DNA from: Ruminococcus flavefaciens AE3010
GTDB lineage: Bacteria > Bacillota > Clostridia > Oscillospirales > Ruminococcaceae
Assembly: GCF_000526795.1 (NCBI RefSeq)
Contig: NZ_JAGT01000001.1
Location: 395,001-459,000 of the forward strand
DNA: 64,000 nt
Direction of reading: 5' to 3'
This document shows, piece by piece, positions 1-64,000 of the stretch; within the stretch, counting starts at the first letter, position 1; every line of letters starts with the position of its first letter. The position numbers and the translations under genes were made by a program. The notes under the pieces were generated by a model, which was not told the DNA's origin, did no database searches, and was given only the letters and a program-made list of their open reading frames with translations.

Positions 1-2765
<2,765 letters not shown>

Positions 2766-2826
2766 TTTACTTCATTCAGAGTGATCGCCTCGCATTACGC
2801 TTTATTCGTTTCAAAACTTCATATTA

Positions 2827-2942
<116 letters not shown>

Positions 2943-2954
2943 ATTATATACATT

Positions 2955-2986
2955 ATCGGAAGCTGAAAAAAGCTTCCGATTTAATG
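2955..2986 (+). terminator. hairpin after 5S rRNA
   Basis: A perfect 10-bp stem ATCGGAAGCT / AGCTTCCGAT with a GAAAAA loop lies between 5S and the tRNA. It is followed by a weak T/A tract, so it may be a partial terminator or a processing site rather than a full stop; the tRNA just downstream has no obvious promoter of its own. Confidence 0.5.
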
Positions 2987-2992
2987 TTATAA

Positions 2993-3066
2993 GGGCCATT
3001 AGCTCAGTTGGTTAGAGCATCCGGCTCATAACCGGACGGTCTGGGGTTCGAGTCCCTAATGGCCCA
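2993..3066 (+). tRNA. tRNA with CAU anticodon (elongator Met or Ile2)
   Basis: A complete cloverleaf is visible. The acceptor stem GGGCCAT pairs with ATGGCCC, the D arm contains AGCTCAGTTGGTTAGAGC, the anticodon loop is CTCATAA (anticodon CAT), and the T arm is built around GGTTCGAGTCC. The CCA end is not encoded. CAU tRNAs may be initiator Met, elongator Met, or Ile2 whose C34 is modified by TilS. The base-paired first acceptor pair (G-C) argues against the initiator, but Met and Ile2 cannot be separated here by eye. Confidence 0.92.
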
Positions 3067-3071
3067 CTGAT

Positions 3072-3102
3072 AAAGCACTTCGCAATAACGAAGTGCTTTT
3101 TT
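3072..3102 (+). terminator. rho-independent terminator after tRNA
   Basis: The inverted repeat AAAGCACTTCG / CGAAGTGCTTT with a CAATAA loop is followed by a run of T. It ends the rRNA-tRNA transcript. Confidence 0.85.
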
Positions 3103-3108
3103 ATGTGT

Positions 3109-3140
3109 AAAAAAAGCCACCTGTTAACACAGGCGGCTTT
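3109..3140 (-). terminator. terminator of the CotH gene
   Basis: Read on the minus strand, a stem AAAGCCGCCTG / CAGGTGGCTTT (one mismatch) is followed by a T run at 3109-3115. It sits 6 nt beyond the CotH stop codon. Confidence 0.8.
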
Positions 3141-3145
3141 AATTA

Positions 3146-4774
3146 TCAGGTATGCCATTGTTCGTTGAGGAAATTTATCCTGCTTGTGAGCCATGAAAGC
3201 AGGAACTGAGCTGCCTCAAGCTGAGTTTTACACTTTTTGGCAGGCTCAGAGAGCTCATTTACAAAGTCTGAATTATTCTTGATATTGTTCCATTTGTCGT
3301 AGTTCTTTATAAACTCGTCCTGATACTTGGATGTATCATCTTCAATAAGCTTGCAGGTGCGTTCAAATACACCCTCATCATAAGCCTTTGTCCATGAAGC
3401 TTTTATCATATCCTGATACCAGTCCTTATAAGCGAGGACAACGAGCCATGGATTAATGGTTTCATATCCGCCGAATTCGCTTCCTCCGTTAACGTCGGGT
3501 ACGATATTCGATGCATAGAAGCCTGTTCCGTCAATGCATCTGTTCTTGTTGCCCATAGACGAATCAAAGTCCCATGGAGCTTCAAAGGTGAGCTTTTTAC
3601 TGCCCTCAGGACCGAAATCTGCGGTCATGTAAAAACTTGACCAGTAAATATCGGCATCGCAGGTAAGCTCGCTTATAATGTATGTATCAACAAGCGACTG
3701 TACGTCTACCACATTTTCCACAGCCTGCTGAGGCGTTATATCCTTGCTTTCCGATATATCCTTGTAATCCTTGTCAAAAACAAAGGCTTTATCGTTGTAT
3801 GCAGCTTCATACATTATCCTGTAGGTCTTATTGACGAAATTTTCTATGAAATCGTGCTGCTCCTGTGAACGGATAGCACTTTTTATAGTTATACCGACTT
3901 TTTCCTTGTGCTCTGTTCGTGTCACTGCAAGCGGGTGCATATAGTGCTCGTCGTCGAAATTGCCGTTATAAACTTTCAGCCTTGCATTGTCTGCAAAATC
4001 AAGAGGGAACATTTTCAGGTCATCTTCATTGCTGAAATATCCGTCATATTCAAGGAAATATCCGATATCTGTGCCTGTGTAATCCTTTTCGGGCTCAGTT
4101 ATGTCAACTCTTTGAGATGAGACCTGCTGCATATCGGAAAGAAGATACATTCCCCAGTATTCACCGTTTACTTCGACCTTAACGAAATCCGTGTCAGCTG
4201 CATAATAGCCGTCCGCACCGAGTATCTCTCGTGAAGCATAAAGTGCAGCCTTGTCTCTCAGCATTGATGCGTCCTTGTATTCAGCGAGAAGTACCCAGTT
4301 TTTCTGCTCGGCTCCGTCGTTGAGCCCAAGCATACTTTGCTTTTCACTGAATTTTATTCTCAGCGGTTTTTTATCATATACTGTCGTCCAGTTTCCGCGG
4401 ACCTTTACCTGCGCTTCGGCTCCGTCAAGCATAGTACTTCCGTCGCTGCCCTTGAGAGTTATGGTGCAGTCCTCATAATAAGGCTCAGGCGGTATTTTAT
4501 ATCCCGGCGTCCATGAAGCAATAGCTTCCGATACATGACCTGCAACAGGCTTTGTTATAAAGTCAAGGACATTTTTGTCCGTATTTTTTGTTTGAATGGA
4601 AAGAACCGGCAGGACTGTCTGTTCTTCCGAGGCTGTAATTTCAGGTGTGATTAGTTCAGCATTTTTTGCTTCGGAATTTTGTTCACTGCTGTTATTGCTG
4701 GTATTATTAGCTGAACAGCCAACAAGCATTAATGCTGCAACAGATACTGATAGTATTCTGTGAAAGATCTTCAT
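3146..4774 (-). CDS. CotH kinase family lipoprotein
   Basis: The 542-aa protein begins with a lipoprotein signal peptide ending in the lipobox L-V-G-C (Cys20), so it should be anchored outside the membrane. A low-complexity N/S/E linker follows. The rest fits the CotH protein-kinase-like family, named after the spore-coat kinase CotH: a VRGN block, KPLRIKF, NWVLLAEYKD..LRDKAAL, EVNGEYWGMYLLSD, and a C-terminal E-A-P-W-D-F-D-S-S-M-G motif that carries the expected metal-binding Asp pair. CotH-domain proteins are common in ruminococci, where some belong to cell-surface or cellulosomal proteins; no dockerin is seen here. The start is supported by AAGGAG a few bases upstream. The substrate is unknown. 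Confidence 0.85.
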   Translation of the reverse strand: MKIFHRILSVSVAALMLVGCSANNTSNNSSEQNSEAKNAELITPEITASEEQTVLPVLSIQTKNTDKNVLDFITKPVAGHVSEAIASWTPGYKIPPEPYYEDCTITLKGSDGSTMLDGAEAQVKVRGNWTTVYDKKPLRIKFSEKQSMLGLNDGAEQKNWVLLAEYKDASMLRDKAALYASREILGADGYYAADTDFVKVEVNGEYWGMYLLSDMQQVSSQRVDITEPEKDYTGTDIGYFLEYDGYFSNEDDLKMFPLDFADNARLKVYNGNFDDEHYMHPLAVTRTEHKEKVGITIKSAIRSQEQHDFIENFVNKTYRIMYEAAYNDKAFVFDKDYKDISESKDITPQQAVENVVDVQSLVDTYIISELTCDADIYWSSFYMTADFGPEGSKKLTFEAPWDFDSSMGNKNRCIDGTGFYASNIVPDVNGGSEFGGYETINPWLVVLAYKDWYQDMIKASWTKAYDEGVFERTCKLIEDDTSKYQDEFIKNYDKWNNIKNNSDFVNELSEPAKKCKTQLEAAQFLLSWLTSRINFLNEQWHT

Positions 4775-4812
4775 GATAAAAGCTCCTTAAATAGAAAAAT
4801 ATACATAAATAT

Positions 4813-4841
4813 ATATTATCACATATTGTCCTAAATATCAA
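4813..4841 (-). promoter_or_regulatory. promoter for the CotH gene
   Basis: On the minus strand TTGATA (4836-4841) and TAATAT (4813-4818) are separated by 17 bp, about 40 bp upstream of the ATG. Confidence 0.5.
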
Positions 4842-4872
4842 GTGTTTTATGCATCATTATTGTGTTTGCGCA

Positions 4873-4901
4873 TTGACTTGGGACGTGTATGATGATATAA
4901 T
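4873..4901 (+). promoter_or_regulatory. promoter for the MutS-like gene
   Basis: TTGACT (4873-4878), a 17-bp spacer, then TATAAT (4896-4901). This places the transcript start near 4908. It supports translation starting at ATG 4939 rather than at an upstream ATG, which would lie before the promoter. Confidence 0.75.
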
Positions 4902-4938
4902 AAAAATAAAATCAGTTAATGTTCTGAAAGGAGCTGCC

Positions 4939-6675
4939 ATGAAAAAGAACGGATTCAGTATACTATTTCCAGGCCATGTTGATGCAGAGTACAAACAGCT
5001 TTCACAGGAGTGCTGCCACGATCTTGGACTTGACACTCTGTGCAGCTGTATTTCCAATGATGTTAAAGAGCAGAATCTTATCATGAATGTCATATCCAAT
5101 ATAACTGCCGATCCAAATGTTGCCGAGTACAGACGACAGGTTTTCATGGATATACTGCGCTGCCCAAAGCTCAGAACACGTATGACGGAGCTTTTTGACA
5201 AGCTTGATTTCATAAGGAATTTCAGCGCATCACGTATTGAGTCTGATGAAAAGCTGGGGTTCTGGCATCTTATGCACAGGCTCGATGAACTCAACGATTA
5301 CATCAAGTGCGTTGAGGATATGAAGACCTGTCTTGAAGATGAAAAGCTTGAATCCGAGGGACTCAAAAGCTTTCTGGGCTACATAGATGAGCTGTATAAC
5401 GAAGCCTGCTTTGCCGAGATGAAAAAGGACATTGCCGAGCTTAAAGTCAAGGCTGCGGATATACAGAGCGTCACAGTGGGCATCAATGTTAACGACCGCT
5501 TTGAGGCTGTCAGCATGGGACTTATCTCAGTTAATTCCAGACAGTTCAGAAAATCAAATATCGTAAGCAATTTTGCCGACGCCATAGCTTCAAAGGGTAA
5601 GATAAACAGTGAAGCGGCATGGGACGGCGATATGCATTATCATCAGGTAGATAAGCTCCATGAGCATAAGATATCGAATTTCATAAATAATACAGGCGGT
5701 TATCTTGCACTGAGGAGCACTCCTTTTGTAGATGCAAAGATAAGAGCTACGGTTACCCAGACTCCCGACGGCGACGGTACATCAGGTGCTACCTTTTATC
5801 TTGACAAGGTGCTGAATAAAATGCTTGACTCCATGGTCAAGAAGCTCCGAGATACTCTGACGAAATATGCTGATATTGCTATAGTAAATATATCCCAGCT
5901 TGTTCCCGAGTTCATATACTATATCAGATTTGCGGACTTTATAGAGCAGTACACCGAAAAGGGCTTCAGATTCTGTGAGGCAGAAGCTGTTTCCGAGGGA
6001 ACTGTATCCATGGACGCCAAGTCAATGTATAATATGAAGCTTGCTGTCAACTGCGAGAAAATGGACGATATAGTCTGCAATGACCTTGTATTTGATGACA
6101 AGCATACTATTTATATACTTACAGGCGCCAACAGAGGCGGTAAGACTACTATCACACAGGCTGTGGGAATAATGTTTGTTCTTGCACAGGGCGGTATATG
6201 CGTACCTGCTGATTCATTCCGCTATAAGCCTGTGGACTGTATTTACACTCATTTTCCAGCTGACGAGGACAAGACCATGGATCTTGGCAGACTGGGCGAA
6301 GAATGTGTAAGATTCAGGGACATATACTCAGCTTGTACCAAGGACAGCCTGCTGCTTCTCAACGAGACATTTTCCACAACTTCATTTGAGGAGGGCTTCT
6401 TTATTGCCCGTGATTCTGTAAAGGCAATAGCTCAGAAGCATACCCGTACTATTTACAATACTCATATGCACAAGCTTGCGGCGGAGGCTGATGAGATAAA
6501 TCAGACAGCAGGAGCGGCAAAGGTGTCCTCGCTCATTGTAAAAAGCGAAAACGGACAGCGCTCATTTAAGGTTGAGGTCGGCTTGCCCGAGGGAATGTCA
6601 TACGCCAGAGACATAGCCGAGAAATACGGTGTTACATTTGAACTGCTTACAGATACAGAAAAAACCACCCGATAA
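4939..6675 (+). CDS. MutS-family ATPase (MutS-like protein)
   Basis: The 578-aa protein has the C-terminal ATPase of DNA mismatch-repair MutS proteins. The Walker A is TGANRGGKTT (about residues 395-404) and is followed by the DLGRLGEE and FSTTSFEEG signature regions and a late T-H-M-H. It lacks the N-terminal mismatch-binding domains of MutS1 and the Smr domain of MutS2, so it is one of the short MutS paralogues of Clostridia; repair activity is not assured. The Walker B-type segment reads LLLLNET (N475), where MutS proteins normally have Asp-Glu. The chosen start has AAAGGAG 8 bases upstream. The gene ends inside a bidirectional terminator shared with the convergent GGDEF gene. Confidence 0.85.
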   Translation: MKKNGFSILFPGHVDAEYKQLSQECCHDLGLDTLCSCISNDVKEQNLIMNVISNITADPNVAEYRRQVFMDILRCPKLRTRMTELFDKLDFIRNFSASRIESDEKLGFWHLMHRLDELNDYIKCVEDMKTCLEDEKLESEGLKSFLGYIDELYNEACFAEMKKDIAELKVKAADIQSVTVGINVNDRFEAVSMGLISVNSRQFRKSNIVSNFADAIASKGKINSEAAWDGDMHYHQVDKLHEHKISNFINNTGGYLALRSTPFVDAKIRATVTQTPDGDGTSGATFYLDKVLNKMLDSMVKKLRDTLTKYADIAIVNISQLVPEFIYYIRFADFIEQYTEKGFRFCEAEAVSEGTVSMDAKSMYNMKLAVNCEKMDDIVCNDLVFDDKHTIYILTGANRGGKTTITQAVGIMFVLAQGGICVPADSFRYKPVDCIYTHFPADEDKTMDLGRLGEECVRFRDIYSACTKDSLLLLNETFSTTSFEEGFFIARDSVKAIAQKHTRTIYNTHMHKLAAEADEINQTAGAAKVSSLIVKSENGQRSFKVEVGLPEGMSYARDIAEKYGVTFELLTDTEKTTR

Positions 6676-6690
6676 CGGGTGGTTTTATTT
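6661..6690. terminator. bidirectional terminator
   Basis: The stem AAAACCACCC / GGGTGGTTTT with a GATAAC loop contains the stop codon of the MutS-like gene and abuts the stop codon of the convergent gene. T runs exist on both strands. Confidence 0.85.
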
Positions 6691-8574
6691 TCTTCTGGTA
6701 TGCTTGGCATTTTTCTGCTTATACATTCTTGCATCGCTAATCTTCAGGAAGTCCTCAAGTCTGCCCGTAGAGTCTGTCTCAACAAGGTAAGCACCGAAGC
6801 TGAGTTCTACAGAGTAAGGTTTTTTGGAGTATCCGTTGTAGCTTCTGCACAGGTCATTGAGCCTTTCAGTAAATCGTGCAAGCTTTTTCGCAGAGTAGTC
6901 GGGAGAGAATATATAGAATTCATCACCGCCTGCTCTTCCTGCGATCTCGCCCGAGTCACAGCAGCGTGTAATGATCTCGGCAGCGCCCTTTATAGCGCGG
7001 TCACCCTCGTAGTGTCCGTAATCGTCGTTGATGCGTTTAAGACCGTCCATATCAATGACCATAGTGCAAACAGTCTTTTTGCCATCAAGAGAGAGAATAG
7101 CCTCTCTTGACTTGTCATCGAAGCCGCGGCGGTTGAGCATGCCTGTGAGAACGTCCCTAATACTCAGGTTCTGCAGTGAGCCGATAAGTTTTTTGATCCT
7201 GTCGTTCTTCATAAGAGTTTCAAGTGTCGTTGCGATATTCAGCAGCCATATATTATAAAACTCATTGAATATGTCCTTGCCTGACATTTCTATGGCAGCA
7301 TATCCGAACATTCTCTCGGCACAGTGTACGCTCATTATATATATTGAATGAGGCTTTTCCGACCTTGATTCGGGAACCATTGACGAGAAGTCAAATGTAA
7401 GGGGAGAGCGGTCATATTCATTATTTTTATCTATCCAGATAGCAGGTGAGAACTTGCCTGACGGGCTGGTGTAATCGCTCTCACTCGATAATCTTCCGCT
7501 GGAGTCAATGTGCAGCATAAGGAAAAATGCTTTGTAATCACCGAAATTAGTGGATTCGGATCCGTAGACAGATGCCAGTCCCTCCAGATCATCGACTTTG
7601 TTAAGCATTAGGATAGATGATTCGGCATCATAAAGGTTATATGTCAAAGAACGATTGATCGCGTATATCTTATTGATATTTTCTGATTCATGCATGTAAT
7701 CAAGAGTATGACAGCCGCATGAATGTGTGAATATAAGAGCCGGGGAAATATGCAGATCAGTGGTGATACCTTTTCCGTCACTCAGGTCCTTTAAGACCTG
7801 TATACACTTACGCGCAATATCCTTACGTTCTCTTGTAGCAGAGGATATGTGCGGCAGATACTCCTGTCCCTCGATAGAACCGTCATAGCCTGATACCGCA
7901 ATATCATCGGGAACTCTTATACCGCGCTTTTTAAAAGCCGTTACAAGTGAGATTGCCATGTAGTCATTTGAACATACGATTGCATCGGGGCGCTCGGGAC
8001 GGGAAAGGAAATAATCAGCAGCTTCTTCGCCCTTATGGAACCAGAAATCGCCCTCAAATACACCTGCACCGTCCTCAGGAAATCCTCTTGAAGTCATGAT
8101 GCGGCGGAATTCTTTAAGTCGCAGCTGAGCGTCAGGGTGAGTCAGGTAGCCTGCCATAAAGCCAATCCTTTTATAATGATGATAGTCAAGCATATGCTCA
8201 ATAAGCATGCATATACCGCCAGAGTCATCGAAATCTATATTATAGAAGCCGTCAACATGACTGCTCATGGAGATAACAGGGCACTTTGCTCCGCGAAGCT
8301 TATGAATGACTTTTTCGGCGATACCGTCGATATTATATCCCTCGCCGTCAAAAATGATGCCGTCGAACTGATCGAGGTCGATAAATTCGATGAGATCGAA
8401 TTCATAGTCTCCGTACTGAGCGTTTTTGCCGCCGATCTTACCGAGTGAATTTATATATACAAGATTTACATTGAGCTCTTCAGCAGCCTCATTGAAAGCA
8501 GTAGGCATATTCTGTCTGTATATGCTTGAATAAGAGCAGCCGAAAATCGCAATGGTTTTCAGTTTTGCAGCCAT
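6685..8574 (-). CDS. LacI-type sensor / GGDEF diguanylate cyclase
   Basis: The 629-aa protein joins three parts. Residues about 5-280 match the type-1 periplasmic-binding fold of LacI/GalR regulators (for example FDGIIFDGEGYN, GGICMLIEHML, RIGFMAGY, PDAIVCSNDYMAISL, DIAVSGYDG), but no HTH, signal peptide or membrane segment is seen, so it should be cytosolic. A middle region of unknown fold follows. Residues about 470-625 are a GGDEF domain with RDVLTGMLNRRGF and an intact R-A-G-G-D-E-F active site (549-553), so c-di-GMP synthesis is predicted. It probably senses a sugar-like ligand. GAGGTG lies upstream of the ATG. Confidence 0.87.
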   Translation of the reverse strand: MAAKLKTIAIFGCSYSSIYRQNMPTAFNEAAEELNVNLVYINSLGKIGGKNAQYGDYEFDLIEFIDLDQFDGIIFDGEGYNIDGIAEKVIHKLRGAKCPVISMSSHVDGFYNIDFDDSGGICMLIEHMLDYHHYKRIGFMAGYLTHPDAQLRLKEFRRIMTSRGFPEDGAGVFEGDFWFHKGEEAADYFLSRPERPDAIVCSNDYMAISLVTAFKKRGIRVPDDIAVSGYDGSIEGQEYLPHISSATRERKDIARKCIQVLKDLSDGKGITTDLHISPALIFTHSCGCHTLDYMHESENINKIYAINRSLTYNLYDAESSILMLNKVDDLEGLASVYGSESTNFGDYKAFFLMLHIDSSGRLSSESDYTSPSGKFSPAIWIDKNNEYDRSPLTFDFSSMVPESRSEKPHSIYIMSVHCAERMFGYAAIEMSGKDIFNEFYNIWLLNIATTLETLMKNDRIKKLIGSLQNLSIRDVLTGMLNRRGFDDKSREAILSLDGKKTVCTMVIDMDGLKRINDDYGHYEGDRAIKGAAEIITRCCDSGEIAGRAGGDEFYIFSPDYSAKKLARFTERLNDLCRSYNGYSKKPYSVELSFGAYLVETDSTGRLEDFLKISDARMYKQKNAKHTRRK

Positions 8575-8647
8575 TAAAAGTTCACCTCGGTCGGATTGTC
8601 ACCATGAAGATCATATATTAAGAATATATATATGTTTTTATATTATA

Positions 8648-8676
8648 ATAATATCACATTTTTTCTTTTTAGTCAA
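8648..8676 (-). promoter_or_regulatory. promoter for the GGDEF gene
   Basis: On the minus strand TTGACT (8671-8676) and TATTAT (8648-8653) are 17 bp apart, about 75 bp upstream of the start. The rest of the AT-rich 8575-8919 gap shows no further gene. Confidence 0.6.
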
Positions 8677-8852
8677 TGTATTTTTTGTTACAAAACAACA
8701 TTTAATGAGAAAAAAATGAAGTATTTTTATTTTTAGTACATAATGTTATTTGTTGAGATATTTATACAGTTCATTTGCTGAGATACAAAACTGACATATT
8801 GATAAGCATATATGATCTTATGTTGATTATTCGGCATATAATACGATTTGTA

Positions 8853-8881
8853 TTGACAAAAAAGGGGTATTATGTTATAAT
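8853..8881 (+). promoter_or_regulatory. consensus promoter for the UPF0104 gene
   Basis: TTGACA (8853-8858), 17 bp, TATAAT (8876-8881): a perfect vegetative consensus. The -10 box lies only about 40 nt from the TTG start, and it overlaps an alternative upstream TTG, which argues against that one. Confidence 0.85.
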
Positions 8882-8919
8882 TTAAGTTGCTAACAAATCT
8901 ATATCGCGCGGGGGTGGAC

Positions 8920-9969
8920 TTGATCAAAAAAATATTGAAATACGCGTTGAATATAGGTCTTATCCTCGTTATTACGCTTTTTACGCTGAACCTTATCTTT
9001 AAGGAGCAGGAGCTGCCCGAGATAATCAGCGATATTAAGATAGCCGATCCGCGATGGATTGCTCTGGGTGCGGCAGCCGCCATACTTTTTGTAGCAGGCG
9101 AGTCGTCGATCATACACTATATGCTGAGAGTCCTTGATCAGAAAACAAGCTTTTTAAGGTGTCTTAAATATTCGTTTATCGGCTTTTTCTTTTGTTATAT
9201 AACGCCGTCGTCAACGGGCGGTCAGCCTATGCAGATGTATCACATGAAAAAGGATAAGATAAAGATAGGTTATTCTACGCTGATAATGCTGCTTATAACC
9301 ATAGCCTACAAATCTGTTCTGGTGCTGCTTGCACTTGGATTTCTTATATTTAATTATAATACTGTCGCTGCGTATGCAGGAGATATGAAGTGGCTCATTG
9401 TTCTGGGATTTGTGCTGAATCTTTCCTTTATCGTACTGCTGCTTCTGGTTTTCATAAAGCCTATATGGGCGAGGGCTCTTGGTATCAAGACAGTTGACCT
9501 GCTTACAAAGCTTCATATAATGAAGCGCAGAAACAAGGAAAAATACACTGAAAAGCTCATAACCATATGCGATACATATGCAATGGGTGCGGACTACATC
9601 AAGAAAAACCTTTGGGTAGTCTTCAATGTTTTCCTTATTACAGTTGTCCAGCGTATGTGCTATTTCTCCATAACGTGGATAATTTACAAGGCGTATGGCA
9701 TGAGCGCAGCAAGCTATATCAATATCGTCACCATTCAGATAATGATAGCCATAGCAGTTGAGATGCTTCCTCTTCCGGGTGCGGCAGGCATCACGGAGGG
9801 CTGCTTCCTGCTGGCTTTTTCCGAGATATTCACAATGGAGAGGGTAAAGCCTGCGCTTCTTATAAGCCGCGGACTGAATTTCTATCTGATCCTTATTATC
9901 GGAGCAATAGTGACTTTTGCAGCAAGCATCATCAACATGAAAAGAGAACGAAAGAAAACAAAACAGTAA
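8920..9969 (+). CDS. UPF0104 / LPG-synthase-like integral membrane protein
   Basis: The 349-aa protein has about eight hydrophobic segments and the motifs of the lysylphosphatidylglycerol synthase transmembrane family: SSTGGQPMQ near residue 100 and LPLPGAAGITEG near 290. In MprF this membrane domain flips aminoacylated lipids, but here the catalytic DUF2156 domain is absent, so a stand-alone flippase or transporter role is the most that can be inferred. The TTG start is preferred because GGGGGTGG lies just upstream; an in-frame TTG at 8887 would be too close to the promoter. A standalone DUF2156 protein occurs at 15385. Confidence 0.8.
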   Translation: MIKKILKYALNIGLILVITLFTLNLIFKEQELPEIISDIKIADPRWIALGAAAAILFVAGESSIIHYMLRVLDQKTSFLRCLKYSFIGFFFCYITPSSTGGQPMQMYHMKKDKIKIGYSTLIMLLITIAYKSVLVLLALGFLIFNYNTVAAYAGDMKWLIVLGFVLNLSFIVLLLLVFIKPIWARALGIKTVDLLTKLHIMKRRNKEKYTEKLITICDTYAMGADYIKKNLWVVFNVFLITVVQRMCYFSITWIIYKAYGMSAASYINIVTIQIMIAIAVEMLPLPGAAGITEGCFLLAFSEIFTMERVKPALLISRGLNFYLILIIGAIVTFAASIINMKRERKKTKQ

Positions 9970-9974
9970 CTTTT

Positions 9975-9998
9975 CTCCGCGGAAACGCGGAGTTTTTT
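9975..9998 (+). terminator. rho-independent terminator
   Basis: CTCCGCG, loop GAAA, CGCGGAG, then six T, directly after the UPF0104 stop codon. Confidence 0.9.
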
Positions 9999-10022
9999 AT
10001 TGCCAAATATTCGTAAAATATC

Positions 10023-10051
10023 TTGCAATTTGTCATATTATGCGTTATAAT
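10023..10051 (+). promoter_or_regulatory. promoter of the ExbB/ExbD-like cassette
   Basis: TTGCAA (10023-10028), 17 bp, TATAAT (10046-10051), then GAGGTGAT ahead of the first ATG. Confidence 0.75.
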
Positions 10052-10069
10052 ATTGTTTGAGGTGATATA

Positions 10070-10591
10070 ATGAATATTATTGCTAAATTGCTTCAAAGTA
10101 TTATTTCATCTGATTTTTATATTCTGGTTTTCTTTTTTATTACTTTATTTGCTGCGTTCAGAGTCAGCAGATATCGCAGTCTTGTGGAAAATGATATATA
10201 TGACTGGGAGGAAAAAAGTAATGAGATGTCCAATAATCCGGAAAAAACAAGTAAGATATTAAACAGTTACAGACGCCTGAACAGATGCTATACGGTTTTT
10301 ATTGCCTTGATCTCGATCTTCCCTTTATTGGGGATGTTTGGTACAGTTACTGCGCTTCTTAGCATCGATATGTCTGATACTGAGGCGATAAGCGCCGCCA
10401 AAAGCAGTTTTTTCAACGCGCTGACATCAACAACATGGGGAATAATATTTTCCGTTGCATTCAAAGTAGCAAATGCTTACTTTTTTGCCGATGTTGAGGA
10501 CCTGATACAGAGACTACTTTCGCTCAAGAAAAAGCTTATCAGTTATGGCATTGATGAATCGCTCAAGAACAAATCAGGGTGGACAGTATGA
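10070..10591 (+). CDS. MotA/TolQ/ExbB-like channel protein
   Basis: The 173-aa protein has three predicted membrane segments (about 14-31, 75-99 and 117-139), the arrangement of TolQ/ExbB. The second holds L-L-G-M-F-G-T-V-T-A-L (86-96), close to the family signature G-L-x-G-T-V-x-G, and the third contains ALTSTTWGI, matching the conserved A-L-x-T-T-x-x-G segment that lines the proton path. It is shorter than E. coli ExbB (244 aa) but holds the core. Its stop overlaps the next ATG (ATGA), so the two are translationally coupled. A proton-driven motor stator in a bacterium without an outer membrane is unusual; what it powers is unknown. Confidence 0.75.
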   Translation: MNIIAKLLQSIISSDFYILVFFFITLFAAFRVSRYRSLVENDIYDWEEKSNEMSNNPEKTSKILNSYRRLNRCYTVFIALISIFPLLGMFGTVTALLSIDMSDTEAISAAKSSFFNALTSTTWGIIFSVAFKVANAYFFADVEDLIQRLLSLKKKLISYGIDESLKNKSGWTV

Positions 10592-11145
10592 AACTACGTG
10601 AAATAATCCTTGATTTCACTTCCTTGCTCGATGTTATCATGATAATTCTTTTCTTTTTTGTTTTGTACAGTACGATCGATACCAAAAATGTATTAAACAA
10701 CGCAAAAGAAGCTGAACAGACCTATAATAACTTGATAGTTGAGCAGCAGGAATTGAACGAAGAAGCCGAGAACGAACTGGAACGCTTAAAATCCGCAGAT
10801 AAAAACGCGGCAACAAATCAGAAGGCGTTGAATGCATTTGAGAAAGGTGACTATTTTGATTTTAGGCTTGATGTTGCCGACAAGAGCGATAACTGGAGCC
10901 TGACTATTTCATTCGGAAAAGAAAAGCTTGGAATGATCAATTCAAGGGAAGATGAAGATATAAAAGGTTCTATCAAAGATATTCTCATGAAGTCGGGATT
11001 TGCTGCTGATGATACATATCTCTGTATTTTGTCCTATGACGGAGAACAGTTCGGAACTGCAAAAGCATTCAGGGAAATTGACGAAGCAATAGATGGTATT
11101 CAGCGTGAATACCCTAATCTATATTTTTCAAATTTAAATAAGTGA
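10588..11145 (+). CDS. ExbD/TolR-like single-span protein
   Basis: The 185-aa protein has one N-terminal membrane helix (about 11-29) containing F-T-S-L-L-D-V-I-M-I-I-L-F-F-F. The Asp (residue 15) sits where ExbD/TolR/MotB carry the proton-accepting Asp. A coiled-coil stretch rich in E, Q and N follows (about 38-75), then an extracellular alpha/beta domain of about 100 residues. The ATG at 10588 has AGGGTGG upstream; a GTG at 10579 in frame lacks a site. Pairing with the ExbB-like gene directly upstream supports a stator complex. Confidence 0.7.
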   Translation: MKLREIILDFTSLLDVIMIILFFFVLYSTIDTKNVLNNAKEAEQTYNNLIVEQQELNEEAENELERLKSADKNAATNQKALNAFEKGDYFDFRLDVADKSDNWSLTISFGKEKLGMINSREDEDIKGSIKDILMKSGFAADDTYLCILSYDGEQFGTAKAFREIDEAIDGIQREYPNLYFSNLNK

Positions 11146-11155
11146 GGTAATTGAA

Positions 11156-11563
11156 ATGAAAAAGGTCGTAGTATTGGTTTTATTTGCAGCAATAATAGCA
11201 TTAGCTATATGGCTGCTGCTCCAGCTTAAAGGATTTGGCGGCTTAGGCAAAAAAACAGACGAAGGCGAAGGCAAAAACGACACAAGTGTATCAGAAGTCG
11301 TTGAGAAAAAGGAAACGACAACTTCAGAAGAAGCAACAGAAGAAAAGTCAGAGGTCATCAATATATCCGTCTCCAAGAACGAATATGTCTATGATAATAA
11401 AGTGACTTTTCTTGAAGATCTTGTAAAGATCATTTCCGAGAAAGACAAGGACACTCAGATAGAAATAACCATTGACGACACTGCGGCTAAGAACACAGTG
11501 GACAAGCTTACGGACAAGCTTGACGAGCTTGGCTACAAGAACTACAAAAAGCTTGATAAATAA
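11156..11563 (+). CDS. small membrane-anchored protein with ExbD-like outer domain
   Basis: The 135-aa protein has one N-terminal hydrophobic helix (4-23), a charged T/E/K linker, and a small domain at about 68-130. The pattern I-S-V-S-K-N-E-Y-V-Y-D, an E-D-L-V helix, T-Q-I-E-I-T-I-D-D, then D-K-L-D-E-L-G-Y resembles the periplasmic fold of ExbD/TolR. No acidic residue lies in the membrane helix, so it would not conduct protons. It follows the ExbD-like gene by 10 nt with GAGGTAATTGAAATG, so it is probably a third subunit. The family is not one I recognise by name. Confidence 0.6.
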   Translation: MKKVVVLVLFAAIIALAIWLLLQLKGFGGLGKKTDEGEGKNDTSVSEVVEKKETTTSEEATEEKSEVINISVSKNEYVYDNKVTFLEDLVKIISEKDKDTQIEITIDDTAAKNTVDKLTDKLDELGYKNYKKLDK

Positions 11564-11567
11564 CAAA

Positions 11568-11597
11568 AAGGCTGATACGAAAGTATCAGCCTTAATT
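11568..11597. terminator. bidirectional terminator
   Basis: AAGGCTGATAC, loop GAAA, GTATCAGCCTT, with A and T tracts on either side, between the ExbD-like cassette and the convergent U32 gene. Confidence 0.85.
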
Positions 11598-12815
11598 TTA
11601 TGTAGTTTCTTTTCTTATTACAGTGCCCTTTGGGAATACAAGGTCGGACTTGAACGAAAACTTCATCATTGCATGGTTTGCAGTTTCGATCTCCTCGCCG
11701 TTCTCGTCGTAGAGATTTTGCAGAACCATTTCCACAGGCTTCAGTGACGGAGCGAGTATCTCAACGGTATCTCCTGCAAAGAACTTGTTTCGCTGTGTGC
11801 AGTATACAGTGCCGTTTTCGCAGCTCTCAACAACTGCCACAACATCGTAATTGCGAATATAGCCGCTGTTTTCGTAATACTGGGACTCCTCGGGAGTACC
11901 GAAGAAGAAGCCGTTGCAGTATTTTCTGTGGCTTACCTTGTACACCTCGTTCCTTATCCAGTCGGGGAGAACGAAGTTGTTCGGGTCTTTATAGTAGTGG
12001 TCAACTGCCATTCTGTAGGCATTTGTAACGACTGTAACATAGTAAGCGGACTTTGCTCTGCCCTCTATCTTGAGACTTGTTACACCTGCCTTGGCAAGCT
12101 TGTCGATATGCTCTATCATGCACATATCCTTTGAATTGAGGATATATGTGCCTTTTTCGTCCTCGAAAACAGGGAAGAACTCATTGGGGCGCTTTTCCTC
12201 AACAAGGTGATATCCCCAGCGGCAGGGCTGAGCACATTCACCGCGGTTTGCATCGCGGTTCACAAGATACTGTGACAGGAGACATCTTCCTGAAAATGAA
12301 ACGCACATAGCTCCGTGAACAAAGGTCTCGATATCAAGGTCGGGACTTGTTTTTGCTCTTATCTCGGCTATCTCGTCAAGGGAGAGCTCCCTTGCCAGAA
12401 CCACGCGCTTTGCGCCCATATTATAGAGCTCACGAGCTGTAACGTAGTTTACGATACCTGTCTGAGTGGAAATATGTATCTCCATATCGGGAGCATATTT
12501 TTTTATCAGCATGAGAAGTCCGATATCCGCAACGATGAGAGCGTCCACCTTTGCTTCCACAGCTTCCTTTACGAACTGCTCGAAATGAGGTATCTCATTG
12601 TTTCGCGGCAGGGTGTTGCAGGTGAGATACACCTTAACACCTCTGTCGTGAGCTGTCTGAACAGCCTTGCACAGCTGCTCAAAATCGAAATTCATAGGGG
12701 AGGAGCGCATACCGAACTGCTTTCTGCCAAGATATACAGCGTCAGCGCCGTAATCGACAGCAGCAGCGAAGCGTTCCTCATCGCCAGCAGGGGCAAGGAC
12801 TTCCAGCTTATTCAT
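11598..12815 (-). CDS. peptidase U32 family protein (RlhA/TrhP-like)
   Basis: The 405-aa protein has the U32 signatures: LEVLAPAGD at the N-terminus, VDYGADAVYLG, and the E-T-F-V-H-G-A-M-C-V-S-F-S-G-R-C-L-L-S block with further cysteines (GECAQPCRW) expected to bind an Fe-S cluster. Members of this family, such as TrhP and RlhA, are now known to hydroxylate tRNA or rRNA with prephenate-derived oxygen chemistry; the older collagenase-like protease label is doubtful. The start ATG overlaps the mltG stop by 8 nt and has GAGGAGG about 6 nt upstream, favoured over an upstream in-frame start. Confidence 0.85.
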   Translation of the reverse strand: MNKLEVLAPAGDEERFAAAVDYGADAVYLGRKQFGMRSSPMNFDFEQLCKAVQTAHDRGVKVYLTCNTLPRNNEIPHFEQFVKEAVEAKVDALIVADIGLLMLIKKYAPDMEIHISTQTGIVNYVTARELYNMGAKRVVLARELSLDEIAEIRAKTSPDLDIETFVHGAMCVSFSGRCLLSQYLVNRDANRGECAQPCRWGYHLVEEKRPNEFFPVFEDEKGTYILNSKDMCMIEHIDKLAKAGVTSLKIEGRAKSAYYVTVVTNAYRMAVDHYYKDPNNFVLPDWIRNEVYKVSHRKYCNGFFFGTPEESQYYENSGYIRNYDVVAVVESCENGTVYCTQRNKFFAGDTVEILAPSLKPVEMVLQNLYDENGEEIETANHAMMKFSFKSDLVFPKGTVIRKETT

Positions 12816-14274
12816 TAGCGGCCTCCTCAGCTTCTCTTGCAGCCTGTTCTGCCTCATACTGAGCCTCGTCAGCCTTTACCATAGCCTTGTTCATCTCATG
12901 CTCGTCATTTGTCTTAGCGAAGTAGGTCTTCTGAGTATAGATATTAGCGATGAAGTAGTAGTCATCGGTCTTCATCTTCAGGAGTACAGCGTCGATAGCG
13001 TCAAGTCCCGGGTTGCAGATAGCTCCCGGCGGGAGACCTGTTGACTGATAGGTATCATAAGCCTTGAGTATTTCGTTGTTGAGTACTGTCATGTGAGGCT
13101 TGATAGTATAGTTTGCGTAATTCTTTGTCGGGTCTGACTGAAGCTTTCCGACAGTCTCGGCTTCGGGGTTGTCAAGACGGTTCCAGAATACGCTTGCAAC
13201 GTGATTCATGTCTTCACGGTTTGGTGCCTCAGCCTGAACGATGGAAGCCAGTGTGATGAGCTGATCCAGTGAAAGATGGAGCTCCTCCATTCTCTTTATT
13301 CTATCGTCAGTAAGCTTGTTATCGAAGTTGTAGTAGATCTTCTGGCATACCTGCTCGGGATCCATCTCCTTTGTAAAGGTATAGGTATCCGGGAAGAGGT
13401 AGCCCTCCATACGTGTGTCGGCAAATCTGAGGGTATTTGTGTTCTTGTTGAGCTTGTCCTCAAATCTGTAGCCATATCCGCCTGCATTGAAGTAGAACAT
13501 GAAGTCGCTTGCATTGCAGACGCCCTTTTCTTCAAGAAGCTGAGCCGCACTGTAAAGGTTGATAGCTTCGGGGAAGGTAACATTTACAGCTTCCTTGCGC
13601 TCCTCTTCCTCCTCATTCGTAAGAGTATCTATGATAGTTTCATATGCCATATTGGGGCTTACGAAGTGCTCACCCGGGATATAGATATCGGGAGTCTTTC
13701 TGAACTTTGAGAAGAGCTGGAAGCACTTGGGGGAATTAATTATACCCTCATCGTAAAGCTGCTGCGAGATCATTTCTGTATTTGTGTTTTCGCGAACGAT
13801 GATCATTTTTGTTGTATCGTCCTTGCCGATACCGAACATATCCTTGCCGAAAGCGATTATAACAAGAGAGAGACAGATAGAAACGGCAAATATGAATACA
13901 GTGAGTATGAGAACGCCGGGGAGTCTGCTTCTTCTCTTTTTCTTCTTTTTCTTATGGTGAGCCGCATTGCGCTTAACTGCTGCACTGTTGCGTGTATGCA
14001 TTTCCTCGCTGACACGGGGACGTGGAGGTCTTGCAGGCGGCGGAGCAGCAGCTGCTTGATGATCGTTGTCAGCTGTCTTACGCAGACGCCTTTCTGCCTG
14101 TCTCTGTACAGGTCTTGGAGCAGGTGCTTCCTCACGTACAGGCTGTGCAGCCCTTTCGGTCTTTTCTTCTGTGTTTTTTTGTGGTGTTGGTCCTATCTCT
14201 GCTTCCTGCTGTTTTTTAGCACTGTCAAGCTGATTCAGAATATCATTGATAACATCATTGTTGTTATCAGCCAT
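12808..14274 (-). CDS. mltG: endolytic murein transglycosylase MltG
   Basis: The 488-aa protein has a long cytosolic tail rich in P, A and K/R (1-117), one membrane helix (about 118-142), then the extracellular YceG/MltG domain. Motifs include a LysM-like segment, TRMEGYLFPDTYTF, LASIVQAEA (with the catalytic Glu of the A-S-I-V-x-x-E motif), LQSDPT and Y-D-T-Y-Q-S-T-G-L-P-P-G-A-I. MltG cuts nascent peptidoglycan strands at the membrane and sets glycan length. It overlaps both neighbours by 8 nt, so it is part of a tight operon. Confidence 0.92.
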   Translation of the reverse strand: MADNNNDVINDILNQLDSAKKQQEAEIGPTPQKNTEEKTERAAQPVREEAPAPRPVQRQAERRLRKTADNDHQAAAAPPPARPPRPRVSEEMHTRNSAAVKRNAAHHKKKKKKRRSRLPGVLILTVFIFAVSICLSLVIIAFGKDMFGIGKDDTTKMIIVRENTNTEMISQQLYDEGIINSPKCFQLFSKFRKTPDIYIPGEHFVSPNMAYETIIDTLTNEEEEERKEAVNVTFPEAINLYSAAQLLEEKGVCNASDFMFYFNAGGYGYRFEDKLNKNTNTLRFADTRMEGYLFPDTYTFTKEMDPEQVCQKIYYNFDNKLTDDRIKRMEELHLSLDQLITLASIVQAEAPNREDMNHVASVFWNRLDNPEAETVGKLQSDPTKNYANYTIKPHMTVLNNEILKAYDTYQSTGLPPGAICNPGLDAIDAVLLKMKTDDYYFIANIYTQKTYFAKTNDEHEMNKAMVKADEAQYEAEQAAREAEEAANE

Positions 14275-14827
14275 TGCAGAGCACCGTCCTTTCTTCTGTA
14301 ACTATAATATCGACTCTGAGGTCGTGCTGCATAAGGGGCAGCTGTTCGACAATGAGCTCCTCATAAGAGAGAGCAATGGTCGTCATAAGAGGATTTTCGT
14401 TGATAAACTTATCGTAGTACCCTCCGCCGTAGCCAAGGCGTCCGCCGTCCTCGGTAAAAGCAAGTCCCGGGATAATGCAGACTGTCCTGTCGGTTATAAC
14501 GGGTTGGGGGAGAGCGCTGTCAGGCTCCGAGATACGGTACATTCCCTCATGGAGATCGGCTACAGAGCCTATAATATGGAATGTCATGGAGCGCTCGCCG
14601 CAGCATATGGGCAGAGCAACATTCTTGCCCATTTCAATGAGCTTGTCAATGAGCAGGTATGTATCGACCTCCGAACCAAAGGAAGCATACAGGAGGATAT
14701 TATCTGCCTCCAGTATCTTTTCCTCTTCGAGAAGCCTTTCGGTGATGTCCATGTCCTTTGATACCTTATCGCGTATCTCGGCACGGAGATGTGAAAATTC
14801 TTTGCGCAGTTCTTTTTTATTTTCCAT
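14267..14827 (-). CDS. 5-formyltetrahydrofolate cyclo-ligase
   Basis: The 186-aa protein belongs to the MTHFS family, which converts 5-formyl-THF to 5,10-methenyl-THF using ATP. Motifs seen are K-x-x-L-R near the N-terminus, LYASFGSEVDT, and the C-terminal IPGLAFTEDGGRLGYGGGYYDKF that binds ATP and folate. The start at ATG 14827 gives the usual length and sits one base after the stop of the DJ-1 gene, which suggests coupled translation; the ribosome site is poor, and an in-frame ATG 21 bases earlier is an alternative. Nearby thyX is another folate-linked gene. Confidence 0.9.
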   Translation of the reverse strand: MENKKELRKEFSHLRAEIRDKVSKDMDITERLLEEEKILEADNILLYASFGSEVDTYLLIDKLIEMGKNVALPICCGERSMTFHIIGSVADLHEGMYRISEPDSALPQPVITDRTVCIIPGLAFTEDGGRLGYGGGYYDKFINENPLMTTIALSYEELIVEQLPLMQHDLRVDIIVTEERTVLCNG

Positions 14828-14828
14828 A

Positions 14829-15371
14829 TCAATCACATAAGATAGCATTACGCTGTCGTCGGCTTTCTTCCTTTGAATGAACTTTTTCAACCAGCTTCAG
14901 ACCGAAATCAACTGCAACACCTGCACCTCTTGCGGTGATGAAGATGCCGTCCTCGGCAACACCGCCGCTGCCGATATTTGCGCCGTCAAGCTGAGTTTCA
15001 AAGCCCTCGTAGCAAACGGCTGTCCTGCCGCGGAGAAGCCCCTTGTGTCCGAGTATTGACGGAGCTGCGCAGATAGCGCCGATATATTTGTTATTTGCGG
15101 CGCAGTAATCGATAGCAGCCTGAACGTACTCTGACTTTTCAAGATTGAGAGTACCCGGCATACCGCCCGGGAGAACGATCATCTCCAGCTCGTCGGAAAG
15201 CTGAGCTTCCTGAGCGATTGTGTCGGTCACAACAGGGATACCGTGTGAGCCTGTGATGATATTATCACCAACGCCTACAGTAATTACCTGCTTGCCTGCA
15301 CGTCTGAGAAGATCAATGGGAGCGATAGCTTCGGTCTCTTCAAAACCGTTTGCGAGAAAAACGTAGATCAT
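14829..15371 (-). CDS. DJ-1/PfpI family protein
   Basis: The 180-aa protein is a DJ-1 superfamily member: IYVFLANGFEETEA carries the conserved Glu, and GAICAAP carries the nucleophilic cysteine of the elbow. Such proteins act as glyoxalases, deglycases or chaperones; which applies cannot be told from sequence. The ATG at 15371 has AAAGGAAA upstream and gives the family length; the longer open frame only overlaps the upstream gene. Confidence 0.88.
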   Translation of the reverse strand: MIYVFLANGFEETEAIAPIDLLRRAGKQVITVGVGDNIITGSHGIPVVTDTIAQEAQLSDELEMIVLPGGMPGTLNLEKSEYVQAAIDYCAANNKYIGAICAAPSILGHKGLLRGRTAVCYEGFETQLDGANIGSGGVAEDGIFITARGAGVAVDFGLKLVEKVHSKEESRRQRNAILCD

Positions 15372-15384
15372 GATCTGTTTCCTT

Positions 15385-16275
15385 TCATTTAAATGTAACA
15401 GTGTATTTTTTGAGGAGAAACGCAGGGTGATAGGACTGCTTTGACTTGCGAAGTCCCTCAAGTCCCAGGTCTTCCTCTCTGTTGATGTATTTATAGCCGT
15501 AAGCGGCAGCCTTTGCAAAGCTGTTGTTTATACCGGCGTATATTCCGTTGTACTGAGTATCTGCCTTTTCAATGTGAACGCAGAACGTATCATTGTTGAG
15601 TCTGTCTCCGATAGTGAAAGCAGCCACCTTGCCGCCAATGCGAATAACTCCGCCCGTAAGACCGAGCTCATGAAAATAATTGAAGTAAGTATTTATGGCG
15701 TACTGCTCGGCGATAAAGGAGTGATCGTGCTCCTCTGCACGGCTGTTGTATTCCATAGCGCCGAAAATAATACATTCATCGAAGTCTTTTTCAGTCATCA
15801 GCGAGAATTCAGCCCCCAGCTCTTTGAACCTTGAGAGATGATTGCGCTTGCTGTGGTATTTCCTGCCCGAAAGCTCAATAAGGTCTGCTGAATTGTAGAT
15901 GTAGTCCCAGTCGCCCTCGTCGGTATCCACGGTGAACTCATCGGGGAAGAGCTCATTGAGCATTTTCAGCGACGGCTCTGTAATACCTGCAACTCTGAGC
16001 GGTTTGCCAAGGGAATATGCATATTCCTTCATAGCAGCAATGACGTCCTTGTAGCTTCCATCACCTGACGGCAGAAAGAAACGTGGGATACCGTCCTCGG
16101 AGCGGAAAGAGCAGCAGATGTAGAAGTCCTTGTAAAAGGCTATCTGCGAATCGCCAAGACGCTTCCAAGCCATATTATTTGCAAAGCTGTATTCGCAGCC
16201 CATAAACTGCGATATGTCCAGGGCGGAAGTTATACGCTCCTTGTCGGTTATGGCAATGTCTCTGAATTCGAGCAT
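15385..16275 (-). CDS. DUF2156 (phosphatidylglycerol lysyltransferase C-terminal-like) protein
   Basis: The 296-aa soluble protein consists of the DUF2156 double GNAT-like domain that forms the catalytic half of MprF. Recognisable segments are YHSKRNHLSRF near 140, GGVIRIGGKVAAFTIGDRL near 200, and the C-terminal YKYINREEDLGLEGLRKSKQSY. Stand-alone DUF2156 proteins of Clostridia are widespread but their acceptor substrate is mostly unknown. Members of this fold use aminoacyl-tRNA or acyl-CoA donors. AAGG precedes the ATG. Confidence 0.82.
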   Translation of the reverse strand: MLEFRDIAITDKERITSALDISQFMGCEYSFANNMAWKRLGDSQIAFYKDFYICCSFRSEDGIPRFFLPSGDGSYKDVIAAMKEYAYSLGKPLRVAGITEPSLKMLNELFPDEFTVDTDEGDWDYIYNSADLIELSGRKYHSKRNHLSRFKELGAEFSLMTEKDFDECIIFGAMEYNSRAEEHDHSFIAEQYAINTYFNYFHELGLTGGVIRIGGKVAAFTIGDRLNNDTFCVHIEKADTQYNGIYAGINNSFAKAAAYGYKYINREEDLGLEGLRKSKQSYHPAFLLKKYTVTFK

Positions 16276-16289
16276 TATATCGCCTTATC

Positions 16290-17069
16290 TCAGTTCTTTT
16301 TCATAGCAGCGAAGTATTCCTTTACTTCGCTTATTTTTCCGCAGGTCATCTTGCCCTCGGGACATTTACCCTCAGCCACACAGGACGGACCTGCATGAGC
16401 AAAGATATGGGGAGCGACCTCAAGGCACTGACGGAGCATCTCATTTGCAACAGCCCTTATTTCCCACTGTGCTCGGTTGCAGCAGCGGTGACGGAAGAAA
16501 TTGAACAGAGACCTTACATTCATGGTAACGACTATCTTAGTCTCACATGCATTGGGCAGTATGAAACGTGCATCCTCGTTTGCCATTTTTGAAGCCTTTG
16601 AACGTGCTGTTTTCTCGTCCATTCCCTGAGATACGAATTCTGCGGTATGCTTTTCTGTAAGGATAGCGGCAAGCTTCTCATAGCTCTCAGTTATCTCAGC
16701 AATAACTCTGTCGTACTCGGACTTTGCCTCAGGTATCTCCTCAATAGCAGGGGGAGTGATGAATTCAAAACCATTTTCATTGACATAGCGCTGACTTTTC
16801 TGAGAGTAGGAAGCTATACGGTGTCTGACCAGCTGATGTGAGCAGGCTCTTGAAATGCCCTCAACACCGAAAGTGAAGCTGACGTGCTCCATAACGCTCT
16901 CATGTCCGATAGAAACAAGCATATCAATGAAGCTTGCGATCTTATCCTCGGTAAGCCCGTCTCTGAGAGACTCGATGTCGCTGCTTGAATAGCAGAGCTT
17001 AGCGGCTGTAGCGATAAGCTTTTCAGCGTCAGGAGTATGTGATAAGAGTTTGACGTTCAATACAGACAC
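16290..17069 (-). CDS. thyX: FAD-dependent thymidylate synthase ThyX
   Basis: The 259-aa protein makes dTMP from dUMP with methylene-THF and reduced FAD. The ThyX signature RHRx7S is seen as RHRIASYSQKSQRY near residue 82. Other family segments are GHESVMEHVSFTF and FFRHRCCNRAQWEIR. The length is slightly above typical (about 220-250). It heads the minus-strand operon and is divergent from the lipoprotein gene at 17282. Confidence 0.95.
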   Translation of the reverse strand: MSVLNVKLLSHTPDAEKLIATAAKLCYSSSDIESLRDGLTEDKIASFIDMLVSIGHESVMEHVSFTFGVEGISRACSHQLVRHRIASYSQKSQRYVNENGFEFITPPAIEEIPEAKSEYDRVIAEITESYEKLAAILTEKHTAEFVSQGMDEKTARSKASKMANEDARFILPNACETKIVVTMNVRSLFNFFRHRCCNRAQWEIRAVANEMLRQCLEVAPHIFAHAGPSCVAEGKCPEGKMTCGKISEVKEYFAAMKKN

Positions 17070-17208
17070 CTTCCTTTATAATAAAGCATATACATCTATT
17101 GTAACATTTATCCGCGTTTAAGTCAAGGAAATATCGCTAATTTTAATTAATGTAATTTATTTAATAAGTAAATTCGGTGATAAAACGGAAAAAATTTTCG
17201 ATTAACTA

Positions 17209-17237
17209 TGGACAAACCGAAAAAAATGTTGTATAAT
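17209..17237 (+). promoter_or_regulatory. promoter for the SurA/PrsA-like lipoprotein gene
   Basis: TGGACA (17209-17214), 17 bp, TATAAT (17232-17237), about 45 bp before the ATG. Confidence 0.7.
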
Positions 17238-17281
17238 TAAACAGTATCTGGAATCTACAATTATATCGGAGGAATATACAG

Positions 17282-18547
17282 ATGAACAAGTTTAATAAAT
17301 TTGCGGCAGCAGCTGCTGCATTTGCTCTCGCTGCAGCTTCTGCTTCATGCGGTGCTCCCGATGCTATCACATTTGGAAAGAATACGCAGACAGCGCTTAC
17401 TGTTGACGGATATGAAGTTCCTGCAGGCGTATTTATCTATAACGAGCTTTATGCATACAACTCAGCTGCATATGAGCTCTACGGCACACTTGGAAAAATG
17501 CCTTCCGTTGATGAGGTCAAGGAACACCAGTTCGAGTCCATGGACGCTACAGACTGGATACAGGACAAGGCTACAGATTATTGTCTTGATTTCGTTGCAA
17601 ACGAAAAGGAATTTGAAAAGATCGGCGGCGAGCTCACAAAGGACGAGCTCAATGAGATCAAGGAGTTCGTTTCATCGAACAGCACACAGGCTATGTTTGC
17701 TGATAACGGCGTAGGCGAGGAGTCGCTTACAAAGATAATGACGAACAATTACAAGCGTGAGGCAATATTCAAGCACTATTACGGACTCGGCGCTGAAAAG
17801 GGCTGCACAGAGGACGAGCTCAAGGAGTACTATCAGGACAAGACCACAAGAGTAAAGTACTTTGCTGTAAGCTTCACTGATGACAACGGAGAAGCATTCG
17901 ATGCTGATGAAAAGCGCCGCCTTAACAATATGATCGATGGTTATATAAAGGACATCAATGCTGAGAGCACAAATACAGCAAAGCTCAAGAAGATCGACGA
18001 ATGTGAGAAGGAATACAGCGAGTATGTTGAGAAGCGTACTGCTGAGGCTGAGGCTAAGGCTGCCGAGGAAGCAGGCGAGACAACTACAACAACTACCACA
18101 GTTACAACAACCTCAGGCGTAACGACGACCACTACAACTGATCCTTACGCAAATGAGGTCACAGTAACAAAGCGCACAACAACTACCGTTGATCCCAATG
18201 CATCAGCTGACGTGACCACAACAACCGCTTCTGAGGAGTCCATTGCTGCACAGAAGGCTTACAATGACTATAACGATTATATCTTCGAGAAGCTTGGATT
18301 ATACAAGGCTGAGAAGTATCAGTACGATGAGAATACAGTTTATGTCATCATCAAGGCTGACATCAAGGAGCGTATGAATTCTGCCGATCTCTGGTCGGAA
18401 AGCAACATCGAGTCACTGCTCAGCGAGCGTTATTACGATGAATTTGAGGACATGATGAAGAGCATTACAAAGAGCTATGTTCCCGAAAAGAACAGCAGTG
18501 CTTACAGAAAGTTCACTCCTTTCAAGCTTGATTTAAGTAGTATGTAA
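17282..18547 (+). CDS. SurA/PrsA-like exported lipoprotein with Thr-rich insert
   Basis: The 421-aa protein starts with an Ala-rich signal peptide ending in the lipobox A-S-C (about residue 23). The chain then looks like the helical SurA/trigger-factor chaperone fold: LTVDGYEVPAGVFIYNELYAY, GTLGKMPSVDEV, long charged helices, and a C-terminal helix (LSERYYDEFEDMM). A threonine-rich stretch (about 270-320) lies where foldases carry a parvulin domain; no rotamase motif is visible, so chaperone rather than isomerase activity is likelier. GGAGGAAT precedes the ATG. Function is inferred from fold-like similarity only. Confidence 0.6.
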   Translation: MNKFNKFAAAAAAFALAAASASCGAPDAITFGKNTQTALTVDGYEVPAGVFIYNELYAYNSAAYELYGTLGKMPSVDEVKEHQFESMDATDWIQDKATDYCLDFVANEKEFEKIGGELTKDELNEIKEFVSSNSTQAMFADNGVGEESLTKIMTNNYKREAIFKHYYGLGAEKGCTEDELKEYYQDKTTRVKYFAVSFTDDNGEAFDADEKRRLNNMIDGYIKDINAESTNTAKLKKIDECEKEYSEYVEKRTAEAEAKAAEEAGETTTTTTTVTTTSGVTTTTTTDPYANEVTVTKRTTTTVDPNASADVTTTTASEESIAAQKAYNDYNDYIFEKLGLYKAEKYQYDENTVYVIIKADIKERMNSADLWSESNIESLLSERYYDEFEDMMKSITKSYVPEKNSSAYRKFTPFKLDLSSM

Positions 18548-18553
18548 AATGAT

Positions 18554-18583
18554 AAAGGCTGCCGAAAAGGCAGCCTTTTTTAT
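18554..18583. terminator. bidirectional terminator
   Basis: AAAGGCTGCC, loop GAAAA, GGCAGCCTTT, followed by T on the plus strand and preceded by A/T on the other. It lies between the lipoprotein gene and the convergent helicase-loader gene. Confidence 0.85.
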
Positions 18584-19542
18584 GCGTTGTTTTTTCTTTT
18601 CTGGAGTCTGACATCGTTTCCCTTGAATTCAAGACATGAATACATTGAAACTATACGCGACATAACACGCTTGTCGTATCTGCGTGCGATGCCTGCAAAA
18701 TCAAGGTTTGTACTTATTATGGATGGCTTTCCGCAGTTAAGACGTGTGTTTATGATATTATATATAGTGGCGTTGTAGAACTGTGACTCATATTCAGTGC
18801 CCATATCATCAAGGATAAGCAGGTCGGTGTTCATAACGAGGTCTATCATATCTGAGGAGTGCTCATAGCTGAAATGCTCCTTTTCAATACTGCGGAGTAT
18901 ATTAATAGCTGAGTCGTAGATGACACTGTAGCCCTTTTTCAGAACAATATTTGCAATTGCAAGGGAAAGATGCGTCTTTCCCAGTCCTGTCTGCCCGAAC
19001 ATAAGAATGCTTTTTGACTGCGGAGTAAAGGTCTCGGCATACTGCTTGGTAAACTCGAGGATATTTTTCATTGTCATGTAGTTATCGCCCGAGTAGTAAG
19101 TAAGGTCGAAGCTGTCAAAATCCGAGAGATTCAGCTGTGAGCTTTTATTGAGCTCGTCCGCAGCAAGCTTGCCGCACAGCGCCTTGAAGCAGTCGCAGTA
19201 TCTGCTGCCGTTGTAGCCGCGGTCGCAGCAGACGGGACAGGTGTAATGCATATCGAGATAGTCCTCGGGATATCCATGTTCTGCAAGTATTTTTCTTGAC
19301 ATAGCCTGAGCGCCCAGATTGTACTGCTTTAGCTGCTCTATTTTATCGGAGACGTCCTGACCTTTGCTGTTTGAGATAATGGCGATAAGCTCCTTTCCAG
19401 TGTTGAAAAGGACGTCGTTTATCTCTCTTATCTGGGGGATTTTTCGGTTTATCTCATCGATACGCGCTTCGTTTTCACTTTCAGCCTTTTTGCGGCGGTT
19501 AGTGAGGATAGCCTGCGCTTTATCGAAAATTTCGCTGTCCAT
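18580..19542 (-). CDS. DnaI/DnaC-type helicase loader ATPase
   Basis: The 320-aa protein has a zinc-binding N-terminal region with C-P-V-C-C (102-106) and C-D-C (116-118), and an AAA+ ATPase with Walker A GQTGLGKTH (183-191) and Walker B LLILDDMG (about 235). These are features of DnaI, which loads the replicative helicase. It lies directly after the DnaD gene, which makes the pair a replication-restart/primosome operon as in other Firmicutes. Confidence 0.88.
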   Translation of the reverse strand: MDSEIFDKAQAILTNRRKKAESENEARIDEINRKIPQIREINDVLFNTGKELIAIISNSKGQDVSDKIEQLKQYNLGAQAMSRKILAEHGYPEDYLDMHYTCPVCCDRGYNGSRYCDCFKALCGKLAADELNKSSQLNLSDFDSFDLTYYSGDNYMTMKNILEFTKQYAETFTPQSKSILMFGQTGLGKTHLSLAIANIVLKKGYSVIYDSAINILRSIEKEHFSYEHSSDMIDLVMNTDLLILDDMGTEYESQFYNATIYNIINTRLNCGKPSIISTNLDFAGIARRYDKRVMSRIVSMYSCLEFKGNDVRLQKRKNNA

Positions 19543-19553
19543 TTATATGCACC

Positions 19554-20531
19554 TCAGTGTAGGAATTGATTGATAACTGATTCGTATTCTTCTACATCAG
19601 TATCGTTCATGCTGCTTTTTGAAGCAGTTTTTTTATTGCGGTAATCGGTTTCGGCGTTCTTTACGTCCTGAACCGTTGCAAATCCGCTGTCTCTCCATGA
19701 GAGAAGTATCTTGTTTATGTAATCGAAATTGAGCTTGTCTATGCGTTCAACGGTCTTTTCGTAGGCATAGCGCAGAAGCTCAACAGAAAAGCCTGCGTTT
19801 TTCCACTGCTGTATAAGCTCGGTCTGCTTTGTAGTGGGGCGGCGTGTCATCTCAAATGCACGCATGATACCCGAGATATAATCTCTTGACGCACTGAGAC
19901 GCTGTATCTCGTCCTGTGCCGCAGCCATAGTGTTAATGTCGTTTTCAGCCCATACGGAAGCTATCTTCTCAATATAAGCCGTATTTGTCTTTTCGATAGA
20001 TGTACAGTAGGATATAAGCGTGATTATGACCTCTTTTTTCAGTCCAAGATGGTCGTACATCCAAATTATGGAATTCATCTGGCTGTTTTTCAGTGTCCCG
20101 AGTATATTCTCAGCTATGGTAAACAGCTCTCTTATATCCTGAGAATCTTTCATAATAGCAGCGATCTCCTGACCGCTGAGATTGACCTTGTGGTCGGGAG
20201 CGGGCTCTGTACTTTTCTGAGCAGGAGCTGCTTCACTTCTGTTAGTAACAGGCTGTTCCATTAACGACGGAACAGGCGCAGGTGCGCTGTTTGCCTGTGG
20301 GCTTAGAACATTTGCCTGCTGCCAGAAGAGTACAGCCTCTTCGGCTTCTTCGGGAGATACTCCCGTATTTGATGAAATGTCTTCGGCGGAGCACATTTTG
20401 CCCGAACATCTGAGCAGATAGAGAAGTACCTTTATCTGACCGCCTGTGGCGAGCTTGAGAAAATTATCGGCGACGATACTGGGAACTCCGAACATAGCAC
20501 CCCATATACCGCAGTTGACCTTGAATTCCAA
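19554..20531 (-). CDS. DnaD-domain primosome protein
   Basis: The roughly 325-aa protein has an N-terminal winged-helix-like domain, a P/A/Q-rich linker (about 85-120), and two DnaD/DnaB_2-type helical repeats ending with Y-I-N-K-I-L-L-S-W (the YxxxIxxxW motif) and F-A-T-V-Q-D-V. DnaD remodels origin DNA and recruits the helicase loader encoded next to it. The TTG start is chosen because GGAGGTG lies 6 nt upstream; a GTG three codons earlier would overlap the ribosome site. Confidence 0.82.
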   Translation of the reverse strand: MEFKVNCGIWGAMFGVPSIVADNFLKLATGGQIKVLLYLLRCSGKMCSAEDISSNTGVSPEEAEEAVLFWQQANVLSPQANSAPAPVPSLMEQPVTNRSEAAPAQKSTEPAPDHKVNLSGQEIAAIMKDSQDIRELFTIAENILGTLKNSQMNSIIWMYDHLGLKKEVIITLISYCTSIEKTNTAYIEKIASVWAENDINTMAAAQDEIQRLSASRDYISGIMRAFEMTRRPTTKQTELIQQWKNAGFSVELLRYAYEKTVERIDKLNFDYINKILLSWRDSGFATVQDVKNAETDYRNKKTASKSSMNDTDVEEYESVINQFLH

Positions 20532-20613
20532 AAATGACACCTCCGAAAAAAGACTGCAAGAGATATTATATCACAAATGATCCAAAATAGCAACAGACCA
20601 AAACGTACAATTT

Positions 20614-21057
20614 TCAGTCTGCTTCCGTAAGGATCTTTTCTGCTTCTGCGTATTTCTGCATGCGCTCCATAGTTTTATCGCTTATGCGCTTTTTGATGTC
20701 TGTTATCCTGCTGATATCGGAGTTGTGGTGCAGGTCGGCAAGCTTTACGGTCTTTGCCACTCTGTTTCTCTTTACAGCGCGGATATAGTCAAAGTAATCC
20801 ACGTTATCGGTGTGTGTAAGGAGCTTTACAGCTTCGGTGACTTCCGACGGGAATTCCTTTTCGAGGTCCTCGATAGTGACGTCGGTATCCTCCACTACAT
20901 CGTGGAGCAGAGCAGCACAGACTGTGAATTCGTCTGTCATTTGCTCAGCTAAATGATATGGGTGAAAGATATAGGGGATACCGCTCTTGTCCAATTGTCC
21001 CTGATGTGCATTGTATGCGATATCCATTGCTTTGCAGGTTAGTTTTGTGTAGATCAT
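20614..21057 (-). CDS. HD-domain phosphohydrolase (MESH1/RelA-SpoT hydrolase-like)
   Basis: The 147-aa protein is a single HD domain with H-x-G-Q..(Y-I-F-H-P-Y), ALLHDVVEDTDVT and VKLADLHHNS, which match the metal-binding hydrolase half of RelA/SpoT and the small MESH1 enzymes. Those remove the 3'-pyrophosphate of ppGpp, but small HD proteins have broader substrates. No synthetase domain is present. The ATG overlaps the SDR gene stop by 4 nt, so they are coupled. Confidence 0.82.
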   Translation of the reverse strand: MIYTKLTCKAMDIAYNAHQGQLDKSGIPYIFHPYHLAEQMTDEFTVCAALLHDVVEDTDVTIEDLEKEFPSEVTEAVKLLTHTDNVDYFDYIRAVKRNRVAKTVKLADLHHNSDISRITDIKKRISDKTMERMQKYAEAEKILTEAD

Positions 21058-21965
21058 GGCTTTTCCTTTCTGAACTCTTTGTCAATGTATTCTTTAAGCG
21101 GTTTGCGGACTATTGACCGGCGGTTATTTCTGAACCATTCATATGAACTGCGGAGTGATTCTTCCAAGGAAGTGAGCTTGCCGATAAGTGAACTCATAGC
21201 CGAAACATCAAGGAAGTACTCATAGTCATAGAACGGAAAATAGCTTCTCTGAGGGATATTTTCAGCAACATATTCAAATCGAGGTGTTTTGCCCACAGTC
21301 TTATAGCAGAGACTGACCCATTCTTTTATAGTTACGGCTTTTTCGTTACCAACATTGAAAACATGCTGAGCAGGCTGCTTTTGCAGTATAGCTTCCATAA
21401 CTCTGCACAGGTCGCCTATGTCAAAGAATTGAAGCTTCATTTCACCTTGCTTCGGAAGATAAAACTCCCTGTCCTGTTCGGCACATTCAAAAACAAAGGC
21501 TTCACGGTGCAGATTGTTCATGGGTCCGCATAAATAGGGCGGGCGAAGCACATAAGCATTAGGTACACGCCTGAAAAGAGCTTTTTCGGCGGCTATCTTG
21601 TCAGTACCATACCTGCCCCATATGGAGTTTTCTCCGCATTTGTCGGTCTCCCTGAAAGGCTGAGGAAGCGTTTCAGGATAAACTGCGCTGGAGCTGATGA
21701 GGATATAGTTGTCAAAGCTGCCAAGTCCGTCAAGGAGGTGCTCAACGTCCTGCCCATTGTAGGCGGTAACATCGATGACTGCACCGAAATGCCTGTGGCG
21801 AAGAATATCGCCGAGGTCATGCCTGTCAGCAATGATAGGTGTAGCTCCCTCAGGCTGGGGACGGCTCCCGCGGTTAAAGACGTATACATTATGTCCTGCT
21901 TTTGCGAAATATTCGGCAGTAAATCTGCTTGCAAATACAGTTCCGCCTGTAACAAGAATATCCAA
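21054..21965 (-). CDS. NAD(P)-dependent epimerase/dehydratase family protein
   Basis: The 303-aa protein is an extended short-chain dehydrogenase. It starts with DILVTGGTVFASRF (the nucleotide-binding glycine motif in a T-G-G-T form) and has VIDVTAYNGQDVEHLL, LISSSAVYP, and the catalytic Y-G-T-D-K. The Y-x-x-x-K and a preceding Ser are intact. Substrate is unknown; the family usually acts on nucleotide sugars. Confidence 0.82.
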   Translation of the reverse strand: MDILVTGGTVFASRFTAEYFAKAGHNVYVFNRGSRPQPEGATPIIADRHDLGDILRHRHFGAVIDVTAYNGQDVEHLLDGLGSFDNYILISSSAVYPETLPQPFRETDKCGENSIWGRYGTDKIAAEKALFRRVPNAYVLRPPYLCGPMNNLHREAFVFECAEQDREFYLPKQGEMKLQFFDIGDLCRVMEAILQKQPAQHVFNVGNEKAVTIKEWVSLCYKTVGKTPRFEYVAENIPQRSYFPFYDYEYFLDVSAMSSLIGKLTSLEESLRSSYEWFRNNRRSIVRKPLKEYIDKEFRKEKP

Positions 21966-21995
21966 GCCTATAGCCCCTTTCTAAAATATGAATCA

Positions 21996-22024
21996 ATTAT
22001 AGCATACTTTATGTTTTTTTTCAA
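21996..22024 (-). promoter_or_regulatory. promoter for the SDR/HD operon
   Basis: Minus-strand TTGAAA (22019-22024), 17 bp, TATAAT (21996-22001), immediately after the sigK stop codon. Confidence 0.65.
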
Positions 22025-22391
22025 CTAAAAAGCAGCATTATCAAACATTTTTTTCAGTTTGCCAATGGCTTTTTTCTCCAGACGGGACACATACGACCTT
22101 GAGATACTCATTTTAGCTGCTGTCTCGTTCTGTGTATGGGGCTTACTGCCGTACAGTCCGTATCGGTAGATGATAATATCCAGTTCACGGCTGTCAAGAC
22201 ATTCGTTCAGAAAGCTGTAAAGCTGTCGGGAGCGTATGAGTATATCCACCTGTTCGTGTATGTCGATGCCATCGTCGATAAGGTCCATGAGAGTCAGAGC
22301 ATTGCCGTCCTTGTCAGTCTCAACGGGCTCGTTGATATAAACATCGCCTGCTGATTTTTTTGCGGCACGGAACTGCATGAGTATCTCATTT
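22025..22391 (-). CDS. sigK: sigma-K, C-terminal segment (interrupted gene, 3' part)
   Basis: This segment encodes the last roughly 121 residues of a sporulation sigma-K-type factor: N-E-I-L-M-Q-F-R-A-A-K-K, a D-K-D-G-N linker, and region 4 (LDSRELDIIIYRYGL and the HTH NETAAKMSISRSYVSRLEKKA). The first ATG in frame is at 22378, but there is no ribosome site there, and homologous residues continue upstream (N-E-I-L) right to the element boundary. It lacks regions 2.1-2.4, which lie 5.6 kb away at 27932-28276 on the same strand. SigK runs late mother-cell transcription in endospore formers. It is expected to work only after the intervening element is excised. Confidence 0.9.
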
Positions 22392-24093
22392 GCAACCCTA
22401 TCGCTGCGGCTTTAGGAGGAGGTTCGTCTGAAAGGTCAATTTCTGAATCATCAGAACCAAAAAAGTAGATGTGAGCATTTTCGCCGTCCCATACGATTTT
22501 GTGTATGATACTGCGGAGAGCGTTTCTTTTTTGCTCAACTGTCATATTATCAATGTAGTTAGATGTATTTGAAAGCATTTCAGAAAGAATTTCAAAATCT
22601 TGCTCTGATGTGGCTGTAGTGTTTAATATTTCCATATACTCAGATATTTGTTTTTCGATTGCTTTAATATTTATGTCAATATCATTTATTTGTTTCAAAA
22701 TGTACGTTGAAGCTGCTGAGTCTTGAGCTTGTGCAAGTGATTGCAAAAGATTATTGATTTGTGTATCGTATTTTGTTTTTGATTTTCTTAAATCTTTTAG
22801 TGTTTCTTGATAGGTTTCGGTGTTGTAATCAATATTTCTGATTCCTTGTTTTAAATACTTCATAAATTCGGATTCTACTGACGATAGTTTCTTTATTTCT
22901 TCACAAATAAGACGATCTATCTTATTTCCGTTTGGACGTTTCATATTGCATTTCTGACTTTTACTTTTTTCTTTAAGCTCGCAAACGTAATCATAAATCA
23001 ATTCTCCGCCGCTATTTCGTCTTTGAGAGAGTTTGGGACGCATAAAGCTACCACAGTTGCCACAAATTAATAAACCTGATAACAAAGCGACATTACTTCT
23101 TGGCTTACGATAAGACTTTGAATTGTTTTGATTCAGCAATTTCTGAACTTGAACCCAATCTTTACCTTTTATAATTCCCTTATGTTTGCCAACTGAGATA
23201 ACCCAATCCTTTATGTCATTTATCAAATTAGCTCTTCCTGTTTGCTGATTTGTTTTATTGTATATCATCATTCCGTGAATACAATCGAATTGTTCTTTGT
23301 CAGCATAAATTGTAGCGCCTTCTACCGTAAAGTAATTCCATGCTTGCTCATCAGCGATTAGGTATACAGGATTTCTTAAAATACTTCTTAATGTAAATCG
23401 GGAAAAAGAATTATTACGCTTTGTAAGAATATCATTTTGAATAAAATAGGTTTCTGTTTTTGTTAGTGATTTGTATTCCAGAAATTTTGAGAAAATAGTT
23501 TTTACAACTCTTGCTTCTTCATCAACTAATAAAAGCATTCTTGCCTTTCGTGTTTTTCCGTCAGTAGTAGTGCTTCCAATTGTTTCCTTACTAACGTAAC
23601 CTAACGGTGGATTGCCTCCAAGCCAGCGTCCGTCTCTTGCAAGGAAAAGCATATTATCACGGATACGTTCTGCAATAGTTTCACGTTCAAGCTGAGCAAA
23701 AACCATTGTCATATTAAGCATTGCACGTCCTGTAGAAGTATGGGTATCAAAACTATCATTAACTGCTGCAAATTCAATTCGGTAATATTCCAGTTCATCA
23801 TAAAGCTTCATAAAATCAGAAAGACTTCTGCTGATTCTGTCAAGCTTATAACAAACGATCCTGCGTATATTGTTTTGTCTGCATTCATTTAACATTTTTT
23901 GAAATTGGGGACGATTGGTGTTACCACCTGAATATCCTTCGTCTTCAAAAACAACTATATCTTCCTCTTTTGTGTCAGGATAAAATCTTTTAAGGTAATC
24001 TTTACATGAATCAACCTGACTTTCAATACTTTCACCCTTACCAGTGAATTTTGATTTTCTTGAATAAATAGCGGTTTTACGTAAGTCTGCCAT
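22294..24093 (-). CDS. large serine recombinase (SpoIVCA-like, excisionase of the sigK element)
   Basis: The 599-codon frame encodes a large serine recombinase. Residues 7-150 are the resolvase catalytic domain with Y-S-R-K-S (Ser11), YKLDRISRS and QLERETIAERI. The recombinase domain follows (GRWLGGNPPLGY..), then a zinc ribbon (C344, C347, C371, C382) and a coiled coil (about 430-490). B. subtilis SpoIVCA of the same class excises skin from sigK. The frame crosses the right junction: codons after Gln568 (22390) are read from sigK in another frame, so the last 31 residues are host-encoded. A consensus promoter lies upstream, with a palindrome in its spacer. Confidence 0.92.
   Translation of the reverse strand: MADLRKTAIYSRKSKFTGKGESIESQVDSCKDYLKRFYPDTKEEDIVVFEDEGYSGGNTNRPQFQKMLNECRQNNIRRIVCYKLDRISRSLSDFMKLYDELEYYRIEFAAVNDSFDTHTSTGRAMLNMTMVFAQLERETIAERIRDNMLFLARDGRWLGGNPPLGYVSKETIGSTTTDGKTRKARMLLLVDEEARVVKTIFSKFLEYKSLTKTETYFIQNDILTKRNNSFSRFTLRSILRNPVYLIADEQAWNYFTVEGATIYADKEQFDCIHGMMIYNKTNQQTGRANLINDIKDWVISVGKHKGIIKGKDWVQVQKLLNQNNSKSYRKPRSNVALLSGLLICGNCGSFMRPKLSQRRNSGGELIYDYVCELKEKSKSQKCNMKRPNGNKIDRLICEEIKKLSSVESEFMKYLKQGIRNIDYNTETYQETLKDLRKSKTKYDTQINNLLQSLAQAQDSAASTYILKQINDIDINIKAIEKQISEYMEILNTTATSEQDFEILSEMLSNTSNYIDNMTVEQKRNALRSIIHKIVWDGENAHIYFFGSDDSEIDLSDEPPPKAAAIGLQMRYSCSSVPQKNQQAMFISTSPLRLTRTAML
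22385..22395 (-). other. predicted attachment site at the sigK 3' junction
   Basis: On the minus strand the site reads TTGCAAATGAG. Aligned with the other junction it shares TTG-x-AAA-x-G. Crossover inside AAA (22389-22391) joins sigK codons correctly. Core position is inferred, not demonstrated. Confidence 0.75.
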
Positions 24094-24153
24094 AGTAGCC
24101 TCCTTAAAATAGTGGATAAGTTATGTATCATTGCGGCTTTTACCCCTAAGACT

Positions 24154-24182
24154 ATTATACCGCAAATTTGCTTAATTTGCAA
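24154..24182 (-). promoter_or_regulatory. recombinase promoter with internal palindrome
   Basis: Minus-strand TTGCAA (24177-24182), 17 bp, TATAAT (24154-24159), about 60 bp upstream of the recombinase ATG. The spacer contains the perfect 10-bp palindrome GCAAATTTGC (24162-24171), a likely repressor operator; the neighbouring Xre protein is the obvious candidate. Confidence 0.7.
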
Positions 24183-24233
24183 CACTTTTAACGAAATTAG
24201 ATTAATTATTTTGCAAATAATGTGGAAATAGTA

Positions 24234-24273
24234 ATAAAAAAGTCCTACGATGTGTTATTTCATCATAGGACTT
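24234..24273 (-). terminator. terminator of the Xre gene
   Basis: Stem AAGTCCTATGATG / CATCGTAGGACTT on the minus strand, then a T run at 24234-24240. It isolates the Xre gene from the recombinase promoter downstream. Confidence 0.8.
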
Positions 24274-24276
24274 ATT

Positions 24277-24615
24277 TTATAATTCATCAATTTTATCTGC
24301 TATCGCTCGAATGATAGTCAGAAAAGTCTTTACTTTTCGTTTATCCTTGTTTTGAAGTATGGAATTAAGTGAAGTAAAAAGATTTTCGTCGGGAGCAATG
24401 GAGTCAAAAATCAGATAGTCAGTGCTTATATTAAGTGCCTGTGCGATTCTGAAAAGTGTATCAAGAGAGGGGATTCGTGTACCTCTTTCAATATGACCTA
24501 TATGTGCAGTAGAAAGCTCGCATATTTCTCCGAGCTGTTCCTGCGTAACATGACGTTCTTTTCGTGCCTTGCGAATACGCATTCCAAGTGCGACGTAATC
24601 AAGTTCTTTTTCCAT
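24277..24615 (-). CDS. Xre-family HTH regulator
   Basis: The 112-aa protein has an N-terminal HTH_3 domain (about 10-68: RIRKARKERHVTQEQLGEICELSTAHIGHIERGTRIPSLDTLFRIAQALN) broken here as RIRKARKERHVTQEQLGE and ICELSTAHIGHIERG, and a short helical C-terminal tail. Such proteins commonly repress the recombinase genes of mobile elements. It is divergent from the cargo operon and upstream of the recombinase. Near-identical 15-bp motifs in opposite orientation lie on both sides of the gene (TTTTGCAAATAATGT near 24211 and ACATTATTTACAAAA near 24643) and may be operators. Confidence 0.85.
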   Translation of the reverse strand: MEKELDYVALGMRIRKARKERHVTQEQLGEICELSTAHIGHIERGTRIPSLDTLFRIAQALNISTDYLIFDSIAPDENLFTSLNSILQNKDKRKVKTFLTIIRAIADKIDEL

Positions 24616-24686
24616 AGCTTCACTCCCTTACTCTTTTATTATACATTATTTACAAAACGGAATAAATTAATTTGTAGCATTAAATA

Positions 24687-24715
24687 TTGACTATAAGTAT
24701 TAAAAATGTTATAAT
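24687..24715 (+). promoter_or_regulatory. promoter of the element cargo operon
   Basis: TTGACT (24687-24692), 17 bp, TATAAT (24710-24715), then AGGGGG before ATG 24745. Confidence 0.75.
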
Positions 24716-24744
24716 TAAGAAAATAAAATTAGGGGGTATGTACA

Positions 24745-25173
24745 ATGAAGTTTTATGGTGTTGGTGTAAAGTTAGGAGCTTATACCGATAATCCAATCGA
24801 CATTTTGCAGGAATGTATTGACAATAATGTTTGGTATATGGGCTTTGAGAAAGATGTAAAGCCAAATTATGAAAGCGTTATTGCTGACATTCAGAAAGGC
24901 GATGTGGTTTTTGCAAAATCCCTTCACCAAGCAACGAAAAATGAAATGAAAATAAAGGCTATCGGAATTGTAACTGATGAGCCAATGCCTGCTTCTTATA
25001 GTGTCAATACAGGATTGAGCGTTCTTTGGATAAAAAGCTTTTCGCCGCCTATAAATCTTGCCTATATGAATATCAATTTTATTGAGCATATCAATAGAAG
25101 AAACACTGTTTTTCTTGAAACAGATGAACGAATAATCGAAGAAATCAAAAGATTAATTAAAATGGGGGTATAA
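24745..25173 (+). CDS. unknown element protein, possibly PUA/EVE-like
   Basis: The 142-aa protein is not one I can name. Segments such as W-Y-M-G-F-E-K-D, I-Q-K-G-D-V-V-F-A-K-S and I-K-A-I-G-I-V-T-D-E-P resemble the beta-barrel of PUA/EVE-type nucleic-acid readers, in which a K-G-D-x-V loop is followed by an A-I-G-x-V strand. That would suggest recognition of modified bases, but this is a weak pattern match. It has no signal peptide or membrane segment. The next gene starts 2 nt after its stop, so they are co-translated. Confidence 0.5.
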   Translation: MKFYGVGVKLGAYTDNPIDILQECIDNNVWYMGFEKDVKPNYESVIADIQKGDVVFAKSLHQATKNEMKIKAIGIVTDEPMPASYSVNTGLSVLWIKSFSPPINLAYMNINFIEHINRRNTVFLETDERIIEEIKRLIKMGV

Positions 25174-25175
25174 AA

Positions 25176-25772
25176 ATGATCTGTAAAAAGTGTGGAAAAG
25201 AAATCAATGACGGTATAGATATGTGTCCCGAATGCGGTACAAATGTTAATGGTATGCCTAATCAGCCTAATTTAGTACAAGTATCGGAGAAGCCTAAGAA
25301 AAAGCATAAGGGTTTGATTATTATAGGATACATTTTTGCTTTATTATTAGCCGTAATAATTGTTATTGCTATTTTTGGTGATGATGAAAGTGATAAAATA
25401 GGTTCATCTGATACGAAGATTTCATCAAGTTCAGAATCAGAGGAGTTTTTTAAAGAAACATTTGGCGATACAGAGGAAAATGTAATAAAAACGCTTGCAA
25501 TATCGAAAATTAAGGAAAATCTTGAGTATGATTCAGAAGTTTATGATGTAAAAATTCTTGATAAAGACAGTAATTATAACTATATTGTTCGTGGATGGAC
25601 TAAGAGCCCTGACCTAATAGCAAAATGGTGGACGGTTATGATAAAACTTGATACTAGTACAGGAAAAATGACTACATATACAAAAGGTGAATTTACTGAA
25701 AGTGATGCATGGATAAATAAATATAAAACAGAAAGTGAATATGGTTGGGGAAAAGAAAACCATATTGAATAG
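25176..25772 (+). CDS. zinc-ribbon membrane protein of unknown function
   Basis: The 198-aa protein begins with a zinc ribbon (C3-K-K-C6 and C17-P-E-C20). A polar linker, a basic patch (KPKKKHKG) and one membrane helix (about 48-67) follow, then a Ser-rich spacer and an outer domain of about 110 residues with aromatic motifs such as IVRGWTKSP and AKWWTVMI. This zinc-ribbon / single-span / outer-domain layout is common in Firmicutes and mobile elements, often with unknown roles. The context gives only co-expression with the upstream gene. Confidence 0.65.
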   Translation: MICKKCGKEINDGIDMCPECGTNVNGMPNQPNLVQVSEKPKKKHKGLIIIGYIFALLLAVIIVIAIFGDDESDKIGSSDTKISSSSESEEFFKETFGDTEENVIKTLAISKIKENLEYDSEVYDVKILDKDSNYNYIVRGWTKSPDLIAKWWTVMIKLDTSTGKMTTYTKGEFTESDAWINKYKTESEYGWGKENHIE

Positions 25773-25783
25773 ACATATGCTTT

Positions 25784-25817
25784 AAGCACTTCACGATAAT
25801 GTGGAGTGCTTATTTTT
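25784..25817 (+). terminator. terminator after the zinc-ribbon gene
   Basis: AAGCACTTCAC, loop GATAAT, GTGGAGTGCTT (one G-T pair), then ATTTTT. The rest of the gap to 25969 shows no gene. Confidence 0.75.
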
Positions 25818-25969
25818 ATGTCCTTTTACTTGATTTATTAGGCTACATCAGCGGAAAAATTTTTAATCATTTTGTTTTTTCTAGTAATTGAATTTTGAGT
25901 GCCTGAAGTATTTAGAAATTGTAATCAATGTGATTATGGTTTACTAAATCATGAAAAGAGGGCATTTTT

Positions 25970-26893
25970 ATGGAAAATGCAAATATGAAATTCTTTACTC
26001 GTAAGGCGTATGACTATGAACCCAGTGATAATGCAAGTATCACGTTATACAAGTGTGGTCATATTATCGAGGGCAGATTGGTTGAACGTAAATCTTATAA
26101 TCTCGGTAGGTTGAAACGTCAAAGTAAGGATTTGTATGTTGATACTGAAACTGGTGAAATAGGACAGTATCAGCATGATTTAAGCAAAAATACCATAAGA
26201 AAGATGAAAAGATCTTTTGAAAGACTTCGTATGATTATAAATACGAACTTTTTCGCTGAAATTAATGAACGTGCTATTGTATTGACTTATGCTGAAAAAA
26301 TGGAGGATTTTGACAAAGCGTCAATAGATTTCAAGCGCTTTTGGGAAAAATTCGTATATCACTATAGTGACTTAGAGTATATCCGTGTAATTGAGCCACA
26401 GCAAACAGGGAGCTGGCATATTCATGCACTGGTGAAATCAACGGAATATAGAAATCTTTATATTCCGATAGCTGAAATTACAAAGATTTGGGGACATGGT
26501 TTTGCTTACATTTCTCCAATGACGGGAAATGATAATATAGGAGCATATTTTACAGCCTGTTTTACAAATCTTGACGTGTTTGAAAAAGAATCAGAAGAAC
26601 CAAATAAAAGGAAGTGTATAATTAAGGGCGAGAGATTGCGCTTTTACCCACCAAATAAAAAGTTTTATGCCTGTTCGAGAGGAATAAAAAAGCCTCAGCG
26701 TATAAGTATGACCTTTGGCGAAGCAAAGGAAATGTACAATTTTGAGAATTGTAATTATAAAAAAGCCTATGAAGTTATTGAAAAGAATCCAGATACAGAA
26801 GTTGAAAAAGTTGTAAATCATACAATGAGAATTCAAATCAACTTAAAATGTAAGAAAAAGCATAACGGACATACTGGCAATAATAAGCTGTAA
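25970..26893 (+). CDS. HUH-type Rep-like protein
   Basis: The 307-aa protein resembles the replication initiators of small clostridial plasmids and integrated elements. The central Y-I-R-V-I-E-P-Q-Q-T-G-S-W-H-I-H-A-L-V segment has the H-x-H metal motif (H150, H152) of HUH endonucleases. A downstream N-I-G-A-Y-F-T-A-C segment supplies a candidate nicking tyrosine (Y193), although the usual following Lys is not in the standard place. C-terminal residues are basic. Rolling-circle initiation is inferred. The start has an AGAGGG site about 9 nt upstream. Confidence 0.7.
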   Translation: MENANMKFFTRKAYDYEPSDNASITLYKCGHIIEGRLVERKSYNLGRLKRQSKDLYVDTETGEIGQYQHDLSKNTIRKMKRSFERLRMIINTNFFAEINERAIVLTYAEKMEDFDKASIDFKRFWEKFVYHYSDLEYIRVIEPQQTGSWHIHALVKSTEYRNLYIPIAEITKIWGHGFAYISPMTGNDNIGAYFTACFTNLDVFEKESEEPNKRKCIIKGERLRFYPPNKKFYACSRGIKKPQRISMTFGEAKEMYNFENCNYKKAYEVIEKNPDTEVEKVVNHTMRIQINLKCKKKHNGHTGNNKL

Positions 26894-26908
26894 TATGGGG
26901 GTAAGAGT

Positions 26909-27091
26909 ATGAAAATAATTCCTCATTATCCAAAAACAGCAGATATTCAAAAAAGGTTATGCAGTAATTTAGCTGAGTTTTATGCAACAACAGCGATTGA
27001 AAGGATTCAGAAAATGAATCTATCCGAAGAAGAAACAAAAAAGCTTATTACAATGATTTGTGATAAAATTGTAGTGAAAAGCAATACATAA
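26909..27091 (+). CDS. 60-aa protein of unknown function
   Basis: A short charged helical protein whose ATG has a strong GGGGGTAAG site and follows the Rep-like gene by 15 nt, which supports expression. No motif is recognised. It may be an accessory of the Rep or recombinase; this is speculation. A good terminator follows. Confidence 0.6.
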   Translation: MKIIPHYPKTADIQKRLCSNLAEFYATTAIERIQKMNLSEEETKKLITMICDKIVVKSNT

Positions 27092-27098
27092 ATCGACA

Positions 27099-27128
27099 AA
27101 AGACGGAGCGTTACAACTCCGTCTTTCT
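27099..27128 (+). terminator. terminator after the cargo operon
   Basis: AAAGACGGAG / CTCCGTCTTT with an 8-nt loop. The following 200 bp to 27327 hold no gene that I can see. Confidence 0.85.
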
Positions 27129-27327
27129 ATTTATTGCAAGTAATGGGAATGAATAAGCCTGAAACTTTGATAGCTATGTTAAAAAGGCTATTTGCATTGA
27201 TAACGGATTCAAATTTATTTATTAATTTCATCTTCCTCTTTTCACGCCTCTCAGAGCTTCTCTAAAGCGTTTGATTTTTAAGGGCAAACGGGTTCGCGAA
27301 AAGAACTGCAAGCTGTTCACGAGCCTG

Positions 27328-27852
27328 TCAGACGTTATGGAGCGCGTTTAGAAGTTCGGAAAGCTTTTTAAAAGTCTTTTTGGGAATTATAGACTTGTCC
27401 TGCTCCCATTTTTTGAGAGTTCCGAGAGGCGTTTTCATATTTTGAGCTAACTGGGATTGTGTAAGCTTCATTGACTTACGCAGTCCCTTTATTTGTTTTC
27501 CTTGTCCACTGTAAAGAAAAGTGTTATAGTCATCAAGAAGTAAAGAGATATCAATGTTAAATAAAGCTGCTGCTTTTGAAAGTTTATCCAACGGGTAGGC
27601 TTCGAGAATGTTATCTTCATAACGAGAGTAAGTTGTTCTGTCTACGCCTATAACCTTAGCAACTTCTCGCTGTAATAATCCGTTGTTGATACGATACCAT
27701 TTGAGCTTGTCCGATACTGTTTCAAGTTCATCTGGAGCAGGTGAGTTCTGCAAGAATAACTGCGATCTTGTAAGGTGACGGTTATTGATAAAGCGTATTG
27801 TATGGAGAAACAGGGGAGCGTATTTGATAATACCGTTGTATTTCTTATACAT
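27328..27852 (-). CDS. protein with two Xre-type HTH domains
   Basis: From the first internal ATG the protein is 174 aa, with two HTH_3-like domains: one at about 50-105 (LKWYRINNGLLQREVAKVIG, DRTTYSRYED) and one at about 120-172 (IKGLRKSMKLTQSQLAQNMK, TPLGTLKKWEQDK). No ribosome site precedes that ATG. The open frame continues upstream without a stop to the element boundary at 27957 and, in the integrated state, into sigK in another frame. In the excised circle it would be in frame with the recombinase, so its real start may depend on the state of the element. The role is probably DNA binding. Confidence 0.65.
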   Translation of the reverse strand: MYKKYNGIIKYAPLFLHTIRFINNRHLTRSQLFLQNSPAPDELETVSDKLKWYRINNGLLQREVAKVIGVDRTTYSRYEDNILEAYPLDKLSKAAALFNIDISLLLDDYNTFLYSGQGKQIKGLRKSMKLTQSQLAQNMKTPLGTLKKWEQDKSIIPKKTFKKLSELLNALHNV

Positions 27853-27931
27853 GATGAAGAAATTGTTGCTGATTTTGTGATAAATTCGCCAAATATTGGA
27901 AAAGGCTCTCGAATTGCTTCCTATTGAGTTA

Positions 27932-28276
27932 TTAGAGCCGTAATGATAGTGTTGCTTTTTCAATGCATCTGCTTGCATATGTGGCAAATTTAGCTCCCTT
28001 TGAGTAGTCAAAGGAGGAGACAGCCTTTATAAGACCTACTGTACCTACGGATATAAGTTCATCCTGTTCGTCTGCTCCCGAGGCGTATTTTTTGACGATA
28101 TGAGCAACAAGTCGGAGATTGTGCTCAATAAGCCTGTTCCTTGCGGAGCTGTCACCCTTTGACATAAGTTCAAAGCATTCTTCCTCCTCTTTTTTGGAAA
28201 GGGGCTTGGGAAAAACGGAAGAGCTTTCGATATGCAGGGCGAAAAAGAAAAGATTCCGCAGCAATTCAATAAACAT
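27932..28276 (-). CDS. sigK: sigma-K, N-terminal segment (interrupted gene, 5' part)
   Basis: The frame gives 114 residues, of which the first 106 are sigma-K-like: a hydrophobic start, FPKPLSKKEEEECFELMSKGD, IEHNLRLVAHIVKKY, ELISVGTVGLIKAV and ATYASRCIE (region 2). The last eight residues (KATLSLRL) are element-encoded and end at a stop 25 nt inside the element. The hydrophobic N-terminus with F-P-x-P-L matches sigma-K rather than sigma-E. The ATG has an excellent GAGGTGAT site. Joined to the 3' part after excision, the product would be about 227 residues, the normal SigK size. Confidence 0.9.
   Translation of the reverse strand: MFIELLRNLFFFALHIESSSVFPKPLSKKEEEECFELMSKGDSSARNRLIEHNLRLVAHIVKKYASGADEQDELISVGTVGLIKAVSSFDYSKGAKFATYASRCIEKATLSLRL
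27954..27963 (-). other. predicted attachment site at the sigK 5' junction
   Basis: On the minus strand the site reads TTGAAAAAGC and shares TTG-x-AAA-x-G with the other junction. Crossover in AAA (27957-27959) is predicted. Confidence 0.75.
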
Positions 28277-28410
28277 AGAATATCACCTCATTAAGCTGGA
28301 TAGCTAATAATATGTTTGAATGCATGGACTTTATAAAAAATAAAAGCATTTAACATATCCTAAAAGCAATTTGATCAAATAAAAATAAAATAAAAAACAA
28401 TTTATCTGTA

Positions 28411-28439
28411 TTGACGTTGAGGAATAAATATTATATAAT
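28411..28439 (+). promoter_or_regulatory. promoter of rpe and the rnf-like genes
   Basis: TTGACG (28411-28416), 17 bp, TATAAT (28434-28439). Upstream to 28277 no gene is seen. Confidence 0.75.
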
Positions 28440-28512
28440 AGATGTGTATGGTTTTTGAAAGGAAGACTTTTGTCGGTACTTTCAGATGAGTTATATCGGA
28501 AGAAGTGATAAA

Positions 28513-29172
28513 TTGAAAAATTATGTTTCGGCTTCTGTGCTGAGCGCAGATATGCTTGAACTTGGCAGAGAGATAAAAAAGCTTGAGGATAACGGCATAG
28601 ATATGCTTCATTTTGATGTTATGGACGGTATCTTTGTCAATAATATAACCTTCGGACTTCCTGTACTTCAGCAGGTAAGAAAGGTCACGGATATTACCCT
28701 TGACGTTCATCTTATGATAGCCGACCCTCTGAAATATGTTCAGCGTTTTGCTGAAAGCGGTGCTGATATAATATGCTTTCATATTGAAAGCGACAGCGAT
28801 ACTCTTGAAACTATCAAGACAATAAGAAGCTGCGGAGTCAGGGCGGCGCTTGCAATAAAGCCTGCAACTTCCGCCGAAAGCGTCTTTGAGTATCTGCCTT
28901 ATCTTGATATGGTGCTTGTTATGACAGTTGAGCCCGGCTTTGGCGGTCAGAGCTTTATTCCCGAGACTCTCGATAAGATACGCGCTATTCGTCAGAAGAT
29001 CACAGAACTCGGACTGAACGTCAATGTTGAAGTTGACGGCGGCATCAACGGTACAACATCTGCTGCTGTCCGTGAGGCAGGTGCAAATGTTCTGGTATCG
29101 GGAAGCTATCTTTTTGCTGCCGATAATATGGCTGAGGCTGCAAAGGCTCTGAAAGAAGATATGTCATGCTGA
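28513..29172 (+). CDS. rpe: ribulose-phosphate 3-epimerase
   Basis: This TIM-barrel enzyme of the pentose phosphate pathway has S-V-L-S-A-D near the start, H-F-D-V-M-D-G-I-F-V-N, D-V-H-L-M-I, M-T-V-E-P-G-F-G-G-Q and V-D-G-G-I-N. All metal and catalytic residues are in place. The start is uncertain: TTG 28513 with GGAAG upstream gives the family N-terminus (M-K-N-Y-V-S-A-S-V-L); ATG 28486 is in frame but lacks a site. A 12-codon leader frame (TTG 28472 to TGA 28510) ends just before the TTG start. Confidence 0.92.
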   Translation: MKNYVSASVLSADMLELGREIKKLEDNGIDMLHFDVMDGIFVNNITFGLPVLQQVRKVTDITLDVHLMIADPLKYVQRFAESGADIICFHIESDSDTLETIKTIRSCGVRAALAIKPATSAESVFEYLPYLDMVLVMTVEPGFGGQSFIPETLDKIRAIRQKITELGLNVNVEVDGGINGTTSAAVREAGANVLVSGSYLFAADNMAEAAKALKEDMSC

Positions 29173-30152
29173 AAAAAGCGAGAAAAGAACGCCTTATATG
29201 GCTTGATATTATGCTTACGCTCCTTACTCTGGAGCTGATGTCCTATTTCTATTACGGAATGCGTTCTGTTGTTCTTGCAGGAGTTTGTGTGGCGGTTTCG
29301 GCTGTTGCAGAGTTCATATCTCTTCGTATCATGAACAGAAAATTCACGGCTGATGACCTGACCTGTACATCTGATGCGCTCATACTTGCTCTAATGATGC
29401 CTGTGGTCATGGACTATAAAGTGGCAGCCTTAGCAGTGCTGTTTGCCATTATTGTTGCAAAGAACGTCTTTGGCGGCAGGATAAACATGATCTTTTCTCC
29501 TGCGGCAGCAGGCTATGTATTTTTGCTTACATCGTGGGGCAGACAGCTTCTCCAGTACACTGAGCCATACACAAAGACAGGAATATTCGATCACCCGACT
29601 TCGCTGGTCAAGTCGGCTTCATATGTTTTTAATACAACAAGAGTTTTCTCCCATACGGATTTTGAACTGCTGCTGGGTAATTTCAGCGGACCATCGGGCT
29701 CTGTAAGCGTGCTGCTCCTATGTGTTGCCGCAGTCGTGCTCATGTTCAGAAGAAGTATTTCCGCAGGAGCCTTTATCGGAACCGTTTTCGGCACAGGCTT
29801 TTTTGCGGTAGTTACACCTGTTCTCAGTTCAAGAGCGGCTTCCCTGAAGTATTCTCTTGTGCTGAATATGGTACTATTTTCGGCGATATATATAGTTTCC
29901 GATGTAAGAATAGCTCCCAAGCGCAATTACTATGCTTTTTTCTACGGACTGTTCATCGGAGTCATTTCCTATGTGCTTGTTGCTACAGGCGTAAAGGAAA
30001 ACGCCATTATTATCGTATCTGTGCTGTTTACTCCCATAGCTCTCGGCTTTAAAAATCTCGAAAAGAAGATAGAGCTTGCGGAAAAGGAACACGCGGAAAC
30101 TGTAGCGGCTGAAAACGCCAACGGAGAGGGGGCAGCTGTACATGGTCAATAA
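29166..30152 (+). CDS. RnfD-like membrane protein
   Basis: The 328-aa protein has about nine membrane segments and the RnfD/NqrB pattern: TSDALILALMMP, VVAKNVFGGR-like I-V-A-K-N-V-F-G-G-R, NMIFSPAAAGYVFLL and G-N-F-S-G-P-S-G-S-V-S. In true RnfD a Thr in an A-T-P-L loop carries covalent FMN; I cannot find such a loop here (the nearest is HPTSLVK), so flavin attachment is doubtful. It overlaps rpe by 7 nt and the next gene by 11 nt. RnfC, RnfG and RnfB are absent nearby. Confidence 0.78.
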   Translation: MLKKARKERLIWLDIMLTLLTLELMSYFYYGMRSVVLAGVCVAVSAVAEFISLRIMNRKFTADDLTCTSDALILALMMPVVMDYKVAALAVLFAIIVAKNVFGGRINMIFSPAAAGYVFLLTSWGRQLLQYTEPYTKTGIFDHPTSLVKSASYVFNTTRVFSHTDFELLLGNFSGPSGSVSVLLLCVAAVVLMFRRSISAGAFIGTVFGTGFFAVVTPVLSSRAASLKYSLVLNMVLFSAIYIVSDVRIAPKRNYYAFFYGLFIGVISYVLVATGVKENAIIIVSVLFTPIALGFKNLEKKIELAEKEHAETVAAENANGEGAAVHGQ

Positions 30153-30768
30153 AAAGCTGCTCGGCGGAGTCCTTGGGGATAATATCGTCCTGTCGGGACT
30201 TATGGTCATATCTCCCGTGATAATCTGCGGAGATACGCTGAAAAACGCCGAAGCTCTCGTGTATGCCTTTACGGCAATAACCTTTATTTCGGTTGTGCTT
30301 GCTTCATTTGTACCCCAAAAGCTTCCGTATACCGTAAAGGTCATACTATATGCAATAATTTCTGCCCTTGTATTTATACCTGTAAAGCTTGTGACACGAG
30401 AATTCTTCCCGGGAGTTATAGAACGCATAGGCATTTATTTTCCGCTGCTTGCGGTTAATTCACTTATAGTCTTTCAGACGGAAGCAAAGTTCTTCCGCAT
30501 GAAAAGGCTTGATATGATAATATCCCTTGTATTCTGTATCCTCGGATTTGATGCGGTAATGCTCATTACGGGCGTGGTCCGCGAGCTGTTTGCATACGGC
30601 ACCATAAACAGCAGGATAGTTGACGTCAATACGCTTGTGAGCGGACTTTCACAGCCATTCGGCGGCTTCATATTCTTAGGACTTATGTGCGGAGCATACA
30701 GATTCATTCGGGGACTTGTCTCAAAAAATAACGAAGTAAGGAGTAATGCTGATGTTTCTGATAGATGA
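30142..30768 (+). CDS. RnfE-like membrane protein lacking conserved cysteines
   Basis: The 208-aa protein aligns by pattern with RnfE/NqrD: an N-terminal N-x-V-L-x-x-L segment, I-Y-F-P-L-L-A-V-N-S, and a C-terminal amphipathic tail, with six membrane helices. Where RnfE has L-C-P and N-C, this one has I-S-P and N-S. Those cysteines bind an intramembrane iron centre together with RnfA, so electron transfer by the usual route looks impossible. Confidence 0.72.
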   Translation: MVNKKLLGGVLGDNIVLSGLMVISPVIICGDTLKNAEALVYAFTAITFISVVLASFVPQKLPYTVKVILYAIISALVFIPVKLVTREFFPGVIERIGIYFPLLAVNSLIVFQTEAKFFRMKRLDMIISLVFCILGFDAVMLITGVVRELFAYGTINSRIVDVNTLVSGLSQPFGGFIFLGLMCGAYRFIRGLVSKNNEVRSNADVSDR

Positions 30769-31324
30769 ACTTATAGCGCTCCTTGCGGCTAATCTTATAT
30801 TATCTCAGGCGCTGGGCACAAGTACCATGTTTATAGCGGCTGACAGCAAGAAAAACATGATTGCCACATCGTGCGTCATTACAGTTTTCACCACACTCGG
30901 TTCGGCTGCGGCTTATTTGATAGACAGCCTGCTGCCGACCTCTGCTGCTGATCTGAGACTGCTGTTCTATACGGCAGTTATCGGGATACTGTATATCATT
31001 ATGCTGACTGTGTCTTATTTTGCGGGAAGAAAATGGTTTGCGGACTTCCGCAAATATATCCATGTTTCCGCTTTCAACTGCGCTGTCATGGGAACGCTTT
31101 TTACCATAAGCGGCAGAGCAGAAGACTATAGCATTGCTTTTGATCTTGGCGGATATGTTTTCGCAGGATTTGAAGCAGGTCTGGGCTTTATTGTAGCGGC
31201 ACTGATCCTTGCTGCTGCATATCGCAAGCTCAATTCGGCAAAGGTACCTGCATCGTTCAGAGGATTCCCTGCAATGCTTGTATATCTTGGGATCATTTCA
31301 ATGGCAGTATATTCGCTTAAATAA
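30752..31324 (+). CDS. RnfA-like membrane protein with one conserved cysteine lost
   Basis: The 190-aa protein has six membrane helices and the RnfA/NqrE pattern (A-A-N-L-I-L-S-Q-A-L-G at the first helix, S-A-F-N-C-A-V-M-G in the middle). The first expected Cys (L-G-x-C-P) is replaced, reading L-G-T-S-T; the second (N-C-A) is kept. ATG 30752 is preferred because AAGGAG lies 8 nt upstream; an ATG two codons earlier is too close to it. Confidence 0.72.
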   Translation: MFLIDELIALLAANLILSQALGTSTMFIAADSKKNMIATSCVITVFTTLGSAAAYLIDSLLPTSAADLRLLFYTAVIGILYIIMLTVSYFAGRKWFADFRKYIHVSAFNCAVMGTLFTISGRAEDYSIAFDLGGYVFAGFEAGLGFIVAALILAAAYRKLNSAKVPASFRGFPAMLVYLGIISMAVYSLK

Positions 31325-31358
31325 AAGCAATATACTGATATTATAGGAGAGTTATTAA

Positions 31359-32561
31359 ATGAAGTTTAAAAACAAAGGAAGAAAGATCTATAAGACCAAA
31401 GAAAAGAATTACTACGGCAAAAGTCCTGTGGGAAAGGCTTTTTCTGTAGGTCTTACTGTTCTTCTTATAGGCGGTATCGGCTTTATAGGCTACAGTGTTG
31501 CCGAACCGCTTATAAATTACTCTAAGAAAAAGGGCGATAACGCAGACAGCTCTGCTGTTCTTTCGGCTACGGAAAGTATTACCGATGAAAACGGCGAGCC
31601 TGTTGAAGATAATACAGAGCCTGCTGTACCGCTGCCTCTGGACGCGGAAAAGTACAGAGCCTATGCCCTGAGCACAAATGATCTGATAGGTACAGATACC
31701 CTAAAGGACGCTCTCAAGCGTATACCTCAGGGTGAGAGCATAGAGTTTGTAGAGGTTCCGCTGAAAGTCGGCGGCGGCGATATTTATTACGCTTCAAACA
31801 ACTATTACGCAACGTCGGCAGGTCTGGTGCGTTCATATATCAGGCTCAAGGACATAGTTTCAACTATAAGTGATGCAGGGTATAAGCCTGTTGCACTTGT
31901 TAGCACCTTCAACGACAATACGCTCCCGAAATACTTCCGTGATATGAGCTATATCACAGTAGATGACGGTTCACAGTGGATCGACAATACCGTTGAGGCA
32001 GGCGGAAAGCCGTGGATGAATCCTTTCTCGGAAACCGCCGTAAGCTACAACAGTGACATTGTTGAGGAGATATCATCGGCAGGCTTTAACAAGGTGGTAT
32101 GCTATGATTTCATCTTCCCTGATTTCCGTCCCTCTGATGTTGAATATCTTGGAGACAAGGTAACAGGTCCTGACAGATATATGGCGCTTACATCTGCTGC
32201 AAACCTTATGTATGACAAGATAATGCATAACGGAGCCACCATGCTTCTTGAAGTTGATGCGGCTGACCTTTTAAAGGGCAAGGACGATGTTCTGCAGCCC
32301 ATGCTTCTTAAAGTAAATACTGTTGTTCTGAATATAGATATGGACGCTATCAGCTACGGAGTCTATACACTTGACACTGTGTATGAGTTTAACGGTACTC
32401 CTGCTGAAAACGTAAAGAAAATGCTTGACCTTGTGAGCGATGACGTTGAGGATTTCAACGTAGCTGTTCGCGTTTCTGGCGATACGGTAAGTACACAGGA
32501 TCTGCTTGATGCAAAGGAAGAAATAGTCGATTACGGATTCGATTCATATGTACTCGGCTAA
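31359..32561 (+). CDS. membrane-anchored DUF4015 (putative glycoside hydrolase) protein
   Basis: The 400-aa protein has a basic N-terminus and one membrane helix (about 30-52), an acidic S/T/E linker, and an extracellular TIM-barrel-like region. G-Y-K-P-V-A-L-V-S-T-F-N-D, G-K-P-W-M-N-P-F-S-E and N-K-V-V-C-Y-D-F-I-F-P match the DUF4015 pattern related to glycoside hydrolase family 13-like barrels. Hydrolysis of a wall or capsule glycan is possible but unproven. GGAGAG precedes the ATG. Confidence 0.65.
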   Translation: MKFKNKGRKIYKTKEKNYYGKSPVGKAFSVGLTVLLIGGIGFIGYSVAEPLINYSKKKGDNADSSAVLSATESITDENGEPVEDNTEPAVPLPLDAEKYRAYALSTNDLIGTDTLKDALKRIPQGESIEFVEVPLKVGGGDIYYASNNYYATSAGLVRSYIRLKDIVSTISDAGYKPVALVSTFNDNTLPKYFRDMSYITVDDGSQWIDNTVEAGGKPWMNPFSETAVSYNSDIVEEISSAGFNKVVCYDFIFPDFRPSDVEYLGDKVTGPDRYMALTSAANLMYDKIMHNGATMLLEVDAADLLKGKDDVLQPMLLKVNTVVLNIDMDAISYGVYTLDTVYEFNGTPAENVKKMLDLVSDDVEDFNVAVRVSGDTVSTQDLLDAKEEIVDYGFDSYVLG

Positions 32562-32601
32562 AAAATAATTCCCGACTGCTTGTCGGAGACAGGAGTTTAT
32601 T

Positions 32602-33561
32602 ATGGCTGATAATTTCAAGGTGTCGCTTCAGCGTATTATGGATGAATTCAAGCTTGAAGCAATTTATGTGCCGAAAGATCCAAACGAGATAATGATCGAT
32701 GAGAATGACGTAAACCGTCCGGGACTGCAGCTCATGGGCTTCTATGAGTACTTCAACCCTGAGCGTATCCAGATAATCGGAAAAATGGAATTCGCTTACC
32801 TTTCAACTATTGATGAAAAGACAAGAAGAGAGCGTCTGCAGTGTCTCTTCTCAAAGCGAATCCCTGCAATAATAATCACAAGAGAGCTTCCTGAATTTGC
32901 TGAAATGAGAGAGTTCGCAAGTCAGTATGAGGTGCCGCTTCTCAGAAGCAAGGAGAGCACGTCCAATTTCATTGCAGCTCTTATCGCATTCCTTAACCTT
33001 ACACTTGCTCCGAGAATAACACGTCACGGTGTTCTTATTGAAATATACGGCGAAGGCGTATTCATCACAGGCGAGAGCGGCGTAGGAAAGAGCGAGACAG
33101 CTATCGAGCTTGTAAAGCGCGGTCACAGACTTGTTGCCGATGACGCTGTTGAGATCAGAAAGGTGTCAAATATCAGTCTTGTGGGAAGCTCACCTGATAA
33201 TATCCGCCATTTCCTTGAGCTCCGCGGTATCGGAATCATCAATGCAAGACGTCTTTTCGGTATCGGTGCCGTAAAGATGACAGAGAAGATCGACCTTGTA
33301 GTAGAGCTTGAGCAGTGGAAGTCAGAAAAGATATACGACCGTATGGGCGTAGATACCGAGTTTGTAAGCCTTCTCGGCGTAAAGATACCGTCTCTTACCA
33401 TACCTGTTAAGCCCGGACGTAACCTTGCAGTCATACTTGAAGTTGCAGCCATGAACAACAGACAGAAGAAAATGGGCTACAATGCTGCCCGCGAGCTTCT
33501 GAACAGACTTGGAATGGAGTCCGACCCCAAGGAAGTTGTGCGCGAGTACGACGCATTCTGA
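32602..33561 (+). CDS. hprK: HPr kinase/phosphorylase
   Basis: The 319-aa bifunctional enzyme phosphorylates and dephosphorylates Ser46 of HPr and so controls carbon catabolite repression. Motifs are H142 in T-R-H-G-V-L, Walker A GESGVGKSE (157-165), V-A-D-D-A-V-E-I (179-185) and the HprK signature LRGIGIINARRLFG. Length is typical. It is the first gene of hprK-murB-rapZ-whiA-dnaE. Confidence 0.95.
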   Translation: MADNFKVSLQRIMDEFKLEAIYVPKDPNEIMIDENDVNRPGLQLMGFYEYFNPERIQIIGKMEFAYLSTIDEKTRRERLQCLFSKRIPAIIITRELPEFAEMREFASQYEVPLLRSKESTSNFIAALIAFLNLTLAPRITRHGVLIEIYGEGVFITGESGVGKSETAIELVKRGHRLVADDAVEIRKVSNISLVGSSPDNIRHFLELRGIGIINARRLFGIGAVKMTEKIDLVVELEQWKSEKIYDRMGVDTEFVSLLGVKIPSLTIPVKPGRNLAVILEVAAMNNRQKKMGYNAARELLNRLGMESDPKEVVREYDAF

Positions 33562-33602
33562 TAATGCAGATACATAATTGAAAGATTCAGGGGGAAACTA
33601 CT

Positions 33603-34505
33603 TTGGATATCAATGGATTGACTAAACTATGCGAAAAGCTCGGGTGCAGGATAACTCCCGAGGTATCGCTTAAAGAATATATAACCTTCAAATTTGGCGG
33701 TCCCTGCAGGGCACTTATCAATGTTAATTCTGCAATGTCAGCTGCCGAGCTTATAAAATACATGAAGCAGAACAGTATCAAGTACGGTATCCTCGGCAGA
33801 GGAAGCAATGTACTTGTTTCCGATGAGGGCTTTGACGGTGTGATACTTCTTTTCGGAAGCGATTTTGCACGCATCGAGGCTAAGGGTAATACAATACGCT
33901 GCGATGCGGGAGCTCTTCTTGCATCTGCCTGTGTACGCGCCCAGCAGCTCGGTCTGAAAGGTATGGAAAACCTCTTCGGTATCCCGGGAACTGTAGGCGG
34001 TGCACTGTACATGAACGCAGGCGCATACGGCAGCGAGATGAAGGACGTTGTAGTCTGTGCTGAGTACATTGATGAGGACTGCAATATCAAAACCATAAGC
34101 CGCGACGATATGGAGCTTTCATACCGCAGCAGCTTTTTCTCAGGCTCGGACAGAGTGATAACCTCTGTTACAATGGAGCTTGAATCGGGTGATCCCGATG
34201 AGATAAAGGCAGCCATGTCGGAATGTATGGCAAAGAGAAGCTCTAAGCAGCCTCTTGATTATCCAAGTGCAGGAAGCACATTCAAGCGTCCCGAGGGAAG
34301 CTATGCATCACTGCTCATAGATCAGTGCGGACTTAAAGGACTGACCTGCGGCGGTGCAATGGTAAGCGAAAAGCACAGCGGATTTGTAATAAATAAGGGA
34401 TATGCGACCTGTGCGGATGTTCTTGAGCTCTGCGAAAAGGTCAAAAAGATCGTAAAGGAGAAAACAGGCTTCCAGCTGGAGCTTGAACCTGTGATCCTCA
34501 GCTGA
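33603..34505 (+). CDS. murB: UDP-N-acetylenolpyruvoylglucosamine reductase MurB
   Basis: The 300-aa flavoprotein makes UDP-MurNAc for peptidoglycan. It has the FAD-binding G-R-G-S-N-V-L-V-S-D, the G-I-P-G-T-V-G-G-A-L-Y-M-N-A-G-A-Y-G segment, S-Y-R-S-S-F-F and the active-site Y-P-S-A-G-S-T-F-K-R-P. The start is TTG with AGGGGGAAA upstream. Confidence 0.94.
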   Translation: MDINGLTKLCEKLGCRITPEVSLKEYITFKFGGPCRALINVNSAMSAAELIKYMKQNSIKYGILGRGSNVLVSDEGFDGVILLFGSDFARIEAKGNTIRCDAGALLASACVRAQQLGLKGMENLFGIPGTVGGALYMNAGAYGSEMKDVVVCAEYIDEDCNIKTISRDDMELSYRSSFFSGSDRVITSVTMELESGDPDEIKAAMSECMAKRSSKQPLDYPSAGSTFKRPEGSYASLLIDQCGLKGLTCGGAMVSEKHSGFVINKGYATCADVLELCEKVKKIVKEKTGFQLELEPVILS

Positions 34506-34529
34506 TCTTTAGTAATTAAGGAGAGAATT

Positions 34530-35402
34530 ATGCAGTTACTGATCGTAACGGGTATGTCAGGCTCGGGAAAATCAAGTGTTATGGACGTTATGGAGGATAT
34601 CGGCTTCTACTGTATGGACAATATACCGCCCAAGCTCATAACACAGTTCGTTGACCTGTGCAGGCAATCTGAAACTGATATAAATAAGATAGCCGTAGCT
34701 GTCGATATACGTACAGGCGAAATGTTTGCGGAGATATACCAATCGTGGCTGGAACTGAAGCGCCACCCCGATGTTGACGTAAAAGTTCTGTTTATCGAAG
34801 CAACTCACGACGTACTGCTGCAGCGTTATAAGGAAACACGCCGCAGACACCCCCTTTATGATAAATTCAACGGAAACATACATGAAGCCATAAACTATGA
34901 ATGGACACAGCTTTCTCAGCTGCGTGAGATAGCGGACTACTACATAGAGACGTCCAACTTTACAACTTCGCAGCTAAAGGAGCAGGTAAAGTCCATTTTT
35001 CTTGAAAAGAGCTCTGATTCGCTCATTATCAAGGTAATGTCCTTTGGCTTTAAGTACGGAGTCTCTACCGAGGCTGACCTTGTGTTTGATGTTAGGTGTC
35101 TGCCGAATCCTTTCTATATCGAGGAGCTCCGCAACCATACGGGCTGCGACAGCTGCGTCAGGGATTATGTTATGGGCTTTGGGCAGTCGCAGACTCTTTT
35201 TGACAAGCTTAAAGACCTTATCGACTATCTTATACCCCTTTATGTTCAGGAGGGAAAGAGCCAGCTTGTAATTGCTTTCGGCTGTACAGGCGGAAAACAC
35301 CGCTCCATAACCTTTGCCGAGCTTATGGCTGATCATCTTATTGAAAAAGAATACAAGGTGCAGAAGTACCACCGCGATATTACTAAAGACAAAAAATTCT
35401 GA
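34530..35402 (+). CDS. rapZ: RapZ/YvcJ-type nucleotide-binding protein
   Basis: The 290-aa protein has the Walker A GMSGSGKSS at its start, C-M-D-N-I-P-P, D-I-R-T-G, and the C-terminal G-C-T-G-G-K-H-R-S. In E. coli RapZ guides RNase E to GlmZ and binds GlcN6P; in B. subtilis YvcJ affects competence. Neighbours hprK and whiA match the usual Firmicutes order, but yvcK is missing. Confidence 0.93.
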   Translation: MQLLIVTGMSGSGKSSVMDVMEDIGFYCMDNIPPKLITQFVDLCRQSETDINKIAVAVDIRTGEMFAEIYQSWLELKRHPDVDVKVLFIEATHDVLLQRYKETRRRHPLYDKFNGNIHEAINYEWTQLSQLREIADYYIETSNFTTSQLKEQVKSIFLEKSSDSLIIKVMSFGFKYGVSTEADLVFDVRCLPNPFYIEELRNHTGCDSCVRDYVMGFGQSQTLFDKLKDLIDYLIPLYVQEGKSQLVIAFGCTGGKHRSITFAELMADHLIEKEYKVQKYHRDITKDKKF

Positions 35403-35419
35403 GTGGGGAGTGAGTTGAA

Positions 35420-36334
35420 ATATCATTCTCAAATGATGTAAGGCAGGAGATCTGTTCTTCTGTAAACGATAAAGATAGGCGTTTTGCCTGCCTTTACGGT
35501 ATGCTGCTGTTTTGCAGGAGCCTTACCCGTGAGCACATATGCTTTCAGAGCGAGAGCAGGATATCAGCCGAGCTTTTTTGCAGCCTGTTTTCGGCTGTAT
35601 TCCGAAGAGAGCTGAGTATAACCGAACACACAAGAAAAAACGGTGTTGTACTGTGTTCCTGTGATGCTGACGGCGAGGACGCAGAAGCAGTTTTTCAGAA
35701 ATATCACCTTGCTGACGATGCAAGGCTTATCGATTCCGAGATTATTGCCACAAATAGTCTCGGAGTTTTTACAGCAGGAGTTTTTCTTGCCTGCGGAAGC
35801 GTAAACGATCCCAATAAGGAGTATCACCTTGAATTTGCCTGCCCTGAGGAGCAGCTGGCACAGCAGCTTGCAACACTTCTCGGAGATATAGGCGTTACCG
35901 CAAAGACCGTACTCCGCAGGGGACAGCATATAGTCTATATCAAGGGCAGTGAGTCCATTGAGGACACGCTGACCTTTATCGGCGCGTCTCAGTGTACACT
36001 GGAGCTTATGAATACCAAGATATACAAGGACATACGCAATAAAGCCAACAGGATAGCCAACTGTGATGCAGCCAATATCGACAAGGTGGTAAAGGCTGCC
36101 ATGAAGCAGATAGAGGATATAAAGCTCATTGACAGGACTGTTGGACTTGAAACTCTTTCCGACGAGCTCCGCGAGGTAGCTCAGCTCAGAGCAGAGAACA
36201 TCGATATGAGCCTGCAGGAAATAGGTGAGACTCTGAGCGAGCCCATTAGCCGTTCGGGAGTCAATCACCGCTTCAAGAAGCTGGCAAAGATAGCCGACGA
36301 GATACGCGGAGGTGGAGGGGCAAATGCGAAGTGA
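35420..36334 (+). CDS. whiA: WhiA DNA-binding protein (apparent AUA start)
   Basis: The 304-aa protein has the LAGLIDADG-like N-terminal domain and a C-terminal HTH (SLQEIGETLSEPISRSGVNH). WhiA acts in cell division and metabolism in Firmicutes. The first ATG (35501) would cut off 27 conserved residues; upstream the frame reads ATA-TCA-TTC-TCA-AAT-GAT-GTA, that is (M)-S-F-S-N-D-V, exactly the family N-terminus, with GGGGAG 9 nt before ATA 35420 and a stop just upstream. No ATG, GTG or TTG is in frame there. AUA initiation is thus the best reading; a sequencing error is possible. Confidence 0.88.
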   Translation: MSFSNDVRQEICSSVNDKDRRFACLYGMLLFCRSLTREHICFQSESRISAELFCSLFSAVFRRELSITEHTRKNGVVLCSCDADGEDAEAVFQKYHLADDARLIDSEIIATNSLGVFTAGVFLACGSVNDPNKEYHLEFACPEEQLAQQLATLLGDIGVTAKTVLRRGQHIVYIKGSESIEDTLTFIGASQCTLELMNTKIYKDIRNKANRIANCDAANIDKVVKAAMKQIEDIKLIDRTVGLETLSDELREVAQLRAENIDMSLQEIGETLSEPISRSGVNHRFKKLAKIADEIRGGGGANAK

Positions 36335-39300
36335 CGAATTTGTAAATCTTCATGTCCACACCGAGTACAGTCTCCTTGACGGAGCCTGTCGCATTAAGGA
36401 GCTTATTGTCCGCGTTAAGGAGCTTGGACAGACTGCTGCAGCCATAACAGACCACGGAAATATGTACGGAGCTGTGGAGTTCTGGAACGCTGCAAGAGCA
36501 GAGGGAATAAAGCCTATTATCGGCTGTGAGGTATACGTTGCAAGACGTACACGCCATGACCGTGAGCCGAAGCTTGACGCGTCACCCTATCACCTTATAC
36601 TTTTATGCGAGAACAACGAGGGCTACAGAAATCTTGTAAAGCTTGTCTCTATAGCGAGCATAGAGGGCTTTTACAATAAGCCCAGAGTAGATGTTGAACT
36701 GCTTAAAAAGTACCACAGCGGACTTATATGCCTGTCAGCCTGCCTTGCAGGTGAGATACCCCGTCTTCTTGCTGACGGTCATTACGATGAAGCAAAGTCG
36801 GTCGCACTGAAATATCGCGACATATTCGGCGAAGACAACTACTTCATCGAGATACAGAACCACGGTATCAAAGATGAACTGAAAATACTTCCGCTTCTCT
36901 ATAAGCTTTCAACGGAAACAGGTATACCTCTTGCTGCTACTAATGACTGCCATTATATTGAAAAAAAGGACGCCGAAATGCAGAATGTACTTCTCTGCAT
37001 ACAGACCGGAAAGACTATAGATGATCCCACAGGCTTGCGCTTTGAGACAGATGAGTTCTATGTTAAGTCAGCAGACGAAATGGCAGCTCTCTTCAAAGGA
37101 CATGAAGAAGCTGTAAGCAATACTGTCCAGATAGCAGAGCGCTGTAATGTTGAATTTGAGTTCGGCAACATAAAGCTCCCAAAGTTTACGATCGAGGGCG
37201 TTGACGACAACAGGGAATACTTCCGCGAGCTTTGCCGCAGGGGAATGATAGAGCGATACGGTGAAGCTCCGCCGAAAAACGTCACTGAGCGCATGGAGTA
37301 TGAGCTTGACGTCATCACAAAAATGGGCTACACGGACTACTACCTTATTGTATGGGATTTTATCCGCTATGCCCGCGAGCATAATGTGCCTGTAGGTCCG
37401 GGACGTGGTTCGGGAGCAGGAAGCCTTTGCGCATACTGCATAGGCATTACAGGTATAGACCCCATAAAGTTCAATCTTCTCTTCGAGCGCTTTCTCAATC
37501 CCGAGAGAGTAAGCATGCCCGACTTTGATATCGACTTCTGTATCGAGGGACGCCGGAGCGTCAAGGACTACGTAGTCAGAAGATACGGTGCTGATTATGT
37601 TTCGGAGATAATAGCATTCGATACCCTGAAAGCCCGTGCGGCGGTCCGCGACGTGGGCAGAGTTCTTGGTATATCCTATCAGCTCTGTGACAGAGCCGCC
37701 AAGGAGATAGACCCCCGTGCAACGCTTAGTCAGGCGATGAAGGAGTCTGATGAGCTCAGCGGACTTTATCACTCCGACAGGGATATGCGCAGATGTATAG
37801 ACCTTGCAAAAAAGCTTGAGGGTATGCCCCGCCATGCTTCAACTCATGCGGCAGGCGTTGTAATATCGGCAGTACCTCTCAGTGATCTTGTACCATTGCA
37901 GAAGAATGACGATACAGTAGTGACTCAGTACACAATGGGCATTCTGGAGTCACTGGGACTTCTGAAAATGGACTTTCTCGGACTGCGTAATCTTACAATT
38001 ATAAGAGACACAGTTAACGAGATACACAAGACTGACCCTGATTTTGATATAAGCGCAATTCCAGTAGACGACAGGGAAGTCTATGCAATGATGACCCAGG
38101 GAGATACAGAGGGCGTTTTCCAGTTTGAGAGCGAGGGCATGACTGCCCGCGTTATGGAGCTTGCTCCCGAGCGTCTGGAGGACTTGATAGTTATAATCTC
38201 ACTGTACCGCCCCGGACCTATGAAGTCCATACCCGTATATATCGAAAACAAGAAGCATCCCGAAAGCGTCACCTACAAGCACCCGCTTCTCAAAGATATT
38301 CTGGAAGATACCTACGGCTGTATGGTATATCAGGAGCAGGTAATGGAGATATGCCGAAAGCTTGCAGGCTATTCCTACGGTCATGCGGATATAGTCCGCA
38401 GAGCTATGGCTAAAAAGAAGCACGATGTAATGCTGAAAGAACGCGAGAGCTTCGTAAAGGGAGCGGCTGACAACGGAGTATCGGAAGATATTGCAAATTC
38501 GGTATTCGATGAAATGGTCAGCTTTGCGTCCTATGCATTCAATAAGTCACACGCGGCAGCATATGCATACCTTGCTTATCAGACTGCGTTTCTTAAATGC
38601 CATTACCGCGGAATATACATGGCGGCGCTTATGTCAAGCGTTATGGGACAGAGCGATAAGCTTGCGGAGTATATCAACTCCTGCAAGGAAAACGGCATTG
38701 AGATACTAAGTCCCGACGTAAACAAGAGCGGCAAGGGCTTCACATTTGCAGACGGCAAGATGTATTTCGGACTACTTGCCATAAAAAATGCGGGAAGCGG
38801 ACTCGCAGACAAGATAATTGCCGAGCGCAACGAACACGGTAATTTTACAGGCTTGCAGGACTTCTGCGAGCGTGTGGAGGGCAGGGAGCTTAACAAAAAA
38901 GCCCTCGAAAACCTTATCAAGTCGGGAGCATTTGACGGACTTGGACATAATCGGCGTCAGATGCTGGAAAGCTACGAAACTATTCTTGATATGACAGGCT
39001 CGGGTACAAGAGGAGTAATTGAGGGACAGCTGAACTTCCTCGAGGGAATGGACACTTCTGAGATGAATGTGCGTATCCCTTATAAGCAGGAGTACGATAC
39101 CAAACAGCTCCTTGCGATGGAAAAGGAAGCAACAGGAATGTATCTCAGCGGACATCCGCTTTCGCCTTATTACTGGATAGGAGAACTGATGCACGTCCGC
39201 AGGATAGGAGATATCCTTACCGACAGCAGCGTCAGGGACGGTACTTCCGTAAAGCTCCTATGCTGCGTGGAAAGCTCAAAGCTTCATGTCACAAAGAACG

Positions 39301-39731
39301 GCGACAAGATGAGCTTCGTCACCTTTTCAGATGAGACAGGCGAGATAGAGGGCGTTGTATTCCCTGATCTTTTTATGGTATGCGGCGGCAAGCTCGTATC
39401 TGACGGTATAGTTCTAATTAACGGAAAAATTTCTGTCAAGGACGACAGACTTACTGTAATATGCGGAGCAATAACCGCTGATACTGAATTTGAACGCTCT
39501 GTATCAAATATGAAGCTCTGTATAAAAACAACTTCTTCCGAAGCCTCATTTACAAATGAGTTTGTTGAGCTTTGCGGCAGAAACATCGGCGGTACAGCAG
39601 TATGTCTGTATCTGACAGACATGAAAAAAACTGTTATTCCGCGCACAAAGCTGAGTGTAAAGGTGACAAAAGAGTTCTGCGATGAGCTGAAAAAGCATTA
39701 TAATTCTTCACAAATAGGGCTTATTCAGTGA
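36324..39731 (+). CDS. dnaE: DNA polymerase III subunit alpha
   Basis: The 1135-aa protein has an N-terminal PHP domain (FVNLHVHTEYSLLDG, ITDHGNMYG), the polymerase core with PGRGSGAGSL and MPDFDIDF (catalytic Asps), then the HhH and OB-fold regions. This is the DnaE1/DnaE3-type subunit; Clostridia usually also have PolC. The ATG at 36324 overlaps whiA by 11 nt and has GGAGG upstream; a GTG four codons earlier is less likely. Confidence 0.96.
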   Translation: MRSDEFVNLHVHTEYSLLDGACRIKELIVRVKELGQTAAAITDHGNMYGAVEFWNAARAEGIKPIIGCEVYVARRTRHDREPKLDASPYHLILLCENNEGYRNLVKLVSIASIEGFYNKPRVDVELLKKYHSGLICLSACLAGEIPRLLADGHYDEAKSVALKYRDIFGEDNYFIEIQNHGIKDELKILPLLYKLSTETGIPLAATNDCHYIEKKDAEMQNVLLCIQTGKTIDDPTGLRFETDEFYVKSADEMAALFKGHEEAVSNTVQIAERCNVEFEFGNIKLPKFTIEGVDDNREYFRELCRRGMIERYGEAPPKNVTERMEYELDVITKMGYTDYYLIVWDFIRYAREHNVPVGPGRGSGAGSLCAYCIGITGIDPIKFNLLFERFLNPERVSMPDFDIDFCIEGRRSVKDYVVRRYGADYVSEIIAFDTLKARAAVRDVGRVLGISYQLCDRAAKEIDPRATLSQAMKESDELSGLYHSDRDMRRCIDLAKKLEGMPRHASTHAAGVVISAVPLSDLVPLQKNDDTVVTQYTMGILESLGLLKMDFLGLRNLTIIRDTVNEIHKTDPDFDISAIPVDDREVYAMMTQGDTEGVFQFESEGMTARVMELAPERLEDLIVIISLYRPGPMKSIPVYIENKKHPESVTYKHPLLKDILEDTYGCMVYQEQVMEICRKLAGYSYGHADIVRRAMAKKKHDVMLKERESFVKGAADNGVSEDIANSVFDEMVSFASYAFNKSHAAAYAYLAYQTAFLKCHYRGIYMAALMSSVMGQSDKLAEYINSCKENGIEILSPDVNKSGKGFTFADGKMYFGLLAIKNAGSGLADKIIAERNEHGNFTGLQDFCERVEGRELNKKALENLIKSGAFDGLGHNRRQMLESYETILDMTGSGTRGVIEGQLNFLEGMDTSEMNVRIPYKQEYDTKQLLAMEKEATGMYLSGHPLSPYYWIGELMHVRRIGDILTDSSVRDGTSVKLLCCVESSKLHVTKNGDKMSFVTFSDETGEIEGVVFPDLFMVCGGKLVSDGIVLINGKISVKDDRLTVICGAITADTEFERSVSNMKLCIKTTSSEASFTNEFVELCGRNIGGTAVCLYLTDMKKTVIPRTKLSVKVTKEFCDELKKHYNSSQIGLIQ

Positions 39732-39767
39732 TTTTGGATTTGAATACCGAAAAAATACGGAATCCTC

Positions 39768-39796
39768 TTGACATTTTTTCCACAAAGTAGTAAAAT
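39768..39796 (+). promoter_or_regulatory. pfkA promoter
   Basis: TTGACA (39768-39773), 17 bp, TAAAAT (39791-39796), 75 bp before the ATG. Confidence 0.75.
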
Positions 39797-39870
39797 ATAA
39801 GAGTATGGAATTACGCCGCAGTTTTTTGCGGGTTAAACAATATATGCCAAGTGCAGAATGGAGAGTATGT

Positions 39871-40833
39871 ATGATCAAGAAAATTGGTGTTTTGACAAGC
39901 GGCGGTGACGCTCCCGGAATGAATGCCGCTGTAAGAGCTGTTGTAAGATCTGCTCTTGCAAAGGGTATGGAGGTTTACGGTATCCGCAGAGGATACGTTG
40001 GACTCCTTAACGGCGATATCATCAAGATGGACGAGAGAAGCGTTTCCGATATTATACACAGAGGCGGTACCGTTCTTTATACAGCAAGATGTCCTGAATT
40101 CAGAACTAAGGAGGGTGTTGCAAAGGGCAAGGCTAAGCTTGATGAGCTTGGCATCGAAGGTCTTGTAGTTATCGGCGGTGACGGTTCATTCAGAGGCGCA
40201 GCTGATCTTTCTGCAATGGGCGTTCTTTGTATCGGTCTTCCCGGTACTATCGATAATGATATTGCATGTACAGATTATACTATCGGCTTTGATACAGCTA
40301 TGAACACAGCTATGGAAATGGCTGATAAGCTCCGTGATACATCTCAGTCTCACGACAGAATCTCTGTTGTAGAGGTAATGGGAAGAGGAGCAGGTCATAT
40401 CGCTGTTAATACAGGTGTTGCATGCGGTGCTACAGATATCATCACAAAGGAAGTTCCTTATGATATCAATGCTATCGCAAATACAATGCTGGCAAAGAAG
40501 GCAAAGGGCAAGCAGAACTTTGTAGTTATCGTTGCTGAGAGCGTTGGTCACTCTGATGAGATCGCTAAGATGCTTCAGGAAAAGACAGGTATCGACGCAA
40601 GATCAACTATCCTCGGTCACGTACAGAGAGGCGGCTCTCCTACAGTTAGAGACAGAGTTGAGGCTACAAGAATGGGCTACTATGCAGTAGAGCTTCTTGA
40701 GCAGGGAATCGGCAACCGTGTTGTTGGTATCAAGGACAGCAAGATCGTTGATTACGATATTCAGGAAGCACTTTCAATGCACAAGGAATATGACGAAAAG
40801 CTTCACCATATCGCTGAAGAGATCGCATACTGA
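39871..40833 (+). CDS. pfkA: ATP-dependent 6-phosphofructokinase
   Basis: The 320-aa enzyme has LTSGGDAPGMNAA at the N-terminus, IGGDGS, and the catalytic G-T-I-D-N-D, followed by MGRGAGHIA. Gly at the ATP site (G-G-D-G-S) fits the ATP rather than the PPi enzyme. The ATG has GGAGAG upstream and gives the standard PfkA length. High use of preferred codons suggests strong expression. Confidence 0.95.
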   Translation: MIKKIGVLTSGGDAPGMNAAVRAVVRSALAKGMEVYGIRRGYVGLLNGDIIKMDERSVSDIIHRGGTVLYTARCPEFRTKEGVAKGKAKLDELGIEGLVVIGGDGSFRGAADLSAMGVLCIGLPGTIDNDIACTDYTIGFDTAMNTAMEMADKLRDTSQSHDRISVVEVMGRGAGHIAVNTGVACGATDIITKEVPYDINAIANTMLAKKAKGKQNFVVIVAESVGHSDEIAKMLQEKTGIDARSTILGHVQRGGSPTVRDRVEATRMGYYAVELLEQGIGNRVVGIKDSKIVDYDIQEALSMHKEYDEKLHHIAEEIAY

Positions 40834-40844
40834 TATAAAAACTA

Positions 40845-40872
40845 TGCACCTGTTTTTACAGGTGCATTTTTT
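40845..40872. terminator. bidirectional terminator
   Basis: TGCACCTGT, loop TTTT, ACAGGTGCA, then T6, between pfkA and the convergent S1-domain gene. Confidence 0.85.
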
Positions 40873-40873
40873 G

Positions 40874-41791
40874 TCAGAAGCTTGTAGAGATATTCTTGTC
40901 GGAAGTATCGGTGGAGTATTTCCAGTAGTTTATATGGTCTGACTTTATAAAGTATTCTATCTCCTTTGGGGGAGTATATTCGCCGCAGACGTCTACGATA
41001 ATGAGCTTTACTTTCATTTTTTCGGGAATGATAGCCTTTATGTAGACGCTGACGCTCTGACCTACAGATATACCTTCCTTTGATTCTGCAAGCCCTGCAA
41101 GATTTGGCGTAAGCTCCACGAATACGCCGTAGCTTTCTATGGAACGTACAACACCGGGGACAGTTTCTCCGATTTTGAATCTGCAGGCGTTTTCTTCCCA
41201 TGTACCCAGGAGCTCTTTATGAGTAAGAAATATCATGCCGTTTTCAGTCCCTTTGACTATTACTCTTATAAGCTGACCTGTCCTGAATCTGTCGGTGGGG
41301 TGAGAGATACGGGACACAGACATAGTATCTATGGGTACAAGAGAGGGTATGCCGCAGCCTATATCAACGAAGCTGCCGAATTTTTCCATGTGGGATATTC
41401 TTGCGTCGATAATATCACCTGGTCTGAGCTTTGAGATCATGTTATTCTCGCATTCAAGCTGTGCGGCTTTACGTGACAGCCTTGCTTCAAGCTCTCCGCT
41501 GTCAGTCAGATCGAGCTCGGTAACTTTAAAGCAGACTATTTTATTGACACGTGATATAAGAGCTATATCACGTGTCTTCCCTTCTGTGATACCTATGGCC
41601 CCCTCCTCGCGTGGGATTATCCCTCTTGCGCATGGCAGATCGATCATCAGGTCATGAGTTCCTGTACACAGCATTGCTCTTGCTTCAAGTATTATACCTT
41701 TTTCCATTGCTTCCGCCAATCCCTCTGCCGAGGATATATACCTTTGATTTGACGGTGTATCAAATAAGCAGCCTTCAGGTCTGAATTCCAT
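40874..41791 (-). CDS. S1 RNA-binding domain protein
   Basis: The 305-aa protein has at least two S1 domains. One is seen at about 122-195 (LRPGDIIDARISHMEKFGSFVDIGCGIPSLVP) here split as LRPGDIIDARISHM and EKFGSFVDIG, the other at about 207-270 (FKIGETVPGVVRSIESYGVF). An N-terminal OB-like part is more divergent. It resembles the short S1-like proteins of Clostridia rather than full ribosomal S1. GGAGGT precedes the ATG. Confidence 0.85.
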   Translation of the reverse strand: MEFRPEGCLFDTPSNQRYISSAEGLAEAMEKGIILEARAMLCTGTHDLMIDLPCARGIIPREEGAIGITEGKTRDIALISRVNKIVCFKVTELDLTDSGELEARLSRKAAQLECENNMISKLRPGDIIDARISHMEKFGSFVDIGCGIPSLVPIDTMSVSRISHPTDRFRTGQLIRVIVKGTENGMIFLTHKELLGTWEENACRFKIGETVPGVVRSIESYGVFVELTPNLAGLAESKEGISVGQSVSVYIKAIIPEKMKVKLIIVDVCGEYTPPKEIEYFIKSDHINYWKYSTDTSDKNISTSF

Positions 41792-41852
41792 GTTTTTACC
41801 TCCGTTATAATAACTTTGTAGTCAATCATATGCGGCTGCCGAGTATTATATG

Positions 41853-42209
41853 CTACTGGGCAAAACGGATATTCAGAGCGCCGAGAGCATTCAGTACGGA
41901 TATAACATTGTCCACCGCAGCGCTCCCGCATACTATGCAGGCTGTGGTCTTGCGATTACGTGCAGGCTCGGGAACTATATCCTTTGAAGCAGGAGACTCC
42001 ATAACGGCTGTCAGGAAGTTTGTATGGGTATTATAATAAGTCGGGATAATTGAAAAAGTAGTACTTCTTCCAAGTCTTGCAGACTGCTCGGCTATCCTGT
42101 TGTACATCATTTTTGCGGAATACACGTAGTCCACGCTTTCACGCACACGCTTCAAAGCGTATTCAGCCAGCTCGGGCGTTTCAAATTCGGCAGTTACTCT
42201 TGATATCAT
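41853..42209 (-). CDS. 118-aa protein of unknown function
   Basis: An alpha/beta-looking cytosolic protein with no recognised family. It starts with I-S-R-V-T-A-E-F-E-T-P-E-L-A-E-Y-A-L and ends with a cysteine-containing I-V-C-G-S-A-A-V-D-N-V-I-S-V-L-N-A-L-G segment, which looks like a ferredoxin-like half. A good AAAGGAT site precedes the ATG and codon use matches its neighbours. It is divergent from DUF951. Confidence 0.7.
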   Translation of the reverse strand: MISRVTAEFETPELAEYALKRVRESVDYVYSAKMMYNRIAEQSARLGRSTTFSIIPTYYNTHTNFLTAVMESPASKDIVPEPARNRKTTACIVCGSAAVDNVISVLNALGALNIRFAQ

Positions 42210-42306
42210 AAAAAGATCCTTTCTGTTTTTTTGTATGGGTTCAATATGTTTATTTGGGAGTTTTTATTATTTTTCACCAAAATGAAAAAAATATACCCGC
42301 AAAATA

Positions 42307-42335
42307 TTGATTTGAGCTTGATTTTAGGGTATAAT
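42307..42335 (+). promoter_or_regulatory. promoter of the DUF951-prfA operon
   Basis: TTGATT (42307-42312), 17 bp, TATAAT (42330-42335). Confidence 0.7.
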
Positions 42336-42380
42336 AAAAATGTTCGATTTTTTCTATTTACGCGAAAGGGGGATAATGTC

Positions 42381-42569
42381 TTGGATATCAGACCGGGTGA
42401 TGTGCTTACAATGAAGAAGAATCATCCCTGCGGCGGCAGCGAAATGTTCGTGATACGTGCAGGAATGGATTTCAGGCTCAGATGTATAAAGTGCGCAAGA
42501 GAATTCATGGTTGCCCGCAACAAGATTGAAAAGAGTATCCGCAGCGTAAAACACGCCGATGAGGGTTAG
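42381..42569 (+). CDS. DUF951 family protein
   Basis: The 62-aa protein has the DUF951 signature D-I-R-P-G-D-V-L-T-M-K-K-x-H-P-C-G, a central R-A-G-M-D-F-R-L-R-C-x-x-C and a C-terminal R-N-K-I-E-K. The Cys pairs suggest zinc binding. The TTG start is chosen because GGGGG lies 10 nt upstream and family proteins begin at this point; the longer upstream frame is outside the transcript. Function is not known. Confidence 0.85.
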   Translation: MDIRPGDVLTMKKNHPCGGSEMFVIRAGMDFRLRCIKCAREFMVARNKIEKSIRSVKHADEG

Positions 42570-42618
42570 CACAGTGCAGCATCTATTGTAATATTTTTAG
42601 CATTAAGGAGAATACTGA

Positions 42619-43692
42619 ATGTTTGAAAAGCTTGCACTGATGGAGCAAAAATACGAAGAAATAAGCGCAAAACTCTCTGACCCCGATATTATCAGCGATA
42701 ATAAGCTGTACACTCAGCTCATGAGGGAGTTCAAGAATATGACTCCCATTATCGAGAAATACAGGGAATACAAAAAGGCACAGGCAGCCTTTGACGAAGC
42801 TAAGGAGCTTCTTGACGGCGGCGGTCTCGATAAGGACTTCAAGGATATGGCTCAGGCAGAGTATGATGAGTCAAAGGAGAATATGGAAACCTATACACAG
42901 GATCTTAAAGTTCTTCTCTTACCTAAGGACCCTAACGATGACAAGAGCGTAATTATAGAGATAAGAGGCGGCGCAGGCGGCGAGGAGGCTTCGCTGTTTG
43001 CAAATTCCCTTTATCGTATGTATACAATGTACGCAGAGACTATGGGCTGGAAGCAGGAAGTGCTAAGCGCCAATCCCACAGAGCTCGGCGGCTTCAAGGA
43101 GATAAGCTTCTCCATTGAGGGTGAGGGTGCTTATTCCCGCCTTAAATACGAAAGCGGCGTACACCGTGTACAGCGCGTTCCCGAAACAGAATCACAGGGA
43201 CGCATACACACCTCGACAGTTACCGTGGCAGTTCTCGTCGAAGCAGACGAGGTCGAGCTTGAAATAAATCCCACGGATCTGAAAATAGACTATTTCCGCG
43301 CAAGCGGTGCAGGCGGACAGCATATAAATAAAACAGAGTCCGCTGTAAGAATAACGTATCTCCCCACGAATACCGTGGTGGAGTGTCAGGACGAAAGAAG
43401 CCAGCATAAGAACAAAGATAAAGCAATGAAAATTCTGCGCTCAAGGATATACGAGGCTATGCAGGAGGAGCAAGACGCAAAGATCGCTTCGGAGAGAAAA
43501 ATGCAGGTCGGCACAGGCGACCGCTCCGAAAGGATCAGAACATACAATTATCCGCAGGGACGTCTTACGGATCACCGTATCGGTCTGACTATATACAGAC
43601 TGGAGGACATTCTCAACGGAAATCTTGATGAAGTGTTTGATGCGCTTGCAACCGCCGATCAGGCTGCAAAGCTCGCAAGTCAGGAAGCGTAG
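42619..43692 (+). CDS. prfA: peptide chain release factor 1
   Basis: The 357-aa protein recognises UAA and UAG. It has the G-G-Q motif in [16 protein letters not shown] and the RF1 central region ([19 protein letters not shown]), with length typical of RF1. AAGGAG precedes the ATG. It is followed 5 nt later by a TsaC-type gene, a common Firmicutes arrangement. Confidence 0.95.
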
Positions 43693-43697
43693 TTTTT

Positions 43698-44711
43698 ATG
43701 GATACAGTTTTACTAAACAACAAGGAACAAGACCTTGAAATAGCTGCTGAATTTATTAAAAAAGGCGAAATAGTCGGTATACCCACAGAAACAGTCTATG
43801 GACTTGGCGCAGATGCTTCAAACGTGGAGGCTGTCCGCAAAGTCTTTGAAGCCAAGGGCAGACCTGCTGATAATCCGCTGATAGTACATCTTGCAGATTT
43901 TTCACAGGCTGTGGACTACACATCGTCTATACCTGGGCTTGCGTACAGACTTGCAGAGAGATTCTGTCCGGGACCGCTCACAATGGTGCTTCCAAAAAAT
44001 GACAGGATACCTATGATAACATCAGGCGGACTTGATACAGTGGGTATCAGAGTGCCGTCACACCCTGTAATGCACAGGATAATCGAGTTATCAGGCAGAC
44101 CTATTGCAGCTCCGTCAGCAAATACTTCGGGATACCCAAGCCCTACATCGGCTGAGCATGTTATGCGTGACATGAACGGTAAGATAGCAGCTGTGGTTGA
44201 CGGCGGAAGCTCGGAGTTCGGTGTTGAATCTACAGTTATCTCCATTGAGGGAGATACCACTGCAAGGATACTTCGCCCCGGCTGTGTCACAAGGGAAATG
44301 CTTCTTGAAGTATGCGATGACGTAATAATCGACCACGCTATACTCCACGAGCTTGAAGCAGGTCAGAAGGCTGCTTCTCCCGGAATGAAGTACAAGCACT
44401 ATTCGCCTAAAGCAGATATAATCATGGTGGAAGGTTCACTTGAAAGCTTTATCTCATATGTGGGAGAGCACAACGGCGACAATGTATATTCGCTTATATT
44501 CGATAATGACAGGGAAGTATTCCCATACAGATATATGACCTACGGCAGTGACAGTTCACAGCAGGCACATCTTTTGTTTCAGAGGCTTCGTGAGCTTGAT
44601 GACGCAGGTGCAGAAAGAGTCTATGTCCGCGCTCCAGAAACGGACGGCGTAGGACTTGCAGTATATAACCGCCTTATCAGGGCGGCAGGATTCGAGGTGA
44701 TAAGGATATGA
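43698..44711 (+). CDS. L-threonylcarbamoyladenylate synthase (Sua5/TsaC)
   Basis: The 337-aa protein makes threonylcarbamoyl-AMP for the t6A37 modification of tRNAs. The YrdC domain spans about 10-200 (IPTETVYGLGADA, KGRPADNPLIVHL, PSANTSGYPSPT), and the extra Sua5 domain is present at the C-terminus, joined by a S-P-G-M-K-Y-K-H-Y-S-P linker. It overlaps coaE by 4 nt. Confidence 0.93.
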   Translation: MDTVLLNNKEQDLEIAAEFIKKGEIVGIPTETVYGLGADASNVEAVRKVFEAKGRPADNPLIVHLADFSQAVDYTSSIPGLAYRLAERFCPGPLTMVLPKNDRIPMITSGGLDTVGIRVPSHPVMHRIIELSGRPIAAPSANTSGYPSPTSAEHVMRDMNGKIAAVVDGGSSEFGVESTVISIEGDTTARILRPGCVTREMLLEVCDDVIIDHAILHELEAGQKAASPGMKYKHYSPKADIIMVEGSLESFISYVGEHNGDNVYSLIFDNDREVFPYRYMTYGSDSSQQAHLLFQRLRELDDAGAERVYVRAPETDGVGLAVYNRLIRAAGFEVIRI

Positions 44712-45352
44712 ACAGTCTCAACGGAGTCATGGTAGTCGGACTGACCGGCCAGACAGGGGCAGGGAAGAGCACAGTCTCAAAGATCTTTGCTTCCAACGGT
44801 TTTACAGTCATCAACTGCGATCAGGTTGCTCGCAAGATAGTTGAAAAGGGCACAAAATGCCTTGATGAGATAGCTGACCTCTTCGGTTCAAGCGTTATAA
44901 ACGAGGATGGCACTCTCAACAGAAAAGGACTTGCAGGTATAGTGTTCTCTGACAAATCCAAGCTTGAAGCTCTTACCACCATTACATATCCTTACATCAC
45001 AGGTGAGATACTTCGCGAGATAAGAGTTCATTCCATGAAAGGCGAGAAGCTCATACTTCTCGATGCTCCCACGCTCTTTGAGAGCCGTGCGGATGATTTC
45101 TGCGAGATAATCATATCGGTTCTTGCAGATGCCGATATACGTGAAAAACGTATTATCTCACGCGACGGACTTACTGTTGATCAGGCTCGCAGACGCATGA
45201 ATTCTCAGCTCAACGAGGAATTCTTCAAGAGCCATTCCGACTACATAATCCATAATAACGGAAATATGGATACAGTGAACGGCATCGCATGGGAAGTTTC
45301 GGGAAAGATAAGAGAGCTTTTTAAGAACAAACAGACTCCCATGACAGTGTGA
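44708..45352 (+). CDS. coaE: dephospho-CoA kinase
   Basis: The 214-aa enzyme does the last step of CoA synthesis. It has Walker A G-L-T-G-Q-T-G-A-G-K-S-T, C-D-Q-V-A-R, and L-D-A-P-T-L-F-E-S. Length is normal. It is translationally coupled to the TsaC-type gene. Confidence 0.92.
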   Translation: MNSLNGVMVVGLTGQTGAGKSTVSKIFASNGFTVINCDQVARKIVEKGTKCLDEIADLFGSSVINEDGTLNRKGLAGIVFSDKSKLEALTTITYPYITGEILREIRVHSMKGEKLILLDAPTLFESRADDFCEIIISVLADADIREKRIISRDGLTVDQARRRMNSQLNEEFFKSHSDYIIHNNGNMDTVNGIAWEVSGKIRELFKNKQTPMTV

Positions 45353-45409
45353 TAACTCAGCCGCAAAAGGGCTGCGCTATAGATTTTCTGCGAAAGGAGA
45401 AATACAATA

Positions 45410-46813
45410 ATGGCAGAAAAAAAGGATGCCGCTAAGAAGCTTAAAGAAAAGCTCCTTATGCAGCGCAAAAACGCATATCATCTTGTTTCGGACAAGGACA
45501 TAAAAGCTTGCGACAAATTCTGCGAGGGCTACAAGGACTTTATGAACAAGGCAAAGATCGAGCGTGAAGCAGTTATATACTCCATAGACCTCCTTAAAAA
45601 GAAGGGCTTTGTGGAATTTAAAGCAGGCATGAAGCTTAAATCAGGGGATAAGATATACCGCAACAACCGCGGCAAGTCTGTACTTGCAGCTGTTATAGGT
45701 ACAGCACCTATCTCTGAGGGCGTAAGACTTTGTGCAGCTCATATCGATTCACCAAGACTTGACCTAAAGCAGAATCCTCTTTATGAGGACACAGAGATGG
45801 CTCTTTTCAAGACTCATTACTACGGCGGCATAAAGAAGTATCAGTGGACTACTATTCCACTTGCACTTCACGGTGTAGTTATAAAGGCTGACGGGACTAC
45901 CGTTCCTGTAAATATCGGCGAGGACGACAGTGACCCTGTTTTTTGTGTTACAGACCTGCTTCCTCACCTTGCATCTGCACAGATGCAGAAGCCCCTTGCA
46001 AAAGGTATCACAGGTGAGCAGCTTAATATCGTTATCGGTTCACGTCCTTTCAAAGACGATGAGGAGAGCGGCTCTGTAAAGCTCAACATAATGAATATTC
46101 TCTTTGAGAAGTACGGTATCACCGAGGCTGATTTTATTTCCTCAGAGCTTGAAGCAGTTCCTGCATTCAAGGCAAAGGACATCGGCTTCGACAGAAGCAT
46201 GATAGGTTCATACGGTCATGACGATAAGGTATGCGCATATCCTGCACTTGTGGCTACAGCTGAGTGCAAGAAGCCAAAGCATACTGTAGTTACTATACTT
46301 ACCGATAAGGAAGAGACAGGCAGCGACGGAAACACAGGTCTCCGTTCTGCATACCTCGAGTACTTTGTAGCTGATATAGCTGAAACTCTTGGAAGCGACA
46401 GCATGACTGTTCTTTCAGCTTCCGAGTGCTTGTCCGCAGACGTTAACGCTGCATACGACCCCACATTCCCTGAGGTAAATGAGCGCAACAACAGCGCTTA
46501 TATAAACCACGGCGTAGTTATCACAAAGTATACAGGCGCACGGGGCAAGGCCGGCACATCTGATGCTTCCGCAGAGTTCACAGGACGTATCAGAAGACTT
46601 ATGGACTCAAAGAATGTTATCTGGCAGACAGGTGAGCTTGGCAAGGTAGATGAGGGCGGCGGCGGAACAGTTGCTGCTTACATTGCAAATCTTAACGTTG
46701 ATACCATTGACCTTGGAGTACCTGTGCTCTCAATGCACGCCCCCTATGAGATAGTATCAAAGCTTGACACATATATGGCGTATAAGGCATTTGAAGTATT
46801 TATGGCAGACTAA
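45410..46813 (+). CDS. M18 family aminopeptidase
   Basis: The 467-aa protein is an M18 aminopeptidase, a tetrahedral dinuclear zinc enzyme removing N-terminal acidic or neutral residues. Zinc ligands can be seen in A-A-H-I-D-S-P-R, G-S-Y-G-H-D-D-K, D-K-E-E-T-G-S and M-H-A-P-Y-E. The length fits the family. GAAAGGAG precedes the ATG. Confidence 0.93.
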   Translation: MAEKKDAAKKLKEKLLMQRKNAYHLVSDKDIKACDKFCEGYKDFMNKAKIEREAVIYSIDLLKKKGFVEFKAGMKLKSGDKIYRNNRGKSVLAAVIGTAPISEGVRLCAAHIDSPRLDLKQNPLYEDTEMALFKTHYYGGIKKYQWTTIPLALHGVVIKADGTTVPVNIGEDDSDPVFCVTDLLPHLASAQMQKPLAKGITGEQLNIVIGSRPFKDDEESGSVKLNIMNILFEKYGITEADFISSELEAVPAFKAKDIGFDRSMIGSYGHDDKVCAYPALVATAECKKPKHTVVTILTDKEETGSDGNTGLRSAYLEYFVADIAETLGSDSMTVLSASECLSADVNAAYDPTFPEVNERNNSAYINHGVVITKYTGARGKAGTSDASAEFTGRIRRLMDSKNVIWQTGELGKVDEGGGGTVAAYIANLNVDTIDLGVPVLSMHAPYEIVSKLDTYMAYKAFEVFMAD

Positions 46814-46817
46814 AAGT

Positions 46818-46848
46818 AAGCCCCCGAACTATGTTCGGGGGCTTTTAT
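46818..46848 (+). terminator. terminator of the M18 operon
   Basis: AAGCCCCCGAAC, loop TAT, GTTCGGGGGCTT, then TT. A 12-bp perfect stem. Confidence 0.9.
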
Positions 46849-46939
46849 ACCTATATAATTCCTCAGAGTAAATATCAGGATAAAAATTACTTAAATTTTA
46901 CTTATCAATAATCTATATATTGCAATTAATTATTTATAT

Positions 46940-46968
46940 TTGCAAAAAGTATTGCCCTATGCTATAAT
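46940..46968 (+). promoter_or_regulatory. promoter of a small RNA
   Basis: TTGCAA (46940-46945), 17 bp, TATAAT (46963-46968). It lies in a 300-bp gap with no coding gene and is followed 80 bp later by a terminator. Confidence 0.65.
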
Positions 46969-46974
46969 AACATA

Positions 46975-47062
46975 TGGAAAGTCATTCTTTCATAAATGAC
47001 AATCTCATATCCCCTTATTAAGAATGAGAACCTCCCCCCTAATGGCTCTCATTCTTTTTTTT
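46975..47062 (+). ncRNA. candidate small RNA, about 88 nt
   Basis: Between the promoter and a run of T at 47055-47062 lies a short transcript. It has a 6-bp hairpin GTCATT / AATGAC (46981-47000) and a terminator hairpin AAGAATGAGA / TCTCATTCTT (47020-47056). The terminator loop holds CCTCCCCCCT, which is complementary to Shine-Dalgarno sequences. C-rich loops of this type are found in Firmicutes trans-acting sRNAs. No open frame with a ribosome site is present. The gene is inferred, with no homologue known to me. Confidence 0.5.
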
Positions 47063-47064
47063 CA

Positions 47065-47106
47065 AAAAAAGCCCCGATCAAAGACGAACTGCCGTCTGAT
47101 CGGGGT
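47065..47106 (-). terminator. terminator of the LysR gene
   Basis: Minus-strand stem CCCCGATCA / TGATCGGGG around a 16-nt loop that itself can pair (GACGG / CCGTC type), followed by seven T. Confidence 0.8.
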
Positions 47107-47113
47107 ATATTTA

Positions 47114-48052
47114 TTATATTTCCAGTCCTTCGATCTTGTCTGCGTACTCAAAGACTGTTCTTATACAGTCCGAGATGAGCGCATTGTTTTCGCTTGCCTT
47201 ACGATAGATTATCATATCACGGTTGAGATTAGTCGCATAGGAGCTCTTTCTGGTGCAAAGCTCATTAAATTTCAATATGAGCTGAGACATGGGAGCTACC
47301 CACATATATGCATTCTTAACGGTTTTGAGCATACTTATCTGAGTACCTCTGTCGTAAATGAAGATCTTCTTTGTAAAACGCTTTTCGTCAAAATCCTGAT
47401 TGATAGAAGCTCGGCGAACCATTTCGGATTCATCATCGCCGTGGATTATCTCGGGATACTCTGAAAGCAGCTCATAAGGAACGTCATCGTATTTAGCAAG
47501 GGGATGTTTTTCGCTCATAACGATCTGAAGAGGGAACTCCATAATAGTTCTGCCAACAAGATTACGAGCTTTAAGACGGCTTTCGATCATTTCAGCATAC
47601 GTGCTGGGAATACGAATAAAACCGATATCGTATTTGCCCGCACAAATATCCTCAAGTACCTTTGCGGTGCTTGTCTCCATAACATGGACGTCTATCTTAT
47701 CTGTCTTATCGGCGTAGCTGCTGATAAACTTACCTATAGCCGCAGTTGCATATGTTGAACGCGCAGCCGCAACTTTTAGTTTCATTTCATTATCGGGTGT
47801 CTGTGCATAGTCTCTTTCGAGGCTCTGCATTTCATCAACGATAGTCTGAGCACGGGCAAGGAACTCCTCACCCTCAGGGGTAAGTATCATACCGTTGGGA
47901 GAGCGGTTGAATATCTGTATGCCCAGTGAAGCTTCAAGCTCTTTAAGGGCGATACTGATATTGGGCTGAGCCTGATAAAGCTTCTTGGCTGCCTTTGTTA
48001 TACTGCCTTCTCTTGCAACGGCAATAACATATTCAAGCTGCTGTATTTTCAT
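47114..48052 (-). CDS. LysR-family transcriptional regulator
   Basis: The 312-aa protein has an N-terminal LysR winged HTH (LEYVIAVAREGSITKAAKKL, LEASLGIQIFNRSP) and a periplasmic-binding-like co-inducer domain. The target is unknown: it is not divergent from any gene, and the Shango-like operon upstream reads in the same direction. AAGGTAGG precedes the ATG. Confidence 0.9.
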   Translation of the reverse strand: MKIQQLEYVIAVAREGSITKAAKKLYQAQPNISIALKELEASLGIQIFNRSPNGMILTPEGEEFLARAQTIVDEMQSLERDYAQTPDNEMKLKVAAARSTYATAAIGKFISSYADKTDKIDVHVMETSTAKVLEDICAGKYDIGFIRIPSTYAEMIESRLKARNLVGRTIMEFPLQIVMSEKHPLAKYDDVPYELLSEYPEIIHGDDESEMVRRASINQDFDEKRFTKKIFIYDRGTQISMLKTVKNAYMWVAPMSQLILKFNELCTRKSSYATNLNRDMIIYRKASENNALISDCIRTVFEYADKIEGLEI

Positions 48053-48148
48053 AAGTAAATCCTACCTTATCATTATAAAAAGTAATCTATATAAATATTA
48101 TATCACGATATAAATGAAATTGCAATACTAAATTTCTAATAATTTAAT

Positions 48149-50377
48149 TTAAGTTATCCAGCTTAAAATGCGCTCTTTCATTTCAGATATCCCGAGTATT
48201 CCATAAGCGAAGCCTTTTTTCACAAGGACTTCCGGAAGAAATTCATCATATTTTTCAAATACAGGTACTTCACCCGGATATACCAGTTCCATCGGGTCAA
48301 ACTCCTTGCGTGCTTCATCTGCGAGGACTTCAAAGAATTCCCCGGGAGAGACCTTCATGGTGAATTGAATATAGTAAGGACGTGAGGAATCCATACCCCG
48401 AAGTCCCAGTCTGTCAGCGCATTTAAGTTTAAGGAAGCGCTCCATGGCAAAAAAAGCGTAGGTGCCAAGCCACGGGAACAGACACCACATATTGCCGCCG
48501 AGACATATCAGCGGTGTATCCGTCACCTTTGAGTTATGGGCAGTCTGACGAGCCTGCGCAAGTCGTGCAGCAGCGTTTTTCATAAGATATGGATAGCTTC
48601 TGTCCTCACGGAGCACCTCACGCATACGCAGAAGTATCTTGGTGTTGATATCGCCCGGGCAGTCACCGAAATATGCAGGCACTTTTCCTTTGATCTGCTC
48701 GCAGTAAACAAGTCGGCGCTTGTGGTCAACTTCCTCTACTATCCACACATGCCCTGCAATAGCTATCTTTTCGCCTGCAGGCGGAGGCATAACTATAGTG
48801 CCAAGCTCCTGAGAGCCCCATCGCACGGTATATTCTTCATTCTCCTGAAATACAGCATAAAATTTGAAGCTGTTGACGATGCGTTCTCCTGCAAGACCTA
48901 TGATAAATCCGCCCTCATCTGTACGCTGTATGTGGTCGTTTTCAAGGAGATGCCGAAGCAGTATTTTATAGTCGTCCTTAGTGATGCGGTGAAAATATTT
49001 AAGTGTCAGTACCTTTGAAGCAAGCTCGGCGGGGGTAAGCTCACCGCATGAAGCGAGAGTACTCATGGTCTGGTGATAGAGCAGACTGTAGGGGAGCCTG
49101 TCAAGCTTTGGGGGCTCCACCCATTTTTCTTCAAGGTATACCTGTACAAGAGCAATGCCCTGCAAAAGCTTCCACGGTATAGTCTCAGGCAGCATTGAGC
49201 GGGGCTCGGGGAGCTCTTCACGTATAACGAACCACATCTCAGGCGGCAGGTCGCGTCTGCCTGTACGTCCCATACGCTGTAAAAACGATGAAACTGTAAA
49301 AGGAGCGTCTATCTGAAATGCACGTTCAAGCCTGCCTATGTCGATACCGAGCTCCAAGGTGGCTGTGGTACAGGTAGTCATGAATATATCCTCGTCCTTC
49401 ATGGCTTCCTCTGCAGTTTCACGGTAGGCTGCGGAGAGATTGCCGTGATGGATAAGAAAGCGGTCAGGCTCATGTTTAGCCTCACAGTAGGAGCGCAGTG
49501 TAGTTGTGACTGCTTCACATTCTTCACGGGAGTTGACGAACACAAGGCATTTTTTGCCCCGCGTATGCTCAAAGATATATCCCATGCCTGCGTCAGCGTG
49601 TTCTGGAGCAGTATCTGTTTTTTCATCAAGAACGGGAAGAGCATCTGCGTTTTCTTTTTCGTCGGGTTGATTCTGCTGACTGATGTAGAAGTGCTCCATG
49701 GACAGTCGCCATTTTACTCCCTTGCTTTCTATTTTGGGTATAATAGTACCTCGTCCCGTACCGTAAGACAGAAATTCTCCTGCGGCGGCGGGATCGCCTA
49801 TAGTAGCTGACAGACCTATCCTGCGCGGATTGACCCCTGCCATTTTACAGAGCCTTTCCATAAGACATATGGTCTGACCGCCGCGGTCACCGCGCATAAG
49901 GGAGTGTATCTCGTCAATGACAATAAAGCGCAGGTCTCCAAAAAGCTTAGGTATAAGGGCGTGCTTGCGCAGAAGCATAGCCTCAAGAGATTCGGGAGTT
50001 ATCTGCAATATCCCCGACGGATTTTTCAGCATTTTGCTTTTATGGGACTGCGCCACATCGCCGTGCCAGTGCCAGACAGGTATATCCGCCTCGTCGCATA
50101 GCTCGTTAAGTCGCATGAACTGGTCGTTGATAAGTGCTTTCAGCGGTCCTATGTATATAGCACCCACGGAGCGGGGCATATCCTCTGAAAAGAGCGTAAG
50201 AATAGGGAAGAAAGCTGCTTCTGTTTTGCCTGAGGCAGTTGAAGCCGTCAGGAGAACGTTCTCGTCGGTATTGAAAATAGCGTCACCTGCGGCAGCCTGG
50301 ATTGCACGCAGGGACTCCCAGTTATTTCGGTAGATGAAATCCTGTATAAAAGGAGCATATCTTTCAAAAATACTCAT
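48149..50377 (-). CDS. Lhr-like DEAD/DEAH helicase (Shango SngC / BrxHI-like)
   Basis: The 742-aa superfamily 2 helicase has TASTASGKTEA (Walker A, about 44-54), GPLKALINDQF, D-E-I-H (about 150), G-L-S-A-T-I and the C-terminal motif VI QRMGRTGRR. A long C-terminal Lhr-type region follows. The same helicase type is BrxHI in some BREX loci and SngC in Shango. The two genes upstream are a TerB-domain protein and a BrxD-like ATPase, the Shango set. It starts just downstream of the ATPase stop with AAGGATATGCT. LysR lies downstream. Confidence 0.85.
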   Translation of the reverse strand: MSIFERYAPFIQDFIYRNNWESLRAIQAAAGDAIFNTDENVLLTASTASGKTEAAFFPILTLFSEDMPRSVGAIYIGPLKALINDQFMRLNELCDEADIPVWHWHGDVAQSHKSKMLKNPSGILQITPESLEAMLLRKHALIPKLFGDLRFIVIDEIHSLMRGDRGGQTICLMERLCKMAGVNPRRIGLSATIGDPAAAGEFLSYGTGRGTIIPKIESKGVKWRLSMEHFYISQQNQPDEKENADALPVLDEKTDTAPEHADAGMGYIFEHTRGKKCLVFVNSREECEAVTTTLRSYCEAKHEPDRFLIHHGNLSAAYRETAEEAMKDEDIFMTTCTTATLELGIDIGRLERAFQIDAPFTVSSFLQRMGRTGRRDLPPEMWFVIREELPEPRSMLPETIPWKLLQGIALVQVYLEEKWVEPPKLDRLPYSLLYHQTMSTLASCGELTPAELASKVLTLKYFHRITKDDYKILLRHLLENDHIQRTDEGGFIIGLAGERIVNSFKFYAVFQENEEYTVRWGSQELGTIVMPPPAGEKIAIAGHVWIVEEVDHKRRLVYCEQIKGKVPAYFGDCPGDINTKILLRMREVLREDRSYPYLMKNAAARLAQARQTAHNSKVTDTPLICLGGNMWCLFPWLGTYAFFAMERFLKLKCADRLGLRGMDSSRPYYIQFTMKVSPGEFFEVLADEARKEFDPMELVYPGEVPVFEKYDEFLPEVLVKKGFAYGILGISEMKERILSWIT

Positions 50378-50386
50378 AGCATATCC

Positions 50387-51703
50387 TTATATCTCAAATT
50401 CTGCAAATTCCTCGTCAGCTGTATCGTCGTTACCGCTTGGCTTGGTGAATTCCATAGCCTCCGAGGAGATAAGCTGACTTACATTAATACTCGGGTTCTG
50501 CATGATAATATCAAGAAGCTCGATGAAATCGCGGATAACCTCACGGGGAGTGATATGGCTGTCGGAGCCTATGCGCCCGAATTCCAGCTTTATAAAGCTT
50601 ATCATATCCTCCTGTGTTATCATCTGGGTATAGTCAAATAGCTGAGCGTGTATATCTGCAAGCTTTTCGGTAAGTACAAGCATTTCCTCATAGGTGAGAG
50701 GAGTCAGATGTATGACAGGAGCCAGCATATCCTTTACGCCCTCACGTCCAAAACGCCCCTCTGCAAGACGCGAGCGAAGAGCTTCGTAGCTGTAGACGCC
50801 GCGGCGGGTGTCCTCAATGCACTGTGGAGTGCCGCCCATTATGATACCTATGTATTTAGCCTTGCCCTGCAATGTATCATTGTACATGGTGAGTATTTTT
50901 TCGTAGTTGTACTGCCTTGTGATACTGTTAGGTATCTTGTAGATGTTCACAAGCTCGTCCACCAGGACGAGGAGGCCGCTGTAGCCTGCCATTTTGAGAA
51001 AGGCTGCAAAGAGCTTGATGTACTCATACCAGTCGTCGTCACTGATTATGATATTTACTCCAAGCTCGGACTTAGCTTCGGTCTTGTTGGCGTACTCGCC
51101 GCGGAACCATTTTACAACCTTGGCTTTTTCTTCGTCGTTTCCGCTTACAGAAGCTCTGTAATATATAGTCAGCAGCTTTGCAAAGTCAAATCCGTGCACC
51201 ATTTCACTCAGTGCATTTACAACTTCAAATATCTTTTTTTCTACAGCTTTAGCGAACTCTGCGGAATCAGTTGAAAGTCCGCTTTCAGCAGCAGTTTCGG
51301 ACTGAACTCCGCTTATCCAGCGGTCAAGTATAAGTGTAAGCGCACCGCCGTCGGGACGTGTCTTTGTTGACATATTGCGGATAAGCTCCTTGTATGTGGC
51401 AAGTCCCTGACCCTTGGTGCCCTGTAAGCGGCGCTCAGGTGAGAGGTCAGCGTCAACAACGACAAAGTTCCTGTCCATAACGTGACTGCGTATAGTCTGC
51501 AAAAGAAAGCTCTTACCGCTTCCGTACTTACCGACGATAAAGCGGAACGATGCTCCGCCGTCTGCGATTATATCCACATCATGGAGAAGCGCATCTATCT
51601 CGTTTTCACGTCCAACGGTTATGTATGGCAGACCAATACGCGGAACAACGCCGCCTTTAAGCGAGTTAATGACCGCAGAAGCGATCCTTTTGGGTATTTT
51701 CAT
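50387..51703 (-). CDS. BrxD-like ATPase (Shango SngB-like)
   Basis: The 438-aa P-loop ATPase has V-G-K-Y-G-S-G-K-S-F (Walker A, 57-66), G-L-L-V-L-V-D-E-L (Walker B, about 240) and a region matching the BrxC/BrxD family (R-L-Q-G-T-K-G, T-P-R-E-V-I-R-D-F). It is the middle gene of the TerB - ATPase - helicase operon; its ribosome site (AAGGAG) lies in the last codons of the TerB gene. The mechanism is not known. Confidence 0.85.
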   Translation of the reverse strand: MKIPKRIASAVINSLKGGVVPRIGLPYITVGRENEIDALLHDVDIIADGGASFRFIVGKYGSGKSFLLQTIRSHVMDRNFVVVDADLSPERRLQGTKGQGLATYKELIRNMSTKTRPDGGALTLILDRWISGVQSETAAESGLSTDSAEFAKAVEKKIFEVVNALSEMVHGFDFAKLLTIYYRASVSGNDEEKAKVVKWFRGEYANKTEAKSELGVNIIISDDDWYEYIKLFAAFLKMAGYSGLLVLVDELVNIYKIPNSITRQYNYEKILTMYNDTLQGKAKYIGIIMGGTPQCIEDTRRGVYSYEALRSRLAEGRFGREGVKDMLAPVIHLTPLTYEEMLVLTEKLADIHAQLFDYTQMITQEDMISFIKLEFGRIGSDSHITPREVIRDFIELLDIIMQNPSINVSQLISSEAMEFTKPSGNDDTADEEFAEFEI

Positions 51704-51707
51704 ATTT

Positions 51708-53204
51708 TTACTCCTTGGGTATCATATGTTTAAGTTCGTCAGTATAGTCATCTATGAGCACAGGCACATCTGACGAAAAATCTATGACGGTATCGCTGAA
51801 TGTATCGAAAAGCTTTTCATTAATGCTGTCGGCAAGTATAGAGACAAGGAGCCCACATTTTCTCGCAGCATCTGAAACATCACCGTTGTATAGCAGTGCC
51901 TGCATGAAAAGTATCTCATTCTCGTCAAGCAAAGGACACGCAGAGGCTTCTGCGGCTGTTTCTTCCTTGGGTTCAGCAACGGGAGCAGGTTCTTCGACTT
52001 CTTCATCAACGATAAGCTTATCCCGTGTAATATCGGCAGCCTTTCTTATTTCTACGAGCTTTGAAAGATCAATTTCGATCTTTTGTGCTTCGGCGCGCTG
52101 CTTTTCAGCATAGAAGCTGTCGATCTCTGCCTGAATTATCTTCAGAGCAGTCTTTGAGACTCCTTCAATGCTTATCTTGTATCGGAAATCAGCTTTTTCA
52201 CGCAGCAAACTGTCCACTGCTCTCAGAAGATCGCCCAGATTTCCGTTTCTTCCTCTGTTGCCGTAGAATTTTCGGCATTTCCATTTGCCGCTTTTGCAGG
52301 TGTATGAGTGTATCTCGCTAAAGCTGTATTCGCAGCTGCGAAGTGCCTGCCTGTCATAGAAAATAGCCGAAGCAAACATATTATATGTGCATTCCACTAT
52401 ATTACCGAAGAGCTTGTCGCACAGGGAATTCTTTCTTTTATCACGGAAGAACTCAGACAGCTTTATAAAGCTTCTCACAAGAACCTTTTTGAATTCTTCG
52501 AGTTCAGCTGTATAGTAAAGAGACTTTTCAAGCCGATAAGAAGATAGGGCGCTAATAGCTTCAAAAAGCTCATCATCGGAGCTTTTCTCCCAGTATATAA
52601 GGGTAAGCAGTTTCATATCGTATCTGATGTCCTCAAAATCGTCTGCAAGGGAAGGTGGAAGCCCGTAATAAACTATCATATCGCTTAGCCATACATCGGT
52701 ATATTTTGATATACTGCCATCAATGAGCCTGTACACGTCGCAGAAGCTTTTCAGCCTTGAAAAACATTCCTGCGGTTCGTCGGCACCTATGCAGTTTATA
52801 AGCTCATAGATATAGATATAAACGAAAGACAGGGGAGCCTTTTCAATGACATCTTTCCTCACATTTGTACGCCACGCGAAATAGCTTCTAAGCTGCTTGT
52901 CATCAAGGTCACGGTAGCATGGATAGTATTTGACGAAATCGTCACACATTGGATATACGTCCTCGTAGTTTTCCATGAATTTTCCCTGATTATAGAAAAG
53001 CCATGCCGAGGTTTTCCAGTATGCTTCTGGTGAAAATGCAATGCCCTTCATTTCCTTGATCTTTGCAGGAGTTTCAGGCTTTCTGAGCTGTGCGGCAGTT
53101 CTTATTATAGGCTCGTCCGTATATACTCTGTCACGGAAGGCGCGGCTGTTCAGAAGCTTTTCGTCATTTAGTATCTGATGAAGTATCTCTTTTGTGTCTG
53201 ACAT
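51708..53204 (-). CDS. TerB-domain protein (Shango SngA-like)
   Basis: The 498-aa protein matches the TerB N-terminal/C-terminal domain family: A-W-L-F-Y-N-Q-G-K-F-M-E-N-Y-E-D near 70, R-S-Y-F-A-W-R-T-N-V-R near 105 and F-V-Y-I-Y-I-Y-E-L-I-N near 125. An E/P-rich linker (about 410-430) precedes the TerB-C-like end (L-D-E-N-E-I-L-F-M-Q-A-L-L-Y). TerB domains are linked to tellurite resistance and phage defence. ATG 53204 is chosen for its AAGGAGG site; a GTG two codons earlier overlaps the spacing. Confidence 0.8.
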   Translation of the reverse strand: MSDTKEILHQILNDEKLLNSRAFRDRVYTDEPIIRTAAQLRKPETPAKIKEMKGIAFSPEAYWKTSAWLFYNQGKFMENYEDVYPMCDDFVKYYPCYRDLDDKQLRSYFAWRTNVRKDVIEKAPLSFVYIYIYELINCIGADEPQECFSRLKSFCDVYRLIDGSISKYTDVWLSDMIVYYGLPPSLADDFEDIRYDMKLLTLIYWEKSSDDELFEAISALSSYRLEKSLYYTAELEEFKKVLVRSFIKLSEFFRDKRKNSLCDKLFGNIVECTYNMFASAIFYDRQALRSCEYSFSEIHSYTCKSGKWKCRKFYGNRGRNGNLGDLLRAVDSLLREKADFRYKISIEGVSKTALKIIQAEIDSFYAEKQRAEAQKIEIDLSKLVEIRKAADITRDKLIVDEEVEEPAPVAEPKEETAAEASACPLLDENEILFMQALLYNGDVSDAARKCGLLVSILADSINEKLFDTFSDTVIDFSSDVPVLIDDYTDELKHMIPKE

Positions 53205-53237
53205 TTTCACGCCTCCTTTTCAGAATTACCACTCTAT

Positions 53238-53266
53238 ATTATAGCACAGAAAATAGTCTTTGTCAA
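53238..53266 (-). promoter_or_regulatory. promoter of the TerB operon
   Basis: Minus-strand TTGACA (53261-53266), 17 bp, TATAAT (53238-53243): perfect consensus, so the operon is likely expressed constitutively. Confidence 0.85.
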
Positions 53267-53288
53267 ACACTTGTTCGATTTTCAGAGT

Positions 53289-53319
53289 AAAAAAGAACTG
53301 CTGAATGACCCAGCAGTTC
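53289..53319 (-). terminator. terminator of the DUF308 operon
   Basis: Minus-strand GAACTGCTG / CAGCAGTTC with a 7-nt loop, then six T (53289-53294). Confidence 0.85.
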
Positions 53320-53326
53320 CTGTAAA

Positions 53327-53932
53327 TTATTGAAGCTTTTTGATGCTGTCCCCGTCGGGAACATCATGACCGCTTGTATCGATTATGTTGTCATTTTTAT
53401 TTGCACCTGATGTACTGCTGACAACACCGCCGTTGCGTTCGTTTATAACGTAAGCAACATAGAAGTTGAATAAAGCATAACCTATCATTATAAAGCCAAC
53501 GATGATTCGGATAACATTGCCGCCCTTGAAAGGATCAAAGATCAGGAATACAGACCCGATAAGGAGTACTATTCCGAAGATGAGCTGAAAAATCTTGATT
53601 CCCTTTTTCATTTCCTTAGAAAGCGCCTTTACTATCTGAACAATGGAGATTATAAGAAGAATAAATCCGACTATCATAGAAATATGTGCACTTATTACCT
53701 TTGGTATGCACATTATGAAAAGACCGATGGCAACGCCTATGCCGCCTGCGGGAAGAAGAGAACCGTCTCCCTGAGATATACCGCCCAGTGAGGTAAGTGC
53801 ACTGCCTGCAACGATTATTCCGCCGATTATGTAGAATACCCACGTGATAACATTAGGGAAAAAGGCAAAAAGTACGCCGCACACCGCAAGTAAAATCCCC
53901 TTGGCAATATATCCCGAGTTGTCGATCTTCAT
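53327..53932 (-). CDS. DUF308/HdeD-like membrane protein
   Basis: The 201-aa protein has six short hydrophobic helices in two repeats (G-Y-I-A-K-G-I-L-L-A-V-C-G and G-I-G-V-A-I-G-L-F-I-M-C type), typical of DUF308/HdeD. The C-terminus is a polar N/D/S tail. The ATG at 53932 is preferred because GGGGG lies 9 nt upstream; an ATG three codons earlier sits on the ribosome site. It follows the transglutaminase gene with TAA-T-ATG spacing. Function unknown. Confidence 0.8.
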   Translation of the reverse strand: MKIDNSGYIAKGILLAVCGVLFAFFPNVITWVFYIIGGIIVAGSALTSLGGISQGDGSLLPAGGIGVAIGLFIMCIPKVISAHISMIVGFILLIISIVQIVKALSKEMKKGIKIFQLIFGIVLLIGSVFLIFDPFKGGNVIRIIVGFIMIGYALFNFYVAYVINERNGGVVSSTSGANKNDNIIDTSGHDVPDGDSIKKLQ

Positions 53933-53933
53933 A

Positions 53934-56672
53934 TTAGTCATCCCCCTTTAAAAGAACATTCAGATACATAAGCTTATATTTCTGCGTTACAGTAGCCTTT
54001 TTGAAGATATATTCGCCGAGATCCGAAAGCGTCTTTTCACATTTTTTCAGTTCCTCATTGTCCGGCGTTTTATTATTGAATGCTGAATCAAGTGCAATAT
54101 CCGTAAGCTTTTCAAAGCCTCCGTCCTCAAAAGAGATACCGCCGTGCCATTTTTCAACTTCAGAAGCAAACTGCTTATAATTGCCGTATTCGCTCCTGAG
54201 GTTCAGCTCATTGAGAAGCTTTTCGGCGTAGGAATACATATATCTGATACGTGTTCGGGGATCGCCTGTTTTGAAGTGCTTTTCCCTTGTCTTTAATATG
54301 AAAGCTCTTCGTGCGCGTATCAGCATTACCATTGCTGCAATAAAGAGTATGAAAAAGAACAGCTTCTTTATAAACTTTGGTATATGTATGCCTGACTTAT
54401 TCTTTCCGCCAGGCACGATGGTTGTAGCACTAACATCTGAACCAGCAGCTTTTGTTGTAGTATGTGAAGTAGTAACAGAGGAGTTTCCTGTTGTTTTTGA
54501 TACAGATGTACCTGTTGTGGTGGTAGTTGAAGAATTTTGTGTTGTGGCAGTTGTAGTAGCCTGAGTAGGCTCTGTATTAATCTCCTGCTGTGTATAGCCT
54601 GCGGTGAACTCATAAGGTATCCAGCCGATACCGTCGATATAGACTTCAGCCCATGCATGGCTTCGGTTATCCTTGACGTCTATTGTAACAGAACCGTCAC
54701 TGTTGGTCTTGCCTGCCTTGATATCGTTTTCAACGAGGATATATCCTGTTGCGTAACGTGCAGGTATACCTGCCATTCTTGCCAGAAGTACACCTGATGT
54801 AGCATAATAGGTACAGAAGCCTTTGTGGTTCTCAAGCAGGAAGTAATTAACGAAATCGCGGGTGGAAGGAGTTTTTCCGGGAGCAAGGGAATAGGTGCTG
54901 TTAGCAGCTATTCTTGTACGGATATTGTTAAGTATCTCGAAAACCTCTTTGGGAGTGTTGCCGTGCTCCACATCAACGAGATCACTGTATGCTGCTCTGA
55001 CTTCCGCCATATCCTGATTATCGGGAACATCAAGGAAATTCTCGTAAACGAATTTTTTATAGTCGTTCTGCAAAAGCTCAGCCATAAGAACATCGCCGTG
55101 ATCGTACAGGTAAGCATCGTCGGAGGGAAGCTCATAGTCTATTGTGAAATAGTCATCGTAGCTGATAAGACCGTTTTCATCACAGTATTTATATACAGCG
55201 TCCTGCCACTTCTTATCGGTTATGCTTGAGGCAGAGTATACGGAACGGTTTGGCGCTTCTAAAGAAAAGCTGCTGCCGCTGTTTTTACTGAAGAACACTT
55301 CAATGCCGCTGTCCAGAAGGACTTCCATATTATCAGGGCTTATAGGCACAAATTTGTAAGAGGTTTCGCCGCCCTTTTTGTTTCCGGGGAATGCAAGGGT
55401 ATCGTTTTCGTATTTTATTTTTCCCAGATCCTCAACGCCGTAAGGAGAATATATGCGATTCTTTTTCTTTGCGCTGTTCTTTATCCAGATAGTGTTTTTC
55501 TCGTCACTGCGTTTGATATATCTTGAGAAGAGTGCAGGGAAGTTCTGAGGATGTACATCGTAATCCTTAAAGTCATCGAATATATCTGCGTTATACTTTG
55601 ACGACGGAAGCTTGAACCACTGATTGTCTTTATAGACAGCGCCGACATAGTCTTTGAGATACAGCGCACCTTTGACAGGCTTTTCTATAGTTACTGTCAG
55701 GTCGGTGACGTTTTTGTATCGTATATGGTCGCTGGCTCCGAGCTTATGGTTTTCGTAATCAAGATTAAAGCCGAAAGCATTTGTGATATTTGAAAGACTC
55801 TCTCCGAGATTTTCAAATGTGAAATCATCAAAGGCATCGGAAATATCACGGCGCTTTTCATTGATAGAATCGCTTCTTTTATAATGTGTTATCTTGAGAA
55901 AGCCGTATGAAAGGACCGCAACTATCATGACCGAGGCAATGATAAACATACCGCAGCGCTCCGTGACTTTAAGTTTCATGTGCCGCTTGGGGAAGAACAG
56001 ATTGTTCTTTCGGACAAAACCGCTCTGACCGCCCGAGTATTCTCCCACATCAATTGTTGACATGGCAAGTATGGCGAGCCAGTATGCAATACACATTATG
56101 CCCCAGAATACAGGCATTTTCACACCGTTGTACATACCTATCTCCAATATGGGGAATGTCACCATAAGAGGGAGTACAGGGTTCGGTCTGCATATTGTAA
56201 AATAGCAGAGCACAATGGCAAGAAGCCAGATATAAAATACAAAAAGTGTCGTTATACAGGGTTCTTCAAGAACTCTTCTCAGACCCTTGTAGTAATTCAG
56301 ATTTGATTCAAAGGTTTCCTTGTATATGATATTATATACAAATTTAAAGCCGAGGACCAGCTTTGATGATTTTTTGTAAGCCAGAAACAGGAAGCTTACA
56401 ACTGACAGCAAATAAGCTCCGAGAGCCTTTCCGCCTTTCAGAGCGATAAAAATATGGAAAGCTGCAAAGAATAAAAAGGCTGCCGCAACATTTCCTTGGT
56501 GGTAGCGGAAATGGAACATTCCGAGAAAAGCCATTATGACCGATAACATGCCGATAATGGAGATGGCAGCGGCATAAAGCTTTCTCATGCTCGGATGTTT
56601 TTGTTTTACAGACATTACTATGCTGTCGCTTATAGTAATGCCGTTGGAGTTTTGTATGTTCTTTCTTTTCAT
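53934..56672 (-). CDS. transglutaminase-like membrane protein (TgpA/DUF3488 type)
   Basis: The 912-aa protein has several N-terminal membrane helices (about 30-260), an extracellular region, a transglutaminase core, and a membrane helix near 775 with a cytosolic tail (DUF4129-like). The core holds the triad: H-K-G-F-C-T-Y-Y-A (Cys), R-S-H-A-W-A-E-V-Y (His) and an acidic residue in W-I-P-Y-E-F-T. A T/S-rich spacer (about 705-755) separates core and last helix. The MoxR-DUF58-transglutaminase operon is widespread and thought to act on cell-envelope or secreted proteins. It shares one base with the DUF58 stop codon. Confidence 0.88.
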   Translation of the reverse strand: MKRKNIQNSNGITISDSIVMSVKQKHPSMRKLYAAAISIIGMLSVIMAFLGMFHFRYHQGNVAAAFLFFAAFHIFIALKGGKALGAYLLSVVSFLFLAYKKSSKLVLGFKFVYNIIYKETFESNLNYYKGLRRVLEEPCITTLFVFYIWLLAIVLCYFTICRPNPVLPLMVTFPILEIGMYNGVKMPVFWGIMCIAYWLAILAMSTIDVGEYSGGQSGFVRKNNLFFPKRHMKLKVTERCGMFIIASVMIVAVLSYGFLKITHYKRSDSINEKRRDISDAFDDFTFENLGESLSNITNAFGFNLDYENHKLGASDHIRYKNVTDLTVTIEKPVKGALYLKDYVGAVYKDNQWFKLPSSKYNADIFDDFKDYDVHPQNFPALFSRYIKRSDEKNTIWIKNSAKKKNRIYSPYGVEDLGKIKYENDTLAFPGNKKGGETSYKFVPISPDNMEVLLDSGIEVFFSKNSGSSFSLEAPNRSVYSASSITDKKWQDAVYKYCDENGLISYDDYFTIDYELPSDDAYLYDHGDVLMAELLQNDYKKFVYENFLDVPDNQDMAEVRAAYSDLVDVEHGNTPKEVFEILNNIRTRIAANSTYSLAPGKTPSTRDFVNYFLLENHKGFCTYYATSGVLLARMAGIPARYATGYILVENDIKAGKTNSDGSVTIDVKDNRSHAWAEVYIDGIGWIPYEFTAGYTQQEINTEPTQATTTATTQNSSTTTTTGTSVSKTTGNSSVTTSHTTTKAAGSDVSATTIVPGGKNKSGIHIPKFIKKLFFFILFIAAMVMLIRARRAFILKTREKHFKTGDPRTRIRYMYSYAEKLLNELNLRSEYGNYKQFASEVEKWHGGISFEDGGFEKLTDIALDSAFNNKTPDNEELKKCEKTLSDLGEYIFKKATVTQKYKLMYLNVLLKGDD

Positions 56673-57865
56673 TATATATCTATATCCTTTATCGAGGCAG
56701 AGATCCTGCCGACTACAACAGGCATAACGTTAAGTGAAGAATAACCGCCGCCAATTGAAGAAAGCTTTTCAACATTGTCGATTACTATAACGGCGTTTTT
56801 GAAGTCAGCTTCGATCTCCTCATCAATACTGTCGAGGAGCTTTTCATTAAAAGCGGAGGTGATATAAGTGAACGAGGCAAATGAAAGCGAAGCATTATCC
56901 GTGAAATATGTCTCGGGATTCTGACAGAAGTGATTTTCATCTACTGAAGAAATAAGAGCTTTTACAGCAGCGGCAAGATCTGTCGGGCTTGTTATGCTGT
57001 ACTCGGAAAACTGATTCTGTGAAGCATTGAAAAAGACAGCCGAGTGACACCTTTCGTTGTCAAGCAGGAACTGCGAGATCGAAAGGAATGTTTCGATAAG
57101 CGTATCAAATACAGGCAGAGCAAGACTGCTTACCTTATTGCAGTTCAGATCGAGGAACAGCATACATGGCACATCTATGGGAAGGCTGTAGTCCTTTACA
57201 ATGAAATCGTCCTTTTTGGAGCTGAGCTTCCAGTGGATACGGTTGAGCTTGTCTCCTGCGTTATATTCACGGAGATCGAATACCTCTGACGGATCATCGC
57301 CGGGGCGATGTTCTGAGAAGAGGTCGCTCTCTTCGTTCACACGGTCGCTGTAATGAACGATACCGCCGATATCGTGTCCCTCGGGCATGATAGTGACCTC
57401 GGTATGGATATTGCTTGCCGTTGTGAATTTGAATATTCTGAGCGGATCGTATATGTTCAGAAATAAGGTCTTTATTTTGATATTGCCGCAGAATTTCGAG
57501 TTCAGCTGAAATGTAACGCGCTGGGAGTTCCTTGGCTGTATGGGAAGAAACAGGTCAAAAGAAGAGATCTCATTGCTGAACGTGTTATAGTATTCGATTC
57601 TTGCCTCAGCTTTGCCGATAGGGAAAATGCTCTTGTTTGTAACGACAAGCTGAACAGGGAAATCCTTTGACTTGACAGCAGTTTTGTCCTTAACAGCAAA
57701 CTCTACCGAAATGTTTTTCTTTGTTATATATGTAGTGATGAACATAATGATCGGAAGTGCGATCATTACAATAAGAAGTACAAGTGCGAAGTCCCATATA
57801 TATAGTATATAGAACAAAGCACATACTATTATCAGAACTATGAACAGTAGCTTGGTAAGTATCAT
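56672..57865 (-). CDS. DUF58 domain protein
   Basis: The 397-aa protein has two N-terminal membrane helices (about 5-47) and the DUF58 segment R-P-G-D-D-P-S-E-V-F-D-L-R-E-Y-N-A-G-D, then I-H-W-K-L-S-S-K. DUF58 proteins are partners of MoxR ATPases, possibly with a vWA-like C-terminus. It lies 10 nt after the MoxR gene. Confidence 0.88.
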   Translation of the reverse strand: MILTKLLFIVLIIVCALFYILYIWDFALVLLIVMIALPIIMFITTYITKKNISVEFAVKDKTAVKSKDFPVQLVVTNKSIFPIGKAEARIEYYNTFSNEISSFDLFLPIQPRNSQRVTFQLNSKFCGNIKIKTLFLNIYDPLRIFKFTTASNIHTEVTIMPEGHDIGGIVHYSDRVNEESDLFSEHRPGDDPSEVFDLREYNAGDKLNRIHWKLSSKKDDFIVKDYSLPIDVPCMLFLDLNCNKVSSLALPVFDTLIETFLSISQFLLDNERCHSAVFFNASQNQFSEYSITSPTDLAAAVKALISSVDENHFCQNPETYFTDNASLSFASFTYITSAFNEKLLDSIDEEIEADFKNAVIVIDNVEKLSSIGGGYSSLNVMPVVVGRISASIKDIDI

Positions 57866-57874
57866 GCTGCCGCC

Positions 57875-58828
57875 TTACTTTTCGCCGATACCAGGAACAG
57901 GAACTGTTCTGAGAATTTCGGTTATGATGTCAGATGCACTGGTATCCGAGAGCTTAGCCTTGGAATTGAGCATGATACGGTGCTCGAATACATCATTGCA
58001 TATGTAGGAAATATCCTCGGGGATAACGTAATCGCGTCCCATTGCTACAGCGATGCCCTTTGAGAGCTGCATAAGAGCGAGAGTGCCGCGGGGGCTGACG
58101 CCGAGCTTGAGCATTGGGTGCTTACGTGTAGCAGCAGAAATAGAAACGATGTACTCATATATCCTGTCATCAATATAAATGTTGGATATGTATTCCTGAA
58201 GCTCCATAATAAATGAGGCGTCCGCAACAGGTCTGACACTCTGCAGTGGATTGTCATTGTGCTTAGCCTTGAGTATGGACACCTCACCGCTGAAATCGGG
58301 ATAGCCCATGCTCAGCTTTATCATAAAACGGTCAAGCTGGGAATCGGGAAGGTTATGTGTGCCTGCTGAGCCGATAGGATTCTGTGTAGCTATAACAGTG
58401 TAAGGCTCGGGAAGCTTGTAGGTATTACCGTCAACAGTAATGCTTTTTTCCTCCATGAGCTCCAGAAGAGCGGACTGAGTTTTGCTTGATGTACGGTTTA
58501 TCTCATCAGCAAGGAAGAGATTGCAGAATGCAACACCGGGACGGAATTCAAATTTTCCGTTGCTCTTATTATATACAGAGAATCCTGTTACATCAGACGG
58601 AAGAACATCGGGAGTGAACTGCATACGGTTGTGTTCAAGAGACAGCGCCTTTGAAAAGGCAAGCGCAAGAGTAGTTTTGCCCACGCCGGGAATATCCTCT
58701 ATTAATATGTGGCCCTTGCAGAGCATAGCGAGCAGCGCCTTGACAATGATGGCGTCCTTGCCGATAACAGCTTTTTTTACTTCTGCGATCACAGAATTTA
58801 TTTGATTGGTATAGTACGTTTTGTCCAT
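57875..58828 (-). CDS. MoxR-family AAA+ ATPase
   Basis: The 317-aa protein has Walker A I-P-G-V-G-K-T-T-L-A (about 43-52), Walker B F-L-A-D-E-I-N-R, and sensor 1 I-A-T-Q-N-P-I. MoxR ATPases act as chaperones for vWA or DUF58 partners, and that partner is the next gene. ATG 58828 has AGGAG upstream; the longer frame upstream is not conserved. Confidence 0.93.
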   Translation of the reverse strand: MDKTYYTNQINSVIAEVKKAVIGKDAIIVKALLAMLCKGHILIEDIPGVGKTTLALAFSKALSLEHNRMQFTPDVLPSDVTGFSVYNKSNGKFEFRPGVAFCNLFLADEINRTSSKTQSALLELMEEKSITVDGNTYKLPEPYTVIATQNPIGSAGTHNLPDSQLDRFMIKLSMGYPDFSGEVSILKAKHNDNPLQSVRPVADASFIMELQEYISNIYIDDRIYEYIVSISAATRKHPMLKLGVSPRGTLALMQLSKGIAVAMGRDYVIPEDISYICNDVFEHRIMLNSKAKLSDTSASDIITEILRTVPVPGIGEK

Positions 58829-58862
58829 GTTGTTTCTCCTATGAATATGATTATACTTTATT

Positions 58863-58891
58863 ATTATAGCATTAAATGCAGACATTTGCAA
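58863..58891 (-). promoter_or_regulatory. promoter of the MoxR operon
   Basis: Minus-strand TTGCAA (58886-58891), 17 bp, TATAAT (58863-58868). Confidence 0.75.
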
Positions 58892-59271
58892 TAGCTCTCT
58901 GTATATTTTTACAATAAGTGGTTGTAACAATTCGGTTACCGAAATATATGTCACAAAACATCATAAAAACAGGGAAATCAACGTAGAACTGGGAATTTGA
59001 TTTTGAGAGCTGTTACATAAAAACAAGCTGCTTGTTACTTTTTTGTAACCTACAGCTGTTAAAAATGGAATAATATTAATAAAAAATTAACATTTGGTTC
59101 ACTGAATCGAAATATAATATGTGCACATTTGCTCCGAGCCCATAAATACCGTGGAAAAAAATGGCCACAAAATGGAAAAAATCCTAAAAGTATTGCCATT
59201 TCGAGGAAGATGTGTTATCATATCAACAGCCCGAAAAAATTGAAAACACTTTTTCAGGAAAGGATGAGTTG
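58892..59271. other. intergenic region upstream of the SleB-type gene
   Basis: No gene seen. An imperfect hairpin with stems AGCTG / CAGCT and GTTAC / GTAAC (59026-59057) and tandem T-G-G-A-A-A-A-A-type repeats near 59152-59182 are present. A TATAAT-like box near 59112 lacks a good -35. No known riboswitch motif was recognised. Confidence 0.4.
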
Positions 59272-60252
59272 ATGGGTAATCTCAAAACCGCGGCGTTAGC
59301 TTGCGGAGTGGTTGCTTCAGTATTGGGCGGAGGATTCGGAACTGCATATCTTACAGCTTCGACCGTAAGTACATCTGATATAGTCTGTGAGGATAACACA
59401 GTGGCATGTGCCAAGAGTGCTATCTCTTCCACAGCTGCTGATCTTTCAGCAGCGACCGAAAAGGCAACTGCAAACAAAGGAACAACCACCAAGAAATCTT
59501 ATACAGTCGAAAAGTCGACGGCTGCAAGCAAAAAATCAATTGCTGCACAGGAAGGCACAACTTCACTGTACGGTATAGAAGTAGCTACAACAGCTGCTCA
59601 GATTTCAAGATCGGTGCCCGCACCGGCACATGCGCCGGCTGCAATCACACAGCCTGCAACGCAGGCAACTACAACTGCTGCATTAGTTACAAAGGCTATT
59701 GAGGCAGTAAGCAAAACAACTACGACTGAAAAGCCGGTAGTTACAACAACATTAGCAACTACAACAACGACTACTGCCACAATTACCACGACAGTAGAGA
59801 CAACAACTACTACAGAGTATGTTGAACCAACAACTGAAGCTCCGCAGGAAACAACAGAGACTTATGTTGAGCCTGAGACAGAGCCTGTAGTATTAGATGT
59901 TGAAACAGAAGAGGGCTCATTGCCGATTTCCGATGCAGAGTACATACTCCTTTGTAACGCTGTTGCACACGAAGCAGGTTCATACTGGATCAGTACCGAG
60001 GAAAAGGCAAAGGTAGTAGAAGTGATTATGAATAGAGTTTCTTCTACATCATTCCCGAACACAATTTACGGTGTAATCACACAGCCGTACCAGTTCTCGG
60101 GAGCATGGACATACGCAAATTTAGGCACATACAGCAATTATGTTACACAGAGCGTCAAGGACGCGGTAAACCTTTACTTCAGTGATAATGGATCCTTTAC
60201 TCAGGGTTACATTGGGTTCTGGGGTGACGGTTACAGTAACCATTTCTATTAA
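59272..60252 (+). CDS. SleB-type cell wall hydrolase with Thr-rich linker
   Basis: The 326-aa protein has an N-terminal hydrophobic signal (about 4-30), a long T/A/S/K/E low-complexity linker (about 50-215), and a C-terminal hydrolase_2 (SleB/CwlJ) domain: Y-I-L-L-C-N-A-V-A-H-E-A-G, K-V-V-E-V-I-M-N-R-V, T-I-Y-G-V-I-T-Q-P-Y-Q-F. The Glu in H-E-A is the expected catalytic residue. SleB enzymes are lytic transglycosylases that open spore cortex or wall. GGAAAGGATGAG precedes the ATG; a GTG at 59212 with GAGGA very close is an alternative start. Confidence 0.85.
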   Translation: MGNLKTAALACGVVASVLGGGFGTAYLTASTVSTSDIVCEDNTVACAKSAISSTAADLSAATEKATANKGTTTKKSYTVEKSTAASKKSIAAQEGTTSLYGIEVATTAAQISRSVPAPAHAPAAITQPATQATTTAALVTKAIEAVSKTTTTEKPVVTTTLATTTTTTATITTTVETTTTTEYVEPTTEAPQETTETYVEPETEPVVLDVETEEGSLPISDAEYILLCNAVAHEAGSYWISTEEKAKVVEVIMNRVSSTSFPNTIYGVITQPYQFSGAWTYANLGTYSNYVTQSVKDAVNLYFSDNGSFTQGYIGFWGDGYSNHFY

Positions 60253-60261
60253 TAGGATGAA

Positions 60262-60292
60262 AACAGTCGGCGTTCAGTCGGCTGTTTTTTTT
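60262..60292 (+). terminator. terminator of the SleB-type gene
   Basis: AACAGTCGGC, loop GTTCA, GTCGGCTGTT (with G-T pairs), then a T run. Confidence 0.85.
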
Positions 60293-60349
60293 ATTTGCAT
60301 TACTTTGTGATATGTGATATACTATACTAAAAATGTTATGGAGTTAACT

Positions 60350-60616
60350 ATGGAAATAAATGTAAGAAGAATTGCAGAGCTTGCTTCACTGGATATCTCT
60401 GAAGCTGATATACCGCGTTTTGAGCGTGATATGGAAGAAATAGCGGCTATGGTGTCGGAGCTTCCCAATATTGACGGAAACGGCTATGCTCAAACGCCTA
60501 TGGAGCTTCGCAGTGATACTGTTGAGGAAATCGAATATTCGAGAGAAGAGCTTATGAGGAATGCTCCCGAAGTAGTAAATGGCTGCTTTGCAGTCCCGAG
60601 GACGGTGGAGTACTGA
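60350..60616 (+). CDS. gatC: Asp-tRNA(Asn)/Glu-tRNA(Gln) amidotransferase subunit C
   Basis: The 88-aa subunit stabilises GatA in the transamidation of misacylated tRNAs. It has the family start V-R-R-I-A-E-L-A and the ending R-x-D-x-V, A-P-E-V-V-N-G-C-F-A-V-P-R-T-V-E. ATG 60350 has GGAG upstream. The stop overlaps gatA by one base. Confidence 0.9.
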   Translation: MEINVRRIAELASLDISEADIPRFERDMEEIAAMVSELPNIDGNGYAQTPMELRSDTVEEIEYSREELMRNAPEVVNGCFAVPRTVEY

Positions 60617-62049
60617 TGAAGCTGTATAAAAAAAGCGCATATGAGCTTTCGGAGATGCTCCGAAGCAAACAGTGCAGTGCCGTTGAACTCCTCAGCGAAG
60701 TTATGTGCAGAGCAAAGGAAGTTCAGCCTGAATTAAATGCATATATAACATTCAATGAGGACGCTTTTAAATCCGCAGAAAAAGCTGACATACTCATTGC
60801 TCGGGACGAAGATATACCTCCGCTGTGCGGTATACCTGTCGCCGTCAAGGACAATATATCCACTAAAGGGCTCCGAACCACATGTGCTTCACGAATGCTG
60901 GAAAACTATATTCCGCCTTACAGCGCCACAGCTGTTGAGCTTCTTGAAGCTGCAGGTGCTGTGATAGTCGGCAAAACCAATATGGATGAATTTGCAATGG
61001 GCTCTGCCTCGGATACGGGTATATTCGGAGCAGTTAAAAATCCTGCTGATGCATCTTATTCGGCAGGAGGCTCGTCTGGCGGTTCAGCTGCCGCAGCTGC
61101 AAGCGGAGGAGCGGTATTAGCTCTGGGGTCTGACACGGGAGGTTCAGTGCGCCAGCCCGCTTCATTCTGCGGTGCTGTAGGCTTTTGTCCATCATACGGT
61201 GCGGTTTCAAGGTACGGACTCATTGCATTCGCGTCTTCGCTTGACCGTATAGGCGTTATCGGAAGAAATGTCCGTGATACTGAGTTGCTCCACAATATAA
61301 TAAACGCTGCTGACAACAAAGATGTGACAAAAAATCCTAAAAAATTTCCGCGGAGCTTAAACGGCAGTCTAAGCGGACTTCGTATAGGCATTCCCAAAGA
61401 ACTTTTTTGTGAATCAATAAGCGAAGAAGTAAAGACGGCTGTAATGAACGCTGTAAAGCTTATGGAGTCATCAGGTGCGGTTATTAAGGAAATAAGGCTG
61501 CCATCGGCTTCTGCGGCTGTAAAAGCCTACTATATCATTTCCTCAGCGGAGGCTTCCTCAAATCTTGCAAGATATGACGGAGTGCGTTACGGCTACAGAG
61601 CCGAGAATTGCTCTTCTCCTGCTGATATGTTTAGAAAGAGCCGCACGGAGGGCTTTGGTGATGAAGTGAAAAGGCGAATTATGCTTGGTACATTTGTACT
61701 CAGTGAGGGCTGCTTCGATATGTACTATAAACGTGCAGCCGCACTGCGTCAGAAGCTTTGCTCGGAATTTGATGAAATATTCAAAGAATGTGATATTATT
61801 GCAGCGCCCGTATATCCCGAAGCAGGAATACCACTTGGAGCCCAAAAGAAGCCTGCGGAGATATACGCGGCTGATATTTGTACTATCCCGTCAAGTCTGG
61901 CAGGGCAGCCTGCAATAAGCGTTCCCTGCGGCAGAGCACTCAACGGACTGCCAATAGGCTTACAGCTCATAGGCAGAAGATATAATGATGAAACAGTACT
62001 TAGTGCCGCATACGGATATGAGCTTGCAGGAGGTGTTTACGATGGCTGA
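60616..62049 (+). CDS. gatA: Asp-tRNA(Asn)/Glu-tRNA(Gln) amidotransferase subunit A
   Basis: The 477-aa amidase subunit releases ammonia from glutamine. The catalytic Lys lies in I-P-V-A-V-K-D-N-I, and the Ser-cisSer-Lys amidase signature in G-G-S-S-G-G-S-A-A-A and S-D-T-G-G-S-V-R-Q-P-A. Length is typical. It sits between gatC and gatB with overlaps on both sides. Confidence 0.95.
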   Translation: MKLYKKSAYELSEMLRSKQCSAVELLSEVMCRAKEVQPELNAYITFNEDAFKSAEKADILIARDEDIPPLCGIPVAVKDNISTKGLRTTCASRMLENYIPPYSATAVELLEAAGAVIVGKTNMDEFAMGSASDTGIFGAVKNPADASYSAGGSSGGSAAAAASGGAVLALGSDTGGSVRQPASFCGAVGFCPSYGAVSRYGLIAFASSLDRIGVIGRNVRDTELLHNIINAADNKDVTKNPKKFPRSLNGSLSGLRIGIPKELFCESISEEVKTAVMNAVKLMESSGAVIKEIRLPSASAAVKAYYIISSAEASSNLARYDGVRYGYRAENCSSPADMFRKSRTEGFGDEVKRRIMLGTFVLSEGCFDMYYKRAAALRQKLCSEFDEIFKECDIIAAPVYPEAGIPLGAQKKPAEIYAADICTIPSSLAGQPAISVPCGRALNGLPIGLQLIGRRYNDETVLSAAYGYELAGGVYDG

Positions 62050-63481
62050 GCTTGAATGTGCCATAGGTCTTGAGGTCCACGCTGAGCTCAGTACTGCGAC
62101 CAAGATATTCTGCGGCTGTAAAAACGAGTTCGGAGCAGCTCCCAATACTCACGTTTGTCCTGTGTGTCTCGGACTCCCGGGGACACTTCCTCGGCTTAAC
62201 AGCAAGGTCTGTGACTACGCTGTTAAAATGGGGCATGCACTTGGCTGTAAAATAAATAACGTAAGCCATTTGGACAGAAAGAACTACTTCTATCCCGATC
62301 TGCCGAAAGCCTATCAGATATCACAGTCAGAGATACCCATATGCGGCAGAGGAAGCCTTGATATAATGGTTGACGGCGAGATATGCTCTGTGGGTATAAC
62401 ACGTATCCATATTGAAGATGACGCAGGGAAGCTTATACATGATGATGATTTTGCAGGTACGCTGTGTGATTATAACCGCTGCGGATTTCCGCTTATCGAG
62501 ATAGTTACAGAGCCTGATATACGCAGCTCACGTGAAGCTTATGTTTTTCTTGAAACTATCCGCAGTATACTCAGGTATATTGATATATCCGACTGTAAAA
62601 TGCAGGAGGGCAGTATTCGCTGCGATGTAAATGTATCCGTTCACGAAAAAGGTACACCTCTTGGAGAACGCTGTGAGCTGAAGAACGTAAACAGCTTCAG
62701 TGCCGCAGTCAGAGGCATAGAATATGAAATAAAGCGACAGACCGATATTATCAGCTCAGGTATCAAAGTAGAGCGGGAAACAAGGCGATGGGATGACAAA
62801 AAGGGTATCAGTACTATTATGAGGACTAAGGAGAATATGCAGGATTACAGATTCTTTCCTGAGCCCGACCTGGGAGATATAGTTCTTGATGCTGAGAGGA
62901 TAGAGCAGCTTCGCGGTGAGATACCCGAGCTCCCGAACCGTAAAATGATACGTTATGTCACAGAACATGGAATGAATTGTGATGCGGCATTTACTATTGC
63001 AGATTCACCTGATAAGGCAGCACTTTATGATGAGTGTGTTGCACTTGGAAAGTGTAAGCCCCGCTCTGCGGCAAACAGAATACTCGGTGATGTTACAAAG
63101 TTCATGAACGATACAGGTAGAAGCATATCTGATACGCCGCTGACTGCGGATAACCTCAGTGAGCTATGCGCTGCAGCTGAGAACGGGATAATATCAAGCA
63201 CAGGAGCAAAGCTTGTATTCAATGAACTGTTAACACAGGGCGGAGATGTTTCGGAGATAATTGAAAGACTTGGGCTTGCTCAGAATTCAGACGATGGATT
63301 CCTCAATGATATTGCGGACAGGGTAATAGCTGAAAACGAGAAGAGCGTCTGCGATTATATGAACGGAAAGAAAAATGCTCTCGGATATCTTGTGGGACAG
63401 GCTATGAAGCTCTCAACAGGTAAGGCTGCCCCTGCAAAGCTTAAAAGCATGATCGAAAACAAAATTAAAAAGGAGAATTGA
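62042..63481 (+). CDS. gatB: Asp-tRNA(Asn)/Glu-tRNA(Gln) amidotransferase subunit B
   Basis: The 479-aa kinase-like subunit activates Asp/Glu on the tRNA. It has E-C-A-I-G-L-E-V-H-A-E-L near the start, C-P-V-C-L-G-L-P-G-T-L-P and the R-K-N-Y-F-Y-P-D-L-P-K motif, and a C-terminal Yqey-like domain. ATG 62042 has GGAGG upstream and overlaps gatA by 8 nt. Confidence 0.95.
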   Translation: MAELECAIGLEVHAELSTATKIFCGCKNEFGAAPNTHVCPVCLGLPGTLPRLNSKVCDYAVKMGHALGCKINNVSHLDRKNYFYPDLPKAYQISQSEIPICGRGSLDIMVDGEICSVGITRIHIEDDAGKLIHDDDFAGTLCDYNRCGFPLIEIVTEPDIRSSREAYVFLETIRSILRYIDISDCKMQEGSIRCDVNVSVHEKGTPLGERCELKNVNSFSAAVRGIEYEIKRQTDIISSGIKVERETRRWDDKKGISTIMRTKENMQDYRFFPEPDLGDIVLDAERIEQLRGEIPELPNRKMIRYVTEHGMNCDAAFTIADSPDKAALYDECVALGKCKPRSAANRILGDVTKFMNDTGRSISDTPLTADNLSELCAAAENGIISSTGAKLVFNELLTQGGDVSEIIERLGLAQNSDDGFLNDIADRVIAENEKSVCDYMNGKKNALGYLVGQAMKLSTGKAAPAKLKSMIENKIKKEN

Positions 63482-63482
63482 T

Positions 63483-63833
63483 ATGAAATTTATATGTTAT
63501 CCAAAATGTACTACCTGTCAGAAAGCAAAGAAATGGCTTGATGAAAATGGTATATCCTATGAACTGAGAGACATTAAGGAGAATAATCCAACTGCTGATG
63601 AACTAAGAGAGTGGTATAAGAACAGCGGGCTGCCCTTGAAGAAATTCTTCAACACAAGCGGACTGCTCTATAAGTCTATGGAGCTGAAAAATAAGCTGCC
63701 GAATATGAGCGACGACGAGCAGATAAAGCTCCTTGCGACAGACGGAATGCTTGTTAAAAGACCTATCCTTGTCAGTGGGAAAAAAGTTCTTGTCGGTTTC
63801 AGAGAAAAGGAATACGAGGAGCTATTCAAGTAA
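63483..63833 (+). CDS. ArsC/Spx-family thioredoxin-like protein
   Basis: The 116-aa protein has C-T-T-C (9-12) after I-C-Y-P-K and the ArsC/Spx fold (K-x-W-L, F-N-T-S-G-x-L-Y, L-V-K-R-P-I-L). Arsenate reductase of the glutaredoxin type, or an Spx/MgsR-like regulator, are both possible; the second Cys of the CXXC is as in Spx. It starts right after the gatB stop (one base gap). Confidence 0.85.
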   Translation: MKFICYPKCTTCQKAKKWLDENGISYELRDIKENNPTADELREWYKNSGLPLKKFFNTSGLLYKSMELKNKLPNMSDDEQIKLLATDGMLVKRPILVSGKKVLVGFREKEYEELFK

Positions 63834-63837
63834 TACT

Positions 63838-63864
63838 AAAGGCGGACGACATGTCCGCTTTTTT
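63838..63864 (+). terminator. terminator of the gat operon
   Basis: AAAGGCGGAC / GTCCGCTTTT with a GACAT loop and one offset, then a T run. Confidence 0.75.
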
Positions 63865-63878
63865 GTTAGCTGCGGTTA

Positions 63879-63908
63879 ATTGACAGTTGTCAGCATTTAG
63901 GGTATAAT
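63879..63908 (+). promoter_or_regulatory. consensus promoter with CopY-type operator
   Basis: TTGACA (63880-63885), 17 bp, TATAAT (63903-63908) upstream of the copper ATPase gene. The palindrome GACAGTTGTC (63882-63891) overlaps the -35 and fits the CopY/CopR cop-box pattern KACANNTGTM (63879-63894 fit the extended form). Copper-controlled repression is inferred. Confidence 0.65.
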
Positions 63909-63932
63909 TATATAAATGAAAGGAGCAGGATT

Positions 63933-64000
63933 ATGAAGCAGTATAATGTAACAGGAATGAGCTGTGCTGCATGCAGTGCGAGAGTAGAAAAGGCTGTATC
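63933..64000 (+). CDS. heavy-metal P-type ATPase, N-terminal fragment (CopA-like)
   Basis: Only the first 22 codons are in the window. They give M-K-Q-Y-N-V-T-G-M-S-C-A-A-C-S-A-R-V-E-K-A-V, the start of an HMA metal-binding domain with the G-M-x-C-x-x-C motif. This matches the N-terminus of copper-exporting ATPases. AAAGGAG precedes the ATG. The rest of the gene lies beyond the window. Confidence 0.7.
   Translation, partial: MKQYNVTGMSCAACSARVEKAV

What the first reader, a model, noticed from the sequence alone, without database searches (positions are those of the whole stretch)
22025..28276. Compact skin-type element splits sigma-K
A sporulation sigma-K gene is present as two complementary halves on the same strand. 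The 5' half (27932-28276) has region 2 and a strong ribosome site, the 3' half (22025-22391) has region 4, and a 5.57-kb element lies between them carrying a large serine recombinase. The known skin elements of B. subtilis and C. difficile use the same strategy but are prophage-derived and roughly 3-9 times larger. A minimal version in a Ruminococcus-like genome is new to me and bears on whether this organism sporulates.
Basis: partly seen in the sequence, partly recalled or inferred. Interest (0 to 1): 0.92.

Follow-up and report, generated by a model that had tools for sequence, protein, structure and literature searches.

The report
Small excisable element splitting sigma-K gene
In a Ruminococcus-type bacterium the gene for the late spore-formation switch sigma-K is cut in two by a 5.6-kb DNA element that looks built to be cut out again during sporulation, and it belongs to a family of such elements found across the Clostridia.

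Summary
sigK is split: the 5' part (27959-28276, -) matches SigK model positions 9-114, the 3' part (22025-22390, -) positions 115-226, 5,568 bp apart; no other sigK was found in the genome. Joined at the inferred crossover, they give a 227-aa SigK in frame. The insert is low-GC (34% against 46%), carries a large serine recombinase (LSR) ending at attR, and is not prophage-like: it has a rolling-circle Rep, regulators and small genes.

It is neither unique nor the smallest. The 80 best LSR relatives kept from named genomes all lie at a split sigK (gaps 2.65-15.6 kb where both halves are held). An undescribed small protein (26909-27091, +) occurs in 23 of 23 loci with both halves and an LSR. 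Its upstream region holds a rigid sigma-E-like promoter template (21 of 31 loci; 5 of 11 held-out; about 0.01 expected per set). I propose it as the recombination directionality factor, the role of CD1234 in C. difficile. Excision itself is inferred, not shown.

Noticed beside it: spoIIID, another mother-cell regulator gene, looks split in the same way in 8 Clostridia genomes, two of which also have a broken sigK. My searches found no report of that.

The parts
27959..28276 (-). sigK 5' part, codons 1-106 (region 2 start); the ORF runs on to 27932 in element sequence
22025..22390 (-). sigK 3' part, codons 107-227 (region 4); own ATG at 22378
22391..27958 (.). the 5,568-bp element (ends uncertain by the few bases of the A-run in which the crossover lies); GC 33.7%
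27934..27966 (-). attL: sigK core GCATTGAAAAAGCAAC and element arm ending ..ACGGCTCT
22381..22413 (-). attR: element arm AAAGCCGCAGCG.. and core GGGTTGCAAATGAGATAC
22294..24093 (-). large serine recombinase; its frame runs through attR into sigK out of frame
26909..27091 (+). sm60, 60 aa, candidate recombination directionality factor; family without Pfam, NCBIfam or PHROG model hits for this member
26862..26885 (+). promoter template ATA-NN-KKACA-N10-MATA upstream of sm60 (sigma-E-like with a SpoIIID-like box, inferred); the only match in the window on both strands
27099..27126 (+). terminator-like stem-loop after sm60
25970..26893 (+). rolling-circle replication protein (REP_ORF2-G2P)
27328..27903 (-). 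HTH2, tandem helix-turn-helix protein beside attL, same direction as sigK (ORF open to 28011); present in part of the family
24277..24615 (-). RstR-like helix-turn-helix regulator
24745..25173 (+). 142-aa protein, no family hit
25176..25772 (+). 198-aa protein with an N-terminal zinc ribbon (below Pfam cut-off)

Best explanation
A skin-type, developmentally excised integrative element. Shown by sequence: an LSR-bearing element sits between codons 106 and 107 of sigK, between att sites whose element arms form an inverted repeat, so that exact removal restores sigK in frame. Inferred: (1) the LSR is made independently of sporulation and by itself integrates but does not excise; (2) in the mother cell sigma-E, perhaps with SpoIIID, transcribes sm60, which acts as the directionality factor and turns the LSR to attL x attR recombination; (3) the element leaves as a 5.57-kb circle, sigK is joined in the terminal mother cell and (pro-)sigma-K is made; (4) the forespore keeps the element, so it is inherited. 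The rolling-circle Rep suggests descent from a small plasmid or phage satellite rather than a tailed prophage.
For: In-frame joins without stops in 6 of 6 pairs and SigK score of the join. att inverted repeat. 80 of 80 kept LSR relatives lie at a split sigK; sigK-locus LSRs cluster on a tree (2 changes against 18.1 shuffled). sm60 in 23 of 23 loci with both halves and an LSR, 21 distinct, 6 of them seeds of the profile, and a sigK half beside it in 9 of 9 further class genomes. Rigid promoter template before sm60 in 21 of 31 and 5 of 11 held-out loci; its looser form in 0 of 79 LSR upstreams. Same logic as C. difficile, where the LSR is constitutive and the 72-aa RDF CD1234 is under sigma-E and SpoIIID (PMC5025042: passages and sections 10, 13). 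Sporulation genes present.
Against: No joined sigK or circle was seen. YabG in 0 of 6 genomes; SpoIIR and SpoIIID matches mostly under the curated cut-offs. 10 of 31 and 6 of 11 sm60 upstreams lack the template. The putative SpoIIID box lies between the -35 and -10 elements, not upstream as proposed for CD1234. sm60 members are mostly neutral to basic whereas CD1234 has pI 5.5; homology to CD1234 was not tested, and SprB is unlike. dN/dS includes time before insertion.
Confidence: 0.8

Rival explanations
1. An ordinary integrative element that uses a conserved sigK codon as attB in a lineage that no longer sporulates; sigK is simply broken and never rejoined.
For: YabG absent in 6 of 6; relatives G006 and G009 without any SigK match; Ruminococcus albus 7 is listed as an asporogenous species lacking several sporulation genes (PMC3533761 Table 5 passage).
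Against: No stops in either half of 6 split genes; dN/dS 0.015-0.094 in the 7 of 12 comparisons that could be computed; SASP, SpoIVA, SpoIIR and SpoIIID present; conserved sm60 promoter.
Confidence: 0.1
2. A mobile element whose excision serves its own transfer and is not tied to development; repair of sigK is incidental.
For: Rolling-circle Rep and RstR-like regulator; at least 4 changes of split/intact state on the sigK tree.
Against: sm60 upstream template of sigma-E type, not seen at the LSR; 80 of 80 kept relatives at sigK.
Confidence: 0.07
3. HTH2, not sm60, is the directionality factor, co-transcribed with the sigK 5' half from the sigK promoter.
For: HTH2 lies beside attL in the sigK direction in the window and in several relatives.
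Against: Found in only 10 of 23 rows with both halves and an LSR and missing from compact elements such as L087 and L108; 0 of 11 HTH2 upstreams carry the promoter motif.
Confidence: 0.08
4. The two sigK parts act as a two-piece sigma factor without DNA joining.
For: The 3' half has an in-frame ATG at 22378; in L040 and L041 the LSR stop overlaps that ATG by one base, which could couple translation.
Against: The cut falls inside conserved region 2 (one search match ends at the junction); att symmetry and LSR predict excision. No such split sigma factor is known to me (recalled).
Confidence: 0.03

Closest known systems
skinCd of Clostridioides difficile (CD1231 LSR, CD1234 RDF)
   Same: sigK split; LSR immediately upstream of the sigK 3' part; att sites with inverted repeats; small RDF gene with sigma-E promoter (PMC5025042: passages, sections 10 and 13)
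   Different: skinCd has 19 genes and is prophage-like; [quoted passage not shown] Homology of CD1231/CD1234 to this LSR and sm60 was not tested.
skinBs of Bacillus subtilis (SpoIVCA)
   Same: Element splitting sigK, removed by a serine recombinase in the mother cell (PMC5025042 abstract)
   Different: Prophage-derived and much larger (about 48 kb, recalled); recombinase gene itself made specifically in the mother cell (abstract of PMC5025042)
gin in gerE of Bacillus cereus ATCC10987 (GirC, GirX)
   Same: A non-phage element split-and-repair system in a sporulation gene with LSR and directionality factor (PMC5595907: abstract and Discussion)
   Different: Target gerE; three recombinases; no Rep described in what I read
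sigK prophages of Clostridium tetani and C. perfringens
   Same: Serine-recombinase elements residing in sigK (PMC5553647, passages)
   Different: Full prophages; about 57 kb in C. tetani E88 by the coordinates in the Fig 6 legend
yin in yabG of Clostridium botulinum
   Same: Intervening element with LSR and a predicted small RDF (PMC10747680, passages)
   Different: Target yabG; prophage-like

Membership tests
skin-type sigK-intervening element | sigK present as two complementary parts on one strand around one element | tested here: met
skin-type sigK-intervening element | Precise removal restores an in-frame sigK | tested here: met
   joined in script: 227 codons, no stop; 282 bits to NF004471, cut-off 252
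skin-type sigK-intervening element | Element codes for a site-specific recombinase | tested here: met
   three LSR domains
skin-type sigK-intervening element | att sites with inverted repeats | tested here: met
   window 16 of 20; shuffled mean 8.7, maximum 14
skin-type sigK-intervening element | Excision in the mother cell during sporulation, with a circular product | not testable with these tools
   needs cells or reads
skin-type sigK-intervening element | Prophage origin (true of skinBs and skinCd; not needed for the mechanism) | tested here: not met
   no phage structural genes among the scanned ORFs of at least 60 aa; the PHROG hits are integrase, regulators, rolling-circle Rep and unknowns
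Large serine recombinase | Resolvase, recombinase and zinc-ribbon domains | tested here: met
   all over Pfam cut-offs
Recombination directionality factor (sm60) | Constant companion of the LSR in complete elements | tested here: met
   23 of 23 rows
Recombination directionality factor (sm60) | Mother-cell-type promoter | tested here: inconclusive
   template in 21 of 31 and 5 of 11 held-out loci; identity of the sigma factor and of the box is inferred
Recombination directionality factor (sm60) | Changes the direction of the LSR reaction | not testable with these tools
   needs a recombination assay
skinCd family (CD1231/CD1234) | Sequence homology of LSR and RDF to CD1231 and CD1234 | not tested
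   no skinCd sequence was reached

The most novel reading that the evidence does not exclude
Programmed genome excision is a widespread, layered switch in Clostridia. A sigK-dedicated LSR clade and a dedicated small directionality factor gate sigma-K, and in some species a second element family gates spoIIID as well, so that the mother cell would have to excise DNA from spoIIID before SpoIIID can help drive excision from sigK. The window's element is a plasmid-like, Rep-bearing form whose circle may replicate in the doomed mother cell.
Probability: 0.35. Interest if true: 0.88.

Novelty: new variant of a known kind. Interest (0 to 1): 0.74.

Why it matters
It turns skin, usually told as a curiosity of a few model spore-formers, into a recurrent system of Clostridia with a candidate dedicated directionality factor and a stereotyped upstream promoter template. 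Two matters become testable: whether Ruminococcus-type and other gut Clostridia thought not to sporulate do so, and how LSR directionality evolves. Split sigK (and spoIIID) genes can also be scored as missing or broken when sporulation is predicted from gene content. Matched LSR and small-protein pairs with natural att sites may be useful tools.

Tried and rejected
HTH2 was my first directionality-factor candidate (note). I dropped it when L087 and other compact elements proved to lack it and to hold sm60. 'Minimal element' was rejected (L087 2.65 kb, L108 3.56 kb). I sought skinCd for a CD1231/CD1234 comparison in viral contigs with the LSR and with SigK, and looked at the Terrisporobacter phage with the nearest phage LSR, 34.8% identity: no sm60 there and no skinCd found. 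SprB of SPbeta against the sm60 profile: no similarity. sm60 against PDB sequences: one weak partial hit (9hnh, 6.5e-05 over 26 positions), judged uninformative; the rest above E 0.1. AlphaFold gives sm60 as a helical hairpin, mean pLDDT 79.7; no fold search was run, because such a hairpin would match much. My first sigma-E score was weak against shuffles in most loci. The composite motif was then seen by eye, so its patterns are post hoc; held-out loci were used for the test (looser pattern 6 of 11; rigid template 5 of 11; L248/L249 are near-copies). sigma-70-like sites in the element are not above shuffles (26 against 27.3), so the promoter-like site upstream of the LSR (24182-24154) is weak.
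Full report
Observation. The 5' ORF 27932-28276 (-) matches TIGR02846 (SigK) at positions 9-114, the 3' ORF 22025-22378 (-) at 115-226. The only full-length hit to that model in the 3.7-Mb genome, at 1693384, is SigE by my reading. The gap is 5,568 bp. GC is 33.7% in the insert, 45.9% and 45.5% in the 10-kb flanks.

att sites. Set against 30 same-genus loci with intact sigK, the 5' junction reads GCATTGAAAAAGCAAC, the 3' junction GGGTTGCAAATGAGATAC, and the intact genes mostly TG(C/T)AT(T/A/C)GA(A/G)AA(T/C)GA. The crossover thus lies in the A-run of codons 106-107. The inferred attP arms form an inverted repeat: 16 of 20 in the window; mean 14.0 and minimum 10 over 23 loci; shuffled mean 8.7, maximum 14 (both use the best of several offsets; L104 was dropped because its 5' profile hit was partial, L046 and L047 because they are intact, and four loci because they were held under another id). 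Joining gives 227 codons without stop in 6 of 6 pairs, and the window product scores 282 bits against the NF004471 cut-off of 252.

Spread in the genus. In 100 same-genus genomes, own included, 72 have a single SigK-scoring frame by my reading of the table. The other 28 were searched again at E 1e-22: both halves on one contig in 4 (G000, G013, G015, G063), on two contigs in 2 (G031, G083), only a 5' half ending at the junction in 1 (G023). The remaining 21 show no SigK match or a partial one; two of these partial genes run through the site unbroken (G011, G078; L046 and L047), and G006 and G009, 95% and 99% complete, show only the SigE hit. On the sigK tree of 30 intact and 6 split genes starred branches force at least 4 changes of state, as many as shuffled labels would give. 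dN/dS of halves against the nearest intact gene is 0.015-0.094 in the 7 of 12 comparisons where dS could be computed; some dS are near saturation and the figure includes time before insertion, so it is supporting only.

Spread in Clostridia. A scan of named genomes with the LSR alignment kept the best 80 of 482 relatives. All 80 are at a split sigK: 75 with the 3' half directly after the LSR, 3 against an inverted 5' half (L076, L100, L101), 1 with the 3' half 1,450 nt on (L124), 1 whose contig ends after the LSR but has a 5' half upstream (L102). Record titles include Ruminococcus albus AR67, Faecalibacterium prausnitzii, Flavonifractor, Lacrimispora, Holdemania and [Clostridium] viride. I built a tree of 59 LSRs: 33 that I chose from sigK loci and the 26 best different ones from viral contigs, 4 of which are at sigK. 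sigK-locus LSRs need 2 changes against 18.1 shuffled. Three 'elsewhere' rows fall near them (L135, L137, L139); the contigs of the first two end just after the LSR, so their site is unknown, and L139 is a long branch. Gaps between halves run from 2.65 kb (L087) to 15.6 kb (L251).

Directionality factor. In 23 of 23 rows holding both halves and an LSR (21 distinct loci; 6 of them gave the profile's seeds), a profile finds a relative of the window's 60-aa ORF 26909-27091. HTH2 is found in 10 and Rep in 9 of the 23. The window member has no hit in Pfam, NCBIfam or PHROGs; other members have scattered weak hits. 550 relatives pass E 0.01 in the protein database; of the 120 listed few bear a name, and none beyond 'hypothetical protein'. 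A class-wide search found it in 9 of 390 other genomes, and all 9 have a sigK half within the fetched stretch. AlphaFold predicts a helical hairpin.

Promoter. Upstream of sm60 the 6-mers CGGACA and TGTACA stand out in an unguided count, beside ribosome-site words. The rigid template ATA-NN-KKACA-N10-MATA occurs in 21 of 31 loci and in 5 of 11 held-out loci (two of them near-copies), against 0.01 in shuffles in each set. The looser form occurs in 0 of 79 LSR, 0 of 11 HTH2 and 2 of 17 sigK upstreams. The window has one match on both strands, 26862-26885, before sm60. In 75 Clostridia loci there are 19 matches in 2.5 Mb of strand, 16 of them before sm60 by comparing. I read ATA and MATA as sigma-E -35 and -10 elements and KKACA as a SpoIIID-like box. 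The letters of those consensus sequences are recalled; position ranges were seen in the Fig 4 legend of PMC517825 (passages). In C. difficile the proposed SpoIIID site lies upstream of the promoter (PMC5025042 section 10), so the identity of the factor is inferred.

Sporulation. SpoIIID, SpoIVA, SpoIIR and SASP match in 6 of 6 split genomes. SpoIVA and SASP are over the curated cut-off in 6 of 6, SpoIIID in 1 and SpoIIR in 2, and SpoIIID is itself split in G083. YabG is found in 0 of 6. B. subtilis, among the control genomes, rings in each of these five searches. SigK in this genus keeps a hydrophobic N-terminal segment, so proteolytic processing may add to excision, unlike C. difficile sigma-K, which lacks a pro-sequence (PMC5025042 abstract).

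spoIIID. In G083 spoIIID is cut by about 20.5 kb, with an LSR ending about 20 nt before the 3' half and a shared 15-bp core. That the 5' piece at the end of contig C12 continues into C13 rests on their shared end sequence. The LSR was sought in 391 class genomes: 19 have a match at E 1e-70 or better, 20 places. In 5 of the 20 loci a spoIIID 3' half starting at the same codon follows the LSR, and in 1 a 5' half lies beside it. A direct search of 11 chosen genomes finds both halves in 7 (G083, G397, G389, G160, G147, G235, G158), only the 3' half in G333, one uncut gene in each of G415 and G225, and nothing in G171. One-contig gaps are about 11.1, 20.1, 20.6 and 64.7 kb. G083 and G397 also have a broken sigK with sm60-type element genes (only the 5' half was seen in G397; in G083 sm60 is weakly matched).

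Literature. Full-text searches of the open library listed, by titles and abstracts, no paper on split sigK in Ruminococcus or on split spoIIID; subscription papers are mostly not held. I read passages or sections of PMC5025042, PMC5595907, PMC10747680, PMC5553647, PMC3533761, PMC10294663 and PMC517825, no whole paper.

Verdict. A real skin-type element, compact and not phage-like, one member of a wide family. Anatomy is shown; regulated excision is inferred by analogy and promoter evidence.

Noticed in passing
G083 (L232, L233, L256), G397 (L257), G389 (L259), G333 (L260), G160 (L269), G147 (L276), G235 (L262), G158 (L261): spoIIID looks split at one site by elements of about 11-65 kb with their own LSR clade; both halves found in 7 genomes, only the 3' half in G333.
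   Followed up: partly
L232 end and L233 start (G083:C12/C13): Contig C12 ends exactly at the end of the shared spoIIID core, and C13 repeats its last bases: an assembly branch that could reflect excised and integrated forms in one sample.
   Followed up: no
L076, L100, L101 and viral contig L134: The LSR lies against the 5' half of sigK in inverted orientation, as if the element were inserted the other way round.
   Followed up: no
L042 and L043 (G031:C33 and C11): The sigK 5' half is near a contig end while the 3' half lies 654 kb inside another contig: rearrangement or misassembly.
   Followed up: partly
L217-L221, L224, L228, L229: Viral contigs with sigK cut about 30 codons further on, with only distant LSR matches: another sigK insertion site.
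   Followed up: no
window 22294-24093: The LSR frame continues through attR into sigK, so excision would change its C-terminus; in L040 and L041 its stop codon overlaps the ATG of the sigK 3' half.
   Followed up: no
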